Below are positions 1 through 64,000 of a stretch of DNA of 64,000 nt, piece by piece. The notes beneath the pieces were generated by a model that searched no databases, was not told the origin of the DNA, and worked only from the letters and a program-made list of their open reading frames with translations. The position numbers were made by a program, and so were the translations under genes. The stretch comes from Thermomicrobium sp. 4228-Ro (GTDB taxonomy: Bacteria; Chloroflexota; Chloroflexia; Thermomicrobiales; Thermomicrobiaceae). The stretch is taken from positions 806,001-870,000 of the forward strand of contig NZ_JAPFQM010000001.1 of NCBI RefSeq assembly GCF_026241205.1, written 5' to 3'. The stretch's first letter is position 1. Every line of letters starts with the position of its first letter.

Positions 1-1356
<1,356 letters not shown>

Positions 1357-1379
1357 ACGCGAAGCCAGCGACAAACATC

Positions 1380-1408
1380 GGGGAGACCGGCTCGGTGCCG
1401 GTCCCCCC
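1380..1408. terminator. Hairpin terminator between convergent guaB and the secreted repeat protein
   Basis: A 12-bp stem with one mismatch (GGGGAGACCGGC pairing with GCCGGTCCCCCC) closes a 5-base loop. The plus-side flank is CGTTTCGTT and the minus-side flank reads GATGTTTGT, both mildly T-rich, so it could serve both converging genes. The U-tracts are interrupted, which lowers certainty. Confidence 0.6.
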
Positions 1409-1428
1409 GCTCGTTTCGTTCGGATGGC

Positions 1429-3219
1429 TCAACTGGCGTGGGTCGGGATCTCCGGATGTCGCTGGCCGTCCCAAGTGATTCCCCAGAAGTGCCAGCGGAA
1501 CTCGCGCTCCAACTCCTTCAACGTCTCGGTGATCGCGACCGTATTCGGCCGCCCTCGCTCGTCGAACCACTGGCGGAGCGGCACCGGACCGGAGAAATTC
1601 GTCGCGTGCGTCGGGAACTCCGGGTGGAGTCGGCCATCCCACGACACACCACGCACGTGCCAGTTGAAGCCCTCCACCAGCGTCCGGAGCGTCCGAGCGA
1701 CGACTTCGGCCTTCATCGTGCCGTCCGGGTTGAACCACGGGCTTTCGGTTGGGTTGGCGGAGATGACGAAACCCCAAGTCGTGGTGAGGCTCCGTCCGGC
1801 AGCATCACGCGCAGTCGCCGTGACCCCATAAGTACCTGGGGCGAGCGTGCGGGTTACGAAGACGAGCCAGTGTCGATCGTCATCGCGTGAAATCTCGGCT
1901 GGCAACAGCTGTCCGTTGAGCCGCAATTCGACACTCGCGAGCGGCTGGTCGGTGGAGACGACCTCGACCGAAATCATGACGGGATCGGTCGGTGGCAGAG
2001 TCGCGAAGTGCATCGGCGAGCGTGTCGCGAAACGCAGCGTGGAGGAGACGTCCGCGTGCGTCGGCATCTCGGGATGGTACGCACCGTCCCACGACATACC
2101 GAAGAAGTGCCAGCGGAACGCCTCGCTCAGGGCGCGAAGTGACGCCTCGATCTGCGTTCGACGCGGCGTACCGTCCGCGGCGAACCACCAGCCGTCGTTC
2201 GGATTCGCCGAAACGACGAACTGCCACTGGACAGTGAACGACCGGCCGAGTTCGTCGCTGGCTGTGGCACGGACGACGAAGAGACCTGGTTGCAGGGGTT
2301 GCTGGGCGCCCACGGTCTTGCGCGTTCGGTCGCCCGTCTCGCTGAGCGCAAGCTCGCGATCGTTCAACCACATCCGCACCGAACGCACCCCGCTCGGCGT
2401 CTCCGCAGTGACCGCGATGCGCACGTTCCCGGGCGGGAGCGTACTCCACGGGAGCGGAGTCAGGTCACGGAAGACGGGCCCTTCGGTGACGCCACCGCCT
2501 CGCGTCGCGATCACGCCGGTCGCCTCGAAGTTCCAGAACGCCGTCAAGGTGGTGGAACGAAAGAGCAGGGCATCGACCGCCCCGGACCAGCCAGCCCAGC
2601 CGGAACCGAGACAGCCGGCACCGATCCCGAGTCCACCCTGGCCGTTCTCGGGCACGGCCAGCCGGGCGCCAGGGAAAGCTCCCAGATAGCTCGCGAGCGG
2701 CCCCGGGTTGTCACGCAAGAGACCGCCGAGACCACGCTGCGACCACCACCGGCCGCGTGTCGCTTCCCACTCCTGCCAGACCAGTGGCGTGACCGACCCG
2801 TTCCGCTCCGGCTGGTAGATGAGCCGATCGTCAGCGACACCGTCATCGTTCAGGTCGACGTCGAGGAACACGTGTGGCGCGACAGCACCTCCCCGCGACA
2901 CGAAGGTCCAGTAGCGCAGTTCCTGGAGGTTTTTCAGTGCCACGCCCGCGACCTCCGGCTGCACCAACTGCGACCAGATGCGCCCTTCGTTGACGCTGGC
3001 TACCGCGATCTGGAAGCTCCCGGTTCCGTGCGGTGGGACCGCCGGGCCAGCGACGAAGTTCTGCTCGGCGTAACCGCCGTCAGCGCCGCACGATTCGACG
3101 TAGCCGCGCCAGCCAGCCGTCTCCGGCTGTGCAGCGACGGGGAGCGACGGTACGACCAGTACCGCCAGCGACAGCAGAAGCCCGACGAAATGCCCGATGC
3201 GGCTGCACACGTGTCGCAT
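1429..3219 (-). CDS. Secreted protein with Ig-like modules and repeated WHxxGxxWDG motif
   Basis: I do not recognise the family. The chosen ATG gives 596 residues starting MRHVCSRIG, followed by a hydrophobic stretch and a likely signal peptidase site near VAAQ (about residue 31), so the protein is probably exported. The first ~220 residues contain a G/W-rich domain. After that, Ig-like stretches (each ending near WxFVVSANP or WGFVISANP) alternate with a segment ending WHxxGxxWDGxxHPExPTHA. This motif occurs three times; the last copy has no Ig-like stretch before it and ends the protein. The longer upstream start would put about 16 charged residues before the signal peptide, which is less likely. 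An extracellular or wall role is inference. Confidence 0.8.
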   Translation of the reverse strand: MRHVCSRIGHFVGLLLSLAVLVVPSLPVAAQPETAGWRGYVESCGADGGYAEQNFVAGPAVPPHGTGSFQIAVASVNEGRIWSQLVQPEVAGVALKNLQELRYWTFVSRGGAVAPHVFLDVDLNDDGVADDRLIYQPERNGSVTPLVWQEWEATRGRWWSQRGLGGLLRDNPGPLASYLGAFPGARLAVPENGQGGLGIGAGCLGSGWAGWSGAVDALLFRSTTLTAFWNFEATGVIATRGGGVTEGPVFRDLTPLPWSTLPPGNVRIAVTAETPSGVRSVRMWLNDRELALSETGDRTRKTVGAQQPLQPGLFVVRATASDELGRSFTVQWQFVVSANPNDGWWFAADGTPRRTQIEASLRALSEAFRWHFFGMSWDGAYHPEMPTHADVSSTLRFATRSPMHFATLPPTDPVMISVEVVSTDQPLASVELRLNGQLLPAEISRDDDRHWLVFVTRTLAPGTYGVTATARDAAGRSLTTTWGFVISANPTESPWFNPDGTMKAEVVARTLRTLVEGFNWHVRGVSWDGRLHPEFPTHATNFSGPVPLRQWFDERGRPNTVAITETLKELEREFRWHFWGITWDGQRHPEIPTHAS

Positions 3220-3330
3220 GGACGCCCTTCCCTTCCCGTGCAGACCGGTGACCAGGCTGCACACCACCCTGACCGAAGAACTCTCCCGCTAGCCTAGCCG
3301 ACTGCGGGTCCCGTGACAAGCGGCCGCGCG

Positions 3331-3359
3331 TTGTCGTTATCGCGATATTGTGATATGCT
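3331..3359 (+). promoter_or_regulatory. Sigma-A-type promoter with overlapping TATCGCGATA palindrome
   Basis: A -35-like TTGTCG (3331-3336), a 17-base spacer and an extended -10 (TG-A-TATGCT, ending 3359) precede the run of plus-strand genes that starts at 3404. The spacer holds the perfect 10-base palindrome TATCGCGATA (3338-3347), followed at once by a related TTGTGATAT. This placement would suit a repressor site. The operator reading is inference. Confidence 0.55.
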
Positions 3360-3403
3360 CATGTCGGTTGGCCGAACCGGCACGGAAGTGGAGGTGGGTG
3401 CCC

Positions 3404-3589
3404 ATGCGGACGATCGAACGAATCTTGCGAATCCTGCGACAGCGCGAGACACCGGTCACCGACCCGACCTTCGCGACCTACTACAGCATGCTGGTCAGCG
3501 AAGTCGGCAGCGGTGCCCCGACAGTCGAGGAGGCCCGGCGCGACTTCGAATCGGTTCGCCGTGTCCTCGACCGCGCATTCATTGCCTGA
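3404..3589 (+). CDS. Small conserved-looking hypothetical protein (61 aa)
   Basis: The start is the ATG preceded by GGAGGTG, giving MRTIERILRI. The protein is a short, charged, probably helical polypeptide, with TVEEARRDFESVRRVLDRAF near the C-terminus. No membrane segment or known motif is visible. It is the first gene after the promoter at 3331-3359 and lies 63 bases before another small gene on the same strand. A longer frame upstream (from 3350) has no ribosome site and is rejected. Function is unknown. Confidence 0.6.
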   Translation: MRTIERILRILRQRETPVTDPTFATYYSMLVSEVGSGAPTVEEARRDFESVRRVLDRAFIA

Positions 3590-3652
3590 TGCCTTGCCAC
3601 GGTGCCTCCCCTCGCCGATACTCAGAGCGGCCAGCGCAGAGGGGAGGCCAGC

Positions 3653-3844
3653 GTGGCGTATCTCGACCGCGAACGACTCGTCGAACTGCTTCTCCGCGAT
3701 CTCGACCGCGAGGTCGAACGTCACCCCGAACTCCGCTCCTTCGCCGAGCGCGTCGCGGAAACGATCCTGGCAGCGCTCGCTGAGCACGAGCGGCGGCTCC
3801 ACACGCTCGCGGCGGACTTCGGAGAGGAGGAGCGGGAGCGATGA
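3653..3844 (+). CDS. Small helical hypothetical protein (63 aa)
   Basis: The start is a GTG preceded by GAGGGGAGG, giving VAYLDRERLVELLLRD. The chain is rich in Arg, Glu and Leu and looks like one long amphipathic helix or short coiled coil, with no cysteines or membrane segment. Its stop overlaps the ATG of the luciferase-like gene by four bases (ATGA), so the two are likely translationally coupled. Function is unknown; it may be an accessory of the downstream enzyme, but that rests only on position. Confidence 0.6.
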   Translation: MAYLDRERLVELLLRDLDREVERHPELRSFAERVAETILAALAEHERRLHTLAADFGEEERER

Positions 3845-4749
3845 CCGGACACCAGCTTCCACCGCAGCCGATTCGCTTCGGCATCGGTACCGGGAATCGG
3901 CGTCCTTTCCAGGAACTCCTTCGCCAATGGCAGTGGATCGAGGAACTCGGCTTCGACACCGCGTGGGTGGTCGATCACTTCATGGCCGCCGACGATGAGG
4001 ACACACCCTACTTCGAAGCGTGGTCCTTGATCGCTGCACTCGGCGTTCAGACCCGTCGCCTGCGCTTCGGCGTCCTGGTCAGCGGCAATACATACCGAAA
4101 TCCCGGCCTCCTGGCGAAGATGGCGGTCACGATCGACCACGCGACGAACGGGCGGGTCGAGCTCGGGATCGGCGCTGGCTGGTGGGAACGCGAGCATCGG
4201 GCATACTCGTTCCCGTTCCCGAGTACGGCCGATCGCATCGCGATGCTCGAAGAAGCGATTCACGTTATCGACCAGCTCCAACGCGAGCGGCGAGTCACCT
4301 TCCACGGGCGCTTCTACCGCTTCGAGGACACGCCGTTCGAGCCGAAGCCGGTGCAAAAGCCACGCATCCCCTTGATCGTCGGTGCATTCAAGCCCCGGAT
4401 GCTCCGGCTGGCCGCTCGCTACGCCGATATCTGGAACACGCGCGGTGAACCCGAGGAGGTCGGACCGCTCGCCGACTTCGTCCGGCGCGCAGCACGCGAG
4501 GCAGGCCGGGACCCGGCCACACTGCGCTGTTCCGTCTTCACCTGGCGCCCACCCTTCGAGAGCGTGGAGCAGTTCCGGCGTACCGCTCTCGCGTACCTGG
4601 AACACGGGTTCACCGATCTCGTCTTCCCGATACCACCCGAGTCGCACTGGTCGGTGCTGGAACGCTGTGCACGCGAGGTGATTCCGGAACTCCGGGAACA
4701 GGCAGCACGCGGCCGGTTCACGCCGACAGATAGAAATAGCGGGAGGTGA
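3841..4749 (+). CDS. LLM-class (luciferase-like) flavin or F420-dependent oxidoreductase
   Basis: This is a 302-residue TIM-barrel oxidoreductase of the bacterial luciferase-like family. Family marks are the N-terminal RFGIGTGNRR, the FDTAWVVDHF segment, the SGNTYRNPGLLAKM loop and the central NGRVELGIGAGWWEREH block. The C-terminal helix bundle (PELREQAARG) completes the usual length. F420 rather than FMN use is plausible, since such paralogues are common in Thermomicrobia and Actinobacteria, but the substrate cannot be read from sequence. It overlaps the small gene upstream by 4 bp and is 5 bp from the thioredoxin-like gene downstream, so it sits inside an operon. Confidence 0.85.
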   Translation: MTGHQLPPQPIRFGIGTGNRRPFQELLRQWQWIEELGFDTAWVVDHFMAADDEDTPYFEAWSLIAALGVQTRRLRFGVLVSGNTYRNPGLLAKMAVTIDHATNGRVELGIGAGWWEREHRAYSFPFPSTADRIAMLEEAIHVIDQLQRERRVTFHGRFYRFEDTPFEPKPVQKPRIPLIVGAFKPRMLRLAARYADIWNTRGEPEEVGPLADFVRRAAREAGRDPATLRCSVFTWRPPFESVEQFRRTALAYLEHGFTDLVFPIPPESHWSVLERCAREVIPELREQAARGRFTPTDRNSGR

Positions 4750-4754
4750 ACAGC

Positions 4755-5357
4755 ATGACCCTGGTTGCGGAGCGATGGGAACAGGCGATGACGCCTGAGG
4801 AGTACATCGCTTCGATGCAGCAGTACCGAGAGGAATTCGAGGCGAACATCGCGCGGACGCGCGTCATGCCAGGCGATTGGGCGGCCTTCGGCCAGGAGCC
4901 GCTCGCCATCCTCGTCATTACCGAGGACTGGTGCCCGGATTCCGTCCAGTTCGTGCCGATGGTCATCGCACTGGCCCAGCGCATCCCGACGATCGAGGTC
5001 CGCATCGTCCGCCGGAGCGAGCATCAGGATCTCGCTGGCCGGTACCGGCGCCCGGACGGTTCCCAGGCGATCCCGACCTTCGTCGTGCTCGATGCCGACC
5101 TGCAGGAACTCGGGTTTCTCATCGAGCGACCGGAACGCGCCCAGGAGGAATTGCAGGAAGCGCTCGCGCGCTTCGCCCGCGAACATACGGAACTCGAGGG
5201 CATCCAGCGCCCTTGGGCCGAAATGCCGCCGGACACGCGACTGGCCGTCAGAAATTTCCTGAAGGACTGGCGAGACCAGCAGTTCGATCGCTGGACACGC
5301 TACCTGTTCGAAGATCTCGCCGAGATCGCGAAATCGGCCCGGACGCGCGCATCCTGA
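4755..5357 (+). CDS. Thioredoxin-fold protein (thioredoxin family, WCPDS motif)
   Basis: The ATG at 4755 is preceded by GGGAGGTG, giving 200 residues starting MTLVAERWEQ. A thioredoxin-like core is visible at about residues 55-140: ILVITEDWCPDS places a single redox-type cysteine where thioredoxin has CxxC (here CPDS), and QAIPTFVVLD supplies the cis-proline. This CxxS arrangement is typical of the thioredoxin_9-like group of cytosolic proteins with monothiol chemistry. No signal peptide is present. The close spacing to the luciferase-like gene suggests co-expression. The precise partner is unknown. Confidence 0.8.
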   Translation: MTLVAERWEQAMTPEEYIASMQQYREEFEANIARTRVMPGDWAAFGQEPLAILVITEDWCPDSVQFVPMVIALAQRIPTIEVRIVRRSEHQDLAGRYRRPDGSQAIPTFVVLDADLQELGFLIERPERAQEELQEALARFAREHTELEGIQRPWAEMPPDTRLAVRNFLKDWRDQQFDRWTRYLFEDLAEIAKSARTRAS

Positions 5358-5402
5358 CGTCGGACGTAGCACGCCGGCGAGATCACGGAAAGGATACGAC
5401 CG

Positions 5403-5903
5403 ATGCACGAATCCGATCGACCCGGTATCCACCCGACTGTCTACCGGCAACCGGGCGGGAACGTGCCGACCGAAGCGACCGCTGTCCGCGATATGCACGT
5501 CGACCGTGTCGAGGGGCAGACGATCGTCGTCGAGGGAAGCCGGATCGCCCAGCTCACCGGGCAACGGGTCAGTCTCGAGCGCTCCACCGCACAGCGCGTC
5601 GAGGGAAGGAGCGTGCAAGCTGACCGGAGCGCGATCCGTCATCTCGAGGCCGAGCGAGCTGTTGCCCTCCGGAGCGCTGTGGCGCTGGCGCGTGTGCGGG
5701 AACTCCGGGCAGCGCGGGCACGGATCGGCTTGCTCCGCGCCGACCGCGTCGAGGTCGAGCACGGAACGGTTGGGATCGCGCTCGTCCGCGAACTCGCCGG
5801 TCCCACGTTCCTGCGCGTTTCACTCGGTTCTCTTCTGGCATTCGCTGGTGGAATCGTCACCGGTATCGCATTCTCATTCGTCGCACGATCGAAGCGGAGA
5901 TGA
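5403..5903 (+). CDS. Hypothetical protein with short beta-type repeats and C-terminal membrane anchor
   Basis: This is a 166-residue protein not recognised as a known family. Residues ~30-130 show irregular short repeats rich in V, R, A and E (for example VEGRSVQADRSAIRHLEAER, then VRELRAARARIGLLRADRVE) that resemble coil-forming or beta-helix repeats. A single membrane segment is predicted near residues 140-160 (SLLAFAGGIVTGIAFSFVA), followed by the basic tail RSKRR, so the repeats would face outside if the tail is cytosolic. The next gene begins three bases after its stop, suggesting a paired function. Confidence 0.65.
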   Translation: MHESDRPGIHPTVYRQPGGNVPTEATAVRDMHVDRVEGQTIVVEGSRIAQLTGQRVSLERSTAQRVEGRSVQADRSAIRHLEAERAVALRSAVALARVRELRAARARIGLLRADRVEVEHGTVGIALVRELAGPTFLRVSLGSLLAFAGGIVTGIAFSFVARSKRR

Positions 5904-5906
5904 GCG

Positions 5907-6170
5907 ATGGCCAAGCTTCGAATCGCCCGCTTCTTGGCGAGCAGTGCACTGGGTATCGCAGCCGGTGCCGCTGTCGCCGCGCTCCTCTCCTCGGAGCGGC
6001 GCCGGGCACTGGAAGCTTCCGTGCGTGAGCGCTGGCAGCGTGCCCGCCGCGCAGCCGATGAGGAGTCGACGCGCACCGAACAAGAGCTCTGGGCACGTTT
6101 TCGCCAACTCGTCGGTCTTTCGTCGCAGGACGGCGTCCCGACCGACTTCACGCTGCCGCCGTCTCGCTGA
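5907..6170 (+). CDS. Small membrane-anchored hypothetical protein (YtxH-like layout)
   Basis: This 87-residue protein has one N-terminal hydrophobic segment (ALGIAAGAAVAALLSS) followed by a charged helical region (RRRALEASVRERWQRARRAA) and a short tail. The layout resembles the YtxH/gas-vesicle-like stress proteins, but no diagnostic motif is seen. It follows the preceding repeat protein with a 3-bp gap. Its 3' end overlaps the convergent cyclase gene by 23 bp. Confidence 0.6.
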   Translation: MAKLRIARFLASSALGIAAGAAVAALLSSERRRALEASVRERWQRARRAADEESTRTEQELWARFRQLVGLSSQDGVPTDFTLPPSR

Positions 6171-6828
6171 GCACCGCGTACGCCCGGACAGGAACCGCTG
6201 AGCCGGAGCGGATCGGGATCGGCGCAGCGTGGAAGCGGAAGCGGCGACCGACCAGCCGATCGAGACCGGTCAAGTTCTCGACGATCGGGACACCAGCCCG
6301 AAGCAGGATGGTGTGGGCTGGACGTCGCCGGTCGGCGACATCATCGATGTTCCAGCTGTCGATCCCGACCAGCACGGCCCCACGCTCGGCGAGCAACGCC
6401 GCAGCCTCTGCGGTGAGGTACGGGTTGGCTGCGAGATATCTGTCGCTTCCCCAGAAACGGTCCCAACCGGTGCAGACCAGTACTGCCGATCCGCTCAGGT
6501 CGAGACCGGCGAACCGTTCCGGCCCGATCGCCAGCGCACCACGCGCGACACGCCAGCGCGCGTCGACGACGAGACCGGGAAGATCGGCCACCCGATCGAG
6601 CGGCAGCGTAGCGAGGTCGAGACCATCGGCATACCGGTGATACGGAGCGTCCAGGTACGTACCGGCATTGCCGACGAAGCAGTAGCGATGGATGACGAAG
6701 GTCGTACCCTCGGCGTACGCACGCGCCATTTCCTCGCGACTCCGGTACTCGACGATTTCCGGAGCTGGCAGACCAGGAAACAGTGGGATGGCCGGATCGA
6801 AGGGATGGCTGAGATCGACGATGGCCAT
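6148..6828 (-). CDS. Cyclase-family (kynurenine-formamidase-like) metal hydrolase, variant metal motif
   Basis: The ATG preceded by AGGAGG gives 226 residues. The family (PF04199) includes kynurenine formamidase, isatin hydrolase and related amide/lactone hydrolases. N-terminal DLSHPFDPAIPLFPG and the C-terminal ENLTGLDRLVGRRFRF fit. The metal-binding signature HxGTHxDxPxH is changed here to NAGTYLDAPYH: N54 and Y58 stand where two histidine ligands usually sit, while D60 and H64 remain. GIDSWNIDD follows in the second half. The substrate is unknown and catalysis may use a different metal site. It converges on and overlaps the small gene at 5907-6170. Confidence 0.8.
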   Translation of the reverse strand: MAIVDLSHPFDPAIPLFPGLPAPEIVEYRSREEMARAYAEGTTFVIHRYCFVGNAGTYLDAPYHRYADGLDLATLPLDRVADLPGLVVDARWRVARGALAIGPERFAGLDLSGSAVLVCTGWDRFWGSDRYLAANPYLTAEAAALLAERGAVLVGIDSWNIDDVADRRRPAHTILLRAGVPIVENLTGLDRLVGRRFRFHAAPIPIRSGSAVPVRAYAVLSETAAA

Positions 6829-7352
6829 GACACGCACCTCCTGCTCGTCTCCCTGTCAGTCGCGACACCGGCTCCTGCAGCCCAGCCGGCCAGTTCGACG
6901 CGCTCACTCTCGTCGCTGTCGGACTTCCGTTTCGGCGCCCGCGTGCTCTGCTCCACCCACCGTGGTGAGATAGCTGTGCCAGCACGCTACCCTGCACGCG
7001 GGGGACAAACGCCTTCTGTCGCGTCCTACAGGACATTCCTCGGTTCGCGTCAGCCGAGCATAGTCCCGCGGCCTCCTCGTCCTCGCCCTGGCAGCTTCTG
7101 TACTCTTCCTGGCTCGCGACATTGTGCTGCCGTTTCTGGCCATCTACTGTGCGTAGATCGTCAGACTCGGCAAGAGGTCCGCAGGAGCGGGCATTGCTCT
7201 CTCGTCGGTTCTCGGAGTCATGGCAACGATCGCCCTCGCCGGGACGATCGACCGTCCCGGTACCCGGCGCATCTTGCTGCTCGCGGCGCGTGCACGCGCA
7301 TCGACGCATGGACCCCTCTGTCTTGGCCGAACGCCTCGCCGCTTCCTCACTG
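6829..7352. other. Gene-poor stretch with decayed exporter remnant
   Basis: No intact gene is supported here. On the plus strand from about 7070 the frame reads GLLVLALAASVLFLARDIVL then PFLAIYCA, hits TAG at 7154, and continues as a second hydrophobic stretch near ALSSVLGVMATIALAG. This two-helix layout with a short R/K loop resembles the N-terminus of AI-2E-family permeases. The rest of the ~370-residue family is missing, so it is read as a pseudogene fragment. The first 240 bases (6829-7069) show nothing recognisable. Confidence 0.4.
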
Positions 7353-7753
7353 TGATGGCATGCTTCGGAATCGCCGTCAACCTCTACTCGTACGAGCGAG
7401 CGTCGGGCGCGGTAGCGACCCCGTTCCTCTCAGTTGCCCGCGTTGGCGACGTCTTCGCGTTACAGCGCGTAGTCAATGCGCTCGATGGGTTGGTCGCGCG
7501 TGGCGGCGACACGCCGACGCACCGCGTGGTGTTTGTCGGCAGCACAGGGACATCGTCAAGTCCATCGGCGTGGGAGGCGCTACGTGACTCGCGAGAACGC
7601 TGCTCGAAACTGGCGCAACGCTCCTCGCTCTGGGGCGGTACAGTCGTCGCGATGCTCGCGATGAGCCTGCTCGCGTGGCTGATCCTACCCAAGACACCCC
7701 CATATGTCGAGTCAGCCACGTTCGCTATCGGGACGGAGTACGCTGATGGCTAA
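7353..7753 (+). CDS. Possible small membrane protein overlapping the P-type ATPase start
   Basis: From the ATG at 7353 the frame gives 133 residues (MACFGIAVNLYSYERASG) with one clear hydrophobic segment near the C-terminus (VVAMLAMSLLAWLIL). No ribosome site is obvious and no family is recognised. The frame is open back to 7220, in the same frame as the exporter remnant, so it may be remnant sequence rather than a gene. Its stop overlaps the ATG of the ATPase by 8 bp, which would allow coupling if it is translated. Confidence 0.3.
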
Positions 7754-10253
7754 CCAGTACTCGAACGCTTCCCAGTGGCAGGGGCTGAGTGACACGGAGG
7801 CTGCCGAGCGTCTCCGACGATTCGGACTAAACGAACCGGAGGTGACGCAGCGGCCGCGAGCACTCGTGACTCTCGCACGCCTCTTCCTCGACCCTCTAAC
7901 TATCGTTCTTTTGATCGCGAGCGGCATCACCGCGGTGCTCGGTGAGTATGTCGATGCCAGCCTGATCGTGACCATCGTCCTGGCCAGTACGACCGTCAAC
8001 TTCCTCCAGTCGTACCGCTCGCAACAGGCACTCGAGCGCCTCCGCTCGCGCATCGTTCCCACCGCAACGGTCCTCCGCGATGGACGATGGCGGGAGATAC
8101 CGCGACGCGAGCTCGTCCCTGGCGATATCGTCAAGATCACAGCCGGTGACCTCGTGCCAGCCGATGCTCGCTTGCTCGAGGCCGTCCACTTGATGGTCCA
8201 GCAAGCGGCACTCACCGGCGAGTCAGTGCCGGTCGAGAAGCAGGCCGCGCCAACAGCTCCAGTGGTAGCAGATCCGAACGCACCGCATATGGTCTTCCTC
8301 GGCTCGTCGGTCGTTTCCGGAGCAGGCATCGCCGAAGTCGTCTCGACCGGCCAGGCGACGTTGTTCGGGAATATTGTCAGCCGCTTGGCGGCGCCACCGC
8401 CGGAAACGGCTTTCCAGCGTGGTCTCCGGCAGTTCAGCCTCCTGATCACCCGCACTGTGACCTTCCTCGTGTTGTTCGTGCTCGCGGTCACGCTCGCCTT
8501 CGGCCGTCCCCCACTCGACTCGATCCTCTTCGCCGTTGCGCTCGCGGTCGGCCTCACCCCGGAGTTCCTCCCGATGATCGTCACGATCGCACTGGCTCAG
8601 GGCGCGCTCCGGATGGCCCGGCGGCGCGTTCTGGTCAAGTCGCTCCCGGCGATCGAGAACCTCGGCAGCGTCGACATCGTGTGTAGCGACAAGACCGGCA
8701 CGCTCACGCTCGGCAGCATGCAACTCACGTACGCGCTGTCCGCCGACGGCACCGACTCGCCACGTCCGCTCCTGCTGGGGTGGGTCAACGCCCGGACCCA
8801 GTCGGGGCTCACCAGTCCGTTCGACCAGGCGCTCCTCGCAGTCGCACCTCCCGGCATACCGGAACTCAGCAAGCTCGACGAACTCCCGTTCGATTTCGAG
8901 CGCCGACGCGTCACAGTGGCAGTCCGGCTCGGCGAGGAAGTCCTCGCTGTGACCAAAGGGGCGCCAGAAGCGGTCCTCCCCATTTGCGTGAGCTACGAGG
9001 ACACGAGCGGGATCCACCCGCTCGACGAGGCCGCACGGCAGCAAGCCCTCGCTCTGTTTCGTCAGCTGAGTGCTCAGGGGTACCGGGTTCTCGCTGTCGC
9101 TTGGCGTGCCTGGAGCCCGGAACAGTCGCTCGATCGAACCGCCGAGTGTGACTTCGTCTTCGCTGGGCTCCTCGCCTTCGCTGATCCGCCGCTACCGGAA
9201 GCGACCGAGACGATCCGGCAACTCGCTGAGGATGGTGTGCGGGTCAAGATCCTGACTGGCGACAATGAACTCGTCGCCGCCGCGGTCTGCCGCGCAGTCG
9301 GACTGCCCGCCCAGCGTATCGTCCTCGGGAGCGAACTCGAGCACCTCGATCCGCTGGCACTCGAGCGGATCGCCGAGGAAGCGGACGTCTTCGCCCGTGT
9401 CACGCCGGCACAGAAGCACCGGATCGTGCTGGCACTCAAGGCACGCGGTCACGCTGTCGCATTCCTCGGCGATGGCATCAACGATGCGCCCTCGCTGCAC
9501 GCTGCCGACGTCGGTATCTCGGTCGCCAACGCAGTCGATATCGCTCGCGAGGCAGCTGACATCGTGCTCCTGGACCGGCGCTTATCGACGCTGCATGAGG
9601 GGATCCTGGAGGGCCGACGCGCCTTCGCCAACGTGATGACGTTCTTGCTCATGGAAACGAGTTCGAACTTCGGAAACGTCTTCAGCATGGCGGGTGCAGC
9701 TGTCTTGCTCCCCTTCCTGCCGATGCTGCCACACCAGATCCTGCTCAATAACTTTCTCTACGACCTCGCACAAGTTGCGATTCCACGCGACCGGGTCGAT
9801 CCGGAACTCACCGCGTCGCCCCGGCGCTGGGACATCGGCTTCATCCGCCGCGCGATGCTCGTTCTCGGGCCCGTCAGCTCGCTCTTCGATTTCCTGACCT
9901 TCGGCGTGCTGCTCTTCCTCTTCCGGGCAACCGAGGTAGTCTTCCACACCGGTTGGTTCGTCGAGTCACTCGTGACGCAGTGCCTGGTCGTTTTCGTCAT
10001 CCGAACGGCGCGGGCACCGTGGCGCTGGCTCCCGAGTCGATCGTTCGCACTGAACGTTCTGGCAGTGGTCGTCGTCGGTCTCTTGCTACCCTACAGCCCG
10101 CTCGCTCGACTGCTCGGGTTCGTGCCCCTACCACCGGCGTATCTTATCGTTCTCGCTGGCGCAGTCACCACGTACCTCGCGCTGGTCGAGGTCACCAAGC
10201 GTTGGCTCTACCGGCGCTACCAGGCGCCGCATCAGCGCGAGACGGTCCGGTGA
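7746..10253 (+). CDS. mgtA: Magnesium-type P-type ATPase (MgtA/MgtB-like)
   Basis: This 835-residue integral membrane cation pump starts MANQYSNASQWQGLSD. An N-terminal cation-ATPase domain (TEAAERLRRFGLNEP) precedes two TM helices, then the actuator domain with LTGESVPVEKQ. The phosphorylation site SDKTGTLT, the hinge GDGINDAPSLHAADVGIS and the MgtA-like NAVDIAREAADIVLL follow, and the C-terminal helices complete a ten-TM topology. The short N-domain and the overall pattern match P3B magnesium importers rather than calcium pumps. A longer frame upstream (from 7704) has no ribosome site. I saw no leader that is recognisably a magnesium riboswitch. Its 3' end overlaps the convergent oxidoreductase by 22 bp. 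Confidence 0.88.
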   Translation: MANQYSNASQWQGLSDTEAAERLRRFGLNEPEVTQRPRALVTLARLFLDPLTIVLLIASGITAVLGEYVDASLIVTIVLASTTVNFLQSYRSQQALERLRSRIVPTATVLRDGRWREIPRRELVPGDIVKITAGDLVPADARLLEAVHLMVQQAALTGESVPVEKQAAPTAPVVADPNAPHMVFLGSSVVSGAGIAEVVSTGQATLFGNIVSRLAAPPPETAFQRGLRQFSLLITRTVTFLVLFVLAVTLAFGRPPLDSILFAVALAVGLTPEFLPMIVTIALAQGALRMARRRVLVKSLPAIENLGSVDIVCSDKTGTLTLGSMQLTYALSADGTDSPRPLLLGWVNARTQSGLTSPFDQALLAVAPPGIPELSKLDELPFDFERRRVTVAVRLGEEVLAVTKGAPEAVLPICVSYEDTSGIHPLDEAARQQALALFRQLSAQGYRVLAVAWRAWSPEQSLDRTAECDFVFAGLLAFADPPLPEATETIRQLAEDGVRVKILTGDNELVAAAVCRAVGLPAQRIVLGSELEHLDPLALERIAEEADVFARVTPAQKHRIVLALKARGHAVAFLGDGINDAPSLHAADVGISVANAVDIAREAADIVLLDRRLSTLHEGILEGRRAFANVMTFLLMETSSNFGNVFSMAGAAVLLPFLPMLPHQILLNNFLYDLAQVAIPRDRVDPELTASPRRWDIGFIRRAMLVLGPVSSLFDFLTFGVLLFLFRATEVVFHTGWFVESLVTQCLVVFVIRTARAPWRWLPSRSFALNVLAVVVVGLLLPYSPLARLLGFVPLPPAYLIVLAGAVTTYLALVEVTKRWLYRRYQAPHQRETVR

Positions 10254-11413
10254 GGGCGAGCGTAGTCGGTCGCATCGACCCAAGGCTGCCCCTCCGCGAA
10301 GCGAGTCAGCCGAAATGGTGAGAGGTCCTGTGCTGGTGTACCGTGCACGATCCACTCGGCCAGTGCTCGTCCGACAGCTGGGGCCGTCTTGAAGGAGGTG
10401 CCTGAATCGCCGAGCATGGCGAAGAGACCGGTGTAACCAGGAACTGGCCCGATCAGAGGACGGCCATCCGGACTCTGCATCACGACACCAGCCCAGCCCC
10501 CGCGAGCGATACCGTGCGCGAGCTCCGGGTACCGGCGAGCGATCGCTGCTCGTGCCGCCGGCACGAACGCGGCGTCCGCTGTCTCGGCATACTGGTCCGG
10601 ATCAGCAGGAACGACTCCGGCTTCCAGTCCGACCAGCGTGCTTGTCTCCCCCTCTGGCCGATACCACATGCCAACACTCGTATCGATGCCGCAGCAGTGC
10701 CGGGGTGCGAGATCACTCGGCCAGCGGAAGATGGCGACCTGCACCCGCCGGGGCACCAGACCGTAGTTCAGACCGAGCGGCGCGAGTAGCTGATTCGCCC
10801 AGGGCCCCACTGCCAGGACAACGGCTCCAGTTGCAATATGCCCCCGTTCCGTTCGGACCCCGATGACCTGCTCCCGTTCGACCTCGATCGCCAGCACCCG
10901 CTCGCCGGTACGGATTTTCGCCCCCGCTTGCCGTACCCGGTGCAGCAGACCGAGCGTCGCCGCAACCGGGTCAGCATAACCACTCTCCGGCTCATAGGCG
11001 GCCACAGTCAGTCCTGCGACGTCGCGCCAGGGTTCGAGTTCAGCGACCTCCTGCGCGGTCACCAGCTCGACCGGTGCGCCGAGCGCCCGCTGCATCGCCA
11101 CATTCGCCCGGAGCTTTTGCTCGTCTTCCGGAGCGACGACCTGGAGAAAGCCCGTACAGACGAACGGCGACGGCGTTCCGACCCGCACCTCCCACTCCTG
11201 GAAGAATCGAAGACTCTCGAGTGCCAAGCGCGTCTCGTGTGGGTTCGGGTAGTGCAGCCGGACGAGCGCGCCGGACTTCCCCGTCGCGCCACTCGCTGGC
11301 ACGGCTCGCTCCAACACGAGGACGTCCGACAGACCGAACTGGGTGAGCCAATAGGCAGTACTCGCACCGACGATACCAGCCCCGATGACGATAGCCTCTG
11401 CTGACTCACGCAT
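10232..11413 (-). CDS. FAD-dependent amino acid/sarcosine-type oxidoreductase (DAO family)
   Basis: This 393-residue flavoprotein starts at the ATG preceded by GGGAG. The N-terminal dinucleotide fold IVIGAGIVGASTAYWL binds FAD, and the chain then follows the DAO superfamily layout: ATGKSGALVRLHYPNPHETR, GAVVLAVGPWANQLL, and the C-terminal GLFAMLGDSGTSFKTAPAVG that closes the FAD site. Sarcosine, glycine or another secondary amine are possible substrates; the sequence alone does not decide. It stands alone on this strand, divergent from mreB, and its 3' end overlaps mgtA. Confidence 0.85.
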   Translation of the reverse strand: MRESAEAIVIGAGIVGASTAYWLTQFGLSDVLVLERAVPASGATGKSGALVRLHYPNPHETRLALESLRFFQEWEVRVGTPSPFVCTGFLQVVAPEDEQKLRANVAMQRALGAPVELVTAQEVAELEPWRDVAGLTVAAYEPESGYADPVAATLGLLHRVRQAGAKIRTGERVLAIEVEREQVIGVRTERGHIATGAVVLAVGPWANQLLAPLGLNYGLVPRRVQVAIFRWPSDLAPRHCCGIDTSVGMWYRPEGETSTLVGLEAGVVPADPDQYAETADAAFVPAARAAIARRYPELAHGIARGGWAGVVMQSPDGRPLIGPVPGYTGLFAMLGDSGTSFKTAPAVGRALAEWIVHGTPAQDLSPFRLTRFAEGQPWVDATDYARPHRTVSR

Positions 11414-11527
11414 ACAGTGCTCCCGTGTCAACGCGGATCGAACCAGAGGGTTACGGGAGCGTCAAGAGTGAGTGCGAACCACGCAGGACAGACGGTCAAC
11501 CTTACGCCAAAGATTCTCCCATCGCGA

Positions 11528-11536
11528 TGCTAGAAT
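11528..11536 (+). promoter_or_regulatory. Extended -10 promoter for mreB
   Basis: TGCTAGAAT matches an extended -10 (TGnTAnnnT) 66 bases before the GTG start of mreB. No convincing -35 is seen at 16-18 bases upstream, which fits a TG-dependent promoter. Confidence 0.5.
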
Positions 11537-11602
11537 TGAACCGGTACAGCGTCGGATCGGCATTCCGGAGCGGTGGTACCAGTCGGATGGGGTGAGGGAA
11601 CC

Positions 11603-12607
11603 GTGCCGAAGCAGCTGGGAATCGATTTGGGAACCGCGAACGTTCTCGTCTACGTGCGGGGTCGGGGTATCGTGATCAACGAGCCCTCGGTCGTCGCAAT
11701 TTCTGCCAAGGACGGGCGGGTCAAGGCGGTCGGCATCGAAGCGCGCAACATGCTCGGACGCGAGCCGCGGGATACGATCGAAGTCGTTCGCCCGATGCGC
11801 AATGGCGTCATCGCCGATTACGTCGTGACCCAGGAGATGCTCCGCTACTTCATCAACAAAGCGGTCGGACGCTTTTCTTTGATCCGCCCGGAAGTGATGA
11901 TCTCGGTTCCGGCTGGCGTCACGAACGTGGAACGCCGGGCGGTCCGCGACGCAGCGCTCAACGCTGGTGCGCGCCGGGCGTATCTGATCGCCGAGCCGCT
12001 CGCGGCGGCGATCGGTGCCCGCATCCCCATCGCTGATCCCAGTGGGAACATGGTGATCGACATCGGCGGTGGGACGACCGAAGTCGCCGTCATTTCGTTG
12101 AACGGCATCGTGGTCGCCAAATCGGTCCGGATCGGTGGCAATCACCTCGACGACGCGATCGCTGCCTACGTCAAACGCAAGCACAACCTGCGGATCGGCG
12201 AGCGGACGGCCGAGGAGATCAAGATCGCGATCGGGTCAGCCCTGCCGGTCGAAGAGGATCTGGTGATGGAAGTCCGGGGCCGTGACGAGGTAACCGGGCT
12301 TCCCCGGACGATCCAGCTGCACGCCAACGAGGTCGTGGAAGCGATCGCCGAACCGCTCGAGGCGATCCTGGCTACCGTGCGCGCTGTCCTCGAGGAGACA
12401 CCACCGGAGCTGGCGTCCGACATCATCGACAAGGGCATGGTTCTGACCGGTGGGGGCGCACTCCTGCGCAATCTCGATCGCTTGCTCACCGAGGTGACCG
12501 GTGTCCCTTGTTTCGTCGCCGATGACCCGTTGAGTTGCGTGGCGATCGGTACGGGACTCGCACTCGAGTACTTCGACGTTCTCCGCGACAGCCTGGAAGA
12601 ACTCTAA
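11603..12607 (+). CDS. mreB: Rod shape-determining protein MreB/Mbl
   Basis: This actin-like ATPase organises cell-wall synthesis under the cytoplasmic membrane. The GTG start gives 334 residues beginning [16 protein letters not shown], which is the phosphate-1 loop. [16 protein letters not shown] is the phosphate-2 loop, GGNHLDDAI and [12 protein letters not shown] complete the actin fold, and the length is standard. The ten extra residues of a longer frame lack homology. No mreC, mreD, rodA or pbp2 neighbours are present; the gene stands alone, as it often does when MreB or Mbl paralogues are dispersed. MreB and Mbl cannot be separated here. Confidence 0.93.
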
Positions 12608-13077
12608 GTCAGGGCGTAGTACTCGGCTTCCTCGCCGCCACAGGCAATCACGGCGTGAATGTGGCGCACCGCCCAGCGCTGGCTGGTCCAGAGGAGACGT
12701 GCCACCGCTTCTTCCAGGTCACACCAGGCGAAATCATCGTGAGCCGGCGAGAGACGAACCGCCGCGCGTGACTCGACGAGCGCCGCGAAGGCCGGCGCGA
12801 GCACAATCGCGTCACTGGCGTGATCGTAGAACTGCGAGACATAATCGGCCGAGTACAGTCGCTGCGGCACCAGTCCGGTCTGCTCCAGGAGTTCGCGCAC
12901 CGCGGCATCCACGGCTCGCTCCTCCGGTAAGATCCGGCCGTGGACGGCATGCCAGGTCCCGCCCAGTGGCCCATCGGCTCGACGACGCAAGAGGAGAAAC
13001 TGGACATCGTACGATGGACGCTGCGGAAGCCGCCGGAACACGTACACATCCACCAGATCGCTCACGATCCGCGGCAT
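12604..13077 (-). CDS. Nudix hydrolase
   Basis: The 157-residue protein starts at [16 protein letters not shown]. It has a Nudix box ([20 protein letters not shown], then TGL), with the expected G, E and RE..E spacing; the last pair is EQ instead of EE. Such enzymes hydrolyse nucleoside diphosphates linked to another group. The N-terminal beta strands ([16 protein letters not shown]) also fit, and a dihydroneopterin-triphosphate-like or mutator-like role is possible but not shown. The gene overlaps the end of mreB by 4 bp. Confidence 0.85.
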
Positions 13078-13406
13078 TGCTTCCCGCTTCCTTCTCACGC
13101 ACCCGTCGCCAGCCGGTCGTCCTCCTACGCATACCGCCAGCATAGCACCTGGTGAGATCGGGAGACAGGGCTTTTCGGTTCAGGCCTCGCGTGCAACCCC
13201 GAGTACTTGCCGATCCAGCCTGAGCGGCCTCTCCCACAGACTGCCGCGCGAGCCGGAACGCAGCGAGAATGCACCGGACGATTCGAGAACGATCGTGACC
13301 GTTCCGGCACAGCGGATGACGCATGGTCCGGTGCACAGCGCACCGGCACTGGCGCACACAGAGAACGCATGCTTCACTTGACCGTCGGTGACGACGGGAG
13401 GCATGG
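13078..13406. other. Intergenic region with a long-range inverted repeat
   Basis: No gene is seen. TGCACCGGAC (13270-13279) and its exact complement GTCCGGTGCA (13326-13335) are separated by 46 bases, ahead of the GTG at 13407. This could be a looping operator or a long hairpin in the leader of the ADP-ribosylglycohydrolase gene. No -10/-35 pair stood out. Confidence 0.4.
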
Positions 13407-14420
13407 GTGGTGCACGAAACGCAGCCTGTCGATCTCCTCGACCGGTTCCTGGGTTGTCTCCTCGGCATGGCGATCGGCGACGCGCTGGGCATGCCGGTTG
13501 CCGGGCTCACGCCGGAAGAGATCACCGCTCGCTATGGTTGGCACGACCAGTTCGTCCCGCTTCTGGCGCCGGACGGGTCGGTTGAGGTTCCGGCTGGAAC
13601 GTTCACCGACGAGACCGAACTCGCCCTCTGCCTCATCGAGAGTGCGATCGGTTCGGGTGGCTATCTCGACGTCGCGGCGACAGGTTACCGTTTCCTCCGG
13701 CTTCTCGAGGGGCCGGGAGCACCGTTCCTGGACGAGCCGTCACGCCGGGCGCTCGCCGATGCAGCTGAACACGGTGACTTCCAGCGCGGGGTGGCGGGCC
13801 CTGGCATGGCGACTGGGAGTGCCGCCGCCCGTGCCGCGCCGATCGGCCTCCTGCATGCGCTCTGCCGCTTCAATCCCGAACTCTTCGTCCGCGATGTCCT
13901 CCGCGCGACCGTGATCACGCATGCCGAACCTGAGGTCGTCAATGGAGCGCTCGCTGTAGCCTATGCAGTGCTCCTGCTCGTACAGGGCATGACACCGCCA
14001 GAGGTCCTCGTCGACGAGGTGGTGCGATTCATCGATGAAGATGCCGTCGCGCAGCGGTTGCGCCGGGTTGCCTCCTGTCCCTTGCCAGCGGGTGACCCGG
14101 CGGCTGCCGCGACACAGCTGGCGATGCTGGGTTCGTCAGCGGCGGTCGACGAAGTGGTCGCCAGCGCCTTCGCTGCCTTCGTCGCGGCACCGGACGACTT
14201 CCGGCAGGCCATCGCGATCGCCGTCAACGCGGGTGGCGCCAGCGATACCCGTGGAGCGATCGCCGGAGCCCTGGCCGGCACGCACCTCGGTGCGCGGGCA
14301 CTTCCGTCAGCGCTCGTCGAAGCGCTCGATGGGCAACCGTACCTGGTGATGGCCGCGCGCGGACTCTTCCAGGCCGCCCAGCAACGGGCCGGCCGGTTCC
14401 TCTGCTTGCTGGTACGGTGA
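13407..14420 (+). CDS. ADP-ribosylglycohydrolase family protein
   Basis: This 337-residue protein of the DraG/ARH family hydrolyses ADP-ribosyl bonds in other members. GMAIGDALGMPVAGL and FTDETELALCL near the N-terminus correspond to the first metal-ligand region (family consensus TDDT). The second ligand region reads GGASDTRGAIAGALAG where GGDTDT is usual, so one aspartate is replaced by alanine. GGGAGG lies 6 bases before the chosen GTG. It is followed by a HAD phosphatase 7 bp downstream, suggesting a two-gene unit for nucleotide-sugar or ADP-ribose turnover; that is inference. Confidence 0.85.
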   Translation: MVHETQPVDLLDRFLGCLLGMAIGDALGMPVAGLTPEEITARYGWHDQFVPLLAPDGSVEVPAGTFTDETELALCLIESAIGSGGYLDVAATGYRFLRLLEGPGAPFLDEPSRRALADAAEHGDFQRGVAGPGMATGSAAARAAPIGLLHALCRFNPELFVRDVLRATVITHAEPEVVNGALAVAYAVLLLVQGMTPPEVLVDEVVRFIDEDAVAQRLRRVASCPLPAGDPAAAATQLAMLGSSAAVDEVVASAFAAFVAAPDDFRQAIAIAVNAGGASDTRGAIAGALAGTHLGARALPSALVEALDGQPYLVMAARGLFQAAQQRAGRFLCLLVR

Positions 14421-14427
14421 GCGAACG

Positions 14428-15096
14428 ATGGCCGAACGGATCGCCGCCGTCGTCTTCGACCTCGACGGAGTGCTGGTCGATTCCGAGGCGCTCCAGCTCG
14501 CAGCCTGGCAATGCTACGTGGAACGGTGGGAGAAGAAGCTCCCGGCCACCCTTCTCCCCAGGTTGTTCGGCCGGCGTCTAGTCGATGCTGCCTCCATCAT
14601 CGTCGAGGAACTCGGCCTGCCGGTCGCACCGGACGAGGCAGCTCGCGAACGCGATGCGCTGTTCCTAGCGAGCCTGCCCGGCAACGTGCGCCCGATGCCT
14701 GGTGCTCACGAGCTGATCACCGGGCTACGGGAGCGCGGCATGCGGCTCGGGCTGGCGACGAGTGGGCACCGCCGGTACGTCCAGCTCGTGCTGGTTGAGC
14801 TCGGGCTCGCCGATGCGTTCGCAGCGGTCGTGACCGGCGACGACGTCGCTCGGGGTAAACCGGCACCTGACTGTTACCGCCTCGCAGCTAGCCGACTGGG
14901 GGTATCCCCGGCCGCCTGCATCGCGATCGAGGACGCCCCGCTCGGAGTCGCCGCTGCGCGAGCAGCTGGACTCCGCTGTATCGCCGTCCCCAACGCGCAC
15001 ACCGCGCACCTCGACGGGTTCGCGGCAGCCGATACGGTGCTTCCGGGGCTGGACGCCGTGCTGCCCTGGCTGGAATCGAACGGCTGGATCGCCTGA
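14428..15096 (+). CDS. HAD-superfamily phosphatase, beta-phosphoglucomutase-like
   Basis: The 222-residue protein begins MAERIAAVVFDLDGVLVDSE, which contains the catalytic DxDGxxxD motif. A helical cap follows, then LATSGHRR (motif II), GKPAPDCYRLAASRLG (motif III) and AIEDAPLGVAAARAAGLRC (motif IV). This layout matches the pgmB/gph subfamily that acts on phosphosugars or phosphoglycolate. Exact substrate unknown. It lies just downstream of the ADP-ribosylglycohydrolase gene. Confidence 0.9.
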   Translation: MAERIAAVVFDLDGVLVDSEALQLAAWQCYVERWEKKLPATLLPRLFGRRLVDAASIIVEELGLPVAPDEAARERDALFLASLPGNVRPMPGAHELITGLRERGMRLGLATSGHRRYVQLVLVELGLADAFAAVVTGDDVARGKPAPDCYRLAASRLGVSPAACIAIEDAPLGVAAARAAGLRCIAVPNAHTAHLDGFAAADTVLPGLDAVLPWLESNGWIA

Positions 15097-16274
15097 ATAC
15101 GAGTCGTGCGGAACCCGAAGCACCAGCGCCCTCGGTACGGTCCTGAATGCGCACGCCAGCGGCCGAGCGGTAACGCGACGGCCGCACGCATGCTCGAGCT
15201 GGATGACGACCACACCAGTGTGTCTCACGGCAGTTGCGTCCCGTCCGATACTCTCACCAGTCCTCGAGTAGTGGGGAAGCCTGAGCGAAAGCCCCCGCGA
15301 TATCGGCAGCCATCACGACTCGAGTCCAGCGAGGTCCAGGCCGTCAACGGTCCCACGTTCGATATCGAACCAGATAGCCGTACCGCACCACCCTCGATCC
15401 GGCTGTGCAGTCATGTCCAACCAGCACGGACAGAGAAGCGTGCAGTTGCAGACCTCGAGCATCTGTCCCGCACGTTGCCACGACATCACCGATACACCGT
15501 TCGCGAATCCGAGACGTCAGGAACCCCTCAGGAACGACCATAGCCGGATACGTTCGAACCGAACAGGTCATGGCATCGTCAATATGTGGCCAGAACGACT
15601 TCTTATCCGAATCAATCAACAATACCGTTGCGTAATGTACTGCCGCCTTACTTGTACAACCACTTGTAATAGATCTGTCTTTCCGAAGCAAATTTAGAGC
15701 ATCTTCGACGGTCTCTGCTGATGACCGTCGCGTTTTGGGGAGTATCCGTTCGCGTGGATCGATGCGCTCTGCGTTCACGCTGCGGGATTCACCGGTTCGC
15801 CTCCTCGCCCGTATCTCGTATCGAGCATGCCGCAGTCACGCGCTCGACAGCGATGTCATGCGGACTAACGAGAGGCACCCGGCACGAATGGCGTGGAACG
15901 AGCGATGGCGCAAAGCAGTTGAGGGGCTCCTCTCCAGCGAGCAAGGACTCCGCCACCTGTTGTGGACACCGCACGGAACGATGTGAGAGGACGAGAGCGC
16001 TTCCGATCGCTACGGGTGAGCCCTGCGTCACCACTGATCACGCCGATTGCAGTGTGCACACGGCCAGCAGTCGCGCCCACTCGTGCACGATCCCGGCCGG
16101 AGTCCTCGCTCCCGCTCCGATCCGAGAAGCCCTCGGAGCCGGTTTCCCAAAGCACGCTCGACCCGATGAAGAACCCGATCCGGCAGCCGGGTCATCTGGC
16201 CATGGTCGCCGACCACACCCGATGCACTCGGAAAACGTTCAGTGCAGTCTCCGCCGTACATGGGGGTAAGGAAA
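15097..16274. other. 1.2 kb gene-poor stretch with a lower-GC island
   Basis: No convincing gene is seen. Around 15540-15720 the composition drops clearly below its surroundings. The longest frame there (15344-15778, minus, 144 codons) has an atypical mix of Cys, Ser and Arg, no ribosome site and no recognisable motif. The short plus-strand frame ending 15986 (ERWRKAVEGLLSSEQGLRHL) looks protein-like but is only a fragment. Decayed genes or an old insertion scar are possible readings. Confidence 0.45.
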
Positions 16275-16302
16275 GGGTCCCCGGGAGATCCTCCAGGGAC
16301 CC
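16275..16302 (-). terminator. Rho-independent terminator of the aldehyde dehydrogenase operon
   Basis: On the minus strand GGGTCCC pairs with GGGACCC, with an inner GGAG/CTCC stem and an ATC-type loop, followed by TTTCCTT. It lies 54 bases after the stop of the aldehyde dehydrogenase gene. Confidence 0.7.
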
Positions 16303-16355
16303 CTCCGTCAGCGTGTCGGCAGAGCGTTACAGTGGCGCACCCTTCCCACCGCGGA

Positions 16356-17792
16356 TCACGAGACCTCGGGAACCCGATGAAAGACGAGAAGTCTCAATTC
16401 CGTCATATCTTCGATCGCGTAGCGGAGCCCTTCCCGACTCAACCCTGAATCCTTCACACCACCGTACGGCATGTGATCGATGCGGAAAGTCGGAATGTCG
16501 TTGATGATAACGCCACCGACCTCGAGCACCTCGAAGGCACGCAAGGCATGCTCGAGGCTGCTCGTGAAGACGCCAGCCTGGAGCCCATAGACCGAGTCGT
16601 TGACCTCGGCCAGTGCCTGCTCGAAGTCGTCGAACGGGAAGAGCACGACCAGCGGTGCGAAGACCTCGCGACTGCACACCGGGTGCCACTTCGGTGCATC
16701 GACCAGCACGGTCGGCTGGAAGAACCGACCCTCCGCCTTCCCACCGATGAGCACCTTGGCCCCTTCGGCCACCGCCGATTCGACCCAGTCCTGCGTCCGG
16801 CGCGCCGCCTTGTCGTCGATCATCGGCCCCAGATCGGTCGTCTCGTCCAGCGGGTCACCCATCTTGATCTTCTTGACCTCGTCGACGAAGCGCTCGACGA
16901 ACTCGTCCCAACGTGCCCGGTGGACGAAGACGCGCTGCACCGAGATGCAGACTTGTCCAGCGTAGGCGAACGCGCCGACGCGGATACGCGGGATGGCAAC
17001 GTCCAGGTTCGCGGTTCGATCGACGATGACGCCAGCGTTTCCACCCAGCTCGAGCACTACCTTCTTCTTGCCAGCACGCGCTTTGAGATCCCAGCCGACA
17101 TCCGGCGAGCCCGTGAAGGTCAGCAGCTTGAAGCGCTCGTCGGTCACGAGCCGATCCCCGACGACCCGGTCCATCGGCATGATGCTGACGGCACCCTTCG
17201 GCACTCCGGCTTCTTCGAGCAGTTCCGCGAAAGTCAGCATGGTCAATGGATCGCGGCTCGGTGGCTTCAGCACGATCGTGTTCCCGGAAGCGAGTGCCGG
17301 TGCGATCTTGTGCAATGCGAGATTGAGTGGGAAATTGAACGGAGAAATCCCCGCGATCGGGCCGATCGGGAACCGGCGAGTGATCCCGAAACGCCCCTGG
17401 CTGTAAGCCATGAGATCGAGCGGGATCACTTCCCCGCCGATCCGCTTGGCTTCCTCCGCCGCCGTCGTCAGCGTGAAGACGCCACGCTGCACCTCGACCC
17501 GCGCGTCGCGGATCGGCTTGCCGGCTTCCTGCGCGATCAGGCGAGCGAACTCTTCCTGCCGGCGGCGGAGCCCTTCAGCCAACCGGAGCAGGATCTCGGC
17601 CCGCTCGTAGCTCTGCAGCCGGCGCGTCACCTCGAAGGCCTGCTGGGCAGCAGTCACCGCATCCTCGAAGTCCTGCTCGGTCGCGGTAAAGGTGACGCCC
17701 ACCAGCTCGTCGTTATAGGGATTGCGAATCTCCAGGCGATTCGGCGACGTCCGCCATTCACCACCGCAATAGAACGGATACTCTCGTGCCAT
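16356..17792 (-). CDS. Aldehyde dehydrogenase (NAD(P)+-dependent, GapN/lactaldehyde-type)
   Basis: This 478-residue ALDH-superfamily enzyme oxidises an aldehyde to the acid. ISPFNFPLNLALHKIAPALA is the NAD(P)-binding start; LTFTGSPDVGWDLKARAG and ELGGNAGVIV carry the catalytic glutamate; GQVCISVQRVFVHR carries the catalytic cysteine; EVFAPLVVLFPFDDFEQALA and the PYGGVKDSGLSREG C-terminus finish the fold. The sequence pattern is closest to the phosphorylation-independent GapN, lactaldehyde and succinate-semialdehyde group. It is last of four minus-strand genes after nuoG, nuoI and the aspartase/fumarase; an 88-bp gap separates it from the latter. Confidence 0.93.
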   Translation of the reverse strand: MAREYPFYCGGEWRTSPNRLEIRNPYNDELVGVTFTATEQDFEDAVTAAQQAFEVTRRLQSYERAEILLRLAEGLRRRQEEFARLIAQEAGKPIRDARVEVQRGVFTLTTAAEEAKRIGGEVIPLDLMAYSQGRFGITRRFPIGPIAGISPFNFPLNLALHKIAPALASGNTIVLKPPSRDPLTMLTFAELLEEAGVPKGAVSIMPMDRVVGDRLVTDERFKLLTFTGSPDVGWDLKARAGKKKVVLELGGNAGVIVDRTANLDVAIPRIRVGAFAYAGQVCISVQRVFVHRARWDEFVERFVDEVKKIKMGDPLDETTDLGPMIDDKAARRTQDWVESAVAEGAKVLIGGKAEGRFFQPTVLVDAPKWHPVCSREVFAPLVVLFPFDDFEQALAEVNDSVYGLQAGVFTSSLEHALRAFEVLEVGGVIINDIPTFRIDHMPYGGVKDSGLSREGLRYAIEDMTELRLLVFHRVPEVS

Positions 17793-17880
17793 GACTCGCT
17801 CCTCCCATGTCCCATGCCGCTCCGCTCGCCGCTTGCCGCATACCTGGAGCGGCCAGTGGAAAAGTGCTCACCGCTCATGC

Positions 17881-19296
17881 TCAGCACTGGTTCGCATCCG
17901 GGTCCTGCGGCAACGCCATCTTGACCGGATCCAGAATCTCGTCAGCCTCCTCCGGCGAGAGGACACCCTCCTCGATCACGACGTCACGCACGAACTTGCC
18001 GGTTTCCCAGGCCTTCTTGGCGATCTCAGCTGCCCGGAGATATCCGATCCGTGGCGTGAGGATCGTCGCCAGCGCGATGCTGCCATGCGCCAGCTCAGCC
18101 AGCCGCGCTTCGTTGGCCCGGATACCTTCGACGCAGCGAGTACGGAACACCTCGAGCGCGTTGGTCAGGATGTCGGTCGCCCAGAGCAGGTTGTAGATGA
18201 TGAGCGGTGTCCAGACATTGAGGTCGAGCTGGCCGGAAAGCACGCCGAGCGACACGGCATGGTCGTAGCCGACCACCTGGAAGGCGACCATATTGACCAT
18301 CTCGGCGATCGAGGGGTTGACCTTACCGGGCATGATCGAGGAGCCCGGCTGAACCGGTGGCAGGATGATTTCACCGAGCCCGGCTCGCGGACCCGATCCG
18401 AGCAACCGGATATCGCTCGAGATGCGGATCACTTCGAGCGCAGCGTTGCGGATCGCACCGGACAGGTGCGCAAAGTCGGCGTGGCTCTGCGTGATCTCGA
18501 ACGTGTTCCGTGCCGGACGCAGCGAAAAACCGGTGATGCGGCTCAGTTCTTCCGCAACCTGAGCACGATAGCCTGGGAACGCATTGATGCCGGTACCGAG
18601 CGCTGTCGCCCCGAGATTGATCTCGGTCAATGCCAGACGAGCCTCCGCAACCCGATCAGCCGCACGCTTGAGCGCCGATCCATAGCCGGTGAACTCGTCG
18701 CCGAGCCGGATCGGCACCGCGTCCTGGAGATGCGTCCGCCCGGTCTTGGTCAGGTTCCCGAACTCCTGCGCCTTCTGACAGAACGCTTCACCCAGCTTGC
18801 GCAAGGCCTCGATCAGCTTCGGCGTCGCGCGCAGTAAGGCGATCCGTCCTGCTGTCGGGATGACGTCGTTCGACGACTGGCCGAGATTGACGTGGTCGTT
18901 GGGATGTACCGGCTTGTACTCGCCACGCCGCCCACCGAGGATCTCGTTGGCTCGGTTGGCGATCACCTCGTTCGTATTCATGTTGTGTGAGGTACCAGCC
19001 CCAGCCTGGTAGGGATCGACGACGAAGTGCTCGTGCCAGAGTCCCTCGATGATCTCCTGGGCTGCCTGCTCGATCGCCCGCGCCTGCTCATCGGTCAGTC
19101 GCCCGGCCCGGTGGTTGACCCGAGCTGCTGCCAGCTTCACCTGCGCTGTGGCGACGATGAAGTCCGGATGCGGCCGCAAGCCGCTGATCGGAAAGTTCCG
19201 GACGGCGCGAGCCGTCTGCGCGCCGTAGAGCGCATCGACCGGAACCTCGACCTCCCCGAGCGAGTCACGCTCGATCCGCACCGTCTCGACAGCCAT
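17881..19296 (-). CDS. aspA: Aspartate ammonia-lyase (aspartase/fumarase superfamily)
   Basis: This 471-residue homotetrameric lyase contains QAGAGTSHNMNTNEVIANRA, GRTHLQDAVPIRLGDEF and the signature GSSIMPGKVNPSIAEMVN. The AGAGTSxNMNxNE wording and LQDAVP favour aspartase, which converts aspartate to fumarate and ammonia, over class II fumarase, where TGSGTQTNMN is usual. Confidence for aspartase over fumarase is about 0.7. The gene starts 18 bp after nuoI, so it is probably co-transcribed with the complex I genes. Confidence 0.9.
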   Translation of the reverse strand: MAVETVRIERDSLGEVEVPVDALYGAQTARAVRNFPISGLRPHPDFIVATAQVKLAAARVNHRAGRLTDEQARAIEQAAQEIIEGLWHEHFVVDPYQAGAGTSHNMNTNEVIANRANEILGGRRGEYKPVHPNDHVNLGQSSNDVIPTAGRIALLRATPKLIEALRKLGEAFCQKAQEFGNLTKTGRTHLQDAVPIRLGDEFTGYGSALKRAADRVAEARLALTEINLGATALGTGINAFPGYRAQVAEELSRITGFSLRPARNTFEITQSHADFAHLSGAIRNAALEVIRISSDIRLLGSGPRAGLGEIILPPVQPGSSIMPGKVNPSIAEMVNMVAFQVVGYDHAVSLGVLSGQLDLNVWTPLIIYNLLWATDILTNALEVFRTRCVEGIRANEARLAELAHGSIALATILTPRIGYLRAAEIAKKAWETGKFVRDVVIEEGVLSPEEADEILDPVKMALPQDPDANQC

Positions 19297-19314
19297 CGCT
19301 CTCGCCTCCCGTCC

Positions 19315-19773
19315 CTACCGTTCCGACCCCAGCCCACCGTCTGCCTCCCACCAGCTCGGCCGCTGTGAGCCGATGGCGGCGAGTTCGGTCTTGACGTAGA
19401 TGAGCCCCTCGCGATCGAGCACCGCTTGCTCGTATTCACCACTCATCGTGATGGCATCGACCGGGCAGACCTGTGCACAGAGACCACAGTACATGCAACG
19501 GCCCGCACGCAGGATGAACTCGCCGAGCTCCCGGTCACCCTCCTCGGAGGGCACGACGTGCATCTCCAGGCAGCTCGTCGGACAGATCCGCGCGCAGAGC
19601 CCACAGGCGACGCAGAGCGCTTCCCCTGTTTCCGGGTCCGAGCGCAAGGCCGGTAGTCCGCGGAACCGCGGCGCCTGCTCGCGTTTCTCTTCCGGATACT
19701 GGATAGTCACCGGACGCTGGAAGAAGTGACGGAGCGTGACCAGAAATCCGCGAATGTCCTGCAGGACCATCAT
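19315..19773 (-). CDS. nuoI: NADH-quinone oxidoreductase subunit I
   Basis: This is the membrane-adjacent ferredoxin-like subunit that carries two [4Fe-4S] clusters (N6a, N6b). The clusters are seen as CVACGLCARICPTSC and CMYCGLCAQVCPVDA. The N-terminal amphipathic stretch (GFLVTLRHFF) and the RFRGLPAL segment are typical. Length is 152 residues, normal. It follows nuoG with a 22-bp gap; no other nuo genes are in the window. Confidence 0.93.
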   Translation of the reverse strand: MMVLQDIRGFLVTLRHFFQRPVTIQYPEEKREQAPRFRGLPALRSDPETGEALCVACGLCARICPTSCLEMHVVPSEEGDRELGEFILRAGRCMYCGLCAQVCPVDAITMSGEYEQAVLDREGLIYVKTELAAIGSQRPSWWEADGGLGSER

Positions 19774-19795
19774 GCGCCTCCTCGGGGCTCCAGGC

Positions 19796-22234
19796 TCAGG
19801 GCACGCGGAAGCGCAGCCGGCCAGCCAGCGGCGGCGCGTCGGGCCGCAGCCAGGCTTCGCTCAGCGCGATACCGCTCCCGAGCCAAACGGCCCAGCCACC
19901 ACCAGGCACCTTCTGGCCGATGCGCAGGGTCTGCCGGACCGGCCCGGTCGACGGTGCCGCCGGCCAGGCGACCGGACCACGCTCCAGGCGCGGGAACGTC
20001 ATGCCGCGATAGACCGGCACGGTCTGCACGATATCGTGGAAGACGTGTACGGCATGCCGAGCGTTCCAGTTGTAGCCCAAACGTCGCGCCAGTTCCTGAA
20101 CGAGCTGCCAGCTCGGTCGTGCCTCCCCAGGCGGATCGACCGCGCGCCGGAGCCGCTGGACAGCCCGGTCAGCATTCGTCATCGTCCCGTCCTGTTCGAG
20201 GAACATCGCAGCCGGCAGCACGATGTGCGCGCGCTCGACGAGCGGGCTCGGAAAACTGTCCTCGACCACGAGCACATCGAGCCGCTCCAGCGCTGCAAGG
20301 AAGCGCTCGTCGTACGGCGGTGCGAACGCGTGGGAATTGGCGGCGACGTACAGCGCCCGCACCTCACCCCCTTCGATCGCTTCCACCAGTTCCTCGAACG
20401 ACAGACCGGGAGTTTCGGGGAGCACCGTCGCCCCGACTCCGTTCCCCCCGGTCTCAGCCCAGGACCGAGCGAACTCCTCCCGGGCAGCAGCGTCGGTCAC
20501 CGGTCGGTAGCCGGGGAGCCAGTCCGGGTGACAACCCATATCGAGTGCGCCTTGGGCATTCGCCGGCCCACGGAAGGCGACGACGCCAGCACCGGGCCGG
20601 CCGACGTTGCCAGTGAGGAGCGCGAGAGCGTTCGCCCACAGCGCCGCGGCGTAGACGTCACCGCTCGTCGCGTGGGCCAGCGTGTGCTGGATCTGGCTCG
20701 GCGGGTAGGGGGCTTCTCCCTCACCACGCCCACCGGTCGCATAGAGCACCGCTGCCCGCTCAAGCGCACCGAGACTGACTCCAGCTGCCTCGGCAGCCGC
20801 GGCTGGGTCGGCCGCGTCGAGCGCCGCCGAGAACGCCGGCAAGCCGTCGGCACCCTCGACCGGCCGGGCGAGCCCACGGTCACGGATGACCCGCGCCATG
20901 GCAGCCAGGACAAGCGCCTCGCTGCCGGGACGGATCCGCAGCCACACGTCGGCCCGGTGGAAGAGCGGGAACTCGTCCGGACTGATGACGATCAGCGTTG
21001 CCTCCCGATAGAGTTCGGCCCAGGCATGCCAATAACTCGCGACCGGTGCCTTCTCGCCGATGTTGGGGCCGACGACGAGGAGACACTCACCATCGGTGAA
21101 GACCTCCTGCACCGAGTTCGTACTCACCGGGAGGCCGAAACTCGCAGCGAGCGCTGCGTCGACCGCACGGTGTGCCGGCGTCGCCAGCCGCTCGACGTGC
21201 GGCGACTGCATCACCTGGCGCGCGAACCGCTGCAGGAGATAGAGATCCTCGTTGGTTCGCTCCGGCGAGACGAGCAGGGCGAAGGACGGCCCGCGGAAGA
21301 CGCGCAACAGCTCCGCTGCCCGGTCGAGCGCTTCCGCGAGCGGGACCGGCACCAGCTCGTCTCCCTCCCGGACGAGTGCTGCCTCCAGGCGTGCCGGGTG
21401 CTGCACCTGCTCGTATCCCCACTTGCCGCGGACACAGGTGTACCCGTAGTTCACCCCGCGTTCCCAAAGGTGCGTGATACGCCGCACCAACCCCCGGTTG
21501 TGCTCGACGTTGAGCGTGCAACCGACATCGCAGAAGCCGCAGATCGTCTCGGTCGCATCCAGCTCCCAGGGATGGTGAGCGAATCGCCGGTCGGTCAACG
21601 CCCCGACCGGACAGACGGCGATGCACATACCGCAGGACGTACAGGTCGTCTGCTGGAGGTCGACATCCCAGGCGCTGCCGATCTCTCCTTCCAGCCCGCG
21701 TCGCAACACCTCGATCGCGGTTACGCCGATCAGCTCGTCGCACGCGCGGGTGCAGCGTGCGCAGAGAATGCAGCGCTCCCACTTGTAGTCGATGTACTGA
21801 CTGAGGTGCTTGTAGGGTCGCGCCAACTTCGGCCGCCGGAAGGGATTGGTGTGGACGTTGTGATAGTACGTGTTGTCCTGCAAGTAGCACTCGCCTGACT
21901 TGTCGCACGTCGGGCAATCGAGCGCATGATCGATGAGATAGAGCTGCAGGACGAAGCGCCGCGCCTCTTCACATGCCGGCGATTTGGTCGCGATCTCCAT
22001 GCCGTCGCGGACCTGAGCCGCGCAGGATTCGACGAGCCCGCCACGGCGGCCGAGGATTTCCACCGTGCAGAGGCGGCAGGAACCCCAGGGCCGGAGGAGC
22101 GGTTGATAGCAGAGATTGGGCACCTCGATACCGACCATCCGGCATGCCTCGAGGATCGTCATCCCCTCCGGCACGGTATACTGCTGTCCATCGATCGTGA
22201 CGGTGACGAGGCGGGTTTCCGTGGTCGCCGTCAT
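19796..22234 (-). CDS. nuoG: NADH-quinone oxidoreductase subunit G
   Basis: This is the large iron-sulfur/molybdopterin-fold subunit of respiratory complex I. An N-terminal [2Fe-2S] domain has [15 protein letters not shown], the His-Cys3 cluster is [14 protein letters not shown], and two [4Fe-4S] motifs follow ([25 protein letters not shown]). After these, CGFCDVGC plus YTCVRGKWG supply the extra N7-type cluster. The rest (to residue 812) is the pterin-oxidoreductase fold without a visible cofactor site. The ATG follows GAGGGGACGTGTCGC; a longer frame would add 24 unsupported residues. An FdhA-like role is a remote alternative. Confidence 0.92.
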
Positions 22235-22304
22235 GCGACACGTCCCCTCTCGATGTCGGGAAATCGACTCGGATCCGGCCCGGTCACGGACCGAACCTGG
22301 CCTC

Positions 22305-22313
22305 ATCTTACCA
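22305..22313 (-). promoter_or_regulatory. Extended -10 promoter for nuoG operon
   Basis: Read on the minus strand, TGGTAAGAT is an extended -10 (TG-G-TAAGAT) about 70 bases before the nuoG ATG. It lies back to back with the gatB promoter on the other strand. Confidence 0.45.
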
Positions 22314-22355
22314 CTCTCAGCCGATAGGACGGGGCATCGGAGACACCCGATCCGA

Positions 22356-22364
22356 TGCTATACT
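22356..22364 (+). promoter_or_regulatory. Extended -10 promoter for gatB
   Basis: TGCTATACT matches a strong extended -10 (TG-C-TATACT) 28 bases before the GTG start, so the leader would be short. The -35 region is weak, as expected for such promoters. Confidence 0.6.
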
Positions 22365-22392
22365 CCCGGCCGGATGCAGGACGGAGGTGCCT

Positions 22393-23844
22393 GTGGAGCT
22401 CGAGACGGTCATCGGCCTGGAAGTGCACGCCCAGCTGTTGACCCGCTCGAAGATGTTCTGCGGTTGCTCAGCTGACTACGCTGGAGCACCACCCAACACG
22501 CACGTCTGCCCGGTGTGCCTGGGTCTGCCCGGCTCATTGCCGGTCATCAACCGGCGTGCAGTCGAGATGACCGTCATGACGGGACTGGCACTCGGTTGCC
22601 GCATCCCGCCCTTCAGCAAGTTCGACCGAAAGAACTACATGTATCCTGACTTGCCCAAGGGCTATCAGATTTCGCAGTACGACCTCCCGCTCTGCGTCGA
22701 GGGCGCGTTGGAGTTCCTGGTCGATGGCGAACGGCGCCGTGTGCGTATCCGACGCGTGCATCTCGAAGAGGACACCGCCCGACTCGTGCACCGTACTGTC
22801 GCTGGCGAGAGTTACAGTCTGATCGACATGAACCGCTCCGGAGTGCCGCTGATCGAGATCGTTACTGAACCCGATCTCCGCTCACCGGAGGAAGCGCGGC
22901 TCTTCCTGCAGGCACTGCGGCAAGTGCTCCGGTACCTTGGTGTCTCGACCGGCAACATGGAGGAAGGAGCATTCCGCTGCGACGCCAACATTTCCCAGCG
23001 CACCCGCGACGGTCAGCAACAGTGGCCGAAGACCGAAATCAAAAATCTGAACAGCTTCCGCTCGGTCGAGCGGGCGCTGGCCTACGAGGAACAGCGACAG
23101 CGTGCAGCGATCGAGCGCGGTGAGTCGCTCGTCCAGGAGACCCGCGGCTGGCTCGAGGATCAGGCGATCACGGTCACCCAGCGTGCCAAGGAGTACCCGG
23201 ACGACTACCGGTACTTTCCTGAACCGGATCTCCCGCCGATCTTCTTGACCGAGGACGACCTCGCGCGTCTCCGTGCAGCGATGCCGGAACTTCCCTTGGC
23301 TCGCTGGGAACGCTTCCAGGAGGAATACGGGCTGGGGCCGCATGAGGCGGCGCTCCTCACCGAAGAGCGAGCCGTCGCCGACTACTTCGAGGCGTGCGTG
23401 GCTGGAGACCGCAGCCTCGCGCGCGAGGCGGCCAACTGGATCACGGGCGAGCTGTTCGCGCTGATGCGCGAGCGTGGCCGGAGCATCTCCGAGGTCGGAG
23501 TGCAACCACGCCAGCTGCGACAGCTCATCGAGCTGGTTCGGCGAGGAACCATCAGTACGCTCACCGCCAAGGAACTCCTCACGGCGGTCAGCGAGACGGG
23601 AACCGACCCGGAGGTGCTCGTCGCCGAGCGCGGGCTCGCCCAGGTAAGCGACGAGGCGCAGCTCCGCGAGATCGTCCAGCGCGTACTGGCCGAGAACCCG
23701 AAGGCGGTCGCTGACTATCGGAAAGGCAAGACAGCCGCTATCGGTTTTCTGCTCGGCCAGGTCAATCGCGCGCTCGGCGGTCGGGCAAATCCAGCGGTCG
23801 CACGCCGGCTCCTGGAGGAAGCACTCCAGCAACCGGTCGAGTGA
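22393..23844 (+). CDS. gatB: Aspartyl/glutamyl-tRNA amidotransferase subunit B
   Basis: GatB activates misacylated Glu-tRNA(Gln)/Asp-tRNA(Asn) by ATP within the GatCAB complex. The 483 residues contain the signature [10 protein letters not shown], the zinc-type cysteines of [13 protein letters not shown] and CPVCLGLPG, the [14 protein letters not shown] block, and the GatB_Yqey C-terminal domain ([13 protein letters not shown]). GGAGG 5 bases upstream favours this GTG over the in-frame GTG two codons earlier. No gatA or gatC is nearby. Confidence 0.94.
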
Positions 23845-23944
23845 TCCCGCTCGCCCCTACGTGGTCGGCGGTGAGCGAGCTACTGCAAGCACTCGCGATC
23901 GGTCGAGTATGGCGAGACGAGTAGTACGACCGTGGGGGCGAAAC

Positions 23945-25210
23945 ATGGCGATCGCGGTTCCCGAGCAGAGTCTCTTCGCTATCGCTGTCGAGCAGTTCGA
24001 CCAGGCGGCTGACCTCATCGGCCTGGAGGACGAGCTGCGGCAGATTTTGCGCACCTGCAAGCGCGAGTTGATCGTTCATTTCCCAGTGGAGATGGATGAT
24101 GGTTCGATCAAGGTGTTCACCGGGTATCGGGTGCACCATAACGTTGCCGCCGGGCCAGCCAAAGGCGGAATCCGCTATCACCCGAACGTTACCCTGGACG
24201 AGGTCAAGGCGCTGGCGATGTGGATGACCTGGAAATGCGCCATCATGGGCTTGCCGTTCGGCGGTGCCAAGGGCGGTGTGTGTGTCGATCCGAAGACGCT
24301 CTCCCCAGGCGAACTGCAAAACCTCACCCGGCGTTACGCTACCGAGATCTCGATTCTCCTCGGGCCGGATCAGGATATCCCAGCACCGGACGTCAACACG
24401 AATCCGCAGGTGATGGCCTGGATCCTCGATACCTACAGCATGCACCGGAATGCAGGCGTCACCGTTCCAGCAGTCGTGACCGGCAAACCGCTCCTGCTCG
24501 GCGGCTCGGCCGGCCGCCTCGAGGCCACGGGGCGCGGCGTCGTCTATGCGATCGAAGAAGCAGCCAAGGCCTACGGCATCGACCTGACCCAAGCCCGGGT
24601 GGTCGTTCAGGGGTTCGGAAACGTCGGCTCCATCGCTGCGTCGCTCCTCGCCGAACTGGGCAGCCGCATCGTGGCCGTCTCCGATTCACGAGGCGGGATC
24701 TACAACCCGAACGGACTCGACATCCGGACGGTGCTCGATTTCAAGCAGCGAACCGGAACCGTAGTCGGGTTTCCAGAAGCAGAACCGGTCACGAACGAAG
24801 AACTTCTCGAGTTACCGTGCGACATCCTGATCCCAGCAGCACTCGAGGAGCAGATCACCGAGGCGAACGCAGGCCGTATCCGAGCGCGCCTGATCGCCGA
24901 GGCGGCGAACGGCCCGACGACCCCTGAGGCGGATCGGATTCTGGCGGACCGTGGTGTGATCGTGCTGCCCGACATTTACGCCAACGCCGGTGGCGTGACC
25001 GTCTCCTATTTCGAATGGGTGCAGGGGCTTCAGCACTTTTTCTGGAGCGAGGAGGAAGTGAACAATCGGCTCCGCGCGATTATGGTCCGTGCCTTTCAGG
25101 CGATCTATGCGACGGCCGAACGGTATCGTGTTCCCCTGCGTCTCGCCGCTCTCGCCCTCGCTGTCCAGCGGGTCGCCGAGATCACGCGTCTCCGCGGCAT
25201 CTACCCGTGA
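23945..25210 (+). CDS. gdhA: Glutamate dehydrogenase (Glu/Leu/Phe/Val family)
   Basis: This 421-residue enzyme interconverts glutamate and 2-oxoglutarate plus ammonia. The substrate domain has [11 protein letters not shown] and [10 protein letters not shown] with the catalytic lysines, and PAPDVNT follows. The NAD(P) domain has [16 protein letters not shown]. The length is standard for the hexameric bacterial/archaeal form. A long upstream frame from 23861 is not supported; [11 protein letters not shown] follows GGGGGCG. It lies 100 bp after gatB and links nitrogen assimilation to the neighbouring aspartase genes only loosely. Confidence 0.94.
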
Positions 25211-25318
25211 GAGACTTCGCGCGTCGTCCGGCGAGCGATCCGGATCCCATACCCGGGCCACTCGCTCCGGTCACCGGCTCGTCGTTCGCGGGAGCGCACC
25301 GAATCCAGCGATCCGGAA

Positions 25319-25344
25319 GCGGGGCGATCTCCGGATCGCCCCGC
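25319..25344. terminator. Perfect 11-bp hairpin between convergent genes
   Basis: GCGGGGCGATC pairs exactly with GATCGCCCCGC around the loop TCCG, 108 bases after the gdhA stop and just beyond the stop of the convergent coiled-coil gene. Neither side has a long T-run, so termination strength is uncertain; it could serve both strands. Confidence 0.5.
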
Positions 25345-25346
25345 CG

Positions 25347-26582
25347 TCAGCCGCTCGTCTCGCCATGACGACGCGCGAGCCAGCGCGCAGCCGCATCTTC
25401 CCAGCCGCTCACCCTGCCATCCTGAACGACCAGTACCGCCTCGTTGCCAGCGAGTTCCCCAGCCCCTTCCGTGAGGCGTTCTCCTGCGACCGCCGGGAGC
25501 ACGCGTGGATGCACACGTCGCAAGATCGCAGCCCGTCGCAACGCCCGCTCCACGTCGTACCGATCGACCACGGAGGAGACTTCGATCGCGATCCAAACCT
25601 CGCCGAGCTCAGGCATGCTCCGGGGTACTCCGCGCACGAGGAGATCGATCGCGAACGCCTCTTCAGCTTCCCGCTCGGTCAAGAGCTCGACAAGCTGGTC
25701 GCTCACGTCTCCCGCTGTACCCGGGCGAACACGCCGGAGAAACCGACCGAAGATCGCACTGGCACGCTGGTGGTAGCGCAGTTCGAGCGTGATCCCAACG
25801 TACTCGTCCAGGCGACTCCGTACGAAACGAAGTTCCTGAGTCAGCTCCGCGATCTGGGCCTCCACCCGTTCCATCCGTTGGGTCAAGGCCGCGATCTGGG
25901 CCTCCACCCGTTCCATCCGCTGGGTCAAGGCCTCGATCTGGGCCTCCACCCGTTCCATCCGCTGGGTCAAGGCTTCGATCTGCGCCTCCACCCGTTCCAT
26001 CCGCTGGGTCAAGGCTTCGATCTGCGCCTCCACCCGTTCCATGCGAACCGTCAGGTCATCGACCCGCTGCGTCAGCGCTGCGATCTGCGCCTCGACCCGC
26101 TCCATCCGGACAGTCAGGGCTTCGATCTGCGCCTCGACTCGCTCCATGCGCACCGTGAGGTCATCGATCCGTTGCGTCAACGCTTCGATCTGGGCTTCGA
26201 CCCGTTCCATGCGGACCGTCAAAGCTTCGATCTGGGCTTCCACTCGCTCCATCCGGACGGTGAGTGCTTCGATCTGGGCCTCGACCCGATCCATCCGCTG
26301 GGTCAAGGCCTCGATCTGCGCCTCCACGCGGGTCGCCAGCGCGTCGATGCGCTGGCCAAGTCGCTCGATCTGTTCGTCGATCCTGCGCTGCCGCTCGGCA
26401 GCGGCCTGCCGCTCACCTTCCAGCGTCCCGATCAACCGCTCGAGCGCCTCCTGGATCCGGTGCACGGTCGGAGGAAGATGCAGAAACTCCTCGCCGAGCA
26501 GGACGTCGAGCAACTGGCGACGGAACGCCTCGTCCTCGCGGATCCGACGGATCAGTTCGTCCGAAAGTCGATCAGCAGCCAC
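25347..26582 (-). CDS. Coiled-coil repeat protein with C-terminal nuclease-like domain
   Basis: This 411-residue cytosolic protein starts MAADRLSDELIRRIRED. Residues ~60-260 are a long coiled coil built from eleven VEAQI units. Nine are 14-residue repeats (for example VEAQIEALTQRMER) and two are 21-residue repeats with an extra DDLTVRMER heptad. The C-terminal ~130 residues (ELRYHQRASAIFGRFLRR, LVELLTEREAEEAFAIDLLV, EVWIAIEVSSVVDRYDVERA) resemble the PD-(D/E)XK-like tail of DUF3782-type proteins. That likeness is weak and the catalytic set is not proven. The repeats are nearly identical at DNA level, suggesting recent expansion. Confidence 0.8.
   Translation of the reverse strand: MAADRLSDELIRRIREDEAFRRQLLDVLLGEEFLHLPPTVHRIQEALERLIGTLEGERQAAAERQRRIDEQIERLGQRIDALATRVEAQIEALTQRMDRVEAQIEALTVRMERVEAQIEALTVRMERVEAQIEALTQRIDDLTVRMERVEAQIEALTVRMERVEAQIAALTQRVDDLTVRMERVEAQIEALTQRMERVEAQIEALTQRMERVEAQIEALTQRMERVEAQIAALTQRMERVEAQIAELTQELRFVRSRLDEYVGITLELRYHQRASAIFGRFLRRVRPGTAGDVSDQLVELLTEREAEEAFAIDLLVRGVPRSMPELGEVWIAIEVSSVVDRYDVERALRRAAILRRVHPRVLPAVAGERLTEGAGELAGNEAVLVVQDGRVSGWEDAAARWLARRHGETSG
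25855..26335 (-). repeat. Tandem 42-bp repeats encoding two-heptad coiled-coil units
   Basis: Copies of a 42-base unit (14 codons) run through the middle of the coiled-coil gene, with two units expanded by one heptad (21 bases). Neighbouring copies near 25860-26040 are almost identical, so they probably arose by slippage or unequal crossing-over. The units are in phase with the protein and are coding repeats, not a CRISPR. Confidence 0.85.
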
Positions 26583-26644
26583 GACCGTGCCTCCGCTCTC
26601 CCTTCAACTCGGTCACGAGCGAGTGACGAACGAAATGTCGCCTG

Positions 26645-26662
26645 AGTCTAGCAGGCTAGACT
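26645..26662. other. Short palindrome between trkA and the coiled-coil gene
   Basis: AGTCTAG pairs with CTAGACT around CAGG. It lies between the stop of the TrkA operon and the start of the coiled-coil gene. It may be a weak terminator for the former or an operator for the latter; no T-run follows on the minus strand. Confidence 0.35.
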
Positions 26663-26728
26663 ACTCACGCACAAGACCAGCGATCGCTCGCCCGTGCCGG
26701 CTACCGCGGACTCTCGTGTACGACAGGC

Positions 26729-27397
26729 TCACGCGGTCGCCGGAGCGCACAGCAGCTCGCGCAACTCAGCTTCGCGCTGCTGCTTGGTCACGATGATCAA
26801 CTCGTCACCAGGCTCGATGACGGTCTGACCGCTGGGGATAATGACCTCGCCGCGCCGCAGGATCGCGGTGATGATCGACTCGGGGGGCAACGGCAATTGC
26901 CAGATCGGCTGGTGGACGACTGGCGATTGCTCGGCAACTTTCGCCTCGACGATCGCCAGATCGGCATGCCGCAGAGCCAACAAGTGGACGAAGGGACGTT
27001 CCGGTATCTGCTGCTCGATCAAGCTGAGGATCACGTTCGTCTGGCTCACCGTCACGTCGATACCGAGTCGGCGGAAGAGCTCCTCGTTCTTCGGGTTATT
27101 GACGCGTGCGATCGTCCGACGCACCCCGAAGCGCTCGCGCGCCACCTGACAGATGACCAAATTGTCTTCATCGTCACCTGTCACCGCGATCACCACGTCA
27201 GCCCGCCCGGCTCCCGCTGCAGCTAGCGTCGCCACTTCTGCCCCGTCACCCTGCATCACGATCGCGCCGAAGCGGTCGCGATAGAGCTGTACCTTGACAG
27301 GGTTCTTTTCGATGAGGAAAACCTCGTATCCCTCGTTCACCAGTGTTTTCGTGAGATAGTAGCCGACTTTCCCGCCACCCACGACGATAATGTACAT
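26729..27397 (-). CDS. trkA: TrkA-family K+ channel/transport regulator (RCK_N + RCK_C)
   Basis: This 222-residue cytosolic protein binds NAD(H)/ATP in RCK_N (MYIIVVGGGKVGYYL) and a ligand in RCK_C (about residues 135-215, ending in VTKQQREAELREL). It gates TrkH/KtrB-type potassium channels. No channel subunit is present in the window. It is the last gene of a minus-strand cluster and begins 33 bp after a second, shorter TrkA-like gene; the two may work as a pair with a channel encoded elsewhere. Confidence 0.9.
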   Translation of the reverse strand: MYIIVVGGGKVGYYLTKTLVNEGYEVFLIEKNPVKVQLYRDRFGAIVMQGDGAEVATLAAAGAGRADVVIAVTGDDEDNLVICQVARERFGVRRTIARVNNPKNEELFRRLGIDVTVSQTNVILSLIEQQIPERPFVHLLALRHADLAIVEAKVAEQSPVVHQPIWQLPLPPESIITAILRRGEVIIPSGQTVIEPGDELIIVTKQQREAELRELLCAPATA

Positions 27398-27430
27398 GGA
27401 ACTCGCCTCCGTCGCGGCTGTTCGCCTCGC

Positions 27431-27853
27431 TCAGTGCGATTCTCCGCTCGCTACGTGGTTCCGCACCGCTTCTTCGATCATCTCCGACACTGTCCGGGTC
27501 GGACAGATGACCGTCAGCCCGAGATCGCGGTAGATTTCCGCGCGCTCCGGATCATAAATGCGGAGAATCACTTTCGGAACCTGGTAGATCACCTGAGCGA
27601 TCTGTGCAGCCATGATGTTCGTATTATCACTGTCGGTCACTGCGATGAACACGTCCGCCTGCTGGATACCAGCATTGCGGAGTACATCCTCGTCGATACC
27701 GGTACCGAGCACGAGCTGGCCGCGGAATCCTAGCGGGAGTCGCCGGAACGCAATCTGCCGGAGATCGACGACCGAGACCTGATGTCCCTCGTCCGCAAAA
27801 TCTGCTGCGAGCTTGGCTCCGACTCGGCCACAACCGACGATGATGATCTTCAC
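27431..27853 (-). CDS. TrkA-N (RCK_N only) nucleotide-binding protein
   Basis: This 140-residue protein contains only the Rossmann RCK_N domain, starting MKIIIVGCGRVGAKLAADFA. It ends after EEAVRNHVASGESH, so the RCK_C domain of full TrkA is missing. The GTG start overlaps the stop of the universal stress gene by 4 bp (GTGA), indicating coupling. It likely pairs with the full-length TrkA just downstream to form the heteromeric gating ring; this is inference from the family. Confidence 0.88.
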   Translation of the reverse strand: MKIIIVGCGRVGAKLAADFADEGHQVSVVDLRQIAFRRLPLGFRGQLVLGTGIDEDVLRNAGIQQADVFIAVTDSDNTNIMAAQIAQVIYQVPKVILRIYDPERAEIYRDLGLTVICPTRTVSEMIEEAVRNHVASGESH

Positions 27854-28308
27854 GCTCGCGCCTCACCCTGATCGGCGACGCGGACAACGACCACGTCGCA
27901 CGGTGCATTATCGAGGATATATGGTAACGTCTCTCCTTGCGTCAGCACGCCGAACGTCCAGCGGCTCCGCGTCGCCATGATGATGGCATCGGCAGCGCGC
28001 TCGATCGCTTCGTCGACGATCGCCGCTCCAGCGACCCGTGCCTGGAGCAGCTCGGTCATCACGCGCTTCCACTTCCCGCGGGCCACACGCTGGGCGTACT
28101 CCGCTGCGCGCTCGAGGATCTGCGATCCCTGTTCGATCTGTTCGGGCAATTCCACGTCCAAGGCGTACCGCTGCGGCACCTCGACGACATACACGAGAAT
28201 CAGCGTCGTGTCGCTCCCCGCGCAGACGGCCGCTGCCAGATCGATCGCCCGCTCGTCGTCGGGCGACCCGCTCACCGGGACGATCACCCGGCGATAGACC
28301 CGCGCCAC
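27850..28308 (-). CDS. Universal stress protein (UspA family)
   Basis: A GTG preceded by AGGAGGGGAG gives 152 residues beginning VARVYRRVIVPVSGSPDDE. The UspA fold is complete: an N-terminal strand with the nucleotide-binding PVSGS loop, and the C-terminal ATRSRWTFGVLTQGETL and APCDVVVVRV. The glycines and serine of the ATP-binding G-2x-G-9x-G(S/T) pattern are only partly conserved, so ATP binding is uncertain. The long upstream frame is rejected. The gene sits between the metallophosphoesterase and TrkA genes; Usp domains near K+ transport are common. Confidence 0.88.
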   Translation of the reverse strand: MARVYRRVIVPVSGSPDDERAIDLAAAVCAGSDTTLILVYVVEVPQRYALDVELPEQIEQGSQILERAAEYAQRVARGKWKRVMTELLQARVAGAAIVDEAIERAADAIIMATRSRWTFGVLTQGETLPYILDNAPCDVVVVRVADQGEARA

Positions 28309-28343
28309 GTCTCCCCTCCTCGGCTCGCCGCTGGGCATCTCGT

Positions 28344-29075
28344 TCAGTATCCGAGCGCGAGGCGTTCGATGAGCAGCCGGGGGAGCCCTGCAGCCGCCAT
28401 CTCGGCCTGCACCGCTTCGATATTGTACGGCACGCGCCGAAACGTCACCCGCTGTTGGTCGGTCTCCCAAATCGCGAACGCAGCTCGCGGATCACCGTCT
28501 CGCGGCTGTCCCACCGACCCTGGGTTGACGAGATACCGCCCCTCGCGCAGTTCGACGACCGTCCCGTCACCCGGCCGGATCGGTGATTCTCCCCGCTGCG
28601 CCCCCGCCTCGCTGAGTAGGAACGGCACGTGGGTATGCCCGAAGAAGCACAAGCGGGTACGCAACAGTGCGAAGCTCGCCAGCGCCTGTTCGGACGAGAG
28701 GACGTATTCCCAGATAGGAGCACGCAGGCTGCCGTGCACGAGCGTCACCTCTCCCAGCACGAACGTCTCCGGCACGCTCTCGAGATAGGCCCGGTGCTCC
28801 GGACCGAGTTGCAGCATCGTCCAGCGCAGTGCGTACCGCGCTACCGGATTGAAGCCGTCCAGCGGCAAGCGCCCGAGGCATGCCGCATCGTGATTGCCGA
28901 GCACACACGCAGGTCCTGCCAGGTCGCGAATCCGCTCGACGCATTCGCGCGGTCGTGGCCCGTACCCGACGATGTCGCCGAGACACCAGACACGGTCGAC
29001 CGCCCCTGCAGCGGCGAGGACCGCTTCCAGCGCTGCGAGGTTGCCATGGACATCAGCGACGACGAGGACCCGCAT
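28344..29075 (-). CDS. Metallophosphoesterase (YfcE/MJ0936-like)
   Basis: This 243-residue calcineurin-like phosphoesterase starts MRVLVVADVHGNLAALEAVL, giving the DxH metal motif. It continues with LGDIVGYGP (GD), VLGNHD (GNHD), and FFGHTH (GHxH), so the dinuclear centre is intact. LVNPGSVGQPRDGDPRAAFA is a common C-terminal mark of the YfcE-type group. It is first in a minus-strand cluster with Usp and TrkA genes. The natural substrate (a phosphodiester or cyclic nucleotide) is not evident. Confidence 0.9.
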   Translation of the reverse strand: MRVLVVADVHGNLAALEAVLAAAGAVDRVWCLGDIVGYGPRPRECVERIRDLAGPACVLGNHDAACLGRLPLDGFNPVARYALRWTMLQLGPEHRAYLESVPETFVLGEVTLVHGSLRAPIWEYVLSSEQALASFALLRTRLCFFGHTHVPFLLSEAGAQRGESPIRPGDGTVVELREGRYLVNPGSVGQPRDGDPRAAFAIWETDQQRVTFRRVPYNIEAVQAEMAAAGLPRLLIERLALGY

Positions 29076-29200
29076 CGCGCTTCCCACTCCAGCGTACCCG
29101 AGAACTCTCCGTCTGCCGAGCAGGCTCCAGCCACCGACCGCTCGCGCACTCGAGTGGTACCATGAGAGTTACCGGATCGGCCGGGGAAGGAGGGAGCGCG

Positions 29201-29878
29201 ATGGTACAGGCAGGGAACGATTGGAAGCTCTGGGGCGCGCTCGCTGGCGCAGCGACCGCTGGATTGGTCGCCTGGTTCGTCAGCCGTCGTCGTCGCCGTC
29301 GCACCTTGCGCCAGCGCTTGGCCGAGGAACTCGACCTCGAAATACTCCGCGAATCGGTTCAGGAGCTGCGCGAGCGCTTGCCGGTCCACGACGGCGAGGT
29401 CGCTCGTTCCTTCTGGCGCCGCCGGGTACGGCCTGCTGTACAAGAAGCAGCACGCAGCCTTCCCAAACAGGCCCGCCGCGCGCAGGCTGTCCTCGAGGCG
29501 GAACGCACTGCCGTCGAAAAGTTGCAGCGTGAGGTGCTTCCGACTGCCGAACAAGCTGCTCGGCAGGCGATTCAGAAGGCCGAGCAGGCACTCCAGCGTG
29601 CCACGACGCAAGCGCGTGAGGTGCCGACCCGCCTCGCAGGGAAGCGACCGCGGCCGGCACGCCCGGGTATCCTCGCTCGCCTCGGCCAGGCCGCCCAGGA
29701 GACCGCCGCACTCAGCTTCTGGCTCGGTGCAGCCATCGCGCTGGTCTACTTCGGTATCCTCCGCCCCGAACAGCGCGAGCAACTCCGCCGCGGCGTGAGC
29801 TCGCTCGTCACACAGCTGCGTGAACTGTGGTCGGACTTTTCCTTCAGCGAAGAGCCGCTCGCCGAATTCACCGAGTAG
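29201..29878 (+). CDS. Membrane-anchored coiled-coil hypothetical protein
   Basis: The ATG after GGAAGGAGGGAG gives 225 residues. A short N-terminal membrane segment (WGALAGAATAGLVAWFV) is followed by basic SRRRRRRT, then a long charged helical region rich in A, R, E and Q (for example TAEQAARQAIQKAEQALQRA). A second hydrophobic segment near residue 180 (FWLGAAIALVYFGIL) precedes a short tail. No known family is recognised. It stands alone, divergent from the phosphoesterase cluster. Confidence 0.7.
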   Translation: MVQAGNDWKLWGALAGAATAGLVAWFVSRRRRRRTLRQRLAEELDLEILRESVQELRERLPVHDGEVARSFWRRRVRPAVQEAARSLPKQARRAQAVLEAERTAVEKLQREVLPTAEQAARQAIQKAEQALQRATTQAREVPTRLAGKRPRPARPGILARLGQAAQETAALSFWLGAAIALVYFGILRPEQREQLRRGVSSLVTQLRELWSDFSFSEEPLAEFTE

Positions 29879-30006
29879 AGACGCACCAGTCGAACTGCTC
29901 GTTCGAGGCGGTCGCTCCGGACAGGGACCGCCTCGATTTCGTTTCTTTCGCCCGAGACCGAACACGAACCCGTGGGAATCTGTACACTTCGATCAGGAGT
30001 TGGAGC

Positions 30007-30441
30007 ATGGCCGACCAGACACGCGAGCACCTGGAGAACCGAGCCCGACACCCCCGGATCCCTGTTCCGCACGCCCGCCGTGGCGACCTCGTCGTCGATC
30101 TTCCGACCGAGATCCTGGCCCGATTTCTCCACGCCCTCGCCGATCCGACGCGCCTGCGCATTCTCGAGCACTTGAGTCGTGATGGGGAACTGCACGTCAG
30201 CGCGCTCGTCGAGCGGCTGGGCCAGCCGCAAGGGCGCGTTTCGGCCCATCTGACCTGCCTGCGCACCTGCGGGCTCGTCCGTGTCCGCCAGGACGGAAAG
30301 TACCGGTACTACGCGCTCGCTGATCAGCGGATCCCGGCGCTGCTCGCTCTGGCTCGCGACCTCGCCCGCCCGAACGCAGCAGCGATCGCATCCTGCGCCA
30401 TCGGCACGCGCCACGATCCACCGGAGGAGACCGAACGATGA
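30007..30441 (+). CDS. ArsR/SmtB-family metal sensor, CmtR-like
   Basis: This 144-residue winged-helix repressor has the DNA-binding region from about residue 35 (ILARFLHALADPTRLRILEH) to the wing (VRVRQDGKYRYYALAD). In the recognition region the motif TCLRTCG places cysteines C84 and C88 four residues apart, and C130 lies in the C-terminal tail. This layout matches mycobacterial CmtR, where two helix cysteines plus one tail cysteine bind Cd(II)/Pb(II). It is the first gene of a coupled set: its stop overlaps the next start by 4 bp. It probably autoregulates. Metal specificity is inference. Confidence 0.85.
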   Translation: MADQTREHLENRARHPRIPVPHARRGDLVVDLPTEILARFLHALADPTRLRILEHLSRDGELHVSALVERLGQPQGRVSAHLTCLRTCGLVRVRQDGKYRYYALADQRIPALLALARDLARPNAAAIASCAIGTRHDPPEETER

Positions 30442-30659
30442 ACGAGCGTTGCGCGTCGCTCCTCGCACCCTGCCGGATCGGGTGGCTCCTCGTAGCATGC
30501 GCCCTCACGCTCTACAGTATCGCCACCCACCAGTGGTCGCTCCTGCTCGCCATTCTCGCTCCCCTCAGCGGTCTCCTCCTCGGCTCCGTGATCAATGGCC
30601 GAACGAGTCGTTGCGACGTGCGACTGACGAGCGGAGGCACGAGGCCCGTCGATGAGTGA
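30438..30659 (+). CDS. Small membrane protein in ArsR-CcdA operon
   Basis: This 73-residue protein has two hydrophobic segments (WLLVACALTLYSIA and LLLAILAPLSGLLLGSVI), cysteines at positions 5, 12, 20 and 58, and a basic tail. The family is not recognised. The start overlaps the ArsR stop and its end overlaps the CcdA-like start (8 bp), so the three genes are tightly coupled. It might pass metal or thiol groups to the CcdA-like protein, but there is no direct sign. Confidence 0.7.
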   Translation: MNERCASLLAPCRIGWLLVACALTLYSIATHQWSLLLAILAPLSGLLLGSVINGRTSRCDVRLTSGGTRPVDE

Positions 30660-31389
30660 GCTCCAGGCCTGGATCGCTTCCTGGCTCTCGGTAGTCGCGA
30701 GCTGGCTTCCTTTCGGATACAGCTTCGGTGCCGGCATGCTCGCCGCTGTCAATCCGTGTGGGTTCGCTATGCTTCCGGCCTATCTCGCCCTCTTTCTCGG
30801 TAACAACGAGGAGTCGACGACATCGGGAACCGCGCGACGATTGATCCGGGCAGCTGTCGTCGGGACGACTGTCTCGCTCGGCTTTTCCACGCTCTTCGTT
30901 CTCGCCGGTGTCATGGTCTCGCTCGGTGGGACGTTCCTCTTCCCGGTGATGCCCTGGATCGGCACGGCGATCGGCATCCTGCTCATCGTGCTCGGGGCAG
31001 CGATGTTTTTCGGCAAGGTCGCCCGGCCAGTCCTCTTCGAGCAGCTTTCCGATCGGCTCACCCGACGCAGCGAGCGCTCCATTCCCGCCTTCTACCTCTT
31101 CGGTCTTGCCTATGGTCTCGCCTCGCTCAGTTGCACGCTTCCCGTTTTCATGATCGCGGCCGGAAGCGCGCTGGTCAGCGGTGACGTCGCACGGGGCATG
31201 CTGCAGCTCGGCAGCTACAGCTTGGGTATGGCTTCGGTCATCGTGACGCTGACCTTCGCACTCGCCTTCCTGCGATTCGGACTCGTGCGTGCTGTGCGCC
31301 GTGCTGTCCCCTACGTGCAGACAGCGGCAGCAGCGCTCCTCATCTTCGCAGGCCTCACCATCGTGCTGTACTGGTCAGCCTATCGCTGA
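30652..31389 (+). CDS. CcdA/DsbD-type membrane thiol-disulfide transporter
   Basis: This 245-residue protein has six predicted membrane helices. The first redox cysteine is in the signature VNPCGFAMLPAYLALFLG, and the second in ASLSCTLPVFMIAAGSA, the two-cysteine pair that carries electrons across the membrane in CcdA and the DsbD core. In other bacteria such proteins support cytochrome c maturation or, near metal sensors, metal/thiol handling. Here the operon begins with an ArsR-type sensor, which favours the latter. No thioredoxin-like partner or heme lyase is adjacent. Confidence 0.88.
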   Translation: MSELQAWIASWLSVVASWLPFGYSFGAGMLAAVNPCGFAMLPAYLALFLGNNEESTTSGTARRLIRAAVVGTTVSLGFSTLFVLAGVMVSLGGTFLFPVMPWIGTAIGILLIVLGAAMFFGKVARPVLFEQLSDRLTRRSERSIPAFYLFGLAYGLASLSCTLPVFMIAAGSALVSGDVARGMLQLGSYSLGMASVIVTLTFALAFLRFGLVRAVRRAVPYVQTAAAALLIFAGLTIVLYWSAYR

Positions 31390-31446
31390 GTTACCCTTCG
31401 GCTGAGGGAATCGGCACCGTATCAGGTGAGACGGACGCGACAACCG

Positions 31447-32271
31447 ATGACAAGTGCACCCGGCCCCATCGCGCTGATCGGTTCCGGCGAGACAGCTCGT
31501 GCTGGTCGTCAAGCGTTCACCGCGCTCCTCGAATCGCTCCCGCGGCCAGTGCGCATCGCGATCTTGGAGACGCCGGCTGGATTCCAGCCGAACGCAGCGC
31601 TCGTTGCCCGCAAGATCGGCACCTTTCTGCGGGAACACCTTCCCGAGTTCCAGCCGGACGTTCGCTTCGTCCCGGCACGGCGCCGCGGAACGGTTTTCGA
31701 CCCAGACGAGCCACTCGTCGTCGAACCAGTCGAGTGGGCGGACTGCGTCTTCGCTGGGCCAGGGAGTCCGACCTACATGGTCCGCCAGCTTGCCGGGACA
31801 CGAACCTGGCAACGCCTCCTCGAGCGCTGGCAATCCGGCCTGCGCCTGGCATTCGCCAGTGCCGCTGCGATTGCGGTGAGTCGCTTCGCGCTGCCGGTCT
31901 ACGAGCTCTACAAGGTCGGGGCCGACCTGCACTGGGTAGACGGGCTCGACCTCCTCGGTCCGCTCAGTTTCACGCTGGCGATCGTGCCCCACTGGAACAA
32001 CCGCGAAGGTGGCCAAGAACTCGACACGAGTCGCTGCTTCATGGGCCAGGAGCGATTCGCGCAGCTCGTCCGCCTGCTTCCACCGGAGACGACCATTCTC
32101 GGTATCGACGAGCACACTGCCTGTCTCCTCGATTTCGCCGAAGGAGTGGCACGTGTTCTCGGCGCGGGCACAGTCACGATCGCCAAGCAGGAGCAGAGCT
32201 ATTCCTTCCGGCACGGAGCGCAGTTTCCACTCGCACTCCTTCGCTCAATCGCGACGACTGATGGCCTCTGA
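31447..32271 (+). CDS. Type 1 glutamine amidotransferase-like protein (peptidase S51/cyanophycinase-like)
   Basis: This 274-residue protein starts MTSAPGPIALIGSGETARAG. Features of the S51/cyanophycinase-like fold are the N-terminal strand with GSGE, the CVFAGPGSPTYM segment and LRLAFASAAAIAVS, which is where the family has the GxSAG nucleophile elbow. The wording ASAAA leaves a serine in place but lacks the usual SAG context. The later DEHTACLLD resembles the family acidic region. Activity is therefore uncertain. Its 3' end overlaps the convergent MFS gene by 27 bp. Confidence 0.75.
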   Translation: MTSAPGPIALIGSGETARAGRQAFTALLESLPRPVRIAILETPAGFQPNAALVARKIGTFLREHLPEFQPDVRFVPARRRGTVFDPDEPLVVEPVEWADCVFAGPGSPTYMVRQLAGTRTWQRLLERWQSGLRLAFASAAAIAVSRFALPVYELYKVGADLHWVDGLDLLGPLSFTLAIVPHWNNREGGQELDTSRCFMGQERFAQLVRLLPPETTILGIDEHTACLLDFAEGVARVLGAGTVTIAKQEQSYSFRHGAQFPLALLRSIATTDGL

Positions 32272-33525
32272 GTGTTCCCACTCGCGCACTGACCGCCTTC
32301 TCTGATACGTTTCGGGCGCAGCGAGCCAGAAGAGCGCTCCCAGGCTTACGATCCCGATCGCGGTCATGATCAGTGTCGGCCTGATCCCGAGGAACTCCGC
32401 AGCCAGTCCGAGAAGCGTCGGACCGACGACATAGCCGAACTCCGAGAGCATGCGGTAGGCGCTCAGCGCGGCAGCAGTCATACCCGGCGGTGCGGCATCG
32501 GCAGCGTAAGCGGCCGGCGCACCACCACCGATACCGCTCGCCATCGCCCAGACGACACACGCAACCAGAAACCAGAAATAGGACGGAGCAAAGGCGAAGC
32601 CGATCAGCCCGAGTCCACTGAACAGTGTCGCCGGTGCGATCACGATCTTGCGCCCGAAGGTATCGACCAGCACGCCAGCTGGATACGCCATCACCAGCGA
32701 CACGATGCTCACCGCTGCGAGCCCGAAGCCGATCTGCGACGGGCTCAGGCCGATCTCCCGTTCGGCTCGCAAGGGCACGAGCGTGAACAACGCTCCCGTC
32801 CGTGCGAAGAAGTTGCCGAACGTCACCATGCTGATCAGCACGAGCGGGCGGTGTCGCAAGACCCGGAGCAACTGCTGACCGAAGACGAACTCTCGCTCCC
32901 GCGCAGTGACCGCGTCGGCCGGCCGCGTCTCGGGCAAACGCCAGAGCGCGAGGAAGGCGACCAGGGTACCGACCCCGGCATAGACCCAAAACGGCGTGCC
33001 CAAACCGCCGTACTGTGCCAAAAGGCCACCAGGGATCGGCCCGAAGCCGACCCCGAACAGGAACACGGTCTGATACAGCGCCATAGTCCGACCACGCGTC
33101 GCTGGCTCGGTGATGTCTGCCAGCACGATTTGGCCAGCTGTCAACACCATCGAAGCACCGCTTCCCGACACGAAGCGGCCGAGGAGAAAGACACCGTAGG
33201 TCGGAGCCAGCGCACAGATCAGGTTGCCGAACGCTGTCAACATGCCGCCGAGGAACAACGACCAGCGCCGCCCGGAGCGATCGGCTAACCAGCCGGCTGG
33301 GGCTGACGAGGTGAAGCGCGCCAGTCCGTACACCGCGATCGCTAGTCCGACCAACGCCTCGGAGACCCCGAAGGCCTGCGCGTACAGCGGCACGACCGGC
33401 ACGATGCTCCCGAAACCGAGCTGGTTGATGCCGACGATCGTAGAAATCCAGACGAGGACACGGTACTTTCGATACCAGGAAGCGATGTGCAGAAGCGGGA
33501 GGCGCGCCGTTCTGGCCCGACTCAT
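32245..33525 (-). CDS. Major facilitator superfamily transporter
   Basis: This 426-residue integral membrane protein has 12 predicted helices. Loop motif A (GWLADRSGRRWSLFLGGML) between helices 2 and 3 is well conserved, and its counterpart VLVDTFGRKIV lies between helices 8 and 9. The family pattern is drug/sugar-type MFS. The substrate is unknown. GGGGAGGTCG precedes the ATG. It is convergent with the amidotransferase-like gene and divergent from a cupin gene. Confidence 0.88.
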   Translation of the reverse strand: MSRARTARLPLLHIASWYRKYRVLVWISTIVGINQLGFGSIVPVVPLYAQAFGVSEALVGLAIAVYGLARFTSSAPAGWLADRSGRRWSLFLGGMLTAFGNLICALAPTYGVFLLGRFVSGSGASMVLTAGQIVLADITEPATRGRTMALYQTVFLFGVGFGPIPGGLLAQYGGLGTPFWVYAGVGTLVAFLALWRLPETRPADAVTAREREFVFGQQLLRVLRHRPLVLISMVTFGNFFARTGALFTLVPLRAEREIGLSPSQIGFGLAAVSIVSLVMAYPAGVLVDTFGRKIVIAPATLFSGLGLIGFAFAPSYFWFLVACVVWAMASGIGGGAPAAYAADAAPPGMTAAALSAYRMLSEFGYVVGPTLLGLAAEFLGIRPTLIMTAIGIVSLGALFWLAAPETYQRRRSVREWEHSEAISRRD

Positions 33526-33590
33526 CGACCTCCCCTTTCTCGCCAGCAGCCCGGTGTGCGAGCACGTACCACACGGCGAAGGAGGACGAT

Positions 33591-33914
33591 ATGGAGCACC
33601 GCGTCACAGTGACCCGCTGGGACAGCTCCCAGCCACCCACCGAGGCCGAACTCCTCGCGACACTGGCAGCCGAAGGGTTGACCGCGTACCGGTGGTCGAA
33701 CGATCCTGGTGATCGCTACGCGGCACACGCGCACGCGTATCACAAGGTCCTGTACGTCGTCGAGGGCTCGATCACGTTCGAGCTGCATCCGGGCGGTCCG
33801 ATCACGCTCTACCCTGGTGATCGTCTCGACCTTCCCGCTGGCACCGTGCACAGCGCCATCGTCGGCCCGGAAGGTGTGGTCTGCCTCGAAGGACACCGGC
33901 CGGTCTCAAGATGA
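33591..33914 (+). CDS. Small cupin-domain protein
   Basis: This 107-residue protein is a single cupin barrel. YAAHAHAYHKVLYVVEGSIT holds the first metal-binding histidines and glutamate, and PGDRLDLPAGTVHSAIV holds the second histidine motif. Such small cupins may bind a metal or ligand and modulate sugar or amine metabolism. The ATG follows GAAGGAGGACGAT. Its 3' end overlaps the convergent second MFS gene by 9 bp. Confidence 0.85.
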   Translation: MEHRVTVTRWDSSQPPTEAELLATLAAEGLTAYRWSNDPGDRYAAHAHAYHKVLYVVEGSITFELHPGGPITLYPGDRLDLPAGTVHSAIVGPEGVVCLEGHRPVSR

Positions 33915-35132
33915 GGCAGGCCGCATCCGACCCAGGTTGGCTGGAACGAGCAAGGCGAACGGGATGCCAGCCAGCGAGGCACCGACCGTGAGCCAAAACG
34001 CCCGTTCGATGCCGATGGCATCAGCGACGGCACCGAAGGCAAGCGCGATGATGCTCTGGGCAACGAAACTCGCTGCCAGCGTGAAGCCGGACAACGGCCC
34101 ACGCGCCTCCGGTGCGATATCGTTGGCCAGCGCGAGCGTCACTGAACGGGGCGGTGTGGCGAAGACACCGATAATGACGAGCAACGGGAGCATCAGCCAG
34201 CTCCCGTTCTCGATCGCCAGGTACAGCGCCAGCAGGGGTGCTGTTCCGAGCGAGGACAAAAGCAGTGCTCCACGGCGACCGATCCAGTCGGAAAGCGAAC
34301 CCCCGACCAGCCCACCGATGATCCCGCTCGCATAGAAGGCCGAGAGTGCCAACCCACCGTACCACTCGCTGCGACCACGTTCCAGGAGATATTCGACGAG
34401 AAAGAAGCTTGGTGGCGTAACAGCCGCCGTATTGGCAACGACCGAACCGAGCAGACCGAGGAACGGCCGACGACGCTCCCGCAACAAGGTGCGGATCCGC
34501 ACGCTCCCAGCGTGCCGACGCGCGATCGCATCGCTCTCCTCCGTACGAAGAAAAAAGAACAGGCTGGCCGAGGCAGCGAGACCCACGACCATGACCAGCG
34601 GCATACCGTCGAGCGTCAGGTGCGCGATCACCGCCGTCAAGATCACCGGCGCGACGGTCCGTGCCAGCTCACCCCCGGCCATGAAGATCGCCATCGCTCG
34701 CCCCAGCCGCTGGCCCCCGAATTCTCCGACGAGCGCAACCGCCGGTGCATGGAAAGCCGCCGACGCCAGACCCGACACCAGGAGGAGCAAGAGGACCACC
34801 GCGAAGTGCGGTGCGATCCCGATCGAAGAGAGCGCAAGAGCAGCGACACCAGGCGAGAGCACGACGAACCACCGGCGGCTCGTCCGATCGGCGATATAGC
34901 CGAGTAGCGGCTGGACGATAGACGGGAGCTGCTGCGCAGGAACCATCGCGCTCGCCAGAAAGAGTGAGACACCGAGCTTGGCTTGGATCGCGGGCACGAG
35001 CACGCCGAGGAACGACGGGTACAAGTCGTGCGAAAAGTGCGCCCAGGCCATCAAGGCGACACCACGCGGATCCCAGAGCGACACGCGCTGAGTCGCCCGG
35101 GCCCGTGCAGCTGTCGCCCCTTCTGCCCTCAT
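33906..35132 (-). CDS. MFS transporter, fosmidomycin-resistance-like
   Basis: The ATG after GGGAGGAGC gives 408 residues with 12 predicted helices. WAHFSHDLYPSFLGVLVPAI is characteristic of the Fsr (fosmidomycin resistance) branch, and GYIADRTSRRW and GGSLSDWIGRRG are the paired loop motifs. A small-molecule exporter role is likely; the substrate is unknown. The 13 residues added by a longer frame are not supported. A TATACT on the minus strand at 35198-35203 could be its -10. Confidence 0.85.
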   Translation of the reverse strand: MRAEGATAARARATQRVSLWDPRGVALMAWAHFSHDLYPSFLGVLVPAIQAKLGVSLFLASAMVPAQQLPSIVQPLLGYIADRTSRRWFVVLSPGVAALALSSIGIAPHFAVVLLLLLVSGLASAAFHAPAVALVGEFGGQRLGRAMAIFMAGGELARTVAPVILTAVIAHLTLDGMPLVMVVGLAASASLFFFLRTEESDAIARRHAGSVRIRTLLRERRRPFLGLLGSVVANTAAVTPPSFFLVEYLLERGRSEWYGGLALSAFYASGIIGGLVGGSLSDWIGRRGALLLSSLGTAPLLALYLAIENGSWLMLPLLVIIGVFATPPRSVTLALANDIAPEARGPLSGFTLAASFVAQSIIALAFGAVADAIGIERAFWLTVGASLAGIPFALLVPANLGRMRPASS

Positions 35133-35278
35133 CGTGCTCCTCCCATTTTGCTCTACGGAAAGCCTGTCCACCAGCCGTCGGTCAACGACCGCGGCTCAGT
35201 ATAGCCCTCGATCGCCTATCGGGGGTACCTTACGGAGCGACCAGCATCGCCAGCCGACCAGCACCTCTGGGGCAGGAC

Positions 35279-35307
35279 TTGACAACTGGGCGATGATCAC
35301 TTAGCCT
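35279..35307 (+). promoter_or_regulatory. Sigma-A-type promoter of the acetoin-dehydrogenase-like operon
   Basis: A perfect TTGACA (35279-35284), a 17-base spacer and TAGCCT (35302-35307) precede the first gene (35355) by 47 bases. The -10 is only a half match, so control by an activator would not be surprising. Confidence 0.55.
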
Positions 35308-35354
35308 GGATACAGATTTCCTGATGCGCCGCTGCAAATGGATGGGTAGCGAGG

Positions 35355-36755
35355 ATGGCCACGCTCCTCGTCATTCCCAAGCTCGGCCTCACCATGACCG
35401 AGGGGAGAGTCGGTCGCTGGCTCAAACGGCCGGGGGAACCGGTTCAGGCGGGCGAGCCCGTCCTCGAGGTCGAGACGGAAAAGCTCACCGTCGAGGTCGA
35501 AGCCCCGGCTTCCGGTGTTCTCAGTCACATCCTCGCCGAGGAGGGAGCGACTTTGCCAGTCGCTGCCCCGGTCGCGGTGATCGCCGAGCCCGGCGAAGAC
35601 GTCGACCTCGCGGGACTGCTCCCGACAGTGTCGGCCGTGAGCTCGGCAACGTCTCCGGAGAGTCCGACCGACCCGACCAGTCCAGTGCGCGAAACGCCCC
35701 CGACCGGGGAAGTACGCGCGACGCCAGCTGCCCGCAAACTCGCGCGTGACCACGGTATCGACCTCGCTCGGGTTCCCGGTACGGGACCAGGTGGCCGGAT
35801 CACCGCCGAGGACGTCGAGCGGTATCTCGCTGCACGAGCCGAGCCGACTGGACCGAGCGGTGAGCCCATTCGCTTCCGGAGCGATGGCTACACGCTCGCC
35901 GGCGAGCTGTTCCTCCCCTCCGAAACGACCGGACGTGTTCCCGGCATCGTCCTCTGCGCTGGCATCCAAGGCATCAAGGAACTCGGGATGCCGCTGATCG
36001 CCCAGGCACTCGCTCAGGCGGGCTATGCGACGCTGATCTTCGATTACCGCGGCTTCGGTGCCAGCGAGGGGCCGCGCGGACGGCTGATCCCCTTCGAGCG
36101 CGTCCGCGACACGCGGGCAGCCTTGACGGTGCTGGAAACGCACCCGGCGGTCGATGCGCGTCGCCTAGCAGTGGCCGGCTTGAGTATGGGTGGTGCCCAC
36201 GCGTTGTCGGTCGCCGCTCTCGACGAGCGTGTCCGTGCCTGTGTCGCCATCGCTCCGGTCACCAACGGCCGTCGCTGGCTCCGCAGTCTGCGCCCCGAAT
36301 GGGAATGGCGTCTGTTCCTCGAAGAACTGGCCCGCGACCGGCGCGAGCGCGTCCGTCTGGACACACCGCAACGCGTTCCGCTTTCCCGCATCATGCCACC
36401 GGATCCGGAAACGCAGGTGACGCTCCGCGAACTCGCCAAGCGCTTCCCGGACCTCACCGTCGACCCCGACGTGACGCTCGATTCGGCCGAAGCGCTCCTC
36501 GAGTACGAACCGGAGCGCGAGGTCGAGCGGATCGCACCACGCCCGCTCTTGCTCGTCCATGGGCAGCAGGACGTGCTCGTCGCTCCCGACGAATCGCTCG
36601 CCGCCTTCGAACGCGCGCGTGAGCCGAAGCGACTCGCGCTGCTCGACGGCATGGGGCACTTCAACTGGCTCAACCCGGGCCATCCGGTGTTCACGCGCGT
36701 GCTCGCGGAAGTGACGGCCTGGCTAGGGAAGTGGCTCACTGCGGACACAGCCTGA
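35355..36755 (+). CDS. E2-like fusion: lipoyl domain + E3-binding domain + alpha/beta hydrolase
   Basis: This 466-residue protein has three parts. Residues 2-80 are a biotinyl/lipoyl domain with the lipoylated lysine in VETEKLTVEVE (K43). Residues 119-158 are a peripheral-subunit-binding domain (RATPAARKLARDHGIDLARV then PGGRITAEDV). Residues ~170-460 are an alpha/beta hydrolase with the nucleophile in GLSMGG (S277) plus the later HGQQD and GMGHFNW acid and histidine. In acetoin dehydrogenase systems such as AcoC, a hydrolase-fold acyltransferase similarly replaces the chloramphenicol-acetyltransferase-like E2 core. Here it leads the E1-alpha/E1-beta/AcoX-like genes. No E3 is nearby. Confidence 0.85.
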   Translation: MATLLVIPKLGLTMTEGRVGRWLKRPGEPVQAGEPVLEVETEKLTVEVEAPASGVLSHILAEEGATLPVAAPVAVIAEPGEDVDLAGLLPTVSAVSSATSPESPTDPTSPVRETPPTGEVRATPAARKLARDHGIDLARVPGTGPGGRITAEDVERYLAARAEPTGPSGEPIRFRSDGYTLAGELFLPSETTGRVPGIVLCAGIQGIKELGMPLIAQALAQAGYATLIFDYRGFGASEGPRGRLIPFERVRDTRAALTVLETHPAVDARRLAVAGLSMGGAHALSVAALDERVRACVAIAPVTNGRRWLRSLRPEWEWRLFLEELARDRRERVRLDTPQRVPLSRIMPPDPETQVTLRELAKRFPDLTVDPDVTLDSAEALLEYEPEREVERIAPRPLLLVHGQQDVLVAPDESLAAFERAREPKRLALLDGMGHFNWLNPGHPVFTRVLAEVTAWLGKWLTADTA

Positions 36756-36780
36756 GCGAACATCACGAGGGAGGTGCAGC

Positions 36781-37773
36781 ATGGAGATCCCCCGCGAGAA
36801 GCTGCTCTGGATGTACGAGCGGATGGCGCTCATCCGCGCCTTCGAGGACCGCGTCGCGCAACTCTTCGCAGCGGGGAAACTGCCCGGCTTCGTCCACCTC
36901 TACGCTGGCGAGGAGGCGATCGCGGTCGGCGTCTGCGCACACCTGACTGACCGGGACTTCATCACCAGCACGCATCGCGGGCACGGGCACTGTATCGCCA
37001 AGGGTGTCGACGTGAAGTCGATGATGACCGAGCTTTATGGCAAGGCGACCGGTGTCTGCAAGGGCAAGGGTGGATCGATGCACATCGCCGACGTCGACAA
37101 AGGGATGCTCGGGGCGAACGGGATCGTCGGTGGTGGTCCCCCGATCGCGTGCGGCGCTGGCCTCACCGCCAGGACGCTCGGTACCGACCAGGTGGCCGTC
37201 TGCTTCTTCGGCGACGGTGCGGCCGAGCAGGGAACGACGCACGAGGCGATGAACCTCGCGGCGATCTGGAAACTTCCGGTCGTCTTCGTCTGCGAGAACA
37301 ATTTGTACGCGGAATCCACGCCGTGGACCTATCACTGTGCAGCACCGGACATCGCGTCACGCGCTGCGGCCTACGACATGCCAGGCGTCCTCGTCGACGG
37401 CACTGACGTGTTCGCTGTCTACGAAGCGGCCGGCGAGGCGATCGCCCGAGCCCGGCGCGGTGAGGGACCGACGTTGCTCGAATGCCGTGCCTTCCGGTAC
37501 TACGGCCATTTCCAGGGCGATGCGGTGACGTATCGAACACCCGACGAGGAGGTATCCTACCGCCAGCGTGACCCGATCCAGCGCTTCCGGCAAGCCGTCC
37601 TGAGCCAGGGACTGCTCGGCGAGGACGAGCTGGACGCGATCGATGCTGCCGTCAAGCGCGCGATCGAGGAGGCGGTGCAGTTCGCCGAGGCGAGCCCCTA
37701 CCCGCCGCCGGAGGAGTGCTTGACCGACGTGTACGTCAGCTATCCAGTCGAGCAGCTCGCGTTCCGCCATTGA
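36781..37773 (+). CDS. acoA: TPP-dependent dehydrogenase E1 alpha subunit (AcoA-like)
   Basis: This 330-residue subunit carries thiamine diphosphate. The TPP-binding motif runs from GDGAAEQGTTHEAMNLAA to the NN of VFVCENN. HRGHGHCIAKGVDVKSMM and MHIADVDKGMLGANGIVG are strong marks of the acetoin/branched-chain-type E1 alpha. It starts after GAGGGAGGTGCAGC and is followed 16 bp later by the E1 beta gene. Acetoin is the best candidate because of the hydrolase-type E2 and AcoX; pyruvate or a 2-oxo acid is less likely. Confidence 0.92.
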   Translation: MEIPREKLLWMYERMALIRAFEDRVAQLFAAGKLPGFVHLYAGEEAIAVGVCAHLTDRDFITSTHRGHGHCIAKGVDVKSMMTELYGKATGVCKGKGGSMHIADVDKGMLGANGIVGGGPPIACGAGLTARTLGTDQVAVCFFGDGAAEQGTTHEAMNLAAIWKLPVVFVCENNLYAESTPWTYHCAAPDIASRAAAYDMPGVLVDGTDVFAVYEAAGEAIARARRGEGPTLLECRAFRYYGHFQGDAVTYRTPDEEVSYRQRDPIQRFRQAVLSQGLLGEDELDAIDAAVKRAIEEAVQFAEASPYPPPEECLTDVYVSYPVEQLAFRH

Positions 37774-37789
37774 TGAAAGGAGCGCTGCG

Positions 37790-38809
37790 ATGGTCGTCGC
37801 GACTCGTGTTCTGAGCTACCGACAAGCGATCAACGAAGCACTGCGACTCGAGATGCGCCGTGATCCGACCGTCATCCTGATGGGCGAGGACGTCGCTGGT
37901 GGTGCGACGGTCGAGCATATCGAGCAGGAGGGAGCCTGGGGCGGACCCTTGGGCGTGACCAAGAGCCTCGTGAGCGAGTTCGGGCGCCAGCGCGTTCTGG
38001 ATACCCCGATCAGCGAAGCAGGGTTCATCGGTGCAGCCGTCGGCGCCGCCGTGACCGGCCTCCGCCCGGTCGCCGAGCTCATGTTCGTCGACTTTTTCGG
38101 CGTCTGTATGGACCAGATCTTCAACCAGGGCGCCAAGCTGCGGTACATGTTCGGGGGCAAGGCGAAAGTCCCCATGGTCATCCGCACGATGATCGGGGCG
38201 GGTTTCGGTGCAGCCGGTCAGCATTCCGGGTGCCACTATTCGGTGTTCGCCCACATGCCCGGTTTGAAGGCGGTCGCTCCCGCAACGCCATACGACGCCA
38301 AAGGGCTCCTCATCGCTGCCATCCGCGACGATGATCCGGTCATGTTCTTCGAGCACAAGATGCTCTACGACGTGACCGGCGAGGTGCCCGAAGGTGACTA
38401 CGTCGTCCCGCTCGGCAAGGCCGACATCAAGCGACAAGGGACCGACGTCACGATCGTCGCGATTTCCCGTATGGTGCACGTAGCGCTCCAGGCTGCCGAG
38501 CGTCTGGCCGCTGAGGGGATCGATGCCGAAGTCATCGATCTCCGCTCGCTCTCGCCGCTCGACGAGGACACGGTCTTGAGTTCGCTGGCCAAGACGAGAC
38601 GTCTGGTGGTGGTCGACGAGGATAACCCCCGCTGTTCGGTTGCGGCGGACATCGCGGCTCTGGCTGTCGACAAGGGATTCGATTATCTCGACGCGCCGGT
38701 CAAGCTGGTCACGGCACCACATACGCCAGTACCGTTTAGCCCGCCGCTCGAGCAGTTCTACATCCCGAGCCCAGAGCGGGTCATCGCTGCAGTACGGGAG
38801 ATCGTGTGA
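37790..38809 (+). CDS. acoB: TPP-dependent dehydrogenase E1 beta subunit (AcoB-like)
   Basis: This 339-residue transketolase-like subunit pairs with E1 alpha. VILMGEDVAGGATVEHIEQE, TPISEAGFIGAAVGAA, FVDFFGVCMDQIFNQGAKLR and the C-terminal EVIDLRSLSPLDEDTVL are family signatures. It starts after AAGGAGCGCTGCG. Its stop overlaps the kinase-like gene by 4 bp (GTGA), so the dehydrogenase and AcoX-like genes are coupled. Confidence 0.93.
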   Translation: MVVATRVLSYRQAINEALRLEMRRDPTVILMGEDVAGGATVEHIEQEGAWGGPLGVTKSLVSEFGRQRVLDTPISEAGFIGAAVGAAVTGLRPVAELMFVDFFGVCMDQIFNQGAKLRYMFGGKAKVPMVIRTMIGAGFGAAGQHSGCHYSVFAHMPGLKAVAPATPYDAKGLLIAAIRDDDPVMFFEHKMLYDVTGEVPEGDYVVPLGKADIKRQGTDVTIVAISRMVHVALQAAERLAAEGIDAEVIDLRSLSPLDEDTVLSSLAKTRRLVVVDEDNPRCSVAADIAALAVDKGFDYLDAPVKLVTAPHTPVPFSPPLEQFYIPSPERVIAAVREIV

Positions 38810-39801
38810 CGGGACACGGGTCGGGAGCGAGCGTCGGCATCATCGCCAATCCAAACGCCGGGAAGGATGTCCGCCGGCTCGTCGCGCTCGCTTCCACGTT
38901 CGACAACCAGGAAAAAGTCCGCATCGTGCGCCGGGTCCTGAGCGGGCTGGTCACGACCGGGGTCGAGCGGGTGTGGTACCTGCGTGACAGCTTCGGCATC
39001 GTCGAGCGTGCTGCTGCTGGTCTGGCACTCCCGCTCGACCTTCGTCCGATACCGGTCCCGTGCGAATTCACCGCGAGCGATTCCGAACGAGCTGCCGCCT
39101 GGCTCGCCGAGCACGACGTCGCCTGTATCGTGACGCTGGGTGGCGACGGGACGAACCGGGTCGTCGCTCGCGGATGCGGAGCGCTCCCGCTGGTCCCGAT
39201 CGCCACCGGAACCAACAACGTCTTCCCCTTTTTGGTCGACGGGACGATCGCTGGGCTCGTTGCTGGTCTGTTCGCGACCGGCCAGCTCAGCGACTGCCTG
39301 GAACGAGTGCCCCGCCTCGAGGTCTGGGTCGACGGGACGCTCGTGGATATCGCGCTGATCGATGTCGCCGTCTCCCGGGAACGCTTCATCGGCTCGCGGG
39401 CCATCTGGGACCCCACGACGATCGAGCTGATCGTCGTGGCACGACTCCTCCCTGGCGTCATCGGCCTCGCTGCCGTGCCAGCCGCACTCATCGGCCACAC
39501 CGACGAGCAGCAAGGCGCTGTGGTCGAACTGGGTGCTGGTTCCCTTCGGGTGACCGCGCCGCTCGCTCCTGGACTGGTGCGAGACATCGCCGTCCGTTCG
39601 TGGCGAACGCTTCCCCTCGGCGCCTCGCTTCCGATCGACCGGTGCCCGTGCACGCTGGCGCTCGATGGTGAGCGGGAACTCCATGTCGAACAGGCAGCGG
39701 AAATCCTGGTGCGCCTCTCTCCCAATGGACCGTTCGTCCTCGATCCGCGTCGGGCTGTGCGAGCGGCTGCTCGTCGCGGCTGCTTCCTCAGCGAGCAGTG
39801 A
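38806..39801 (+). CDS. acoX: ATP-NAD kinase-fold protein (AcoX-like)
   Basis: This 331-residue protein has the diacylglycerol/NAD-kinase fold with GGDGTNRVV as the nucleotide-binding motif, and starts VTGHGSGASVGIIANPNAGK. Proteins of this kind (AcoX) are found in acetoin catabolic operons, but their exact reaction is still unclear. The C-terminal half is beta-rich. Its 3' end overlaps the convergent DUF488 gene by 14 bp. Confidence 0.8.
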   Translation: MTGHGSGASVGIIANPNAGKDVRRLVALASTFDNQEKVRIVRRVLSGLVTTGVERVWYLRDSFGIVERAAAGLALPLDLRPIPVPCEFTASDSERAAAWLAEHDVACIVTLGGDGTNRVVARGCGALPLVPIATGTNNVFPFLVDGTIAGLVAGLFATGQLSDCLERVPRLEVWVDGTLVDIALIDVAVSRERFIGSRAIWDPTTIELIVVARLLPGVIGLAAVPAALIGHTDEQQGAVVELGAGSLRVTAPLAPGLVRDIAVRSWRTLPLGASLPIDRCPCTLALDGERELHVEQAAEILVRLSPNGPFVLDPRRAVRAAARRGCFLSEQ

Positions 39802-40159
39802 GGTCGGCCGAAAGCTGCTCCTCGAGGAACGCGCGCAGCACGACAGCGCTGTTGCGTTCGGTGTCGCGGGCGCTGAAGAGCAGCGTCACCACGCCACGCC
39901 GAGCCGCCTCGAGGAGCGGCTGCCAGGCCGACGGATTGGCGAGAAGCTCAGCGCGATAGCGTTGCTGAAACTCCGGCCACTTGGCCGGGTCGTGCCCGTA
40001 CCAGCGTCGTAGCGCATCGCTCGGGGCAACGTCACGCAGCCAGGCAGTGAGCTGCAGTGCGTCGCGTCGCACGCCGCGCGGCCAGAGCCGTTCGACGAGA
40101 TACCGTTCACCGTCGCTCGGATCGGCCGGCTCGTAGACCCGCTTCACCCGTATCGGCAT
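39788..40159 (-). CDS. DUF488 family protein
   Basis: This 123-residue protein matches the DUF488 layout: MPIRVKRVYEPADPSDGERY, LVERLWPRGVRRDALQLTAW, DALRRWYGHDPAKWPEFQQR, and VTLLFSARDTERNSAVVLR. Related proteins are small, soluble and often adjacent to stress or repair genes; function is unknown. A start 60 codons further upstream is not supported. It starts 5 bp after the MgtC-like stop. Confidence 0.85.
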   Translation of the reverse strand: MPIRVKRVYEPADPSDGERYLVERLWPRGVRRDALQLTAWLRDVAPSDALRRWYGHDPAKWPEFQQRYRAELLANPSAWQPLLEAARRGVVTLLFSARDTERNSAVVLRAFLEEQLSADLTAR

Positions 40160-40164
40160 CGCTC

Positions 40165-40650
40165 TCACTCCTCGACCGGCAACTCGTCGAGCGGTCGTTC
40201 GCGCGCCCGCTCGGGAACACGTAGGTACTGCTCGATGCGCCGCACGAAGACGATCGTCACGACAGCGAGCAACGTCCCGATGATCGCGATGAGGTAGTAA
40301 CCGGCACCAACCAGCATACCAATGGCCGCTGCGACCCAAATCCCTGCAGCCGTCGTGAGACCGAAGACGCGATCGCGGGCACGCAGGATCATGCCACCAA
40401 CGAGAAATCCGACCCCGGTCACGATCGTCGAACCGATACGACTCGGATCGATGAAACCGCCCGCTCCGGGTCGCGAGTATTGCTCCATGAGGAGCATCGA
40501 GCAGACCATGAACAGCGCTGCGCCCTCCGCGACGAGCATGTGCGTCCGCAGACCAGCCGGTTTCGCACTCAATTCCCGCTCGAAGCCGAGCAGACCACCG
40601 AGCAAGAGCGCGATGACGAGTCGGACGGCCGCTTCGGTTTCGGTCAGCAT
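40165..40650 (-). CDS. mgtC: MgtC/SapB family membrane protein
   Basis: This 161-residue protein has 4-5 predicted membrane helices. The family core is visible: LLGGLLGFERELSAKPAGLR, DPSRIGSTIVTGVGFLVGGM, then TTAAGIWVAAAIGML. MgtC-like proteins affect magnesium homeostasis or inhibit ATP synthase in some pathogens; the role here is unknown. It lacks the cytosolic C-terminal domain of longer MgtC. The P-type Mg ATPase in this window is 30 kb away and not linked. Confidence 0.85.
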   Translation of the reverse strand: MLTETEAAVRLVIALLLGGLLGFERELSAKPAGLRTHMLVAEGAALFMVCSMLLMEQYSRPGAGGFIDPSRIGSTIVTGVGFLVGGMILRARDRVFGLTTAAGIWVAAAIGMLVGAGYYLIAIIGTLLAVVTIVFVRRIEQYLRVPERARERPLDELPVEE

Positions 40651-40844
40651 GGCTGAACTCCCGCGACGAACCGGCACAGTGGGGGCAGCGGCGCAGCCCG
40701 TCGGCTCAGGTACGTGATCAGTCTAGCGGCCAGAAAAGACGGATGCCAAGCACGGTCTCCTCACCGAGATGGGGAGCGGACAGACAAGCGAGGCCCACGT
40801 GCTGGCAGCTCGCGCTGGTGCAGGCGGCACGTGCGCTGACGGTC

Positions 40845-41219
40845 TCACCCCCGGGTCAGCGTGCGGATCAATGCCCGCAAGCCAGCCACCCGCCCATAGG
40901 TGCGGATGATCGGTCGGGCGACCGTCTCCCCGACGAACTCGACCGTTCCTTTGGCACGCGTCATCGTCTCGGTCGCTGCGCCGAGCAACGGGATGAGGTG
41001 ATCGCGGATCAGGAGCGCCAGCCAGATACCGATACCGACCAGCGCACCGAGGAGCAGGACGACCAATACCGTCGACAGCGCGAGGAAGATCAACGCGATA
41101 TCACGCACCCGCTCCAGCGGCGACTGTTCCGGACCCCCGAGCAAGTAGAGGATGACGAAAAGGACAACGAAAATGATCAGTAATCCGCCCACGATGGCCC
41201 ACAGCCAGCCACGTCGCAT
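40845..41219 (-). CDS. Small membrane protein, YtxH/phage-shock-like helical layout
   Basis: This 124-residue protein has a short N-terminal membrane segment (LWAIVGGLLIIFVVLFVILYLL), then a second (LIFLALSTVLVVLLLGALVG), then an amphipathic helical C-terminus (ATETMTRAKGTVEFVGETVA). No known motif. It follows two other small envelope genes on the minus strand with gaps of 3-11 bp. Confidence 0.65.
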   Translation of the reverse strand: MRRGWLWAIVGGLLIIFVVLFVILYLLGGPEQSPLERVRDIALIFLALSTVLVVLLLGALVGIGIWLALLIRDHLIPLLGAATETMTRAKGTVEFVGETVARPIIRTYGRVAGLRALIRTLTRG

Positions 41220-41222
41220 TCC

Positions 41223-41564
41223 CTACCCCTTCCCAGTCGAGCCGTCGGCGCCTCGCCGGCTCCGTCGTCGCGGCCGCCGTACCCGCGGTGGTTCGGCCGG
41301 CGTCGTGACGAGCCACACCAGTCCCAGTACGAAGAGCGCCCCGCTGCTCCCCTCGAGCACTGGCACAGTACCGACCCGGTAGACGGCAAGCCCGGTCAAC
41401 GAACTCCCGACCAGACCACCCCAAAAGCCGAGTATGCCGCCGAGCCAGTACAGTGGAAGCTGCCAGAGCCGCCGGCCGAACAGAGCATGCCAGCCTAACC
41501 CCAGCATGCTACCGAGGAGTGATGCAAAGAGCAACCCTGCGGGTATCCCGTTCGCCACCGCCAC
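41223..41564 (-). CDS. Small membrane protein
   Basis: This 113-residue protein has a hydrophobic N-terminal ~85 residues with three predicted helices (LLFASLLGSMLGLGWHALF, LYWLGGILGFWGGLVG and SGALFVLGLVWLV). It ends with a basic tail RRPRRRSRRG. A GTG start (GTGGCGGTGGCG) with only a weak ribosome site is assumed. It lies between the lipoprotein and the other small membrane gene. Family unknown. Confidence 0.55.
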   Translation of the reverse strand: MAVANGIPAGLLFASLLGSMLGLGWHALFGRRLWQLPLYWLGGILGFWGGLVGSSLTGLAVYRVGTVPVLEGSSGALFVLGLVWLVTTPAEPPRVRRPRRRSRRGADGSTGKG

Positions 41565-41575
41565 CGTAACGCCAC

Positions 41576-42235
41576 TTAGGACACCTGCACCCAGAACGCA
41601 TAGACCGCCCGCGGCAGTTTATCGGGCCGCGGGTTCTTCGGGTGCTGGGGCCATTCGATCTCGACCCGAATGAAGTACGATCCCGCTGGCAGTTCCGGTA
41701 CCGTCCAGCTGAAGCCGGATCCTTCCAGGGGCGGTTGGGCCTGTGCCACCGGATCGGTCTTGACGACGAACCCTTCGGGCGCGGCCGGATCGCCCGCGAT
41801 CTTCTCGAAGTTTCCCTCCTGTGGATAGACTGCCAGCTTGACCGTCTGCGGCGGACGATCCTCGCTCAACGCGAAGCGCAGTGTCTCTCCGGATCGAACG
41901 GGTAGCGGTCGATCGCTGGGCGGCACGAGGCCTGGTGCAGACGTCTCCCCAGCGAAGCCCGAATCGAGCACCCAGAAGAACGGTCCCAGCGTCGCGGTCT
42001 GCTCACCAGCTGCGCCTCGCAGCACGAGGTTGGGCGGCTGCAGCACGATCGGCGCCGTGCCCGCTGTCGGCGTGCCCGTCACCGGCGGCGTACTCACTCC
42101 GGTCGGAGATGCCGCTGCGGTCGCCGTGGCGACGGGCTTCGCTGGCTCCGGTGTCGCGGTCGGCGCCTTCGAGCGGCAGGCCGCGAGCGCTATACCCCAA
42201 ACGAGCAGGAACAGCAGGATCCCTCGTCGAACCAT
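41576..42235 (-). CDS. Predicted lipoprotein with Pro/Thr linker
   Basis: This 219-residue protein starts with a type II signal peptide ending at the lipobox LAAC (C20). A disordered Pro/Thr/Ala linker of about 45 residues (TATPEPAKPVATATAAASPT) precedes a beta-rich C-terminal domain (FFWVLDSGFAGETSAPG, SEDRPPQTVKLAVYPQEG, PELPAGSYFIRVEIEWPQHP). An envelope anchor on the outer side of the membrane is likely. It is first of three minus-strand envelope genes. Confidence 0.75.
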   Translation of the reverse strand: MVRRGILLFLLVWGIALAACRSKAPTATPEPAKPVATATAAASPTGVSTPPVTGTPTAGTAPIVLQPPNLVLRGAAGEQTATLGPFFWVLDSGFAGETSAPGLVPPSDRPLPVRSGETLRFALSEDRPPQTVKLAVYPQEGNFEKIAGDPAAPEGFVVKTDPVAQAQPPLEGSGFSWTVPELPAGSYFIRVEIEWPQHPKNPRPDKLPRAVYAFWVQVS

Positions 42236-42409
42236 CCTCGGTGTCCCTTCCCGAACGAGCTCCCATGCTCGTCGACCGGCGCCGACTGTACCACAGCGTG
42301 CTCGAAGACGCGGGTGTCAGACTTCCCAAGCCGTGCGGTGTTCGAGATGGATGGAGAGCGGGACGAGAGCCCTGCTCTCTCGGCTGGCGAGCGTTATCGA
42401 GGAAGGGCG

Positions 42410-42757
42410 GTGACGATCGTGCGAGCGGCGCGCATCGGTTCCGTCGTTTCTCTGCTCGTCCTGCTGGCACTCGTCGTGACAGCTCTCCCTGCCTGTCGTG
42501 GCGGTGGATCCACCCCGACACCGACCTGGGCGGCCACGCCAGCCGCAGCACCACGTACGCCGACACCAGCCCAGACGCCGCGGGCGACACCGGCTGCCAC
42601 ACCGCCCCGGACACCGGCCGCGACGCCAGCACGCACGCCGACGAGTCCAGCCGGGACTCCAACGACACCAGCACGAACGCCGACCGCGGCACCGACACGG
42701 ACACCGCAGGCGACCCCGAGCCCGAGTCGTACGTCAGCCGGCTCCCCGACCCCGTGA
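42410..42757 (+). CDS. Short Pro/Thr/Ala-rich lipoprotein
   Basis: A GTG after GAGGAAGGGC gives 115 residues. The N-terminus is a signal peptide (RIGSVVSLLVLLALVVTA) ending in lipobox LPAC (C29). All remaining residues are Pro/Thr/Ala/Arg-rich, with repeats such as TPAATPPRTP and [10 protein letters not shown], and there is no globular domain. It may be a wall-spanning linker, or a truncated form of a larger lipoprotein. Base usage in the repeats is constrained by the low-complexity code and gives no transfer signal. Confidence 0.55.
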   Translation: MTIVRAARIGSVVSLLVLLALVVTALPACRGGGSTPTPTWAATPAAAPRTPTPAQTPRATPAATPPRTPAATPARTPTSPAGTPTTPARTPTAAPTRTPQATPSPSRTSAGSPTP

Positions 42758-42789
42758 TGGGCAGCTGACGCTCTGTTCTCGGTTCGGTC

Positions 42790-42831
42790 AGCACCGCTGG
42801 GTGGTGTCACATGGTGCCACTCAGCGGTGTT
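42790..42831. terminator. 15-bp hairpin between lipoprotein and sigma-factor gene
   Basis: AGCACCGCTGGGTGG pairs with CCACTCAGCGGTGTT at 13 of 15 positions around a 12-base loop. It lies 33 bases after the lipoprotein stop and 32 before the sigma-factor start. No T-run follows, so it may be a weak terminator or an operator for the sigma-factor operon. Confidence 0.4.
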
Positions 42832-42862
42832 TACCATAGAGCGAGGGAGTGGAGTCGGCGAC

Positions 42863-43438
42863 GTGCTCCAGACAGCGAGCCCGAGTGACAGCGAACTCCT
42901 CGAGGCCGCGCAGCACGGTGACGAGCAGGCATTCACGGCGCTGCACGAGCGCTATCGGGCATACGTGTACCGGATCGCGCTCCGCATCGTCGGTCACCGG
43001 GACGATGCCGAGGACATCTGCCAGGACGTCTTCCTTCGCCTCTACGAGCGCCCACCGATCCTGGAAGGGCCGAAAGCCTTACAGCTCTGGTTGGCCCGCG
43101 TGACGACGAACGCCGCGCTGAACGTCCTGCGCAGCCGTCGCCGTGCGCGCTTCCACTGGCTCCGCTGGTTCCGGCTGGACTGGCTCGACCGCTCGGCAGG
43201 CACAGATGGTGAAACGCACGTCGAGACCTCGCTGCTCGTCCGGAACGTTCTGGAGCGGTTGTCCGAGCGCGATCGCGCGTTGCTGGCGCTCCGGGCGAGC
43301 GGCATGAGCTACGAAGACATCGCAGCGACGCTCGGTCTTCGCCAGAGTTCCGTCGGTACGCTGCTCGCTCGTGCCGAGCGTCGCTTCCGCCAGCACTATG
43401 AGGCGCTCGTCCAGAAAACGGAGGAGGTGGCACAATGA
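42863..43438 (+). CDS. ECF RNA polymerase sigma factor
   Basis: This 191-residue sigma-70-family protein has region 2 with FTALHERYRAYVYRIALRIV and DAEDICQDVFLRLYE, and region 4 with ASGMSYEDIAATLGLRQSSV plus GTLLARAERRF. The GTG with GGGAGTGGAG upstream is preferred over a GTG at 42827, which has no ribosome site. Its stop overlaps the anti-sigma gene start by 4 bp. It is probably held by that anti-sigma and directs the ABC-exporter operon and itself. Confidence 0.9.
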   Translation: MLQTASPSDSELLEAAQHGDEQAFTALHERYRAYVYRIALRIVGHRDDAEDICQDVFLRLYERPPILEGPKALQLWLARVTTNAALNVLRSRRRARFHWLRWFRLDWLDRSAGTDGETHVETSLLVRNVLERLSERDRALLALRASGMSYEDIAATLGLRQSSVGTLLARAERRFRQHYEALVQKTEEVAQ

Positions 43439-44544
43439 ACTGGCGTCGTCCAGGTTGCCCGTCGATCGGTACACTGCGTCGCTTCGTCGACGAACCGGAT
43501 GACCGGGCGACGCGCGAGCATCTCGCGACGTGCTTGCGGTGCCGGGAGCGATTGGAGGAGCTCCGCTCCAACGCGCTGTTGGTCGCCCAAGTCTTCGCAT
43601 CGCTCGAGGCTGATCGGCCAGCCGATGTTGTCGTTCCGCATCCTGCCCGAAAGGAACGGACCATGCCGCGTCTCCGAGTCGTTAGCTCGCTCCTCGCCGC
43701 GACGCTCGCTGTCGCGCTCGTCGTCTGGCTCGCACCGCTGGGTGCCTTAGCGGACCAGCTGGTCCAGCGCTTCCGTATTCAGCAGTTCGCCGCGATTACG
43801 ATTCCGGCCGACACGATCCGTACTCTGAGCGAGCAGTTCGGTACCGTCCCGGAAAGCGATCGGGCAGCACTACACGAACGCCTCAGCCAGGCATTCCAGT
43901 TCAGCCCATCGAACCAGACCGAGGGTATACGTGAAGTCGGGTCGCTCGACGACGTCGCCGCCCATCTCGGGCGGACACCGCTGGTTCCGTCGGCTGTCCC
44001 CGAAGCGTTCGCTGCGGTCCAACCGCGCTATCTGGTCGGCGACGCGCGTCGTCAAGAAGTGACGATCGACGTCGCCCAGACTCAGCAGGCACTCAGCCAG
44101 CTCGGGCTGCAGTTCGCCAGCTTGCCCGATCCCTCGGTCACGCCGTCCGTGACGGTCGGTCTCACGGTACCGGCCAGCGCTGCCCAGGTCTGGCAAGTCG
44201 GTGACCAGCAGGCGCTGGTCGTCGCCGAGCTGGAGAGCCCGACGCTCGACCTCCCACCGGAGATCGACCCCGAACTCCTGCGCGAGGATCTCCTGATGCT
44301 CCCCGGCTTGCCGCCCGACGTCGTGGCACAAATCCGGGCCGTTCGCGACTGGCGCGAGACGCTCATCATTCCGCTCCCCGAGCACGCCACATCGCGCACT
44401 GTGTCCGTGCGTGGAACGAGCGGCCTGCTCATCGAGTCCCCGGACGGGACGGCGGTGCTCTGGCAAGAACGCGGCATCCTCCACGTCGTCGGCGGGAACC
44501 TGAGCGCAGACGAGACGCTCGCTGTCGCACGCTCGCTCCGCTAG
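43435..44544 (+). CDS. Anti-sigma factor with zinc-type N-terminus
   Basis: This 369-residue protein has N-terminal REHLATCLRCRERLEEL, the HxxxCxxC motif of ZAS anti-sigma factors, preceded by a bound-cysteine region at PGCPSIG. A membrane helix follows at about residues 80-100 (VSSLLAATLAVALVVWL). The C-terminal ~270 residues are extracytoplasmic, with RYLVGDARRQEVTIDVAQTQ and several beta-type stretches that may sense a signal. It immediately follows the sigma gene and precedes an ABC exporter. Confidence 0.85.
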   Translation: MNWRRPGCPSIGTLRRFVDEPDDRATREHLATCLRCRERLEELRSNALLVAQVFASLEADRPADVVVPHPARKERTMPRLRVVSSLLAATLAVALVVWLAPLGALADQLVQRFRIQQFAAITIPADTIRTLSEQFGTVPESDRAALHERLSQAFQFSPSNQTEGIREVGSLDDVAAHLGRTPLVPSAVPEAFAAVQPRYLVGDARRQEVTIDVAQTQQALSQLGLQFASLPDPSVTPSVTVGLTVPASAAQVWQVGDQQALVVAELESPTLDLPPEIDPELLREDLLMLPGLPPDVVAQIRAVRDWRETLIIPLPEHATSRTVSVRGTSGLLIESPDGTAVLWQERGILHVVGGNLSADETLAVARSLR

Positions 44545-44570
44545 CCTGACAGAAGCCGGTGCCCCGGAGT

Positions 44571-45530
44571 ATGGAAGAGCGCGACGAGCAGATACCGGTG
44601 ACACAGTGGGCCATCGAGACACGCGGTCTCCGGAAGGTCTACGGAGACCGCGTGGCGCTCGAGGACCTCACCATTACCGTCGGGTACGGCGAAGTCTTCG
44701 GCTTCCTCGGGCCCAATGGGGCCGGCAAGACGACCGCTGTCAAGATGCTCGTCGGACTGATCCGGCCGACGGCAGGTGACGGTCGGGTGCTCGGCTACCC
44801 ACTCGGGGATCACCGGGCACGTCGTCAGATCGGCTATCTCCCAGAACTCTTCCGTTTCCACGACTGGCTGACCGGAGAGGAACTCCTCGACCTGCACGGG
44901 CAGCTGTACGGCTTGAGCCGGGCCGAGCGGCGTCGGCGCATTCCCGAAGTCCTCGAACTGGTCGGCCTCACCGAGGCTGCGCGGCGGCGTGTCCGCACGT
45001 ATTCGAAGGGCATGCAGCAACGGATCGGGATCGCCCAGGCGCTCCTCGCGGCGCCTCGCCTCGTCATCCTCGACGAACCGACCTCGGCGCTCGACCCGCT
45101 CGGGCGTCGCGACGTCCGCGACCTGATCCGTCGCCTCCGGGCAGAAGGTGTGACCGTCTTTCTCAATTCCCATCTTTTGAGCGAAGTCGAGGCGGTCTGT
45201 GACCGTGTCGCCTTCGTCAACCACGGGCGCGTCATCGCGATCGGCCCACTAGAAGAACTCCTGCGCGGCGAGCTCGTCGTCGAGTTCCGCCTCGGTGCCT
45301 TGCCGGACGGTGCGCTCGCTTCGCTCGAGCGGATCGTTCAGGTGGAAGACGTCCGTTCCGGCGAGCGACCCGTTCTCGTCGCCCGGGCACCGGACGAAGC
45401 GGCCATCGCGCGTGCCGTCGACCTCCTGGTGGCAGCCGGTGTTCCGGTCTTCGGTGTCATCCCGGAGCGTCGCTCGCTGGAGGACCTGTTCGTCCGCCTG
45501 ATCGAGGACAGGGGGCAGCCACCGGCATGA
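44571..45530 (+). CDS. ABC transporter ATP-binding protein
   Basis: This 319-residue protein has Walker A GPNGAGKTT, signature YSKGMQQRIGIAQALL, Walker B LVILDEP and an H-loop in SHLLSEVEAVCD. The C-terminal ~90 residues (LVVEFRLGALPD onward) are a small extra domain. This layout is typical of CcmA/NatA-type exporters. It starts 26 bp after the anti-sigma stop. The permease gene overlaps its end by 4 bp. Confidence 0.92.
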   Translation: MEERDEQIPVTQWAIETRGLRKVYGDRVALEDLTITVGYGEVFGFLGPNGAGKTTAVKMLVGLIRPTAGDGRVLGYPLGDHRARRQIGYLPELFRFHDWLTGEELLDLHGQLYGLSRAERRRRIPEVLELVGLTEAARRRVRTYSKGMQQRIGIAQALLAAPRLVILDEPTSALDPLGRRDVRDLIRRLRAEGVTVFLNSHLLSEVEAVCDRVAFVNHGRVIAIGPLEELLRGELVVEFRLGALPDGALASLERIVQVEDVRSGERPVLVARAPDEAAIARAVDLLVAAGVPVFGVIPERRSLEDLFVRLIEDRGQPPA

Positions 45531-46387
45531 GCAAGGCGCTCGTCATCGCACGGTTGACCTTCCGAGAGGGATTGCGGAAGAAGCTGGTCCTCGGCGTCGT
45601 GCTCCTGAGTGTACTGTTCGCTGCCCTCTACGTCTGGGGCTTCCATCTCTTCGTTCAAGACTGGCGTGCGATGGAGGCACGGCGAGCAGCGAGTGGAACG
45701 AGAACCGTGTTTCCTTACGAAGTCTTCGCGAGTGCCATGGTACTGCTCGGACTCTGGACCGTGAACTTTCTCGCTGGCGTCATGACCATCTTCGCCTCGG
45801 TCGGCACGATCGCCAGCGAGATCGAGCAGGGAACGCTCCACGCCATCGTGTCCAAGCCGATCCGGCGCTGGGAGATCGTTCTCGGCAAATGGCTCGGCTA
45901 TGCGACGATGCTCGCTGTGTACATCGGCGTGATGGTTGCCATCGTCGTCCTCGCTGCCCGCCTGATCGGCGACTACACGCCGCCGAATGTGCTGCGAGCG
46001 TATGGCCTCATCCTGCTCGTCGCGCTCATCCTGCTCAGTCTCACCCTGCTCGGCAGCACGCTCTTCTCGACAGTCGCCAATGGCGTGATCGTCTTCATGC
46101 TCTATGGGATGGCGATCACCGGTGGTCTCGTCGAGCAGATCGGCACCGCGCTCGACAACGACGTGCTCGTCCGCATCGGCGTGATCGTCTCCATTCTCGT
46201 CCCGAGCGACAGCATGTGGCGGCTGGCGAGCTACCTCGTCCAACCGCGGATCGCGGTCAACTTCATGGGTCCCACACCGTTCGGAACCACCGTCCCCCCG
46301 AGCGGGCTCGCAGTCTGGTACAGCATTGGCTATACCGTGGTCATGCTGTGCCTGGCCATGCTGCGGTTCCAGCGACGCGATCTTTAG
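45527..46387 (+). CDS. ABC transporter permease
   Basis: This 286-residue membrane protein has six predicted helices (LVLGVVLLSVLFAALYVWGF, LLGLWTVNFLAGVMTIFASV, ATMLAVYIGVMVAIVVLA, and others). EIEQGTLHAIVSKPIRRWEI is the conserved cytoplasmic loop of ABC-2/NatB-like permeases. Its ATGA overlap with the ATPase shows a two-gene exporter. The substrate is unknown; the linked sigma/anti-sigma pair suggests envelope or stress-controlled expression. Confidence 0.9.
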   Translation: MSKALVIARLTFREGLRKKLVLGVVLLSVLFAALYVWGFHLFVQDWRAMEARRAASGTRTVFPYEVFASAMVLLGLWTVNFLAGVMTIFASVGTIASEIEQGTLHAIVSKPIRRWEIVLGKWLGYATMLAVYIGVMVAIVVLAARLIGDYTPPNVLRAYGLILLVALILLSLTLLGSTLFSTVANGVIVFMLYGMAITGGLVEQIGTALDNDVLVRIGVIVSILVPSDSMWRLASYLVQPRIAVNFMGPTPFGTTVPPSGLAVWYSIGYTVVMLCLAMLRFQRRDL

Positions 46388-46389
46388 CG

Positions 46390-46420
46390 CTGACGCAGTC
46401 CTGCCTCGGTACGCTATGAT
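46390..46420 (+). promoter_or_regulatory. Possible promoter for MBL hydrolase
   Basis: CTGACG (46390-46395) and TATGAT (46415-46420) are 19 bases apart, 36 bases before the GTG start. The spacing is longer than ideal. Confidence 0.35.
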
Positions 46421-46455
46421 CGAGCGGTGAGTCGCGAGGACCGGAGGGAGGAACT

Positions 46456-47094
46456 GTGGACGTCGAGATCGTCACCCTGCCATGTGGCCCGCTGGAGACG
46501 AACCCCTACCTCCTCATCGCTGATCGTCGGGCGCTCTTGATCGATGCACCGCCCGATTCGTGTCTGCCTGTCCTAGACCAGCTCGAACACCGGAACGCAC
46601 GACTCGAGCGGATCGTCATCACGCACACGCACTGGGATCATATCGTCGATGCCGCCAAGCTCCGGCGCGAGACTGGCGCGCCCATCGTGGCGCATCCCTT
46701 CGCAGTTCCCCGGCTCGAACAGCCCCGGCCCCTCCTCGGCGAGCTCCCGTTCGCCATCGAACCAGCCCCGCCGGACGAGCTGGTGCAGGACGGTGACACG
46801 CTCGACTTCACGCCGCTGCGCTTCCGCATCATTCACACGCCTGGCCACACACCGGAGCAGATCTCGCTATACGAACCGTCACGCGGCTGGCTCTTCGGCG
46901 GCGATACGCTGTTTCCTGGTGGGTACGGTCGAGTGGATCTCCCCGGCTCGAGCATGGACGAGACGATCCGGACACTCAGCCGCCTGCTGGAGCTCCCTGA
47001 CGAGGTCGTTGTCTTTCCCGGCCATGGCCCGACGACCACCATCGGCCGCGAACGCCCCTGGATCGAGCAGCTGGTCGGTGCAGCGGACAGGTAG
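46456..47094 (+). CDS. Metallo-beta-lactamase-fold hydrolase (glyoxalase II-like)
   Basis: This 212-residue enzyme has HTHWDH (di-metal site), HPFAVPRL, HTPGHTPEQIS, GGDTLFPGGYGRVD and FPGHG, all typical of the hydroxyacylglutathione-hydrolase-like branch of the MBL fold. A GTG after GGAGGGAGGAACT is used. The substrate may be a thioester or lactone; not determined. It has no obvious operon partner. Confidence 0.9.
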   Translation: MDVEIVTLPCGPLETNPYLLIADRRALLIDAPPDSCLPVLDQLEHRNARLERIVITHTHWDHIVDAAKLRRETGAPIVAHPFAVPRLEQPRPLLGELPFAIEPAPPDELVQDGDTLDFTPLRFRIIHTPGHTPEQISLYEPSRGWLFGGDTLFPGGYGRVDLPGSSMDETIRTLSRLLELPDEVVVFPGHGPTTTIGRERPWIEQLVGAADR

Positions 47095-47230
47095 TTGCCG
47101 AGAAAGAGGACACCCTACCAGCATGCCGAGTATGTACGGGCGAGGAACTCCCTGTCCGCTCATACGATAACAGAGGGAACGATCATTGGAAGCAAGCCGG
47201 TTTCACGATGCCCAGCGCGGATGGTCGACG

Positions 47231-48502
47231 CTACGCCTCGCGCACGACCGTGAGCAGTCGCTCACCGTCCTCGAACGGGCCGATCGCCGCCAGCGCGAAG
47301 CGCTCGGGCCGGAACAGCTCCTGGGCGAGCGCCTGGATCTCCTCGCTGGTCACCGCCCGGATACGGGCGATCACCTCTTCCGGCGTCAGCACTTCGCCGA
47401 AGGCGAGTTCCTGACCGCCGATCCAGCCCGCGACCGCCCGGCTGTCTTCCAGCCCCATGACGATCCGCCCGACCCGCAGCTCTTTCGTCCGCTCCAGCTC
47501 GTCCACCGGTACCGGCTCGCGCACCAGCTTGTCCAGCTCTCCCCGTACGGCGCGCAACGCCCGCTCCGCCCGCTCGATGTCCGTCCCGGTATAGATCACC
47601 GCCTGGCCGACATCGGCGTACTCGCGCACGTAGCCATAGACCTCGTAGGCTAGCCCTTGCCGCTCGCGAATCTCCTTGAACAACCGCGAGCTCATACCGG
47701 AACTCAGCACCGCATCGAGCATGCCTTGCACGAACCGTCGCTCGTCCCGGTACGGGAGTGCCGGCAAGGCCACACAGAGGTGCGCCTGCTCGGTCGGCCG
47801 CGCCAGGATTCGGACGCCCGGTCGGGCATCGTCCAGACGCGCCGGATGCGGATCGGCTGGCCCACCCGGCGCCAGGTCCCCGAAGTACCGCTCGACGAAC
47901 TCGACGACCTGCCCGTGCGTCAGGTCACCTGCCGCCGCCACGACCAACCGATCCGCCCGGTAATGCTGCGCGAGATAGGCGAGCAGCTCCTCCCGCGTGA
48001 TCGCCTGCACGGTCTCCTCGGAGCCGATGATCGGTCGACCGATCGGATGGCCGGCCCACAGTGCCTGATCGACGAGATCGTGGACGTAGTCGTCCGGCGT
48101 ATCGCGGATGCCGCGGATCTCCTCGACGATCACGTGCCGCTCTTTCTCCAATTCGGTGGGATCGAAGAGCGAATGCTGCAGCATGTCGGCGAGGACATCG
48201 AACGCCAGCTCCAGATGCTGGCTCGGCACCTTCACCCAGTAATCGGTGTGTTCCCGGCCCGTCGAGGCATTCATGATGCCACCCACCCCCTCGATCGCCT
48301 CGCTGATCAGGACCGGATCGGGCCGGCGCGCTGTTCCCTTGAAGAGCATGTGCTCGAGAAAATGGGAAATGCCGGCCATCTGGTCGCTCTCGTACCGCGA
48401 TCCCACCCCTACGTACACGATGACCGTCGCCGAACGCACGTGTGCCATCCGGCTCGTGACGACGCGTATGCCGTTAGGAAGCTGTGTCTTCTCGTATTCC
48501 AT
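47231..48502 (-). CDS. M16-family zinc metallopeptidase
   Basis: This 423-residue peptidase of the pitrilysin/processing-peptidase type has HFLEHMLFKGT (HxxEH, the zinc ligands) and a later glutamate in NASTGREHTDYWVKV. The C-terminal half contains the second, inactive-type M16 domain (SSRLFKEIRERQGLAYEVYG). The chosen ATG removes a 56-residue unconserved extension. It is downstream of the CinA-like gene by 47 bp. Such genes in Chloroflexota and Firmicutes are often single and cytosolic. Confidence 0.92.
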   Translation of the reverse strand: MEYEKTQLPNGIRVVTSRMAHVRSATVIVYVGVGSRYESDQMAGISHFLEHMLFKGTARRPDPVLISEAIEGVGGIMNASTGREHTDYWVKVPSQHLELAFDVLADMLQHSLFDPTELEKERHVIVEEIRGIRDTPDDYVHDLVDQALWAGHPIGRPIIGSEETVQAITREELLAYLAQHYRADRLVVAAAGDLTHGQVVEFVERYFGDLAPGGPADPHPARLDDARPGVRILARPTEQAHLCVALPALPYRDERRFVQGMLDAVLSSGMSSRLFKEIRERQGLAYEVYGYVREYADVGQAVIYTGTDIERAERALRAVRGELDKLVREPVPVDELERTKELRVGRIVMGLEDSRAVAGWIGGQELAFGEVLTPEEVIARIRAVTSEEIQALAQELFRPERFALAAIGPFEDGERLLTVVREA

Positions 48503-48549
48503 ACGCTCCACTCGTTCCCAGGAACGATCGGTGAATCCGTACGCACGAA

Positions 48550-49029
48550 TCACTCGCGGACGGCTTTCAGCAGCAACCGCAGCGCCGCTTCGGCCGCCTG
48601 CTCGATGTTTTCCCAGCGTGTCCCCACGAACCGGTACTCTTCGACTGTCACCCCATGCGGGCCGGCACACGCAACGTAGACCAGCCCGACCGGTTTGCTC
48701 GGTGTCCCACCACTCGGCCCAGCGATGCCGGTCGTGGCAACGGCGTAGTCGCTACCGAAGCGCTCGCGCGCGCCGCGCGCCATGGCCTCGGCGCATTCGC
48801 GACTGACCGCGCCAACGGTACGGAGCACCTCGGCAGGAACACCCAGGAATGTCTCCTTGACACGATTGCTGTAGGCGATGACCCCGCCGAGGTAGTACGC
48901 GCTGCTCCCCGGTACGGTCGTCACCAGGTGCCCGATCAGCCCACCAGTGCACGACTCAGCTGTCGCCAGCGTGAGCTGACGCTGCGTCAAGATCTCGTAG
49001 ACCTCGCGGGCAAGCGGGTGTTCCGGCAC
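48550..49029 (-). CDS. pncC: CinA-like amidohydrolase (PncC domain)
   Basis: This 159-residue protein corresponds to the C-terminal domain of CinA, which deamidates nicotinamide mononucleotide. TAESCTGGLIGHLVTTVPGS, GGVIAYSNRVKETFLGVP and TTGIAGPSGGTPSKPVGLVY match the family, including the conserved ESCTGG and IAGPSGG. The N-terminal CinA domain is absent, so this is the stand-alone PncC type. It lies in the same minus-strand set as the M16 peptidase. Confidence 0.93.
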   Translation of the reverse strand: MPEHPLAREVYEILTQRQLTLATAESCTGGLIGHLVTTVPGSSAYYLGGVIAYSNRVKETFLGVPAEVLRTVGAVSRECAEAMARGARERFGSDYAVATTGIAGPSGGTPSKPVGLVYVACAGPHGVTVEEYRFVGTRWENIEQAAEAALRLLLKAVRE

Positions 49030-49069
49030 GATCGCCCCTCTCCGAACTGCGGTCAGGAAGTATACCGTC

Positions 49070-50335
49070 TCAACCGGACGGCTCGAGCGTCCACTCGTCC
49101 AGACGGTCAGCCAGGAGCGTTACCGGGATCGCTGCCGCGACGAGCGACGCCACGACGAGCAAGCTGCCGATGGCGAGGAAGGCACGATCGGCACCCAGCT
49201 GGTCGCCCAGCCAGCCACCGATGCCATTGGCGACGATCAGCGCCGTGAAGAGCAGGGTGGAACGGAGCGCGAAGACCCGTCCCATCAAGCTCGCCGGGGT
49301 GATCCGCTGGACGATCGTGACACTCGGCACCAGAAAGAGCAAATTCCCGAAGCCGGTGAGCCCGGTCAGCAGCACCGCGACCCAGAGCGGGGGCCCCACG
49401 CCCAGCCCAGCTAGCCCAGCCCCCATCAGGACCAGCCCCGACAGGACGAGCGTGCCGAGCCGCCGGGTGTTCAGTACCCCCGTGAGGAGCGCCCCGGCCA
49501 CGCTCCCCACGCCGATCCCGAAGTTGAGCAGGCTGTAGGCGACTTCTCCTTGCGCGGACACGCCATAGGCATAACCGACCAGGAGCGGCATCGCCATACC
49601 GATCGCGATCGCTCCCAGGGCGACCAGCATCGTGTTCGTCCGCAGCAGCACATTCCGGAAAAGGTAGTTGACCCCGTCGACGAGCTCGCGCCAGACGAGC
49701 GCGGTCGATCGCTTCTCCACGTGCGGCTGTGGTGGCAAGCGGAGCGGCCAGAGAACGGCAGCCGAGAGAACGTACCCGAGCGCAGCGACCGCGAATGCGA
49801 AGACAAGCCCTCGGTCACTCCCGAGGAGCGCGACGAGCCCGCCGACGACCAAACCAGCCAGTGGATAGCCGCCGATATCTCCCAAACTCTCGGCGAGCGA
49901 GGAGAGCGAATTGGCCCTCGTCAACTGGCCCTGCGGCACCACCGCGGGGATCGCCGCCATCTTAGCTGGCCGATGCAGGATCGCGGCCGCATTGATCAGG
50001 AACAGCAGGACGTAGAGACTACCGATCCAGTACTCTCCCGCGATCGGCAGCAGCATCACCGGCACGACGCGCGCGAGATCGGAGGCGATCATCACGCGCC
50101 GCCGATCGACCCGATCGACGACGACACCAGCGAGCGGTCCGAGCACGAGATCGGGCAGCCCAGAAGCGAGAAACGCCAGCCCAGCGACCGTCATGGAGCC
50201 GGTCAGCTCGTACACCAGCGCAGCCAGCGCTACCCGGTGCACCCGGTCGCCGATCGTCGCGACGAGATCGGAAATCCAGAGCGCCGCGAACCGCCGGTTC
50301 CCAACCAGCAGCTCGAGCGGCTCCCGCCACTGCAC
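49070..50335 (-). CDS. MFS transporter, EntS-like (MFS_3)
   Basis: This 421-residue protein has 12 predicted helices. LVGNRRFAALWISDLVATIG, PLAGVVVDRVDRRRVMIASD, and AIPAVVPQGQLTRANSLSSL are characteristic of the EntS/MFS_3 group of small-molecule exporters. The gene starts at an ATG 41 bases upstream of the PncC-like gene on the same strand after counting the stop. Substrate unknown. Confidence 0.87.
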   Translation of the reverse strand: MQWREPLELLVGNRRFAALWISDLVATIGDRVHRVALAALVYELTGSMTVAGLAFLASGLPDLVLGPLAGVVVDRVDRRRVMIASDLARVVPVMLLPIAGEYWIGSLYVLLFLINAAAILHRPAKMAAIPAVVPQGQLTRANSLSSLAESLGDIGGYPLAGLVVGGLVALLGSDRGLVFAFAVAALGYVLSAAVLWPLRLPPQPHVEKRSTALVWRELVDGVNYLFRNVLLRTNTMLVALGAIAIGMAMPLLVGYAYGVSAQGEVAYSLLNFGIGVGSVAGALLTGVLNTRRLGTLVLSGLVLMGAGLAGLGVGPPLWVAVLLTGLTGFGNLLFLVPSVTIVQRITPASLMGRVFALRSTLLFTALIVANGIGGWLGDQLGADRAFLAIGSLLVVASLVAAAIPVTLLADRLDEWTLEPSG

Positions 50336-50421
50336 CCCTTCCCTCCCCGAGACTGTTCGCCCGAGTCATACGGGGGAAGATCGCCCAGGAGTATAGCCGA
50401 AAATGCTGGAACGAATCGCCG

Positions 50422-51270
50422 TCAGCCCTCGCCGCTCGGCTGGACGCCTTTCGTCTGCAGCTGGCGGATATCCGCTTCGACTTCCGCAAGCTGCCTCTGG
50501 ATCACTGGCAGGCGATCGCGCGCCCGCTGCCAGTCGCGGAACACCTCGTCCCGCTCCTGGCGGAGCCGATTCCGTTCCAGCAGGAGCTGCTGCCGTTGCC
50601 AGTCACGGGCTGTGCAGGTCGGACAACGGCCGCGCACGTCCCGCCAGCCGCCGCACTGTTCGCACGGGCGTGCCAGATCACCCAGGGTCAGCGGCGACCA
50701 GATCGGCTCCCGCCGCGCAGCCGACAATGCGTCAGCCGCGACCAGATCGAGGCTCGCTTCGAGCGTTTCCAACAGTGCAGCAGGTGCCGCCTGGTAACCG
50801 ACCGCCCGCAGAATCTCGGTTGCATTCCCCTCCACGCGCCGGAGCCGCGCCGGCGCGAGCTGGTGTCCCCTTTCGGCCCAGTCCACTTCCTCGACCCAGC
50901 GCAGGGCAACGCCGGCGATGTCGAGTGTGACGGTCGCCGCGGTACGCTCCGGCTCGACGGTGACCGCGATCGGAACCGCCGGCAACGGCGGATCACCAGT
51001 TCGGGCCGGTGCACCAGCTCGCTGCGCTCGCTGGTGCTCCACGTCGGCGATCGCCGCATCGAGTTCACGGAGCCGCTCGGTCCAGCGGTTCTCCGGCTGG
51101 AGCGCGTGCTCGGATTGTGCCAAGTCGTACCGCAACTCCTCGCGACGCCGGAGCAAGCGAGCCAGGAGACGGCGCTCAGCCTCGCGGACGAACGGCCGAC
51201 CCGGTTCTGGTGTCGCTCGCTCGGGTTCTGCGTCCCGTTTTTCGCGGTCCCGTCGCCACCAGCGCAGCAT
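50422..51270 (-). CDS. Coiled-coil protein with zinc-ribbon, unknown function
   Basis: This 282-residue hypothetical has an N-terminal coiled coil (AERRLLARLLRRREELRYDL), a central beta-type region (TVEPERTAATVTLDIAGVAL), a small Cys4 zinc-ribbon (CEQCGGWRDVRGRCPTC), and a C-terminal coiled coil (DEVFRDWQRARDRLPVIQRQ). No known family. Its start lies directly after the M50-like gene stop (1-bp gap), so the two are likely co-translated and may act together. Confidence 0.7.
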   Translation of the reverse strand: MLRWWRRDREKRDAEPERATPEPGRPFVREAERRLLARLLRRREELRYDLAQSEHALQPENRWTERLRELDAAIADVEHQRAQRAGAPARTGDPPLPAVPIAVTVEPERTAATVTLDIAGVALRWVEEVDWAERGHQLAPARLRRVEGNATEILRAVGYQAAPAALLETLEASLDLVAADALSAARREPIWSPLTLGDLARPCEQCGGWRDVRGRCPTCTARDWQRQQLLLERNRLRQERDEVFRDWQRARDRLPVIQRQLAEVEADIRQLQTKGVQPSGEG

Positions 51271-51271
51271 G

Positions 51272-52255
51272 TCACGCTCCCTGGGAAGCGACGCTCAGCG
51301 CGTCAGCAGCCGACCGCAGTCGCTCCAGCAGCGCGGCGAACGGCGAGGGGTGCTGGTAGAGTACCTGGTCGGGGACGATCACGCGCCAGGTCGCGCGCAC
51401 CACGGGTGGCTCCCCAGCCAGTGCGACGACCTCGATCACGTCCGGCCGATCGCCGATCCGCGTCAGCAGCACCCGCTGTCCATCGGCACGCTGCCAACGG
51501 AGCGCCAGCTGCGGCGCACCGGCCTGCTGCTCCACGGTGAGCGTCAGTCCGGGTTCCGCCGCCCGCAATTGCTCAGCTGCTGTGGCCAGTTGCCGCCAGG
51601 CCAACGCACGCCGGTCACGCTCGTCGAGCCGCCAGGAGAGGCCGATCCGCTCCGAGACACGCCAGCGCAGCCAGCGACTGCGCCACAACCCGATACCGGC
51701 GAGGAGGAGTCCAGCGTGCGCGAGCCCGAGAACGCGTGGAGACATCCCGCCGGAGCTGTAGAGCTGCACCCAATCACCGTGAAGCCCAGTCGCGAAGTCG
51801 AGCAGTGGGTAGAACACGAGGCTGGTCGCGAGTACCAGTCCACCAGCTACCAACAGCAGTGCATTGACGGACCGCCGCAGCGGAGCGAACAGCCCGGCCA
51901 CGACCGCTGCCAGGCCGAGTCCGACACTGACGAGGTTCCCGCTCAGCGTGATCCAGAACTGGGCTCGCGCGTCCGTGACGCCGGTATATTCGACCCAGCC
52001 GAGGAACAGGAGATACCCGAACCCGGTCACCTGCCCACCGGCCAGCCAGACTGCGACGGCATGACCGGCTTCGTGCAAGAGCACGCTGATCGGGACGAGC
52101 ACGAAGAGCGCGAGCTCGACGAGCAGGCCGAGCTGACTAGCCTCGAGCGGCTCAGCGAAGAGACGCTTTCGTACCCGCCAGGCCCGCCCCAGCGCCCGGA
52201 CCGATAGCAGCACCATCACGAGACTCATCAGCTGGAAGGCCGGGAAGGGAATCAT
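51272..52255 (-). CDS. Membrane protein with M50-type HEAGH motif
   Basis: This 327-residue membrane protein has several N-terminal hydrophobic segments. HEAGHAVAVWLAGG is the HExxH zinc motif of the M50/S2P intramembrane peptidases and related transporters, within a helix. The second ligand motif of this fold is not clear (LLDFATG is a candidate). The C-terminal ~100 residues are soluble. The ATG MIPFPAFQ is chosen; upstream sequence lacks hydrophobic support. Co-translated with the zinc-ribbon coiled-coil gene. Confidence 0.7.
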   Translation of the reverse strand: MIPFPAFQLMSLVMVLLSVRALGRAWRVRKRLFAEPLEASQLGLLVELALFVLVPISVLLHEAGHAVAVWLAGGQVTGFGYLLFLGWVEYTGVTDARAQFWITLSGNLVSVGLGLAAVVAGLFAPLRRSVNALLLVAGGLVLATSLVFYPLLDFATGLHGDWVQLYSSGGMSPRVLGLAHAGLLLAGIGLWRSRWLRWRVSERIGLSWRLDERDRRALAWRQLATAAEQLRAAEPGLTLTVEQQAGAPQLALRWQRADGQRVLLTRIGDRPDVIEVVALAGEPPVVRATWRVIVPDQVLYQHPSPFAALLERLRSAADALSVASQGA

Positions 52256-52301
52256 CGACCGTTCCCGTTTCGCCGGGCCGATCGGCCCACACACCTTCAG
52301 T

Positions 52302-52979
52302 CTACTCGACGTGCCCTCGCCGCGAGACGGCAGGATGGTCCGCCACGACGAAGCGCCAAAGAAGGTGCTGGCCACGCGAAATCCCGATCCGCGGGGTGCT
52401 CACGACCCGTTCGGGAGTCCCGCCTGGCTGGAGCCAGACCGGCGGCCGGTCCAACGGGATACCGTTGTGCTCGAGACCGATCCCGAACGCGATGGCCAGC
52501 GCCCCCGGTCCGCTCGCCAGGCGCTCGTCCGGAAGCAGGCGCTGGCCCGGTCGCATCGCCTGCCGGCGCGCCCGCATCACCTCGAGACCGACGAGTGGTG
52601 CCGCTCCACGGAGCAGGACCGCTCCGGCTCTCCCTTCCGGCTCGGTAACGACATTGCAGCACGGATACACACCGTAGGCCCGGTACACGTAGGCATGACC
52701 CGGCGGCCCCCACATCGCCTGCACCGGACCGTTCCGGTAGCGTGCCGCATGCGAGGCCGGATCGTCCGGCCCACCGTATGCCTCGACCTCGACGAGCACA
52801 CCCGCGACCAGCTCGCCATCGACGACACTGACCAGGATCATCCCGAGCAACGCCTGGGCCACGTCCAGCGTCGGCCGGTCGAACCAGGTCAGCGGGACAG
52901 CGAGAGAAGGATCGAACCGGCCACTGTTCGCTGCACGTTCAGGACTGCTTTGTCGCTCCGGAACCGGTACAGCACCCAT
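52302..52979 (-). CDS. DNA-3-methyladenine glycosylase (AAG/Mpg family)
   Basis: This 225-residue repair enzyme excises alkylated purines. LTWFDRPTLDVAQALLGMIL, VEVEAYGGPDDPASHAARYR with the catalytic glutamate, PGHAYVYRAYGVYPCCNVVT, and the C-terminal TPRIGISRG fit the family. The start used is the ATG of MGAVPVPE; a start 15 codons upstream is possible. No AlkA, Ogt or other repair genes are nearby. Confidence 0.9.
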   Translation of the reverse strand: MGAVPVPERQSSPERAANSGRFDPSLAVPLTWFDRPTLDVAQALLGMILVSVVDGELVAGVLVEVEAYGGPDDPASHAARYRNGPVQAMWGPPGHAYVYRAYGVYPCCNVVTEPEGRAGAVLLRGAAPLVGLEVMRARRQAMRPGQRLLPDERLASGPGALAIAFGIGLEHNGIPLDRPPVWLQPGGTPERVVSTPRIGISRGQHLLWRFVVADHPAVSRRGHVE

Positions 52980-53124
52980 GGCGAGTGACGTCACCTGCAC
53001 CCGCGCACACCGCATCTCGAGCATTTCGCTGCCCGACCCCGATCGGACGCCCCGGCACGCAGACGGAGCAGACCATGCGCCACGCGCGGCAGCAGTCCGG
53101 CTCGCGGTCGGTCGCACGAGTCGT

Positions 53125-55803
<2,679 letters not shown>

Positions 55804-56376
55804 CGCATCCCACCTCCACGTCCAGGATCGCGGGGTCGAGAACCGAGCATCCACGTTGTCGTCACGGTGCACGAGCGGCCGGGGTCGATCGGCTGAACAC
55901 CACGACCCGTCCAGCGGGACGGCCTCCCGGGCAAGCGTACCGGTCACTGCCGCGTACCGTCAACGCAGGGCCTTACCGCGCGGCCAGCTCCGTACCCCAC
56001 GGCGATGACGGATCGCCGACGACACCCTTGCCACGCTCTGGCTACCGCCGCCGAGCAGCCTGACCAGCCAACGACACGAGAGCATCCCCGAACCCATGGG
56101 GACATCCTCGACCGAAGCGCGAGCGTCTTCAGACGGTTCCACGGCTGAGACTGCCACAGCCAGGAGAGCTCGCTCGTCTCTACCGCGCTCGCTCCCCGAT
56201 CTGGTCGCGCGGGTCCTCCGACGCAGTCGTCTACACAGCCAGGCTCGTCCTCCTACGGCCTGCGCTTGCGACTCCCGGGGACCGGACAGCCCAGTTCCGG
56301 GCGATAGCAGTCGCTTCTCCAGGTCCGGCTCGCCCCACGCGCTAGCAGCCGACGCCGCGAGACGCGACGCTGGCTC
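55804..56376. other. 573-bp intergenic leader upstream of valS
   Basis: No gene is supported. One short hairpin is visible at 56000-56018 (CGGCGAT-GACGG-ATCGCCG). A T-box leader was looked for, but neither its AAGGGTGGTACCGCGG-like antiterminator core nor a Val specifier loop could be placed. The region may hold an untranslated leader or decayed sequence. Confidence 0.35.
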
Positions 56377-56724
56377 TCATCCCTCCGATGATCGTACCCC
56401 GTTCTCCGGCTGCTCCGGGCGGCTCGCCTTCCGCTCGAGCCACCACGTCACGTGGATCGAAAAGATGAGAATGGCGATGGCGATGAGGCCGCGCAGCCAG
56501 ACCGGGCTTCCCGCGAGGTCGGTGTCCCAGACCGGCCCCCGCCGGATCCCCTGCCAGAGGGCTACTCCGATGAGCCAGGTGACCAGGAGTTCGTAAGCCC
56601 AGTCGAGTACTCGGTACGAACGGAAGCGCCGGATGACCCAACGAACGTGGGCCACGATCAGGAGCGCGAGGCTACCGAAGTAGGCGACAGCTGAGAAGAG
56701 CGGATACCAGCTTTCCGAGAGCAT
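56377..56724 (-). CDS. Small membrane protein
   Basis: This 115-residue protein has four predicted helices (YPLFSAVAYFGSLALLIVAHV, YELLVTWLIGVALWQGI, LRGLIAIAILIFSIHVTWWL and a short one) separated by basic loops, and a polar C-terminal tail. The ATG follows GGAGGA. The family is unknown. It ends the minus-strand region beginning with the LuxR-type regulator, but a 245-bp gap separates it from the next small membrane protein. Confidence 0.65.
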   Translation of the reverse strand: MLSESWYPLFSAVAYFGSLALLIVAHVRWVIRRFRSYRVLDWAYELLVTWLIGVALWQGIRRGPVWDTDLAGSPVWLRGLIAIAILIFSIHVTWWLERKASRPEQPENGVRSSEG

Positions 56725-56969
56725 GGGAGAATCCTCCTCCATCCAGGCTGAGCGCCTCGCTCACGGTCCCCACGGCGGCTCTTGCCAGCAACAGTCGCAT
56801 CACCAGACGCACGACCGCCACAAGCAACTCGCATCGAGCCGGTATCGGAAGACTGCCACCTGACCCGGGGTGTCCCGTGCGGTCATGACGCCCCTGCCAA
56901 CTCCAGTGGGTACAGACGAGCGTTTCAGAGGGCTAACCCACCAGCGCGGTGTAGTCATGCACGGATAGC
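56725..56969. other. Intergenic gap between two small membrane genes
   Basis: No gene, clear promoter or terminator is seen in these 245 bases. A promoter for the 56377-56724 gene is expected within it. Confidence 0.4.
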
Positions 56970-57314
56970 CTAGGCCGAACGTGCTGTTTCGCTCCCGTGC
57001 AGAGGCGTCCTTCCACTGGCTCGTCCTCTCTGCCGTACCCGGCGTAGCAGGGCCCACACATGCATCAGCACGAGCACTCCGGCCACACTCGCTGCTGCCG
57101 GGCTGGCCCAGTACCGGTACCACCCACGATCCCACCAGAGCACGAGCCACAGTGGCGTGACGAGCACGATCGCTCCAGCGAGGACCTTCCGACGCCTGGT
57201 CAGCGGCTGTCTCGTTGCGAGGGAGGTGCCCGTGACCAGTTCCGTAAACGCTTCGCACACAACGAGCACGGCGATGGTGTACCAGCACCAGGTCGCGAGC
57301 AGGCTCCACGGCAT
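56970..57314 (-). CDS. Small membrane protein downstream of the cysteine-rich ORF
   Basis: This 114-residue protein has four predicted helices, including LLATWCWYTIAVLVVCEAFT, KVLAGAIVLVTPLWLVLWW and AAASVAGVLVLMHVWALL, with a basic C-terminal tail RRVRQRGRASGR. The ATG follows GAGGAGGTG. It starts 23 bases after the stop of the 69-residue cysteine-rich ORF, so the two are likely in one operon. It might be a partner or immunity-type protein for that ORF, but this is only positional inference. Confidence 0.7.
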   Translation of the reverse strand: MPWSLLATWCWYTIAVLVVCEAFTELVTGTSLATRQPLTRRRKVLAGAIVLVTPLWLVLWWDRGWYRYWASPAAASVAGVLVLMHVWALLRRVRQRGRASGRTPLHGSETARSA

Positions 57315-57337
57315 AGATCCACCTCCTCAGGGCTTCC

Positions 57338-57547
57338 TCAGCCCGGCGGGACGAGGCAGCAGCACGTGCAACCCCACCCGCCCGGGCAGGATGCCCACAG
57401 GCAGACTGCACCGTAGGAGATGAGCACGCAGGCAAGACAGCGCCAGGAAGGGGGAATACAGACGGAGAGGCACGCTTGGCAGCAACTGACGAACGCTCGC
57501 CGATCGAACCGGCAACAGCAGCTGCATGGCACCTCATAGGACGGCAC
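57338..57547 (-). CDS. Very cysteine-rich small protein (16 Cys in 69 aa), candidate secreted peptide
   Basis: The frame opens with GTG (CAGGAG lies immediately before it) and gives 69 residues with cysteines at 8, 10-12, 22, 23, 26, 30, 37, 40, 49, 54, 60 and 62-64. The pattern C-CCC, then SCCQACLSVC, then CLACVLISYGAVC and CTCCC is typical of compact disulfide-rich peptides. It is loosely reminiscent of the cysteine-rich C-terminal region of halocin-C8-type bacteriocin precursors. No signal peptide is seen, which fits a C-terminal fragment of a longer precursor; the upstream frames (57548-57999) may supply the rest. Small, unconfirmed; could also be a structural or metal-binding peptide. 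Confidence 0.5.
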   Translation of the reverse strand: MPSYEVPCSCCCRFDRRAFVSCCQACLSVCIPPSWRCLACVLISYGAVCLWASCPGGWGCTCCCLVPPG

Positions 57548-57999
57548 TCCTGCAAAACCTGTTCAGAGTGGTTCACCCGTACTAGCTGACCGTTCTCGCT
57601 GAACCGGATGAGACGCACGGGTTCCCCACGTCGATCAGGAAGGCCGCCGAGCGTCCACGATCGTCGCGCAGTGCCGGGATACCGACCTGCTCGGTCACTG
57701 TTGCGACGATCAGCCACAGCGTCCGCCCGTCGGCCAGCCGGTGCTCGGCTGCCTGCGCCTCGGCAAGCTCTGCCGCACCGAGCACCGCCGGAAGGTCCGG
57801 CCCCGGCCAGCAGCTCCTCGCGGAGCTTCTGCGTCGCGCCAGCAGCGACCACGGTCGTCTCGACCGGCTCGACGGCCCACCGGGGCCGCGCCTTCCCTGC
57901 TCCCTGCTCCTCTGCTGCCACTGGTCGCGTCATCCCTCGCCAACGAGCCGGGCCAGCACCGTGCTCGCTCCCGACCGTCGTCGCGGTGCGCGCCGCCAC
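57548..57999 (-). pseudogene. Frameshifted upstream partner of the cysteine-rich ORF
   Basis: From the GTG at 57999 (GGAGAAGGAC upstream) one frame codes plausible sequence through TQKLREELLAGAG. The reading then continues sensibly only in a second frame (DLPAVLGAAELAEAQAAEHR and GRTLWLIVATVTEQVG), then back in the first frame (EPVRLIRFSENGQLVRVN) after a GGGG-type run that looks one base short. A third shift would join it to the cysteine-rich ORF. The parts together read like one precursor protein of ~190 residues before the Cys-rich tail. Whether this is decay or sequencing error cannot be told here. Confidence 0.4.
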
Positions 58000-58068
58000 G
58001 TCCGGTCCTTCTCCGGTAGTCCGTCATCCCAAGTGTCGGCCCGCACGGGTGACCGAAACCAGTCCCTT

Positions 58069-58092
58069 TCGGTGGACAGTGCTGTCCACCGA
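58069..58092. promoter_or_regulatory. Perfect 11-bp-arm palindrome upstream of the cysteine-rich locus
   Basis: TCGGTGGACAG and CTGTCCACCGA form an exact inverted repeat with a 2-base centre, lying between the stop of the LuxR-type regulator (58120) and the start of the frameshifted precursor frame (57999). It is a good candidate operator or a strong hairpin. No T-run follows on the minus strand, so an operator is favoured over a terminator. Confidence 0.55.
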
Positions 58093-58099
58093 GGGTGCA

Positions 58100-58128
58100 C
58101 CCCGCTGTCCTCCACCCCCTCAGCGGGG
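58100..58128 (-). terminator. GC-rich hairpin at the LuxR-regulator stop codon
   Basis: CCCCGCTG pairs with CAGCGGGG around a 13-base spacer, and the second arm overlaps the regulator's stop. It may slow or end transcription of the regulator. No U-tract. Confidence 0.35.
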
Positions 58129-58755
58129 CAGCAGCCCCTGCCGGCGCGCCGCCTCCACCACCGCCAGTCGTCCCCCCGTTACACCCAGCTTGGCCGCCAG
58201 CCGCCGCACCCGCCCCTTCACCGTCGCCGGAGCGATGCCCAGCCGTGCCCCGATCGCCCCATAGGTGAGGTGCCAGTCGGCCAGGAGCGGCAGGAGCTGC
58301 TGCTCCACCGGGCTCAGCCGCGGACGTCCCACCTGCTCCCGCCACAGCGCGGCCAGCTGGGCAGCCGCTGTCGGCCCGGCCACGAGCAGCGGGCTGTGGC
58401 TGAACACGGCGAGCAGGACGGGCACCGCCGCCCGGTCGAGATCGGCCCAGGTGAGGAGACCACGGAGCGGCAACCCGGCCGTGAGGAGCCTGTGGAGCAG
58501 GTGGGACTGGAGCGTGCGGGCGAGGAGCAGGCTCGGCTGCTGGGCGAGGAGCGCGAGGAGTGCTGGGTCCGGTGGCTCGGCGAGGTGATCGCTCCCGAGG
58601 ACGAGGAGGTCGGGCTGGAAGCGGACGAGGAGCGCCAGCGCGGTGGCACGGTCGTGGGTGAGCTGGACGGCGGTCACGCCTGGGCAGGCGCGGAGCTGGC
58701 GTGCCAGGTCCTGCCAGCCGAGCGCCTCGTCCGCCAGGAGCAGGATGCGGGTCAT
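58120..58755 (-). CDS. LuxR-type response-regulator-like transcription factor
   Basis: This 211-residue protein has a degenerate receiver-like N-terminal domain (MTRILLLADEALGWQDLARQ, LLVRFQPDLLVLGSDHL), without an evident phosphoacceptor aspartate set. The C-terminal LuxR-type helix-turn-helix reads LSPVEQQLLPLLADWHLTYG, IGARLGIAPATVKGRVRRLA and AKLGVTGGRLAVVEAA. A cognate kinase is not present. The gene lies just upstream of the palindrome and the cysteine-rich locus, which may be its target. Confidence 0.85.
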   Translation of the reverse strand: MTRILLLADEALGWQDLARQLRACPGVTAVQLTHDRATALALLVRFQPDLLVLGSDHLAEPPDPALLALLAQQPSLLLARTLQSHLLHRLLTAGLPLRGLLTWADLDRAAVPVLLAVFSHSPLLVAGPTAAAQLAALWREQVGRPRLSPVEQQLLPLLADWHLTYGAIGARLGIAPATVKGRVRRLAAKLGVTGGRLAVVEAARRQGLLPR

Positions 58756-59232
58756 CGCGGACGCCCCTTCCGGGCAGTCGGTCGGTTGCCGGAACCATAC
58801 CATGCTCGCTGCCGTTCCGGCAAGCGAAACCGGAGCCATACGGTACCGCCGGCGCTACCGAGGTAGCGTGATGGGAACCCCAATGACCAGCGCGAGCGGG
58901 GTAGCACGCCGTCCGGAGGGTGCCCAGTCAGGCTATCTCGCCGGACGGCACTGCCCCTGACCTCGCCTGCTGCGAACCCTGGGAAGTCGATCAGCTGTAG
59001 CCCGATTCACGCGCAGGCAAGCTGATGCCGTCTCGCTCGGCAAGTCGGGGTCAGTCGGGACTCAGATCGGCGTGCAGGCTTCCTGACCGAGGAGTCGCAC
59101 TACCCTGGCATGCACCCGGAAACGTGCAGCGCACGCCTCGCCAGCCGAACGTGACAGCGATGAGCGAGCCGAAAACGCCTTCTCAGCCCGTACTGGCTCG
59201 AGCGAGATGGTGCCCAGTGGGCGCTCGCCTGT
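58756..59232. other. 477-bp gap between regulator and lys gene cluster
   Basis: No gene or clear regulatory structure is visible here. The reading frames are shadows without ribosome sites. A promoter for the LuxR-type regulator is expected near 58760-58860. Confidence 0.4.
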
Positions 59233-59529
59233 TCACTCCTCCGGCTCGACGCGCACGCTCGGGAACCGCTGGGCCAGGCGCTCCTGCAGCTCGCTGAGGT
59301 ACTGCGCCTCCGTCGCGAGCACGTGCTCGGTCATCTCGCGCAGCCGTCGCGTCAGGCGAGCCGAGAGGGCGAGCGCGCTGCTCGCGAGCTGCAGCGCCTC
59401 CTCCGGCGCGAGATCGCCTCGTCCAGCCTGCTCGAGGAGCTGCGCCATCCGCTCCTCGTACGTCGTCACCATCACACCGAAGCTGCGCAAAAGCACGCGC
59501 GTGGAATCGCCGGGGCGCTGCTCGGACAT
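59233..59529 (-). CDS. Small helical hypothetical protein after lysJ
   Basis: This 98-residue protein starts MSEQRPGDSTRVLLRSFGV and is largely helical (ALQLASSALALSARLTRRLR, EMTEHVLATEAQYLSELQER). It follows the aminotransferase gene by 19 bp on the same strand, so it is likely the last gene of the lysine/arginine cluster. A longer start 13 residues upstream would overlap the aminotransferase gene. Family and role unknown. Confidence 0.6.
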   Translation of the reverse strand: MSEQRPGDSTRVLLRSFGVMVTTYEERMAQLLEQAGRGDLAPEEALQLASSALALSARLTRRLREMTEHVLATEAQYLSELQERLAQRFPSVRVEPEE

Positions 59530-59548
59530 CTGGGCCTCCGATCGTCGT

Positions 59549-60736
59549 TCAGCCAGCTCGTACCGCATCCAGCGCTTCGCCGATTCGGAGTACCGCGTCG
59601 TCGATATCCTCGCGCGTCAGGACGAGCGGCGGCAAGATGCGCACGACCGTCGTTCCGGCCGGGAGCGCCAGGACACCGCGTTCTTGCAGGGCCTTCAGCA
59701 CCGGCGTCGCTCGGGTCTTGAGGTCGAGGCCGAGCATGAGTCCGATGCCGCGCACTTCCCGGATCAGCGGGTGCCCGAGAGCCTCGAGTCGCTCGCGGAA
59801 ATAGGCACCGAGTTCCCCGGCCATCGGGATCAGCCCGTCGTCTTCCAGTGTCTCCAGCGTCGCCAGACCGGCCGCGCAGGCGAGCGGGTTGCCCCCGAAG
59901 GTGCTGCCATGAACGCCGGTCGGCAAAGCGAGCGCGACGTCTTCCGTCATCAAGGTCGCGCCGATCGGGACACCGTTGGCCAATCCTTTGGCGACGCAGA
60001 GCAGGTCGGGAGAGACGCCCGCATGCTGGCAGGCGAACCAGGCCCCGGTTCGGAAGGCAGTCTGTACCTCGTCGAACACCAAGAGCGCTCCGCGCTCACG
60101 CGTGATCCGTCGTGCTGCCGCGAGGTATTCCGGCGGTGCCGGGTAGATACCGGCCTCGCCTTGCACCGGCTCGAGGATCACCGCAGCCGTCTCCGTATCG
60201 ACCGCCGACTCGAGCGCCGCGACGTCTCCGTACGTGACGTGCACGACCTCCGGCAAGACCGCGAGGAACGGCTGCCGGTACTTCGGCTCGCCTGTCGCCG
60301 CCAGCGCCCCCAGCGTGCGTCCGTGGTACCCGCGCTTCGCCGCCACGACCTTGCGCCGGCCAGTGACCGCCCAGGCGAACTTCAGTGCAGCCTCGACCGC
60401 TTCCGCACCCGAATTGCTCAGGAACGCCCGCGCGAGTCCGTGCGGTGCGACCGCGAGCAGCTTCTCGAGAAACGCTGCCCGGACATCCGAGGCGAACGAC
60501 TGGTGGCAACTCAGGAGCCGGCTCGCTTGCCCGACGATCGCTGCCGTGACGCGTGGGTGCGCGTGACCCAGGATATTCACGCCGTAGTTGCTCATCAGGT
60601 CGAGGTACCGCTGGCCGTCACTGTCGTAGAGCCAGACACCCTCCCCGCGCACCAGTGCGATGCCACGCTTGGCGTAGAGCGGCGGCTGCAGCGACTCGTC
60701 CAGCTGGAGGATGGCGGTCGTCGATCGCGCCGTCAT
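59549..60736 (-). CDS. lysJ: LysJ/ArgD-type aminotransferase (PLP-dependent)
   Basis: This 395-residue class III aminotransferase transfers amino groups in the LysW-linked lysine (LysJ) or arginine/ornithine pathway. FLSNSGAEAVEAALKFAWAV, KRGYHGRTLGALAATG, LLVFDEVQTAFRTG and the PLP lysine in VAKGLANGVPIGATL are intact. It overlaps the lysZ stop by 4 bp. LysJ and ArgD functions can be combined in this pathway. Confidence 0.9.
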   Translation of the reverse strand: MTARSTTAILQLDESLQPPLYAKRGIALVRGEGVWLYDSDGQRYLDLMSNYGVNILGHAHPRVTAAIVGQASRLLSCHQSFASDVRAAFLEKLLAVAPHGLARAFLSNSGAEAVEAALKFAWAVTGRRKVVAAKRGYHGRTLGALAATGEPKYRQPFLAVLPEVVHVTYGDVAALESAVDTETAAVILEPVQGEAGIYPAPPEYLAAARRITRERGALLVFDEVQTAFRTGAWFACQHAGVSPDLLCVAKGLANGVPIGATLMTEDVALALPTGVHGSTFGGNPLACAAGLATLETLEDDGLIPMAGELGAYFRERLEALGHPLIREVRGIGLMLGLDLKTRATPVLKALQERGVLALPAGTTVVRILPPLVLTREDIDDAVLRIGEALDAVRAG

Positions 60737-61578
60737 GGCCGCACCTCGACAGGACTACCAGCGGTCAGGACGGTTCCCACCCCCGCCAGGGCACGCTGGA
60801 TCGGCTGCGGAACGCGCGCATCGGCGAAGACGACGCGCCCGATCCCGGCCTGCACGGCCTTGCAGCCAGCCTCGACCTTCTTCTTCATGCGACCTTGCGC
60901 CGCCGTCATCGCTGCCTCGACGCTCGCCGGATCGCTCACGTCGACAGTCGCGATGAGCGACTCCGGATCGCGCACGTCGCGCAGGAGTCCAGGCGTATTG
61001 GAGAGGATGACCAGCGCCTCGGCCCGCAACGCCACAGCCAGCTGCATCGCCAGCTTGTCGCCGTCCACGTTGATCGCTTCGCCCTGGTGGCTCACCGCTG
61101 GCGGCGTGAGCACCGGCAGATAGCCATTGTCGAGGAGCAGTTCCAGCAGTCGTGTCTCGACCTGCTCGATGCTGCCGGCATAGTCGCCGCGGAGGACCTT
61201 CGGCTTCCCGTTCTCGATCGCGCGCAGCGTGTCCTTGCGCGGCCCGCTCGCGATCCGGCCGTCCATCGCGGTGAGGCCGACCGCGTTGACACCACGCTGC
61301 TGCAACCCCTCGACCAGCCGCTTGTTCACGAGACCAGCGTAGACCATCAGCATCAGGTCCATCGTCTCCCGGTCAGTGAAGCGGCTCACCTGGCCGGTCG
61401 ACGAGGTCACGAGTCGCGGCTCGCGCCCGAGCCGGCGCGTCCATTCGTCGAGCATGGCGTTGGCACCGTGAATGAACACGATCCGGTGCTCCGGCCAGAG
61501 GGCCGCCAGATCGTCGAGCGTCAGCGCCGGATCGATGCCTGCACTCCCACCGAGCTTCACCACCAGCATCGCTGTCAC
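60733..61578 (-). CDS. lysZ: LysZ, [LysW]-aminoadipate/glutamate kinase
   Basis: This 281-residue amino-acid kinase phosphorylates the LysW-linked aminoadipate or glutamate side chain. VVKLGGSAGIDPALTLDDLA, VFIHGANAMLDEWTRRLGRE, SRFTDRETMDLMLMVYAGLV and GDYAGSIEQVE are more LysZ-like than ArgB-like. The length fits. It overlaps both neighbours by 4 bp (methyltransferase upstream, LysJ downstream), so the set is translationally coupled. Confidence 0.9.
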   Translation of the reverse strand: MTAMLVVKLGGSAGIDPALTLDDLAALWPEHRIVFIHGANAMLDEWTRRLGREPRLVTSSTGQVSRFTDRETMDLMLMVYAGLVNKRLVEGLQQRGVNAVGLTAMDGRIASGPRKDTLRAIENGKPKVLRGDYAGSIEQVETRLLELLLDNGYLPVLTPPAVSHQGEAINVDGDKLAMQLAVALRAEALVILSNTPGLLRDVRDPESLIATVDVSDPASVEAAMTAAQGRMKKKVEAGCKAVQAGIGRVVFADARVPQPIQRALAGVGTVLTAGSPVEVRP

Positions 61579-62225
61579 GCCGCTCCCTTCGTCGCACCGT
61601 CGTGTGGTTTCTCCCAGACCGTCGTGTGACCGAGAAGAAATCGCCGCTCCTCCAAGAGACGCAAACCGGCCGCTTCGCCCAGTTCGCGCACACGCGCGTA
61701 CCGCACGTAGTGCGGGTCACCGACGTGCTCGACGACCGCGAGCCGCCCGCCAGGCCGGAGCACAGCCGCGAGCTCGCGGAACGTCGCAGCGGGATCGTCG
61801 GTTTCGCCGAGCACGTGCACGAGCAGCGCGCGGTCGTAGGTCTCTGGCTCGAGTGCAGCCAGCGTCCCCCGCCCGAGCTCGGCCAGGAGCAGTCGGACGT
61901 TCGTCACCCCACGCTCGGCTACCCGCTGCCGAACATACTCGAGCATCCGCGGCTGGACATCGACCGCAGTGACCGAACCAGTCGGCCCGACGATTTCCGC
62001 GAGCGGGATGGTCAAGCGACCAGGGCCTGCTCCCGCATCGAGGAGGTGCATCCCTGGCTGCACCTCGAGGAGCTTCGCCAACTCTTCGGGCCGGGCGATC
62101 GCCCGCGCTCCGGGCAGCGTCAGGAACCAGGCGAACCGCGCCGAGAAGGGTCGCCGCCGGGCGAGGGCCCAACCGAGACCGATCCCGAGCGCGAAGATGC
62201 CGACAACCAACCACCGACGTCGCAC
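61575..62225 (-). CDS. SAM-dependent methyltransferase inside the lys/arg cluster
   Basis: This 216-residue class I methyltransferase has a short N-terminal hydrophobic segment (WLVVGIFALGIGLGWALA) and the SAM motif LDAGAGPGRLTIPLAEIVG, then VTAVDVQPRML and LRPGGRLAVVEHV. It is similar to UbiE/Methyltransf_11-type proteins. It lies between lysY and lysZ and overlaps lysZ by 4 bp, but no role of a methyltransferase in lysine or arginine synthesis is known. It may be an unrelated passenger in the operon. Confidence 0.85.
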   Translation of the reverse strand: MRRRWLVVGIFALGIGLGWALARRRPFSARFAWFLTLPGARAIARPEELAKLLEVQPGMHLLDAGAGPGRLTIPLAEIVGPTGSVTAVDVQPRMLEYVRQRVAERGVTNVRLLLAELGRGTLAALEPETYDRALLVHVLGETDDPAATFRELAAVLRPGGRLAVVEHVGDPHYVRYARVRELGEAAGLRLLEERRFLLGHTTVWEKPHDGATKGAA

Positions 62226-62235
62226 GCTTCTGTCC

Positions 62236-63294
62236 TCACAGCGGGTGGAGTCCGGGGAACTCCAGACCGAGCGTCTCCGGAAAGCCCAACCGGATATTCA
62301 TCGCCTGGACCGCCTGGCCGGCCGCACCCTTCATCAGGTTGTCGATCGCGGACATCACGACCACACGCTGGCGTCCACCCGGCAGTTCGTCCAGCTCCCA
62401 GCCGATGTCGCAGTAATTGGATCCGGCCAGGATCTTCGGCTCAGGATAACGGTGGAGACCGCTCGTCTCCTTGACCAGGCGGACGAACGGCTCCTGCCCG
62501 TAGGCAGAGCGGTATACCTGCCAGAGGTCACGGTCGGTGAGCAGCCGGTTCGGGAAGACGTGGGCGGTCGCCAGGATACCGCGGACTGCTTCGACGCTCG
62601 TGACCGAGAGGCCGAGCGACGGCGTCTTGCCGCACACCGTCAGTTCCTGGAGCACCTCGGCGGTGTGCCGGTGGCCGCCCGGCTTGAACGGCCGGATCAC
62701 GCCGCTCCGCTCCGGGTGATGGCTGGCGGGCCCAGCTTCACCGCCAGCGCCCGACGAGCCCACCTTGCACTCGACCGTGACCGGCATGTCGAGGTCGACC
62801 AGCCCGGCCCGGAAGAGCGGCGCCAGACCCAGGATCACGGCAGTCGAGTTGCAGCCTGGCGAAGCGATGTAGCGCGCTGTCTTGATCTCCTCGCGATGGA
62901 GTTCCGGGAGGCCGTACACCGCCTGGCTCAAAAGCTCCGGCCTGGGATGCGACCAGCGATACCAGACTTCATAGGCCTGCGGATCGCGCAACCGGAAATC
63001 GGCCGAGAGATCGATCACGACCGGCGCGCGTTCCAGCAAGCGATCGACGATCGGTGCCGTCTCTCCGTGCGGCAAGCAAGCGAAGAGCACATCGACCGGT
63101 TCCAGCGCCTCCGGCGGGACGAACTTGAGCGTCGTCCGCTTGCGCAAGTTCGGGTGCACCGTGTGCACGAACTTGCCGGCGCGCGACCGCGAGGTGACCT
63201 GCTTGACTTCCACTTCCGGGTGGCTCAAGAGCAACCGCAAGAGTTCCCCACCGGTATAGCCGGAGCCGCCCAGGATCGAAACCGTGACCGTCAT
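62236..63294 (-). CDS. lysY: LysY/ArgC-type semialdehyde dehydrogenase (acyl-phosphate reductase)
   Basis: This 352-residue enzyme reduces the LysW-linked acyl phosphate to the semialdehyde. The NADP-binding start VSILGGSGYTGGELLRLLL, the active-site cysteine in YIASPGCNSTAVILG, and KVGSSGAGGEAGPASHHPE are characteristic of ArgC/LysY. It is followed 10 bp later by the methyltransferase and is separated from lysX by 34 bp. Confidence 0.92.
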   Translation of the reverse strand: MTVTVSILGGSGYTGGELLRLLLSHPEVEVKQVTSRSRAGKFVHTVHPNLRKRTTLKFVPPEALEPVDVLFACLPHGETAPIVDRLLERAPVVIDLSADFRLRDPQAYEVWYRWSHPRPELLSQAVYGLPELHREEIKTARYIASPGCNSTAVILGLAPLFRAGLVDLDMPVTVECKVGSSGAGGEAGPASHHPERSGVIRPFKPGGHRHTAEVLQELTVCGKTPSLGLSVTSVEAVRGILATAHVFPNRLLTDRDLWQVYRSAYGQEPFVRLVKETSGLHRYPEPKILAGSNYCDIGWELDELPGGRQRVVVMSAIDNLMKGAAGQAVQAMNIRLGFPETLGLEFPGLHPL

Positions 63295-63328
63295 CCAGGT
63301 ACCGCCTCTCCCTCCCAGTCGGATGACA

Positions 63329-64000
63329 TCAGTGGCTCAGAACCATCACAGGCGACGCTCCCTGCGTCGCCCGTGCCAGCACGTACTCCGCGATCAGCCC
63401 AGCCACATCGACATGGGTTGTCCGCATCAGCCCCTTGAACTCGACTCCGCCGTTGACTTCCAGAACCTTCAGACCGTCAGCCGTCTCGACCAGGTCGACG
63501 CCCGCGATATCGAGTCCGATCGTCCGTACGGCGCGCAAGGCGGCGCTCTCGATTTCCGGTGTCACCGGGCACGGCTGCGAGACAGCACCGCGCGCCACAT
63601 TGGTCACCCAGTGATCGGCCATCCGGTAGGATGCCGCGACCACCCGATCCCCTACTACGAAGACGCGGATATCCCGCCCCGGCTTCTCGACGTATTCCTG
63701 AAGATAGAAGACACCGTGGTGGAACGAGCCGAGCGTCCGCTTGTGCTGCAGGATCGCCCGCGCTGCAGCCGGCGAGTTGACGCGAGCGAGCAGCCGGCCC
63801 CACGAACCGGTGACCGGCTTGATCACCGCCGGGTATCCCAGCCGCTCCAGCGCAGCGAGTGCGCTCTCGACGTCGAACGCGACCATCGTGCGCAAGGTCG
63901 GCACGCCAGCTGCTGCGAGGAGACGCGTCGTGAGCACCTTGTCATCGGCGATCGCTGTCGCCTGACTCCGATTGATCGTCGGCACTCCGGCCGACTCGAA
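63329..64000 (-). CDS. lysX: LysX-type LysW ligase, 5'-truncated by window edge
   Basis: This ATP-grasp ligase attaches aminoadipate or glutamate to the LysW carrier. About 223 residues of the C-terminal part are visible; the frame is open to base 64000. PTINRSQATAIADDKVLTTR, YPAVIKPVTGSWGRLLARVN, VFYLQEYVEKPGRDIRVFVV and EVNGGVEFKGLMRTTHVD match LysX/RimK. LysW itself should lie beyond the window. Together with lysY, lysZ and lysJ this indicates LysW-mediated lysine and/or arginine synthesis. Confidence 0.9.
   Translation of the reverse strand, partial: FESAGVPTINRSQATAIADDKVLTTRLLAAAGVPTLRTMVAFDVESALAALERLGYPAVIKPVTGSWGRLLARVNSPAAARAILQHKRTLGSFHHGVFYLQEYVEKPGRDIRVFVVGDRVVAASYRMADHWVTNVARGAVSQPCPVTPEIESAALRAVRTIGLDIAGVDLVETADGLKVLEVNGGVEFKGLMRTTHVDVAGLIAEYVLARATQGASPVMVLSH

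Follow-up and report, generated by a model that had tools for sequence, protein, structure and literature searches.

A triad-type ArsR gene coupled to ccdA in Thermomicrobium: the probable regulatory and membrane part of a divided mer operon

Organization of the locus

The window (the whole analyzed stretch of DNA, 64,000 nucleotides) belongs to a 3.07 Mb Thermomicrobium-like genome (G000), whose nearest named loci come from Thermomicrobium sp. and from HR27/HR28. The reading of open reading frames shows three overlapping genes on the forward strand, arsR, a gene for a small protein, and ccdA (Table 1); arsR and the small gene are joined by an ATGA overlap at 30438, and the small gene overlaps ccdA by 8 bases. 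These coordinates agree with the original prediction of an ArsR gene coupled through overlapping codons to genes of a small Cys-containing membrane protein and a CcdA-type transporter. Four relative loci among the genome contigs searched repeat this three-gene arrangement and retain all three cysteines of the ArsR protein; counting the window, the order, which the prediction had proposed to look for in related genomes, is kept in 5/5 aligned Thermomicrobium-type loci. The rest of the seven relatives returned (L005–L007) are distant ArsR genes with other surroundings.

Table 1. Features of the ArsR–CcdA locus and its flanks (positions in the window)
Feature	Start	End	Strand	Description
Hairpin followed by T-rich stretch	29905	29948	+	Read by eye
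GTACACTT	29982	29989	+	Just 5' of arsR; includes the -10-like hexamer TACACT
arsR	30007	30441	+	ArsR/SmtB repressor, 144 aa; ATG at 30007, stop at 30439–30441; C84-X3-C88 at the recognition helix
Small gene	30438	30659	+	73 aa; predicted two-helix membrane protein (hydropathy); conserved P11-C12-R13 and C59
ccdA	30652	31389	+	DsbD_TM/CcdA-type membrane protein, 245 aa; sole cysteines C36 (NPCG) and C161 (SCTLP)
Peptidase_S51-like gene	31447	32271	+	PF03575; 57 bases 3' of ccdA; synteny marker shared with the mer operon of G365
MFS gene	32245	33525		Downstream neighbor
Cupin gene	33591	33914		Downstream neighbor

The element GTACACTT is common to the printed arsR upstream regions of the window, L001, L002, L003, L004, and L017 and, judging by its sequence, is a candidate promoter element of arsR. 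The hairpin further upstream, read straight from the sequence, is likely the terminator of the upstream gene. The Peptidase_S51-like gene, also found 3' of ccdA in L001–L004 and in G365, a genome of a sister genus, serves as a synteny marker and is not claimed as a working part. Elsewhere in the window, at 25347–26582 of the reverse strand, a 411-aa open reading frame has many near-identical RMERVEAQIEALTQ-type repeats and is a long predicted coiled coil.

The cysteine triad of the ArsR protein

Generally, ArsR proteins are repressors released by metal. The window protein belongs to this family by Pfam (HTH_5, PF01022, 4e-13) and NCBIfam (NF033788, 91 bits, cut-off 55), and its only cysteines are those at positions 84, 88, and 130. 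Among solved structures, CmtR (2jsc, 4e-13) is closest to it in sequence; C84 and C88 align there on the CLRGC motif, the alignment ending before the tail cysteine. In the fold search, 2jsc ranks 39th by E-value, yet has the top identity of the 50 matches listed (47%, 77 columns). The AlphaFold2 model (mean pLDDT 83.8) contains helices at 75–87 and 109–129 and places C84 inside the former, C88 just past it, and C130 directly past the latter. The cysteines of CmtR are numbered 57, 61, and 102 in PMC7863910, and equivalents of all three are present in the window protein: the helix pair is aligned, and the tail cysteine stands at +42 from the second cysteine, compared with +41 in CmtR. As anatomy, the predicted likeness to CmtR is hence fair, since 2jsc is the best match, the helix pair is aligned, and the model agrees.

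The three cysteines are invariant across all 16 regulators of one alignment and kept in 5/5 aligned Thermomicrobium-type loci, so their loss among orthologues, named by the prediction as counterevidence, is not observed. The C-X3-C pair with a cysteine at +42 is seen in 22/22 regulators examined from this locus type and from mer loci (5 from Thermomicrobium, 12 from other Chloroflexota, and 5 actinobacterial, plasmid-borne). Of the six ArsR-like places found in the window genome, L009 is the only one besides the window ArsR to carry the triad.

The identity of the metal does not follow from the triad, which is common to ArsR genes beside merA/merB, beside cation-diffusion transporters, and beside a cadmium-type P-ATPase. 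The +42 spacing is also seen in L101 and L103, both beside cation transporters, and in L009 of the window genome itself; L050 has the tail cysteine at +43, and L051 lacks it. The layout, which had been taken as a pointer to cadmium or lead, thus loses its value as such. CmtR of Mycobacterium tuberculosis (Rv1994c), which senses Cd/Pb according to PMC10961391, shares with the window protein the ArsR fold, the helix pair four residues apart, and a tail cysteine about 41–42 residues on; however, it differs in its tree branch and operon context.

In the 34-row ArsR tree, the window protein and its four relatives join the ArsR of the mer operon of G390, a second sister genus (99/79, just below the starred level), while CmtR falls apart from them in a starred clade (96/93) with L009, L101, L103, and L104. 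Its placement is good but not final evidence, because the CmtR sequence in the tree is a fragment of 81 residues and has a long branch. The NCBIfam CmtR model was tried as a discriminator and dropped: the window protein scores 63.1 bits, below the cut-off of 150, but the model does not separate the groups, because the ArsR proteins of mer loci (L097, L099, L100, L102; 59–65 bits) and L009 (61 bits) score about the same.

A CmtR-like Cd(II)/Pb(II) sensor, as suggested originally, with control over thiol/disulfide chemistry that counters damage by cadmium or lead, would be consistent with the closest solved structure, the aligned helix cysteines, the nearly equal spacing of the second and third cysteines, and the presence of the triad beside cation transporters. 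Yet CmtR clusters with L009 and not with the window protein, the orthologues within the family are located in mer operons, and the CmtR model score is far below the cut-off, although this score is shared by the mer regulators and L009. We therefore consider cadmium or lead sensing quite unlikely, and the assignment of these metals to the window ArsR is probably wrong. The gene after L009 encodes a P-type ATPase of the cadmium family (TIGR01512, 444 bits, cut-off 313.5), which has an HMA-like N-terminus; these two genes (L111:1315-3787, contig C1 of G000) are the likelier CmtR/CadA-like pair of the genome.

Another ArsR of the same genome (L012) contains an LCVC motif, which we take to be arsenic-type. 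Sensing of some other soft metal or metalloid (Cu, Ag, Zn, As) by the window ArsR, in a module functionally unrelated to MerA, would fit the fact that the triad does not fix the metal and that merA is not adjacent; it is highly improbable given the separate LCVC-type regulator, the separate CadA-type pair, and the presence in the sister operons of merA and, in G365, of a MerB-like gene.

Orthologues in mer operons of sister genera

Two sister genera of the family, represented by G365 and G390 and located via a ccdA search, have the same arsR and ccdA inside a mer operon, with the general order merA–arsR–small gene–TlpA redoxin(s)–ccdA. In G365, a MerB-like gene on the opposite strand comes first; after it stand a membrane gene containing CC, merA (whose product has an HMA-like N-terminus and a CC tail), arsR with the triad, merE, a TlpA-like redoxin gene, and ccdA. 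Next come genes for an S51 peptidase, an MFS protein (on the other strand), and a cupin. These three also neighbor the window locus, the G365 MFS protein and both cupins being matched by likeness of translations only. In G390, merA and arsR are followed by the gene of a CPC/CC protein, two redoxin genes, and ccdA. In G309, merA lies at one contig end, and redoxin genes with ccdA lie at another.

Trees place the mer copies of G390 and G365 nearest to the window arsR and ccdA. The window ccdA is orthologous to the mer-operon ccdA of G365 and G390 (starred clade, 100/99), and the closest ccdA genes outside the genus are those of G365/G309 and G390, all of the same family. The MerA tree is weak, as its L086 row is out of frame (six stops) and yields a long branch without meaning, and we draw little from it.

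MerA is encoded in the window genome (G000:C6:461911-463290, 533 bits, above the cut-off), on contig C6, while arsR is on contig C1; hence, the two do not form one operon there. The gene adjoining merA is presumably COX15/ctaA. MerA above the cut-off was found in 9/21 genomes searched, among them G126, G174, G182, G400, and G402 of the same genus; it was not found in G401, a genome that is 54% complete. The search for MerB by PF03243 gave no match in the window genome and one among 13 relatives (G309). An operator common to the arsR and merA promoters was sought by eye and by dyad scan and not seen; the comparison covered eight arsR upstream rows, six of them distinct (L014 duplicates L002; L015, of the same species sequence as L004, has an internal ATG as its anchor), and three stretches upstream of merA. 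The loci probably descend from one ancestral operon from which merA became separated in Thermomicrobium; alternatively, the operon may have been assembled in the sister genera.

The small protein

The small gene looks coding, the third codon position differing most in 9/10 pairwise comparisons, with a tie of positions 1 and 3 in the tenth (L001/L003). Residues P11, C12, and C59 of its product are invariant in 5/5 loci. The protein lacks the CPC motif, and no Pfam family reaches the cut-off for it. Its gene takes the position held in G365 by the gene of MerE, a protein that matches PF05052 (27.7 bits, cut-off 22.8); neither the small protein nor its four homologues match this family, and the hhalign profile comparison with MerE-like proteins is negative (probability 5.9). 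Following the Pfam and hhalign comparisons, MerE ancestry of the small protein was set aside as unproven.

ArsR and CcdA beside mer genes in Chloroflexota and on plasmids

In a sample of 400 Chloroflexota genomes, the CcdA type is present in 65, MerA above the cut-off in 74, and both in 20 (odds ratio 2.3, Fisher p = 0.006); 45 of the 65 CcdA-bearing genomes have no MerA above the cut-off. ccdA and merA are at most about 3 kb apart on one contig in half of the co-carrying genomes (10/20: G073, G150, G153, G158, G193, G233, G241, G276, G365, and G390). An ArsR with the triad is present in nine of 13 fetched merA regions, hand-picked as eight with CcdA nearby and five others (present in L076, L077, L079, L081, L082, L083, L086, L087, and L088; not in L078, L080, L084, and L085). 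The 1.5 kb flanks of 30 ccdA loci contain an ArsR gene by the Thermomicrobium model in six cases: four loci of Thermomicrobium (the window's included), G365, and G047. In G047, merA follows a MerR-type gene on one contig (L084:3713-5607), and a second contig (L038) has triad-type arsR with ccdA but no merA; this is a possible second case of merA separation.

Similar arrangements are annotated on actinobacterial plasmids. The C-X3-C...42...C triad is shared by the ArsR-regulated mer operons of Rhodococcus sp. WAY2 (pRWAY01), M. chubuense (pMYCCH.01), and M. marinum (pMM23). Those of WAY2 and M. chubuense continue after arsR, in one direction, with the gene of a short hypothetical protein, a redoxin gene, and ccdA, beside merA/merB; here the Thermomicrobium operon differs, as it has no redoxin gene and merA lies elsewhere. 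A Pseudonocardia plasmid carries a divergent version of the ArsR–redoxin–CcdA mer arrangement, and on the plasmids of M. marinum and Streptomyces arsR stands beside merA without ccdA. Ten ArsR records were opened from two plasmid searches: in the first set (n = 7), five are beside merA and two beside cation transporters; in the second (n = 3), two are beside cation transporters and one beside neither. Six plasmid CcdA records were opened among 75 matching ones; four are beside mer genes, and two are not.

In S. aureus, Leisingera, M. dioxanotrophicus, and Deinococcus, CcdA also occurs near mer genes, and the listed surroundings include no ArsR gene. The Staphylococcus plasmid mer operon (merR-TlpA-CcdA-merT-merA-merB) includes a CcdA of the same family; unlike the Thermomicrobium locus, it is MerR-regulated, not ArsR-regulated, and has a redoxin gene before ccdA. 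Its TlpA and CcdA genes are, we assume, the old ORF3 and ORF4 of pI258. The ORF3 and ORF4 of PMC6920998 are ars genes, irrelevant to those of mer.

In S. lividans and S. solfataricus, mer is repressed by ArsR according to a 2012 survey (PMC3466566), by which ArsR is absent from mer operons outside the phyla named, Chloroflexi not being one of them. Here, ArsR genes are found in mer operons of several Chloroflexota families. MerA in Chloroflexi was already known (PMC8261052, PMC3466566), and CcdA and TrxA are tabulated as "mercury transporter" in actinomycetes in PMC12195606. Our literature search, with subscription papers mostly outside it, gave PMC3466566 only for ArsR in Chloroflexi mer operons, no paper joining CmtR and CcdA, and none joining the mer operon with Thermomicrobi- names; three papers mention both mercuric reductase and Thermomicrobium.

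CcdA and its thiol partners

In the CcdA family, electrons are relayed between a redoxin and a pair of cysteines in the membrane. The window CcdA resembles other CcdA/DsbD_TM transporters in its Pfam match (DsbD_TM, PF02683, 35.0 bits, cut-off 27.1) and in having one cysteine in each half, C36 and C161, both invariant, in their NPC and SCTLP motifs, in 5/5 aligned loci; it differs from them in being coupled to an ArsR metal-type repressor and in having no adjacent partner redoxin, as no redoxin gene is present within the operon. Four TlpA-like places elsewhere in the genome match the G309 redoxin, one of them adjoining cytochrome c genes.

CcdA is the sole DsbD_TM protein of the window genome, which also contains a System I cluster (a ResA/CcmG-like redoxin and two Cytochrom_C_asm proteins) and in which ResB was not found; hence, CcdA may act in cytochrome c maturation as well, or even predominantly. 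Extended to the whole locus, this would mean general envelope thiol redox and cytochrome c maturation, with CcdA feeding CcmG, ArsR acting as a redox or thiol-reactive sensor, and the link to mer being historical. Such a role would agree with the lack of MerA in most CcdA-bearing genomes and with the case of G341, another genome of the family. There, ccdA is retained at a corresponding place, behind a thiolase-like gene and a small gene that in G365 stand before the mer genes, but arsR is missing and no MerA scores above the cut-off. However, a housekeeping CcdA would be unexpected under an ArsR with a strictly conserved metal-type triad, and in the examined set triad-type arsR with ccdA always marks a mer locus or its orthologue, with the exception of L038, whose genome in turn has merA on another contig under a MerR-type gene. 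On balance, we regard this explanation as unlikely.

A probable mercury-type repressor and its proposed function

Mercury is named here by context, as the sister-genus orthologues are inside mer operons and the arrangement on actinobacterial plasmids is beside merA. It is more likely than cadmium or lead, because the three genes fit the control-and-membrane part of a mer operon. The originally proposed coupling of an ArsR sensor to a CcdA-type protein stands, while cadmium or lead as its metal gives way to the evidence of the sister-genus orthologues. The three-cysteine layout alone does not reveal the metal, and a "cadmium-type" sensor is reassigned to mercury through comparative genomics. 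The locus thus probably represents the regulatory and membrane section left behind when merA was split off from a mer operon, with ArsR as an Hg(II)-type repressor.

In such a system, we infer, ArsR would repress its own operon until Hg(II), coordinated by the thiolates of C84, C88, and C130, made it leave the DNA; derepression would then yield the small membrane protein and CcdA. CcdA would carry electrons from cytosolic thioredoxin via C36/C161 to thiols outside the membrane, which in relatives would be those of the operon's TlpA redoxins and CPC/CC membrane carriers; in Thermomicrobium, the redoxin partner would come from elsewhere in the genome. Since CcdA would keep them reduced, the outer thiols could bind Hg(II) and pass it into the cell, to the MerA of contig C6, with which the locus would thus cooperate at a distance.

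Several observations count against a divided mer operon: merA is not adjacent, no shared operator was seen, and an adjacent redoxin gene is missing; the small protein has neither a detectable relationship to MerE nor a CPC motif; and the CcdA family is not mercury-specific, given the 45/65 genomes without MerA, G341, and the 2/6 plasmid CcdA genes away from mer.

The findings raise the question of why CcdA is present in mer operons of Staphylococcus, Actinobacteria, Deinococcus, a Leisingera plasmid, and Chloroflexota. CcdA might itself be a mercury carrier, C36 and C161 moving Hg(II) across the membrane as a bis-thiolate and not electrons only. This would account for the recurrence of ccdA in mer operons of unrelated phyla and for its retention under a mercury-type repressor with the adjacent redoxin gone and the small protein devoid of CPC; we nevertheless hold it to be very unlikely.

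Cysteine-rich proteins of related mer operons

A membrane protein with an N-terminal and a C-terminal CC is encoded directly 5' of merA in G182 and G365, and its C-terminal part is seen in G390 (L069:3162-3782; L074:1767-2348; upstream of merA in L068). The two such proteins scanned have no Pfam match; they are possibly an undescribed MerT-like carrier. One mer redoxin of G390 (L068:6532-7431) ends in vicinal cysteines (NGCC), and the redoxins of L081 and L082 end near GCC; this tail is possibly mercury-binding.

Follow-up and report, generated by a model that had tools for sequence, protein, structure and literature searches.

The window (the whole 64,000-nucleotide stretch of the Thermomicrobium sp. 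4228-Ro genome that was analyzed) contains, with every ORF of the locus on the minus strand, a LuxR/NarL-type regulator gene, the decayed remnant of a precursor gene with a cysteine-rich tail, a small membrane protein gene, the relic of a second cysteine-tail gene and a second small membrane protein gene (Table 1). The initial annotation had placed a 69-residue ORF with 16 cysteines between the regulator and a membrane protein ORF and had reported a palindrome nearby; both are there as described, as are the other elements it named, but it missed the second tail relic and the second membrane gene, with which the locus extends further. Pfam and NCBIfam scans of the window's tail, linker and membrane proteins gave nothing above cut-off.

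Table 1. Features of the locus in the window, in order of transcription.
Feature	Position	Strand	Description
LuxR/NarL-type regulator	58120-58839	minus	intact 239-aa ORF; conserved part and likely start from ~58755
Single copy of 89-bp sequence	58068-58156	minus	direct repeat in HRbin27
24-bp palindrome, TCGGTGGACAGCACTGTCCACCGA	58069-58092	none	between regulator and precursor remnant; 11-base arms, loop of 2
Linker region, decayed	57565-57889	minus	lies in two frames; not preceded by an N-terminal domain or a signal
Cys-rich tail (tail A)	57338-57547	minus	69-residue ORF, 16 Cys; frame differs from that of the linker
Small membrane protein 1	56970-57314	minus	intact, 114 aa, 3-4 predicted hydrophobic segments
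Relic of second Cys-tail gene (tail 2)	~56752-56950	minus	more decayed than the tail A gene
Small membrane protein 2	56377-56742	minus	intact, 121 aa, 3 hydrophobic segments

The regulator matches the GerE model (PF00196) at 17.1 bits, under the cut-off of 23.5, which its homologue at the equivalent place in genome G009 clears at 38.4 bits; in DNA it is 74% identical to the regulator preceding an intact precursor gene on contig C6 of the same genome. The palindrome is a candidate operator or hairpin: arms of at least 9 bases with a loop of at most 4 arose in 9 of 2000 shuffles, the same palindrome is present at this place in both copies of a repeat in the related genome HRbin27, the one on C6 has different letters in both arms with the symmetry kept, and in genome G006 another palindrome occupies the equivalent place.

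When the 69 residues of the 16-Cys frame were used as a query against the window's own genome, the self-match (99%) was followed in second place by C6:404016-404207 (46% identity, E 1.5e-5), which falls within a long open frame, P0001 (C6:403206-404213, 336 aa). P0001 consists, in order, of a thioredoxin-like CxxC domain, an internal twin-arginine-type segment, a linker and an 18-Cys tail, and it stands in a gene series made up of regulator, P0001, small membrane gene, a second Cys-tail gene lacking the N-terminal part (“N-less”), and more membrane genes. Window positions 57714-57889 are 84% identical in DNA to the C6 precursor, and the linker profile matches the window in two frames (best E 4e-6 and 3e-23). 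Because the same genome holds this full-length intact relative, the 16-Cys frame has genuine coding ancestry; what it preserves, in broken form, is a member of a genuine family of apparently exported Cys-rich proteins, which has been little described and whose members are probably bacterial weapons.

A closer relative of the window copy is the syntenic gene in HRbin27 (G005, contig C93, L025/L036), 92% identical in DNA, in which one frame stays open from ahead of the linker right through the tail. Where this gene ends, contig C93 of HRbin27 meets contig C298, and the joined pair is collinear with the window over the interval that begins with the aminotransferase gene and ends with valS. The window and HRbin27 sequences differ in length at three places, by a single base each: near 57803 (in a G-run), 57619 and 57541. 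The 89-bp sequence, which comprises the 3′ end of the regulator and the palindrome, is a direct repeat in HRbin27 (copies 96.6% identical), flanking a block of about 2.7 kb in which genes for an ABC ATPase and an ABC-2 permease accompany a full-length tail B precursor. In the window the repeat is single and the block is absent, so that either loss in the window or gain in HRbin27 is possible. The two ABC genes directly follow the full-length tail B precursor (L025:924-2505, minus strand). That precursor has an in-frame stop within its N-domain, and the HRbin27 regulator carries a frame break. Beside the regulator, a small gene at 59233-59568 of the window is far more diverged from HRbin27 (~76% DNA identity, dS 0.89) than the genes around it (86-95%). 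Transfer of the locus between species was considered on this account; since identity to HRbin27 is similar for valS and for the locus, orthologous descent suffices.

The initial annotation's view of coherent N-terminal frames broken by about three shifts, one of them in a G-run, agrees with the intact C6 relative, with the open HRbin27 orthologue and with the length difference near 57803. It overlooked that the thioredoxin-like domain and signal are wholly missing from the window copy: the N-domain profile has no match anywhere in the window, and the syntenic HRbin27 copy likewise lacks both parts. The tails of the two genomes share 87% amino acid identity, and in the window tail one cysteine that is kept in the C6, G001, G006 and HRbin27 tails has become tyrosine. 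In the remnant, the window and HRbin27 differ by 13 nonsynonymous and 6 synonymous changes, with dN/dS of 0.94 for the linker/middle part and 0.60 for the tail, neither distinguishable from neutral; a flanking gene has 0.23, and diverged intact tails, where the ratio is computable, have 0.12-0.35. Membrane protein 1 (96% amino acid identity to HRbin27) has a dN/dS of 0.29 and membrane protein 2 of 0.31 (Fisher p 0.009; 0.20-0.46 in nearly all other pairs). The contrast between remnant and membrane genes supports relaxed selection on the former, although with such small counts it is suggestive only. In the tail 2 relic, a deletion of about 240 bp at 56833/56834 has removed most of the Cys region and left only the ends, the last part (CDCCWQEPPWGP) lying after a stop; this gene end is still 95% identical in DNA, over 60 bp, to that of the intact C6 tail-2 gene. 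HRbin27 retains the part deleted in the window, but with a stop. The window copy is a pseudogene.

Could the breaks instead be sequencing or assembly errors in a functional gene? Two of the three are within short homopolymer runs, and HRbin27 is open over the same stretch; but the neighboring genes are unbroken (valS, 940 aa; the aminotransferase, 395 aa; the regulator; both membrane genes), a break-free copy would still be without N-domain and signal and would still have the Cys-to-Tyr change, and the second tail gene has its own deletion and stop. Error is thus improbable: because domain and signal are missing in both the window and HRbin27, and because independent breaks occur in copies from G006, G007, G005 and Streptomyces, the breaks are best read as decay, and the suggestion that they could be repaired as in a working gene gives way to decay of a pseudogene. 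Programmed frameshifting, by which the precursor would be expressed in several frames, is less probable again: there are breaks near the linker-tail junction in three genomes (the window's, G006 and G007), but their positions differ, and the junction is in frame in C6, G001 and HRbin27. The idea that the 16-Cys frame is a chance reading frame has very little left to recommend it; high-GC sequence does yield long spurious frames, and a 66-aa frame overlaps this very one, yet homologous tails with conserved cysteine positions in four other genomes (E down to 6.5e-27) refute it.

Profiles of each part were run over the loci of five Thermomicrobium-group genomes (the window genome, G001, G002, G005 and G006). 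The unit that recurs in them is a cassette of one Cys tail and one small membrane gene. The window tail is matched by the tail A profile at E 6.5e-27; in all cassettes found, the gene after tail A is of the membrane protein 1 type, and membrane protein 2, homologues of which (50-92% amino acid identity) occur in G001, G002, G005, G006 and on C6, accompanies tail 2 or what is left of it. Of the 16 tails, no more than two sit on a precursor that is full-length and unbroken (the C6 tail and probably that of G001, where a contig end truncates the gene); in about 14 of the 15 cassettes the membrane gene is intact. Across nine cassettes, tail distances correlate with the distances between the adjacent membrane proteins (Mantel r 0.83, p 2e-4; without the window copy, r 0.81, p 5e-5). 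Because two tail/membrane subtypes can occur within one genome, species relatedness alone does not explain this pairing; physical linkage alone may do so. G001 has an open frame (L023:8373-8588, minus strand) that runs from an ABC ATPase start into the last part of a tail A and looks like the scar of a recombination event. The neighboring membrane protein, proposed from the outset as a possible partner, is accordingly the constant companion of the Cys tail across cassettes, and the order of regulator, precursor and membrane gene recurs in related genomes. The ORF was to be considered a chance frame if no homologue joined its frames and Cys-rich ORFs were absent elsewhere; in relatives the frames do join, giving a product with an N-terminal region and a Cys-rich tail, an outcome in favor of a real gene.

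The N-terminal domain is sporadically distributed, in 10 of 61 relatives, 13 of 400 Chloroflexota and 2 of 47 genomes of the class of G374, and it is also found in Streptomyces and Streptacidiphilus. The CxxC motif is invariant in ten aligned N-domains, and the Thermomicrobia members have RR; the twin-arginine model scores 16.5, 17.6 and 18.9 bits in several members (cut-off 16.7). For the HRbin28 member, AlphaFold predicts a thioredoxin-like structure for residues 1-100 (pLDDT near 87) and a helix at the signal, the remainder being of low confidence. The predicted order of the domain, beta-alpha-beta-alpha-beta-beta-alpha, with CxxC at the start of helix 1 as in the thioredoxin fold, indicates that the N-domain of intact members has the core of that fold, at least as modeled. 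Comparison of structures matches it to thioredoxins, glutaredoxins and GST N-terminal domains, at Foldseek E of 0.015 or weaker; the highest Z, 7.1, belongs to the GST-fold SspA/MglA, and for thioredoxins and glutaredoxins Z is a modest 5.0-5.7. A profile search of PDB sequences with the N-domain gave nothing useful.

What follows the N-domain varies: tail A; tail B (G005, G009); other Cys-rich tails (G048, G206, G235, G262, G325, G401); a metallopeptidase-like region in G262; and a fulvocin C-related region in Ktedonosporobacter. Because some N-domain proteins of other Chloroflexota end in regions that are not Cys-rich, the domain is not specific to Cys tails. G262 has nine N-domain copies, several with stops; in two minus-strand genes there (L062:1376-2224 and 6607-7395), the CxxC N-domain precedes the zinc-metallopeptidase-like motifs HEFGHALG and HELGHGAG. 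Broken copies are common in several of the genomes that bear the domain. In G007 (L027:7210-8222) the precursor is split into two frames in a T-run ahead of the Cys tail, and is followed by an unrelated small membrane gene. Streptomyces violaceus (L035:4900-7160, with stretches masked) has at least two tandem fulvocin C-related-like genes, one of them broken inside the N-domain.

Judged by sequence, the nearest named family is the fulvocin C-related bacteriocins (NF033852), through the shared N-terminal domain. The Ktedonosporobacter rubrisoli member (L034) scores 107.8 bits against this model (cut-off 35), whose name denotes resemblance rather than proven activity, and it has the same N-terminal CxxC domain and membrane segment, followed by a C-terminus rich in cysteine. 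P0001 and the related-genome members also have this domain and membrane segment, which the window copy has lost. The Thermomicrobium tails differ in Cys pattern and number (16-18) and in their partner genes, and NF033852 does not match the window tail or linker, P0001, or the G005, G006, G007 and G009 members. Halocin C8, to which the initial annotation likened the precursor, is made as a single protein with a Tat-type signal, a long N-terminal region and a Cys-rich C-terminal peptide; its 283-aa ProC8 comprises HalI and the 76-aa halocin, and the N-terminal part of the precursor confers immunity (PMC11509114). The likeness to its two-part architecture stands, but membership in its family does not: the halocin C8-like model TIGR04449 (cut-off 24 bits) matches neither the window tail nor P0001 at E up to 5, and the tail of a distant N-domain relative (G401, L069) reaches a sub-threshold 14.4 bits. 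Here, unlike in halocin C8, a thioredoxin-like domain stands before the signal, and immunity is apparently the role of a separate membrane gene.

A third comparison, with the CDI/Rhs systems, is a close analogy in logic, not kinship. There, as here, a constant N-terminal part carries an exchangeable C-terminal part, and copies lacking the N-terminal part lie downstream and have partner genes of their own. In the CDI/Rhs systems the majority of orphan toxin parts are without initiation signals, their immunity genes nevertheless being expressible, and an immunity repertoire has been proposed as the reason for their retention (PMC3150448). The proteins are unrelated, however: the tails here are small and Cys-rich, the signal is of Tat type, the partners are membrane rather than soluble proteins, and the Thermomicrobium system shows no sign of contact dependence. 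The Thermomicrobium tails had no match in the family databases searched, and a literature search for work on fulvocin C-related families or on bacteriocins of Thermomicrobium turned up no paper.

The reading that we favor, with a probability of roughly 60%, is that the locus is a decayed accessory system for an exported Cys-rich protein, made as a polymorphic, bacteriocin-like precursor in two parts, in which the tail would have been antibacterial and the membrane protein would confer immunity, and of which orphan-immunity cassettes are left. In intact members, a LuxR-type regulator gene and a palindromic site precede a precursor composed of a CxxC thioredoxin-like domain, an internal twin-arginine-type signal or membrane segment, a linker and an exchangeable Cys-rich tail. 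The thioredoxin-like domain may handle the tail cysteines ahead of export; the tail would be a disulfide-stabilized antibacterial peptide, freed after export; and the small membrane protein would be the producer's cognate immunity protein, protein 1 for tail A and protein 2 for tail 2, tails traveling as cassettes with their own membrane genes. With both tails disrupted but neither membrane gene damaged, the window locus most likely now gives immunity only.

Another possibility accepts the decay but gives the Cys-rich proteins a different job: once exported, they would bind metal, serve a redox function or belong to the envelope, with the membrane proteins as partners in assembly or export. 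Cys-rich, thioredoxin-fused, membrane-partnered proteins would fit redox or metal roles too, the antibacterial role is itself deduced, and the N-domain is also joined to other C-terminal regions. A constant N-part that takes exchangeable tails, the arrays of N-less tails, subtype-matched partners, a sporadic distribution and rapid decay with the partner kept all fit a toxin-immunity system better than housekeeping roles; two relatives are, moreover, bacteriocin-like by profile. We therefore regard such a role as unlikely, though well short of negligible.

Taking the toxin-immunity reading further is more tentative, with chances that we would put somewhat below even: the locus may represent a polymorphic antibacterial system absent from the family libraries searched, in which a thioredoxin-fused, twin-arginine-exported carrier bears exchangeable Cys-rich killer tails, each with a membrane immunity gene. 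The N-less cassettes would then be both an immunity store and a recombination reservoir, and the window's immunity genes would be outliving their toxins. By the available models the system lies outside both the halocin C8 and the fulvocin C-related families, yet on the favored reading it would work like both.

If the favored reading holds, there is in thermophilic Chloroflexota a branch of Cys-rich bacteriocin-like proteins that has not been described before and that has its own thioredoxin-like domain built in, possibly as a means of managing 16-18 cysteines before export. The poorly studied fulvocin C-related proteins would be linked to a modular family, and the orphan toxin-immunity idea would extend from the large CDI/Rhs proteins to small Cys-rich peptides. 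The window itself is a clear case of partner genes kept after the gene they accompanied had decayed, and it gives a direct test of the immunity hypothesis.
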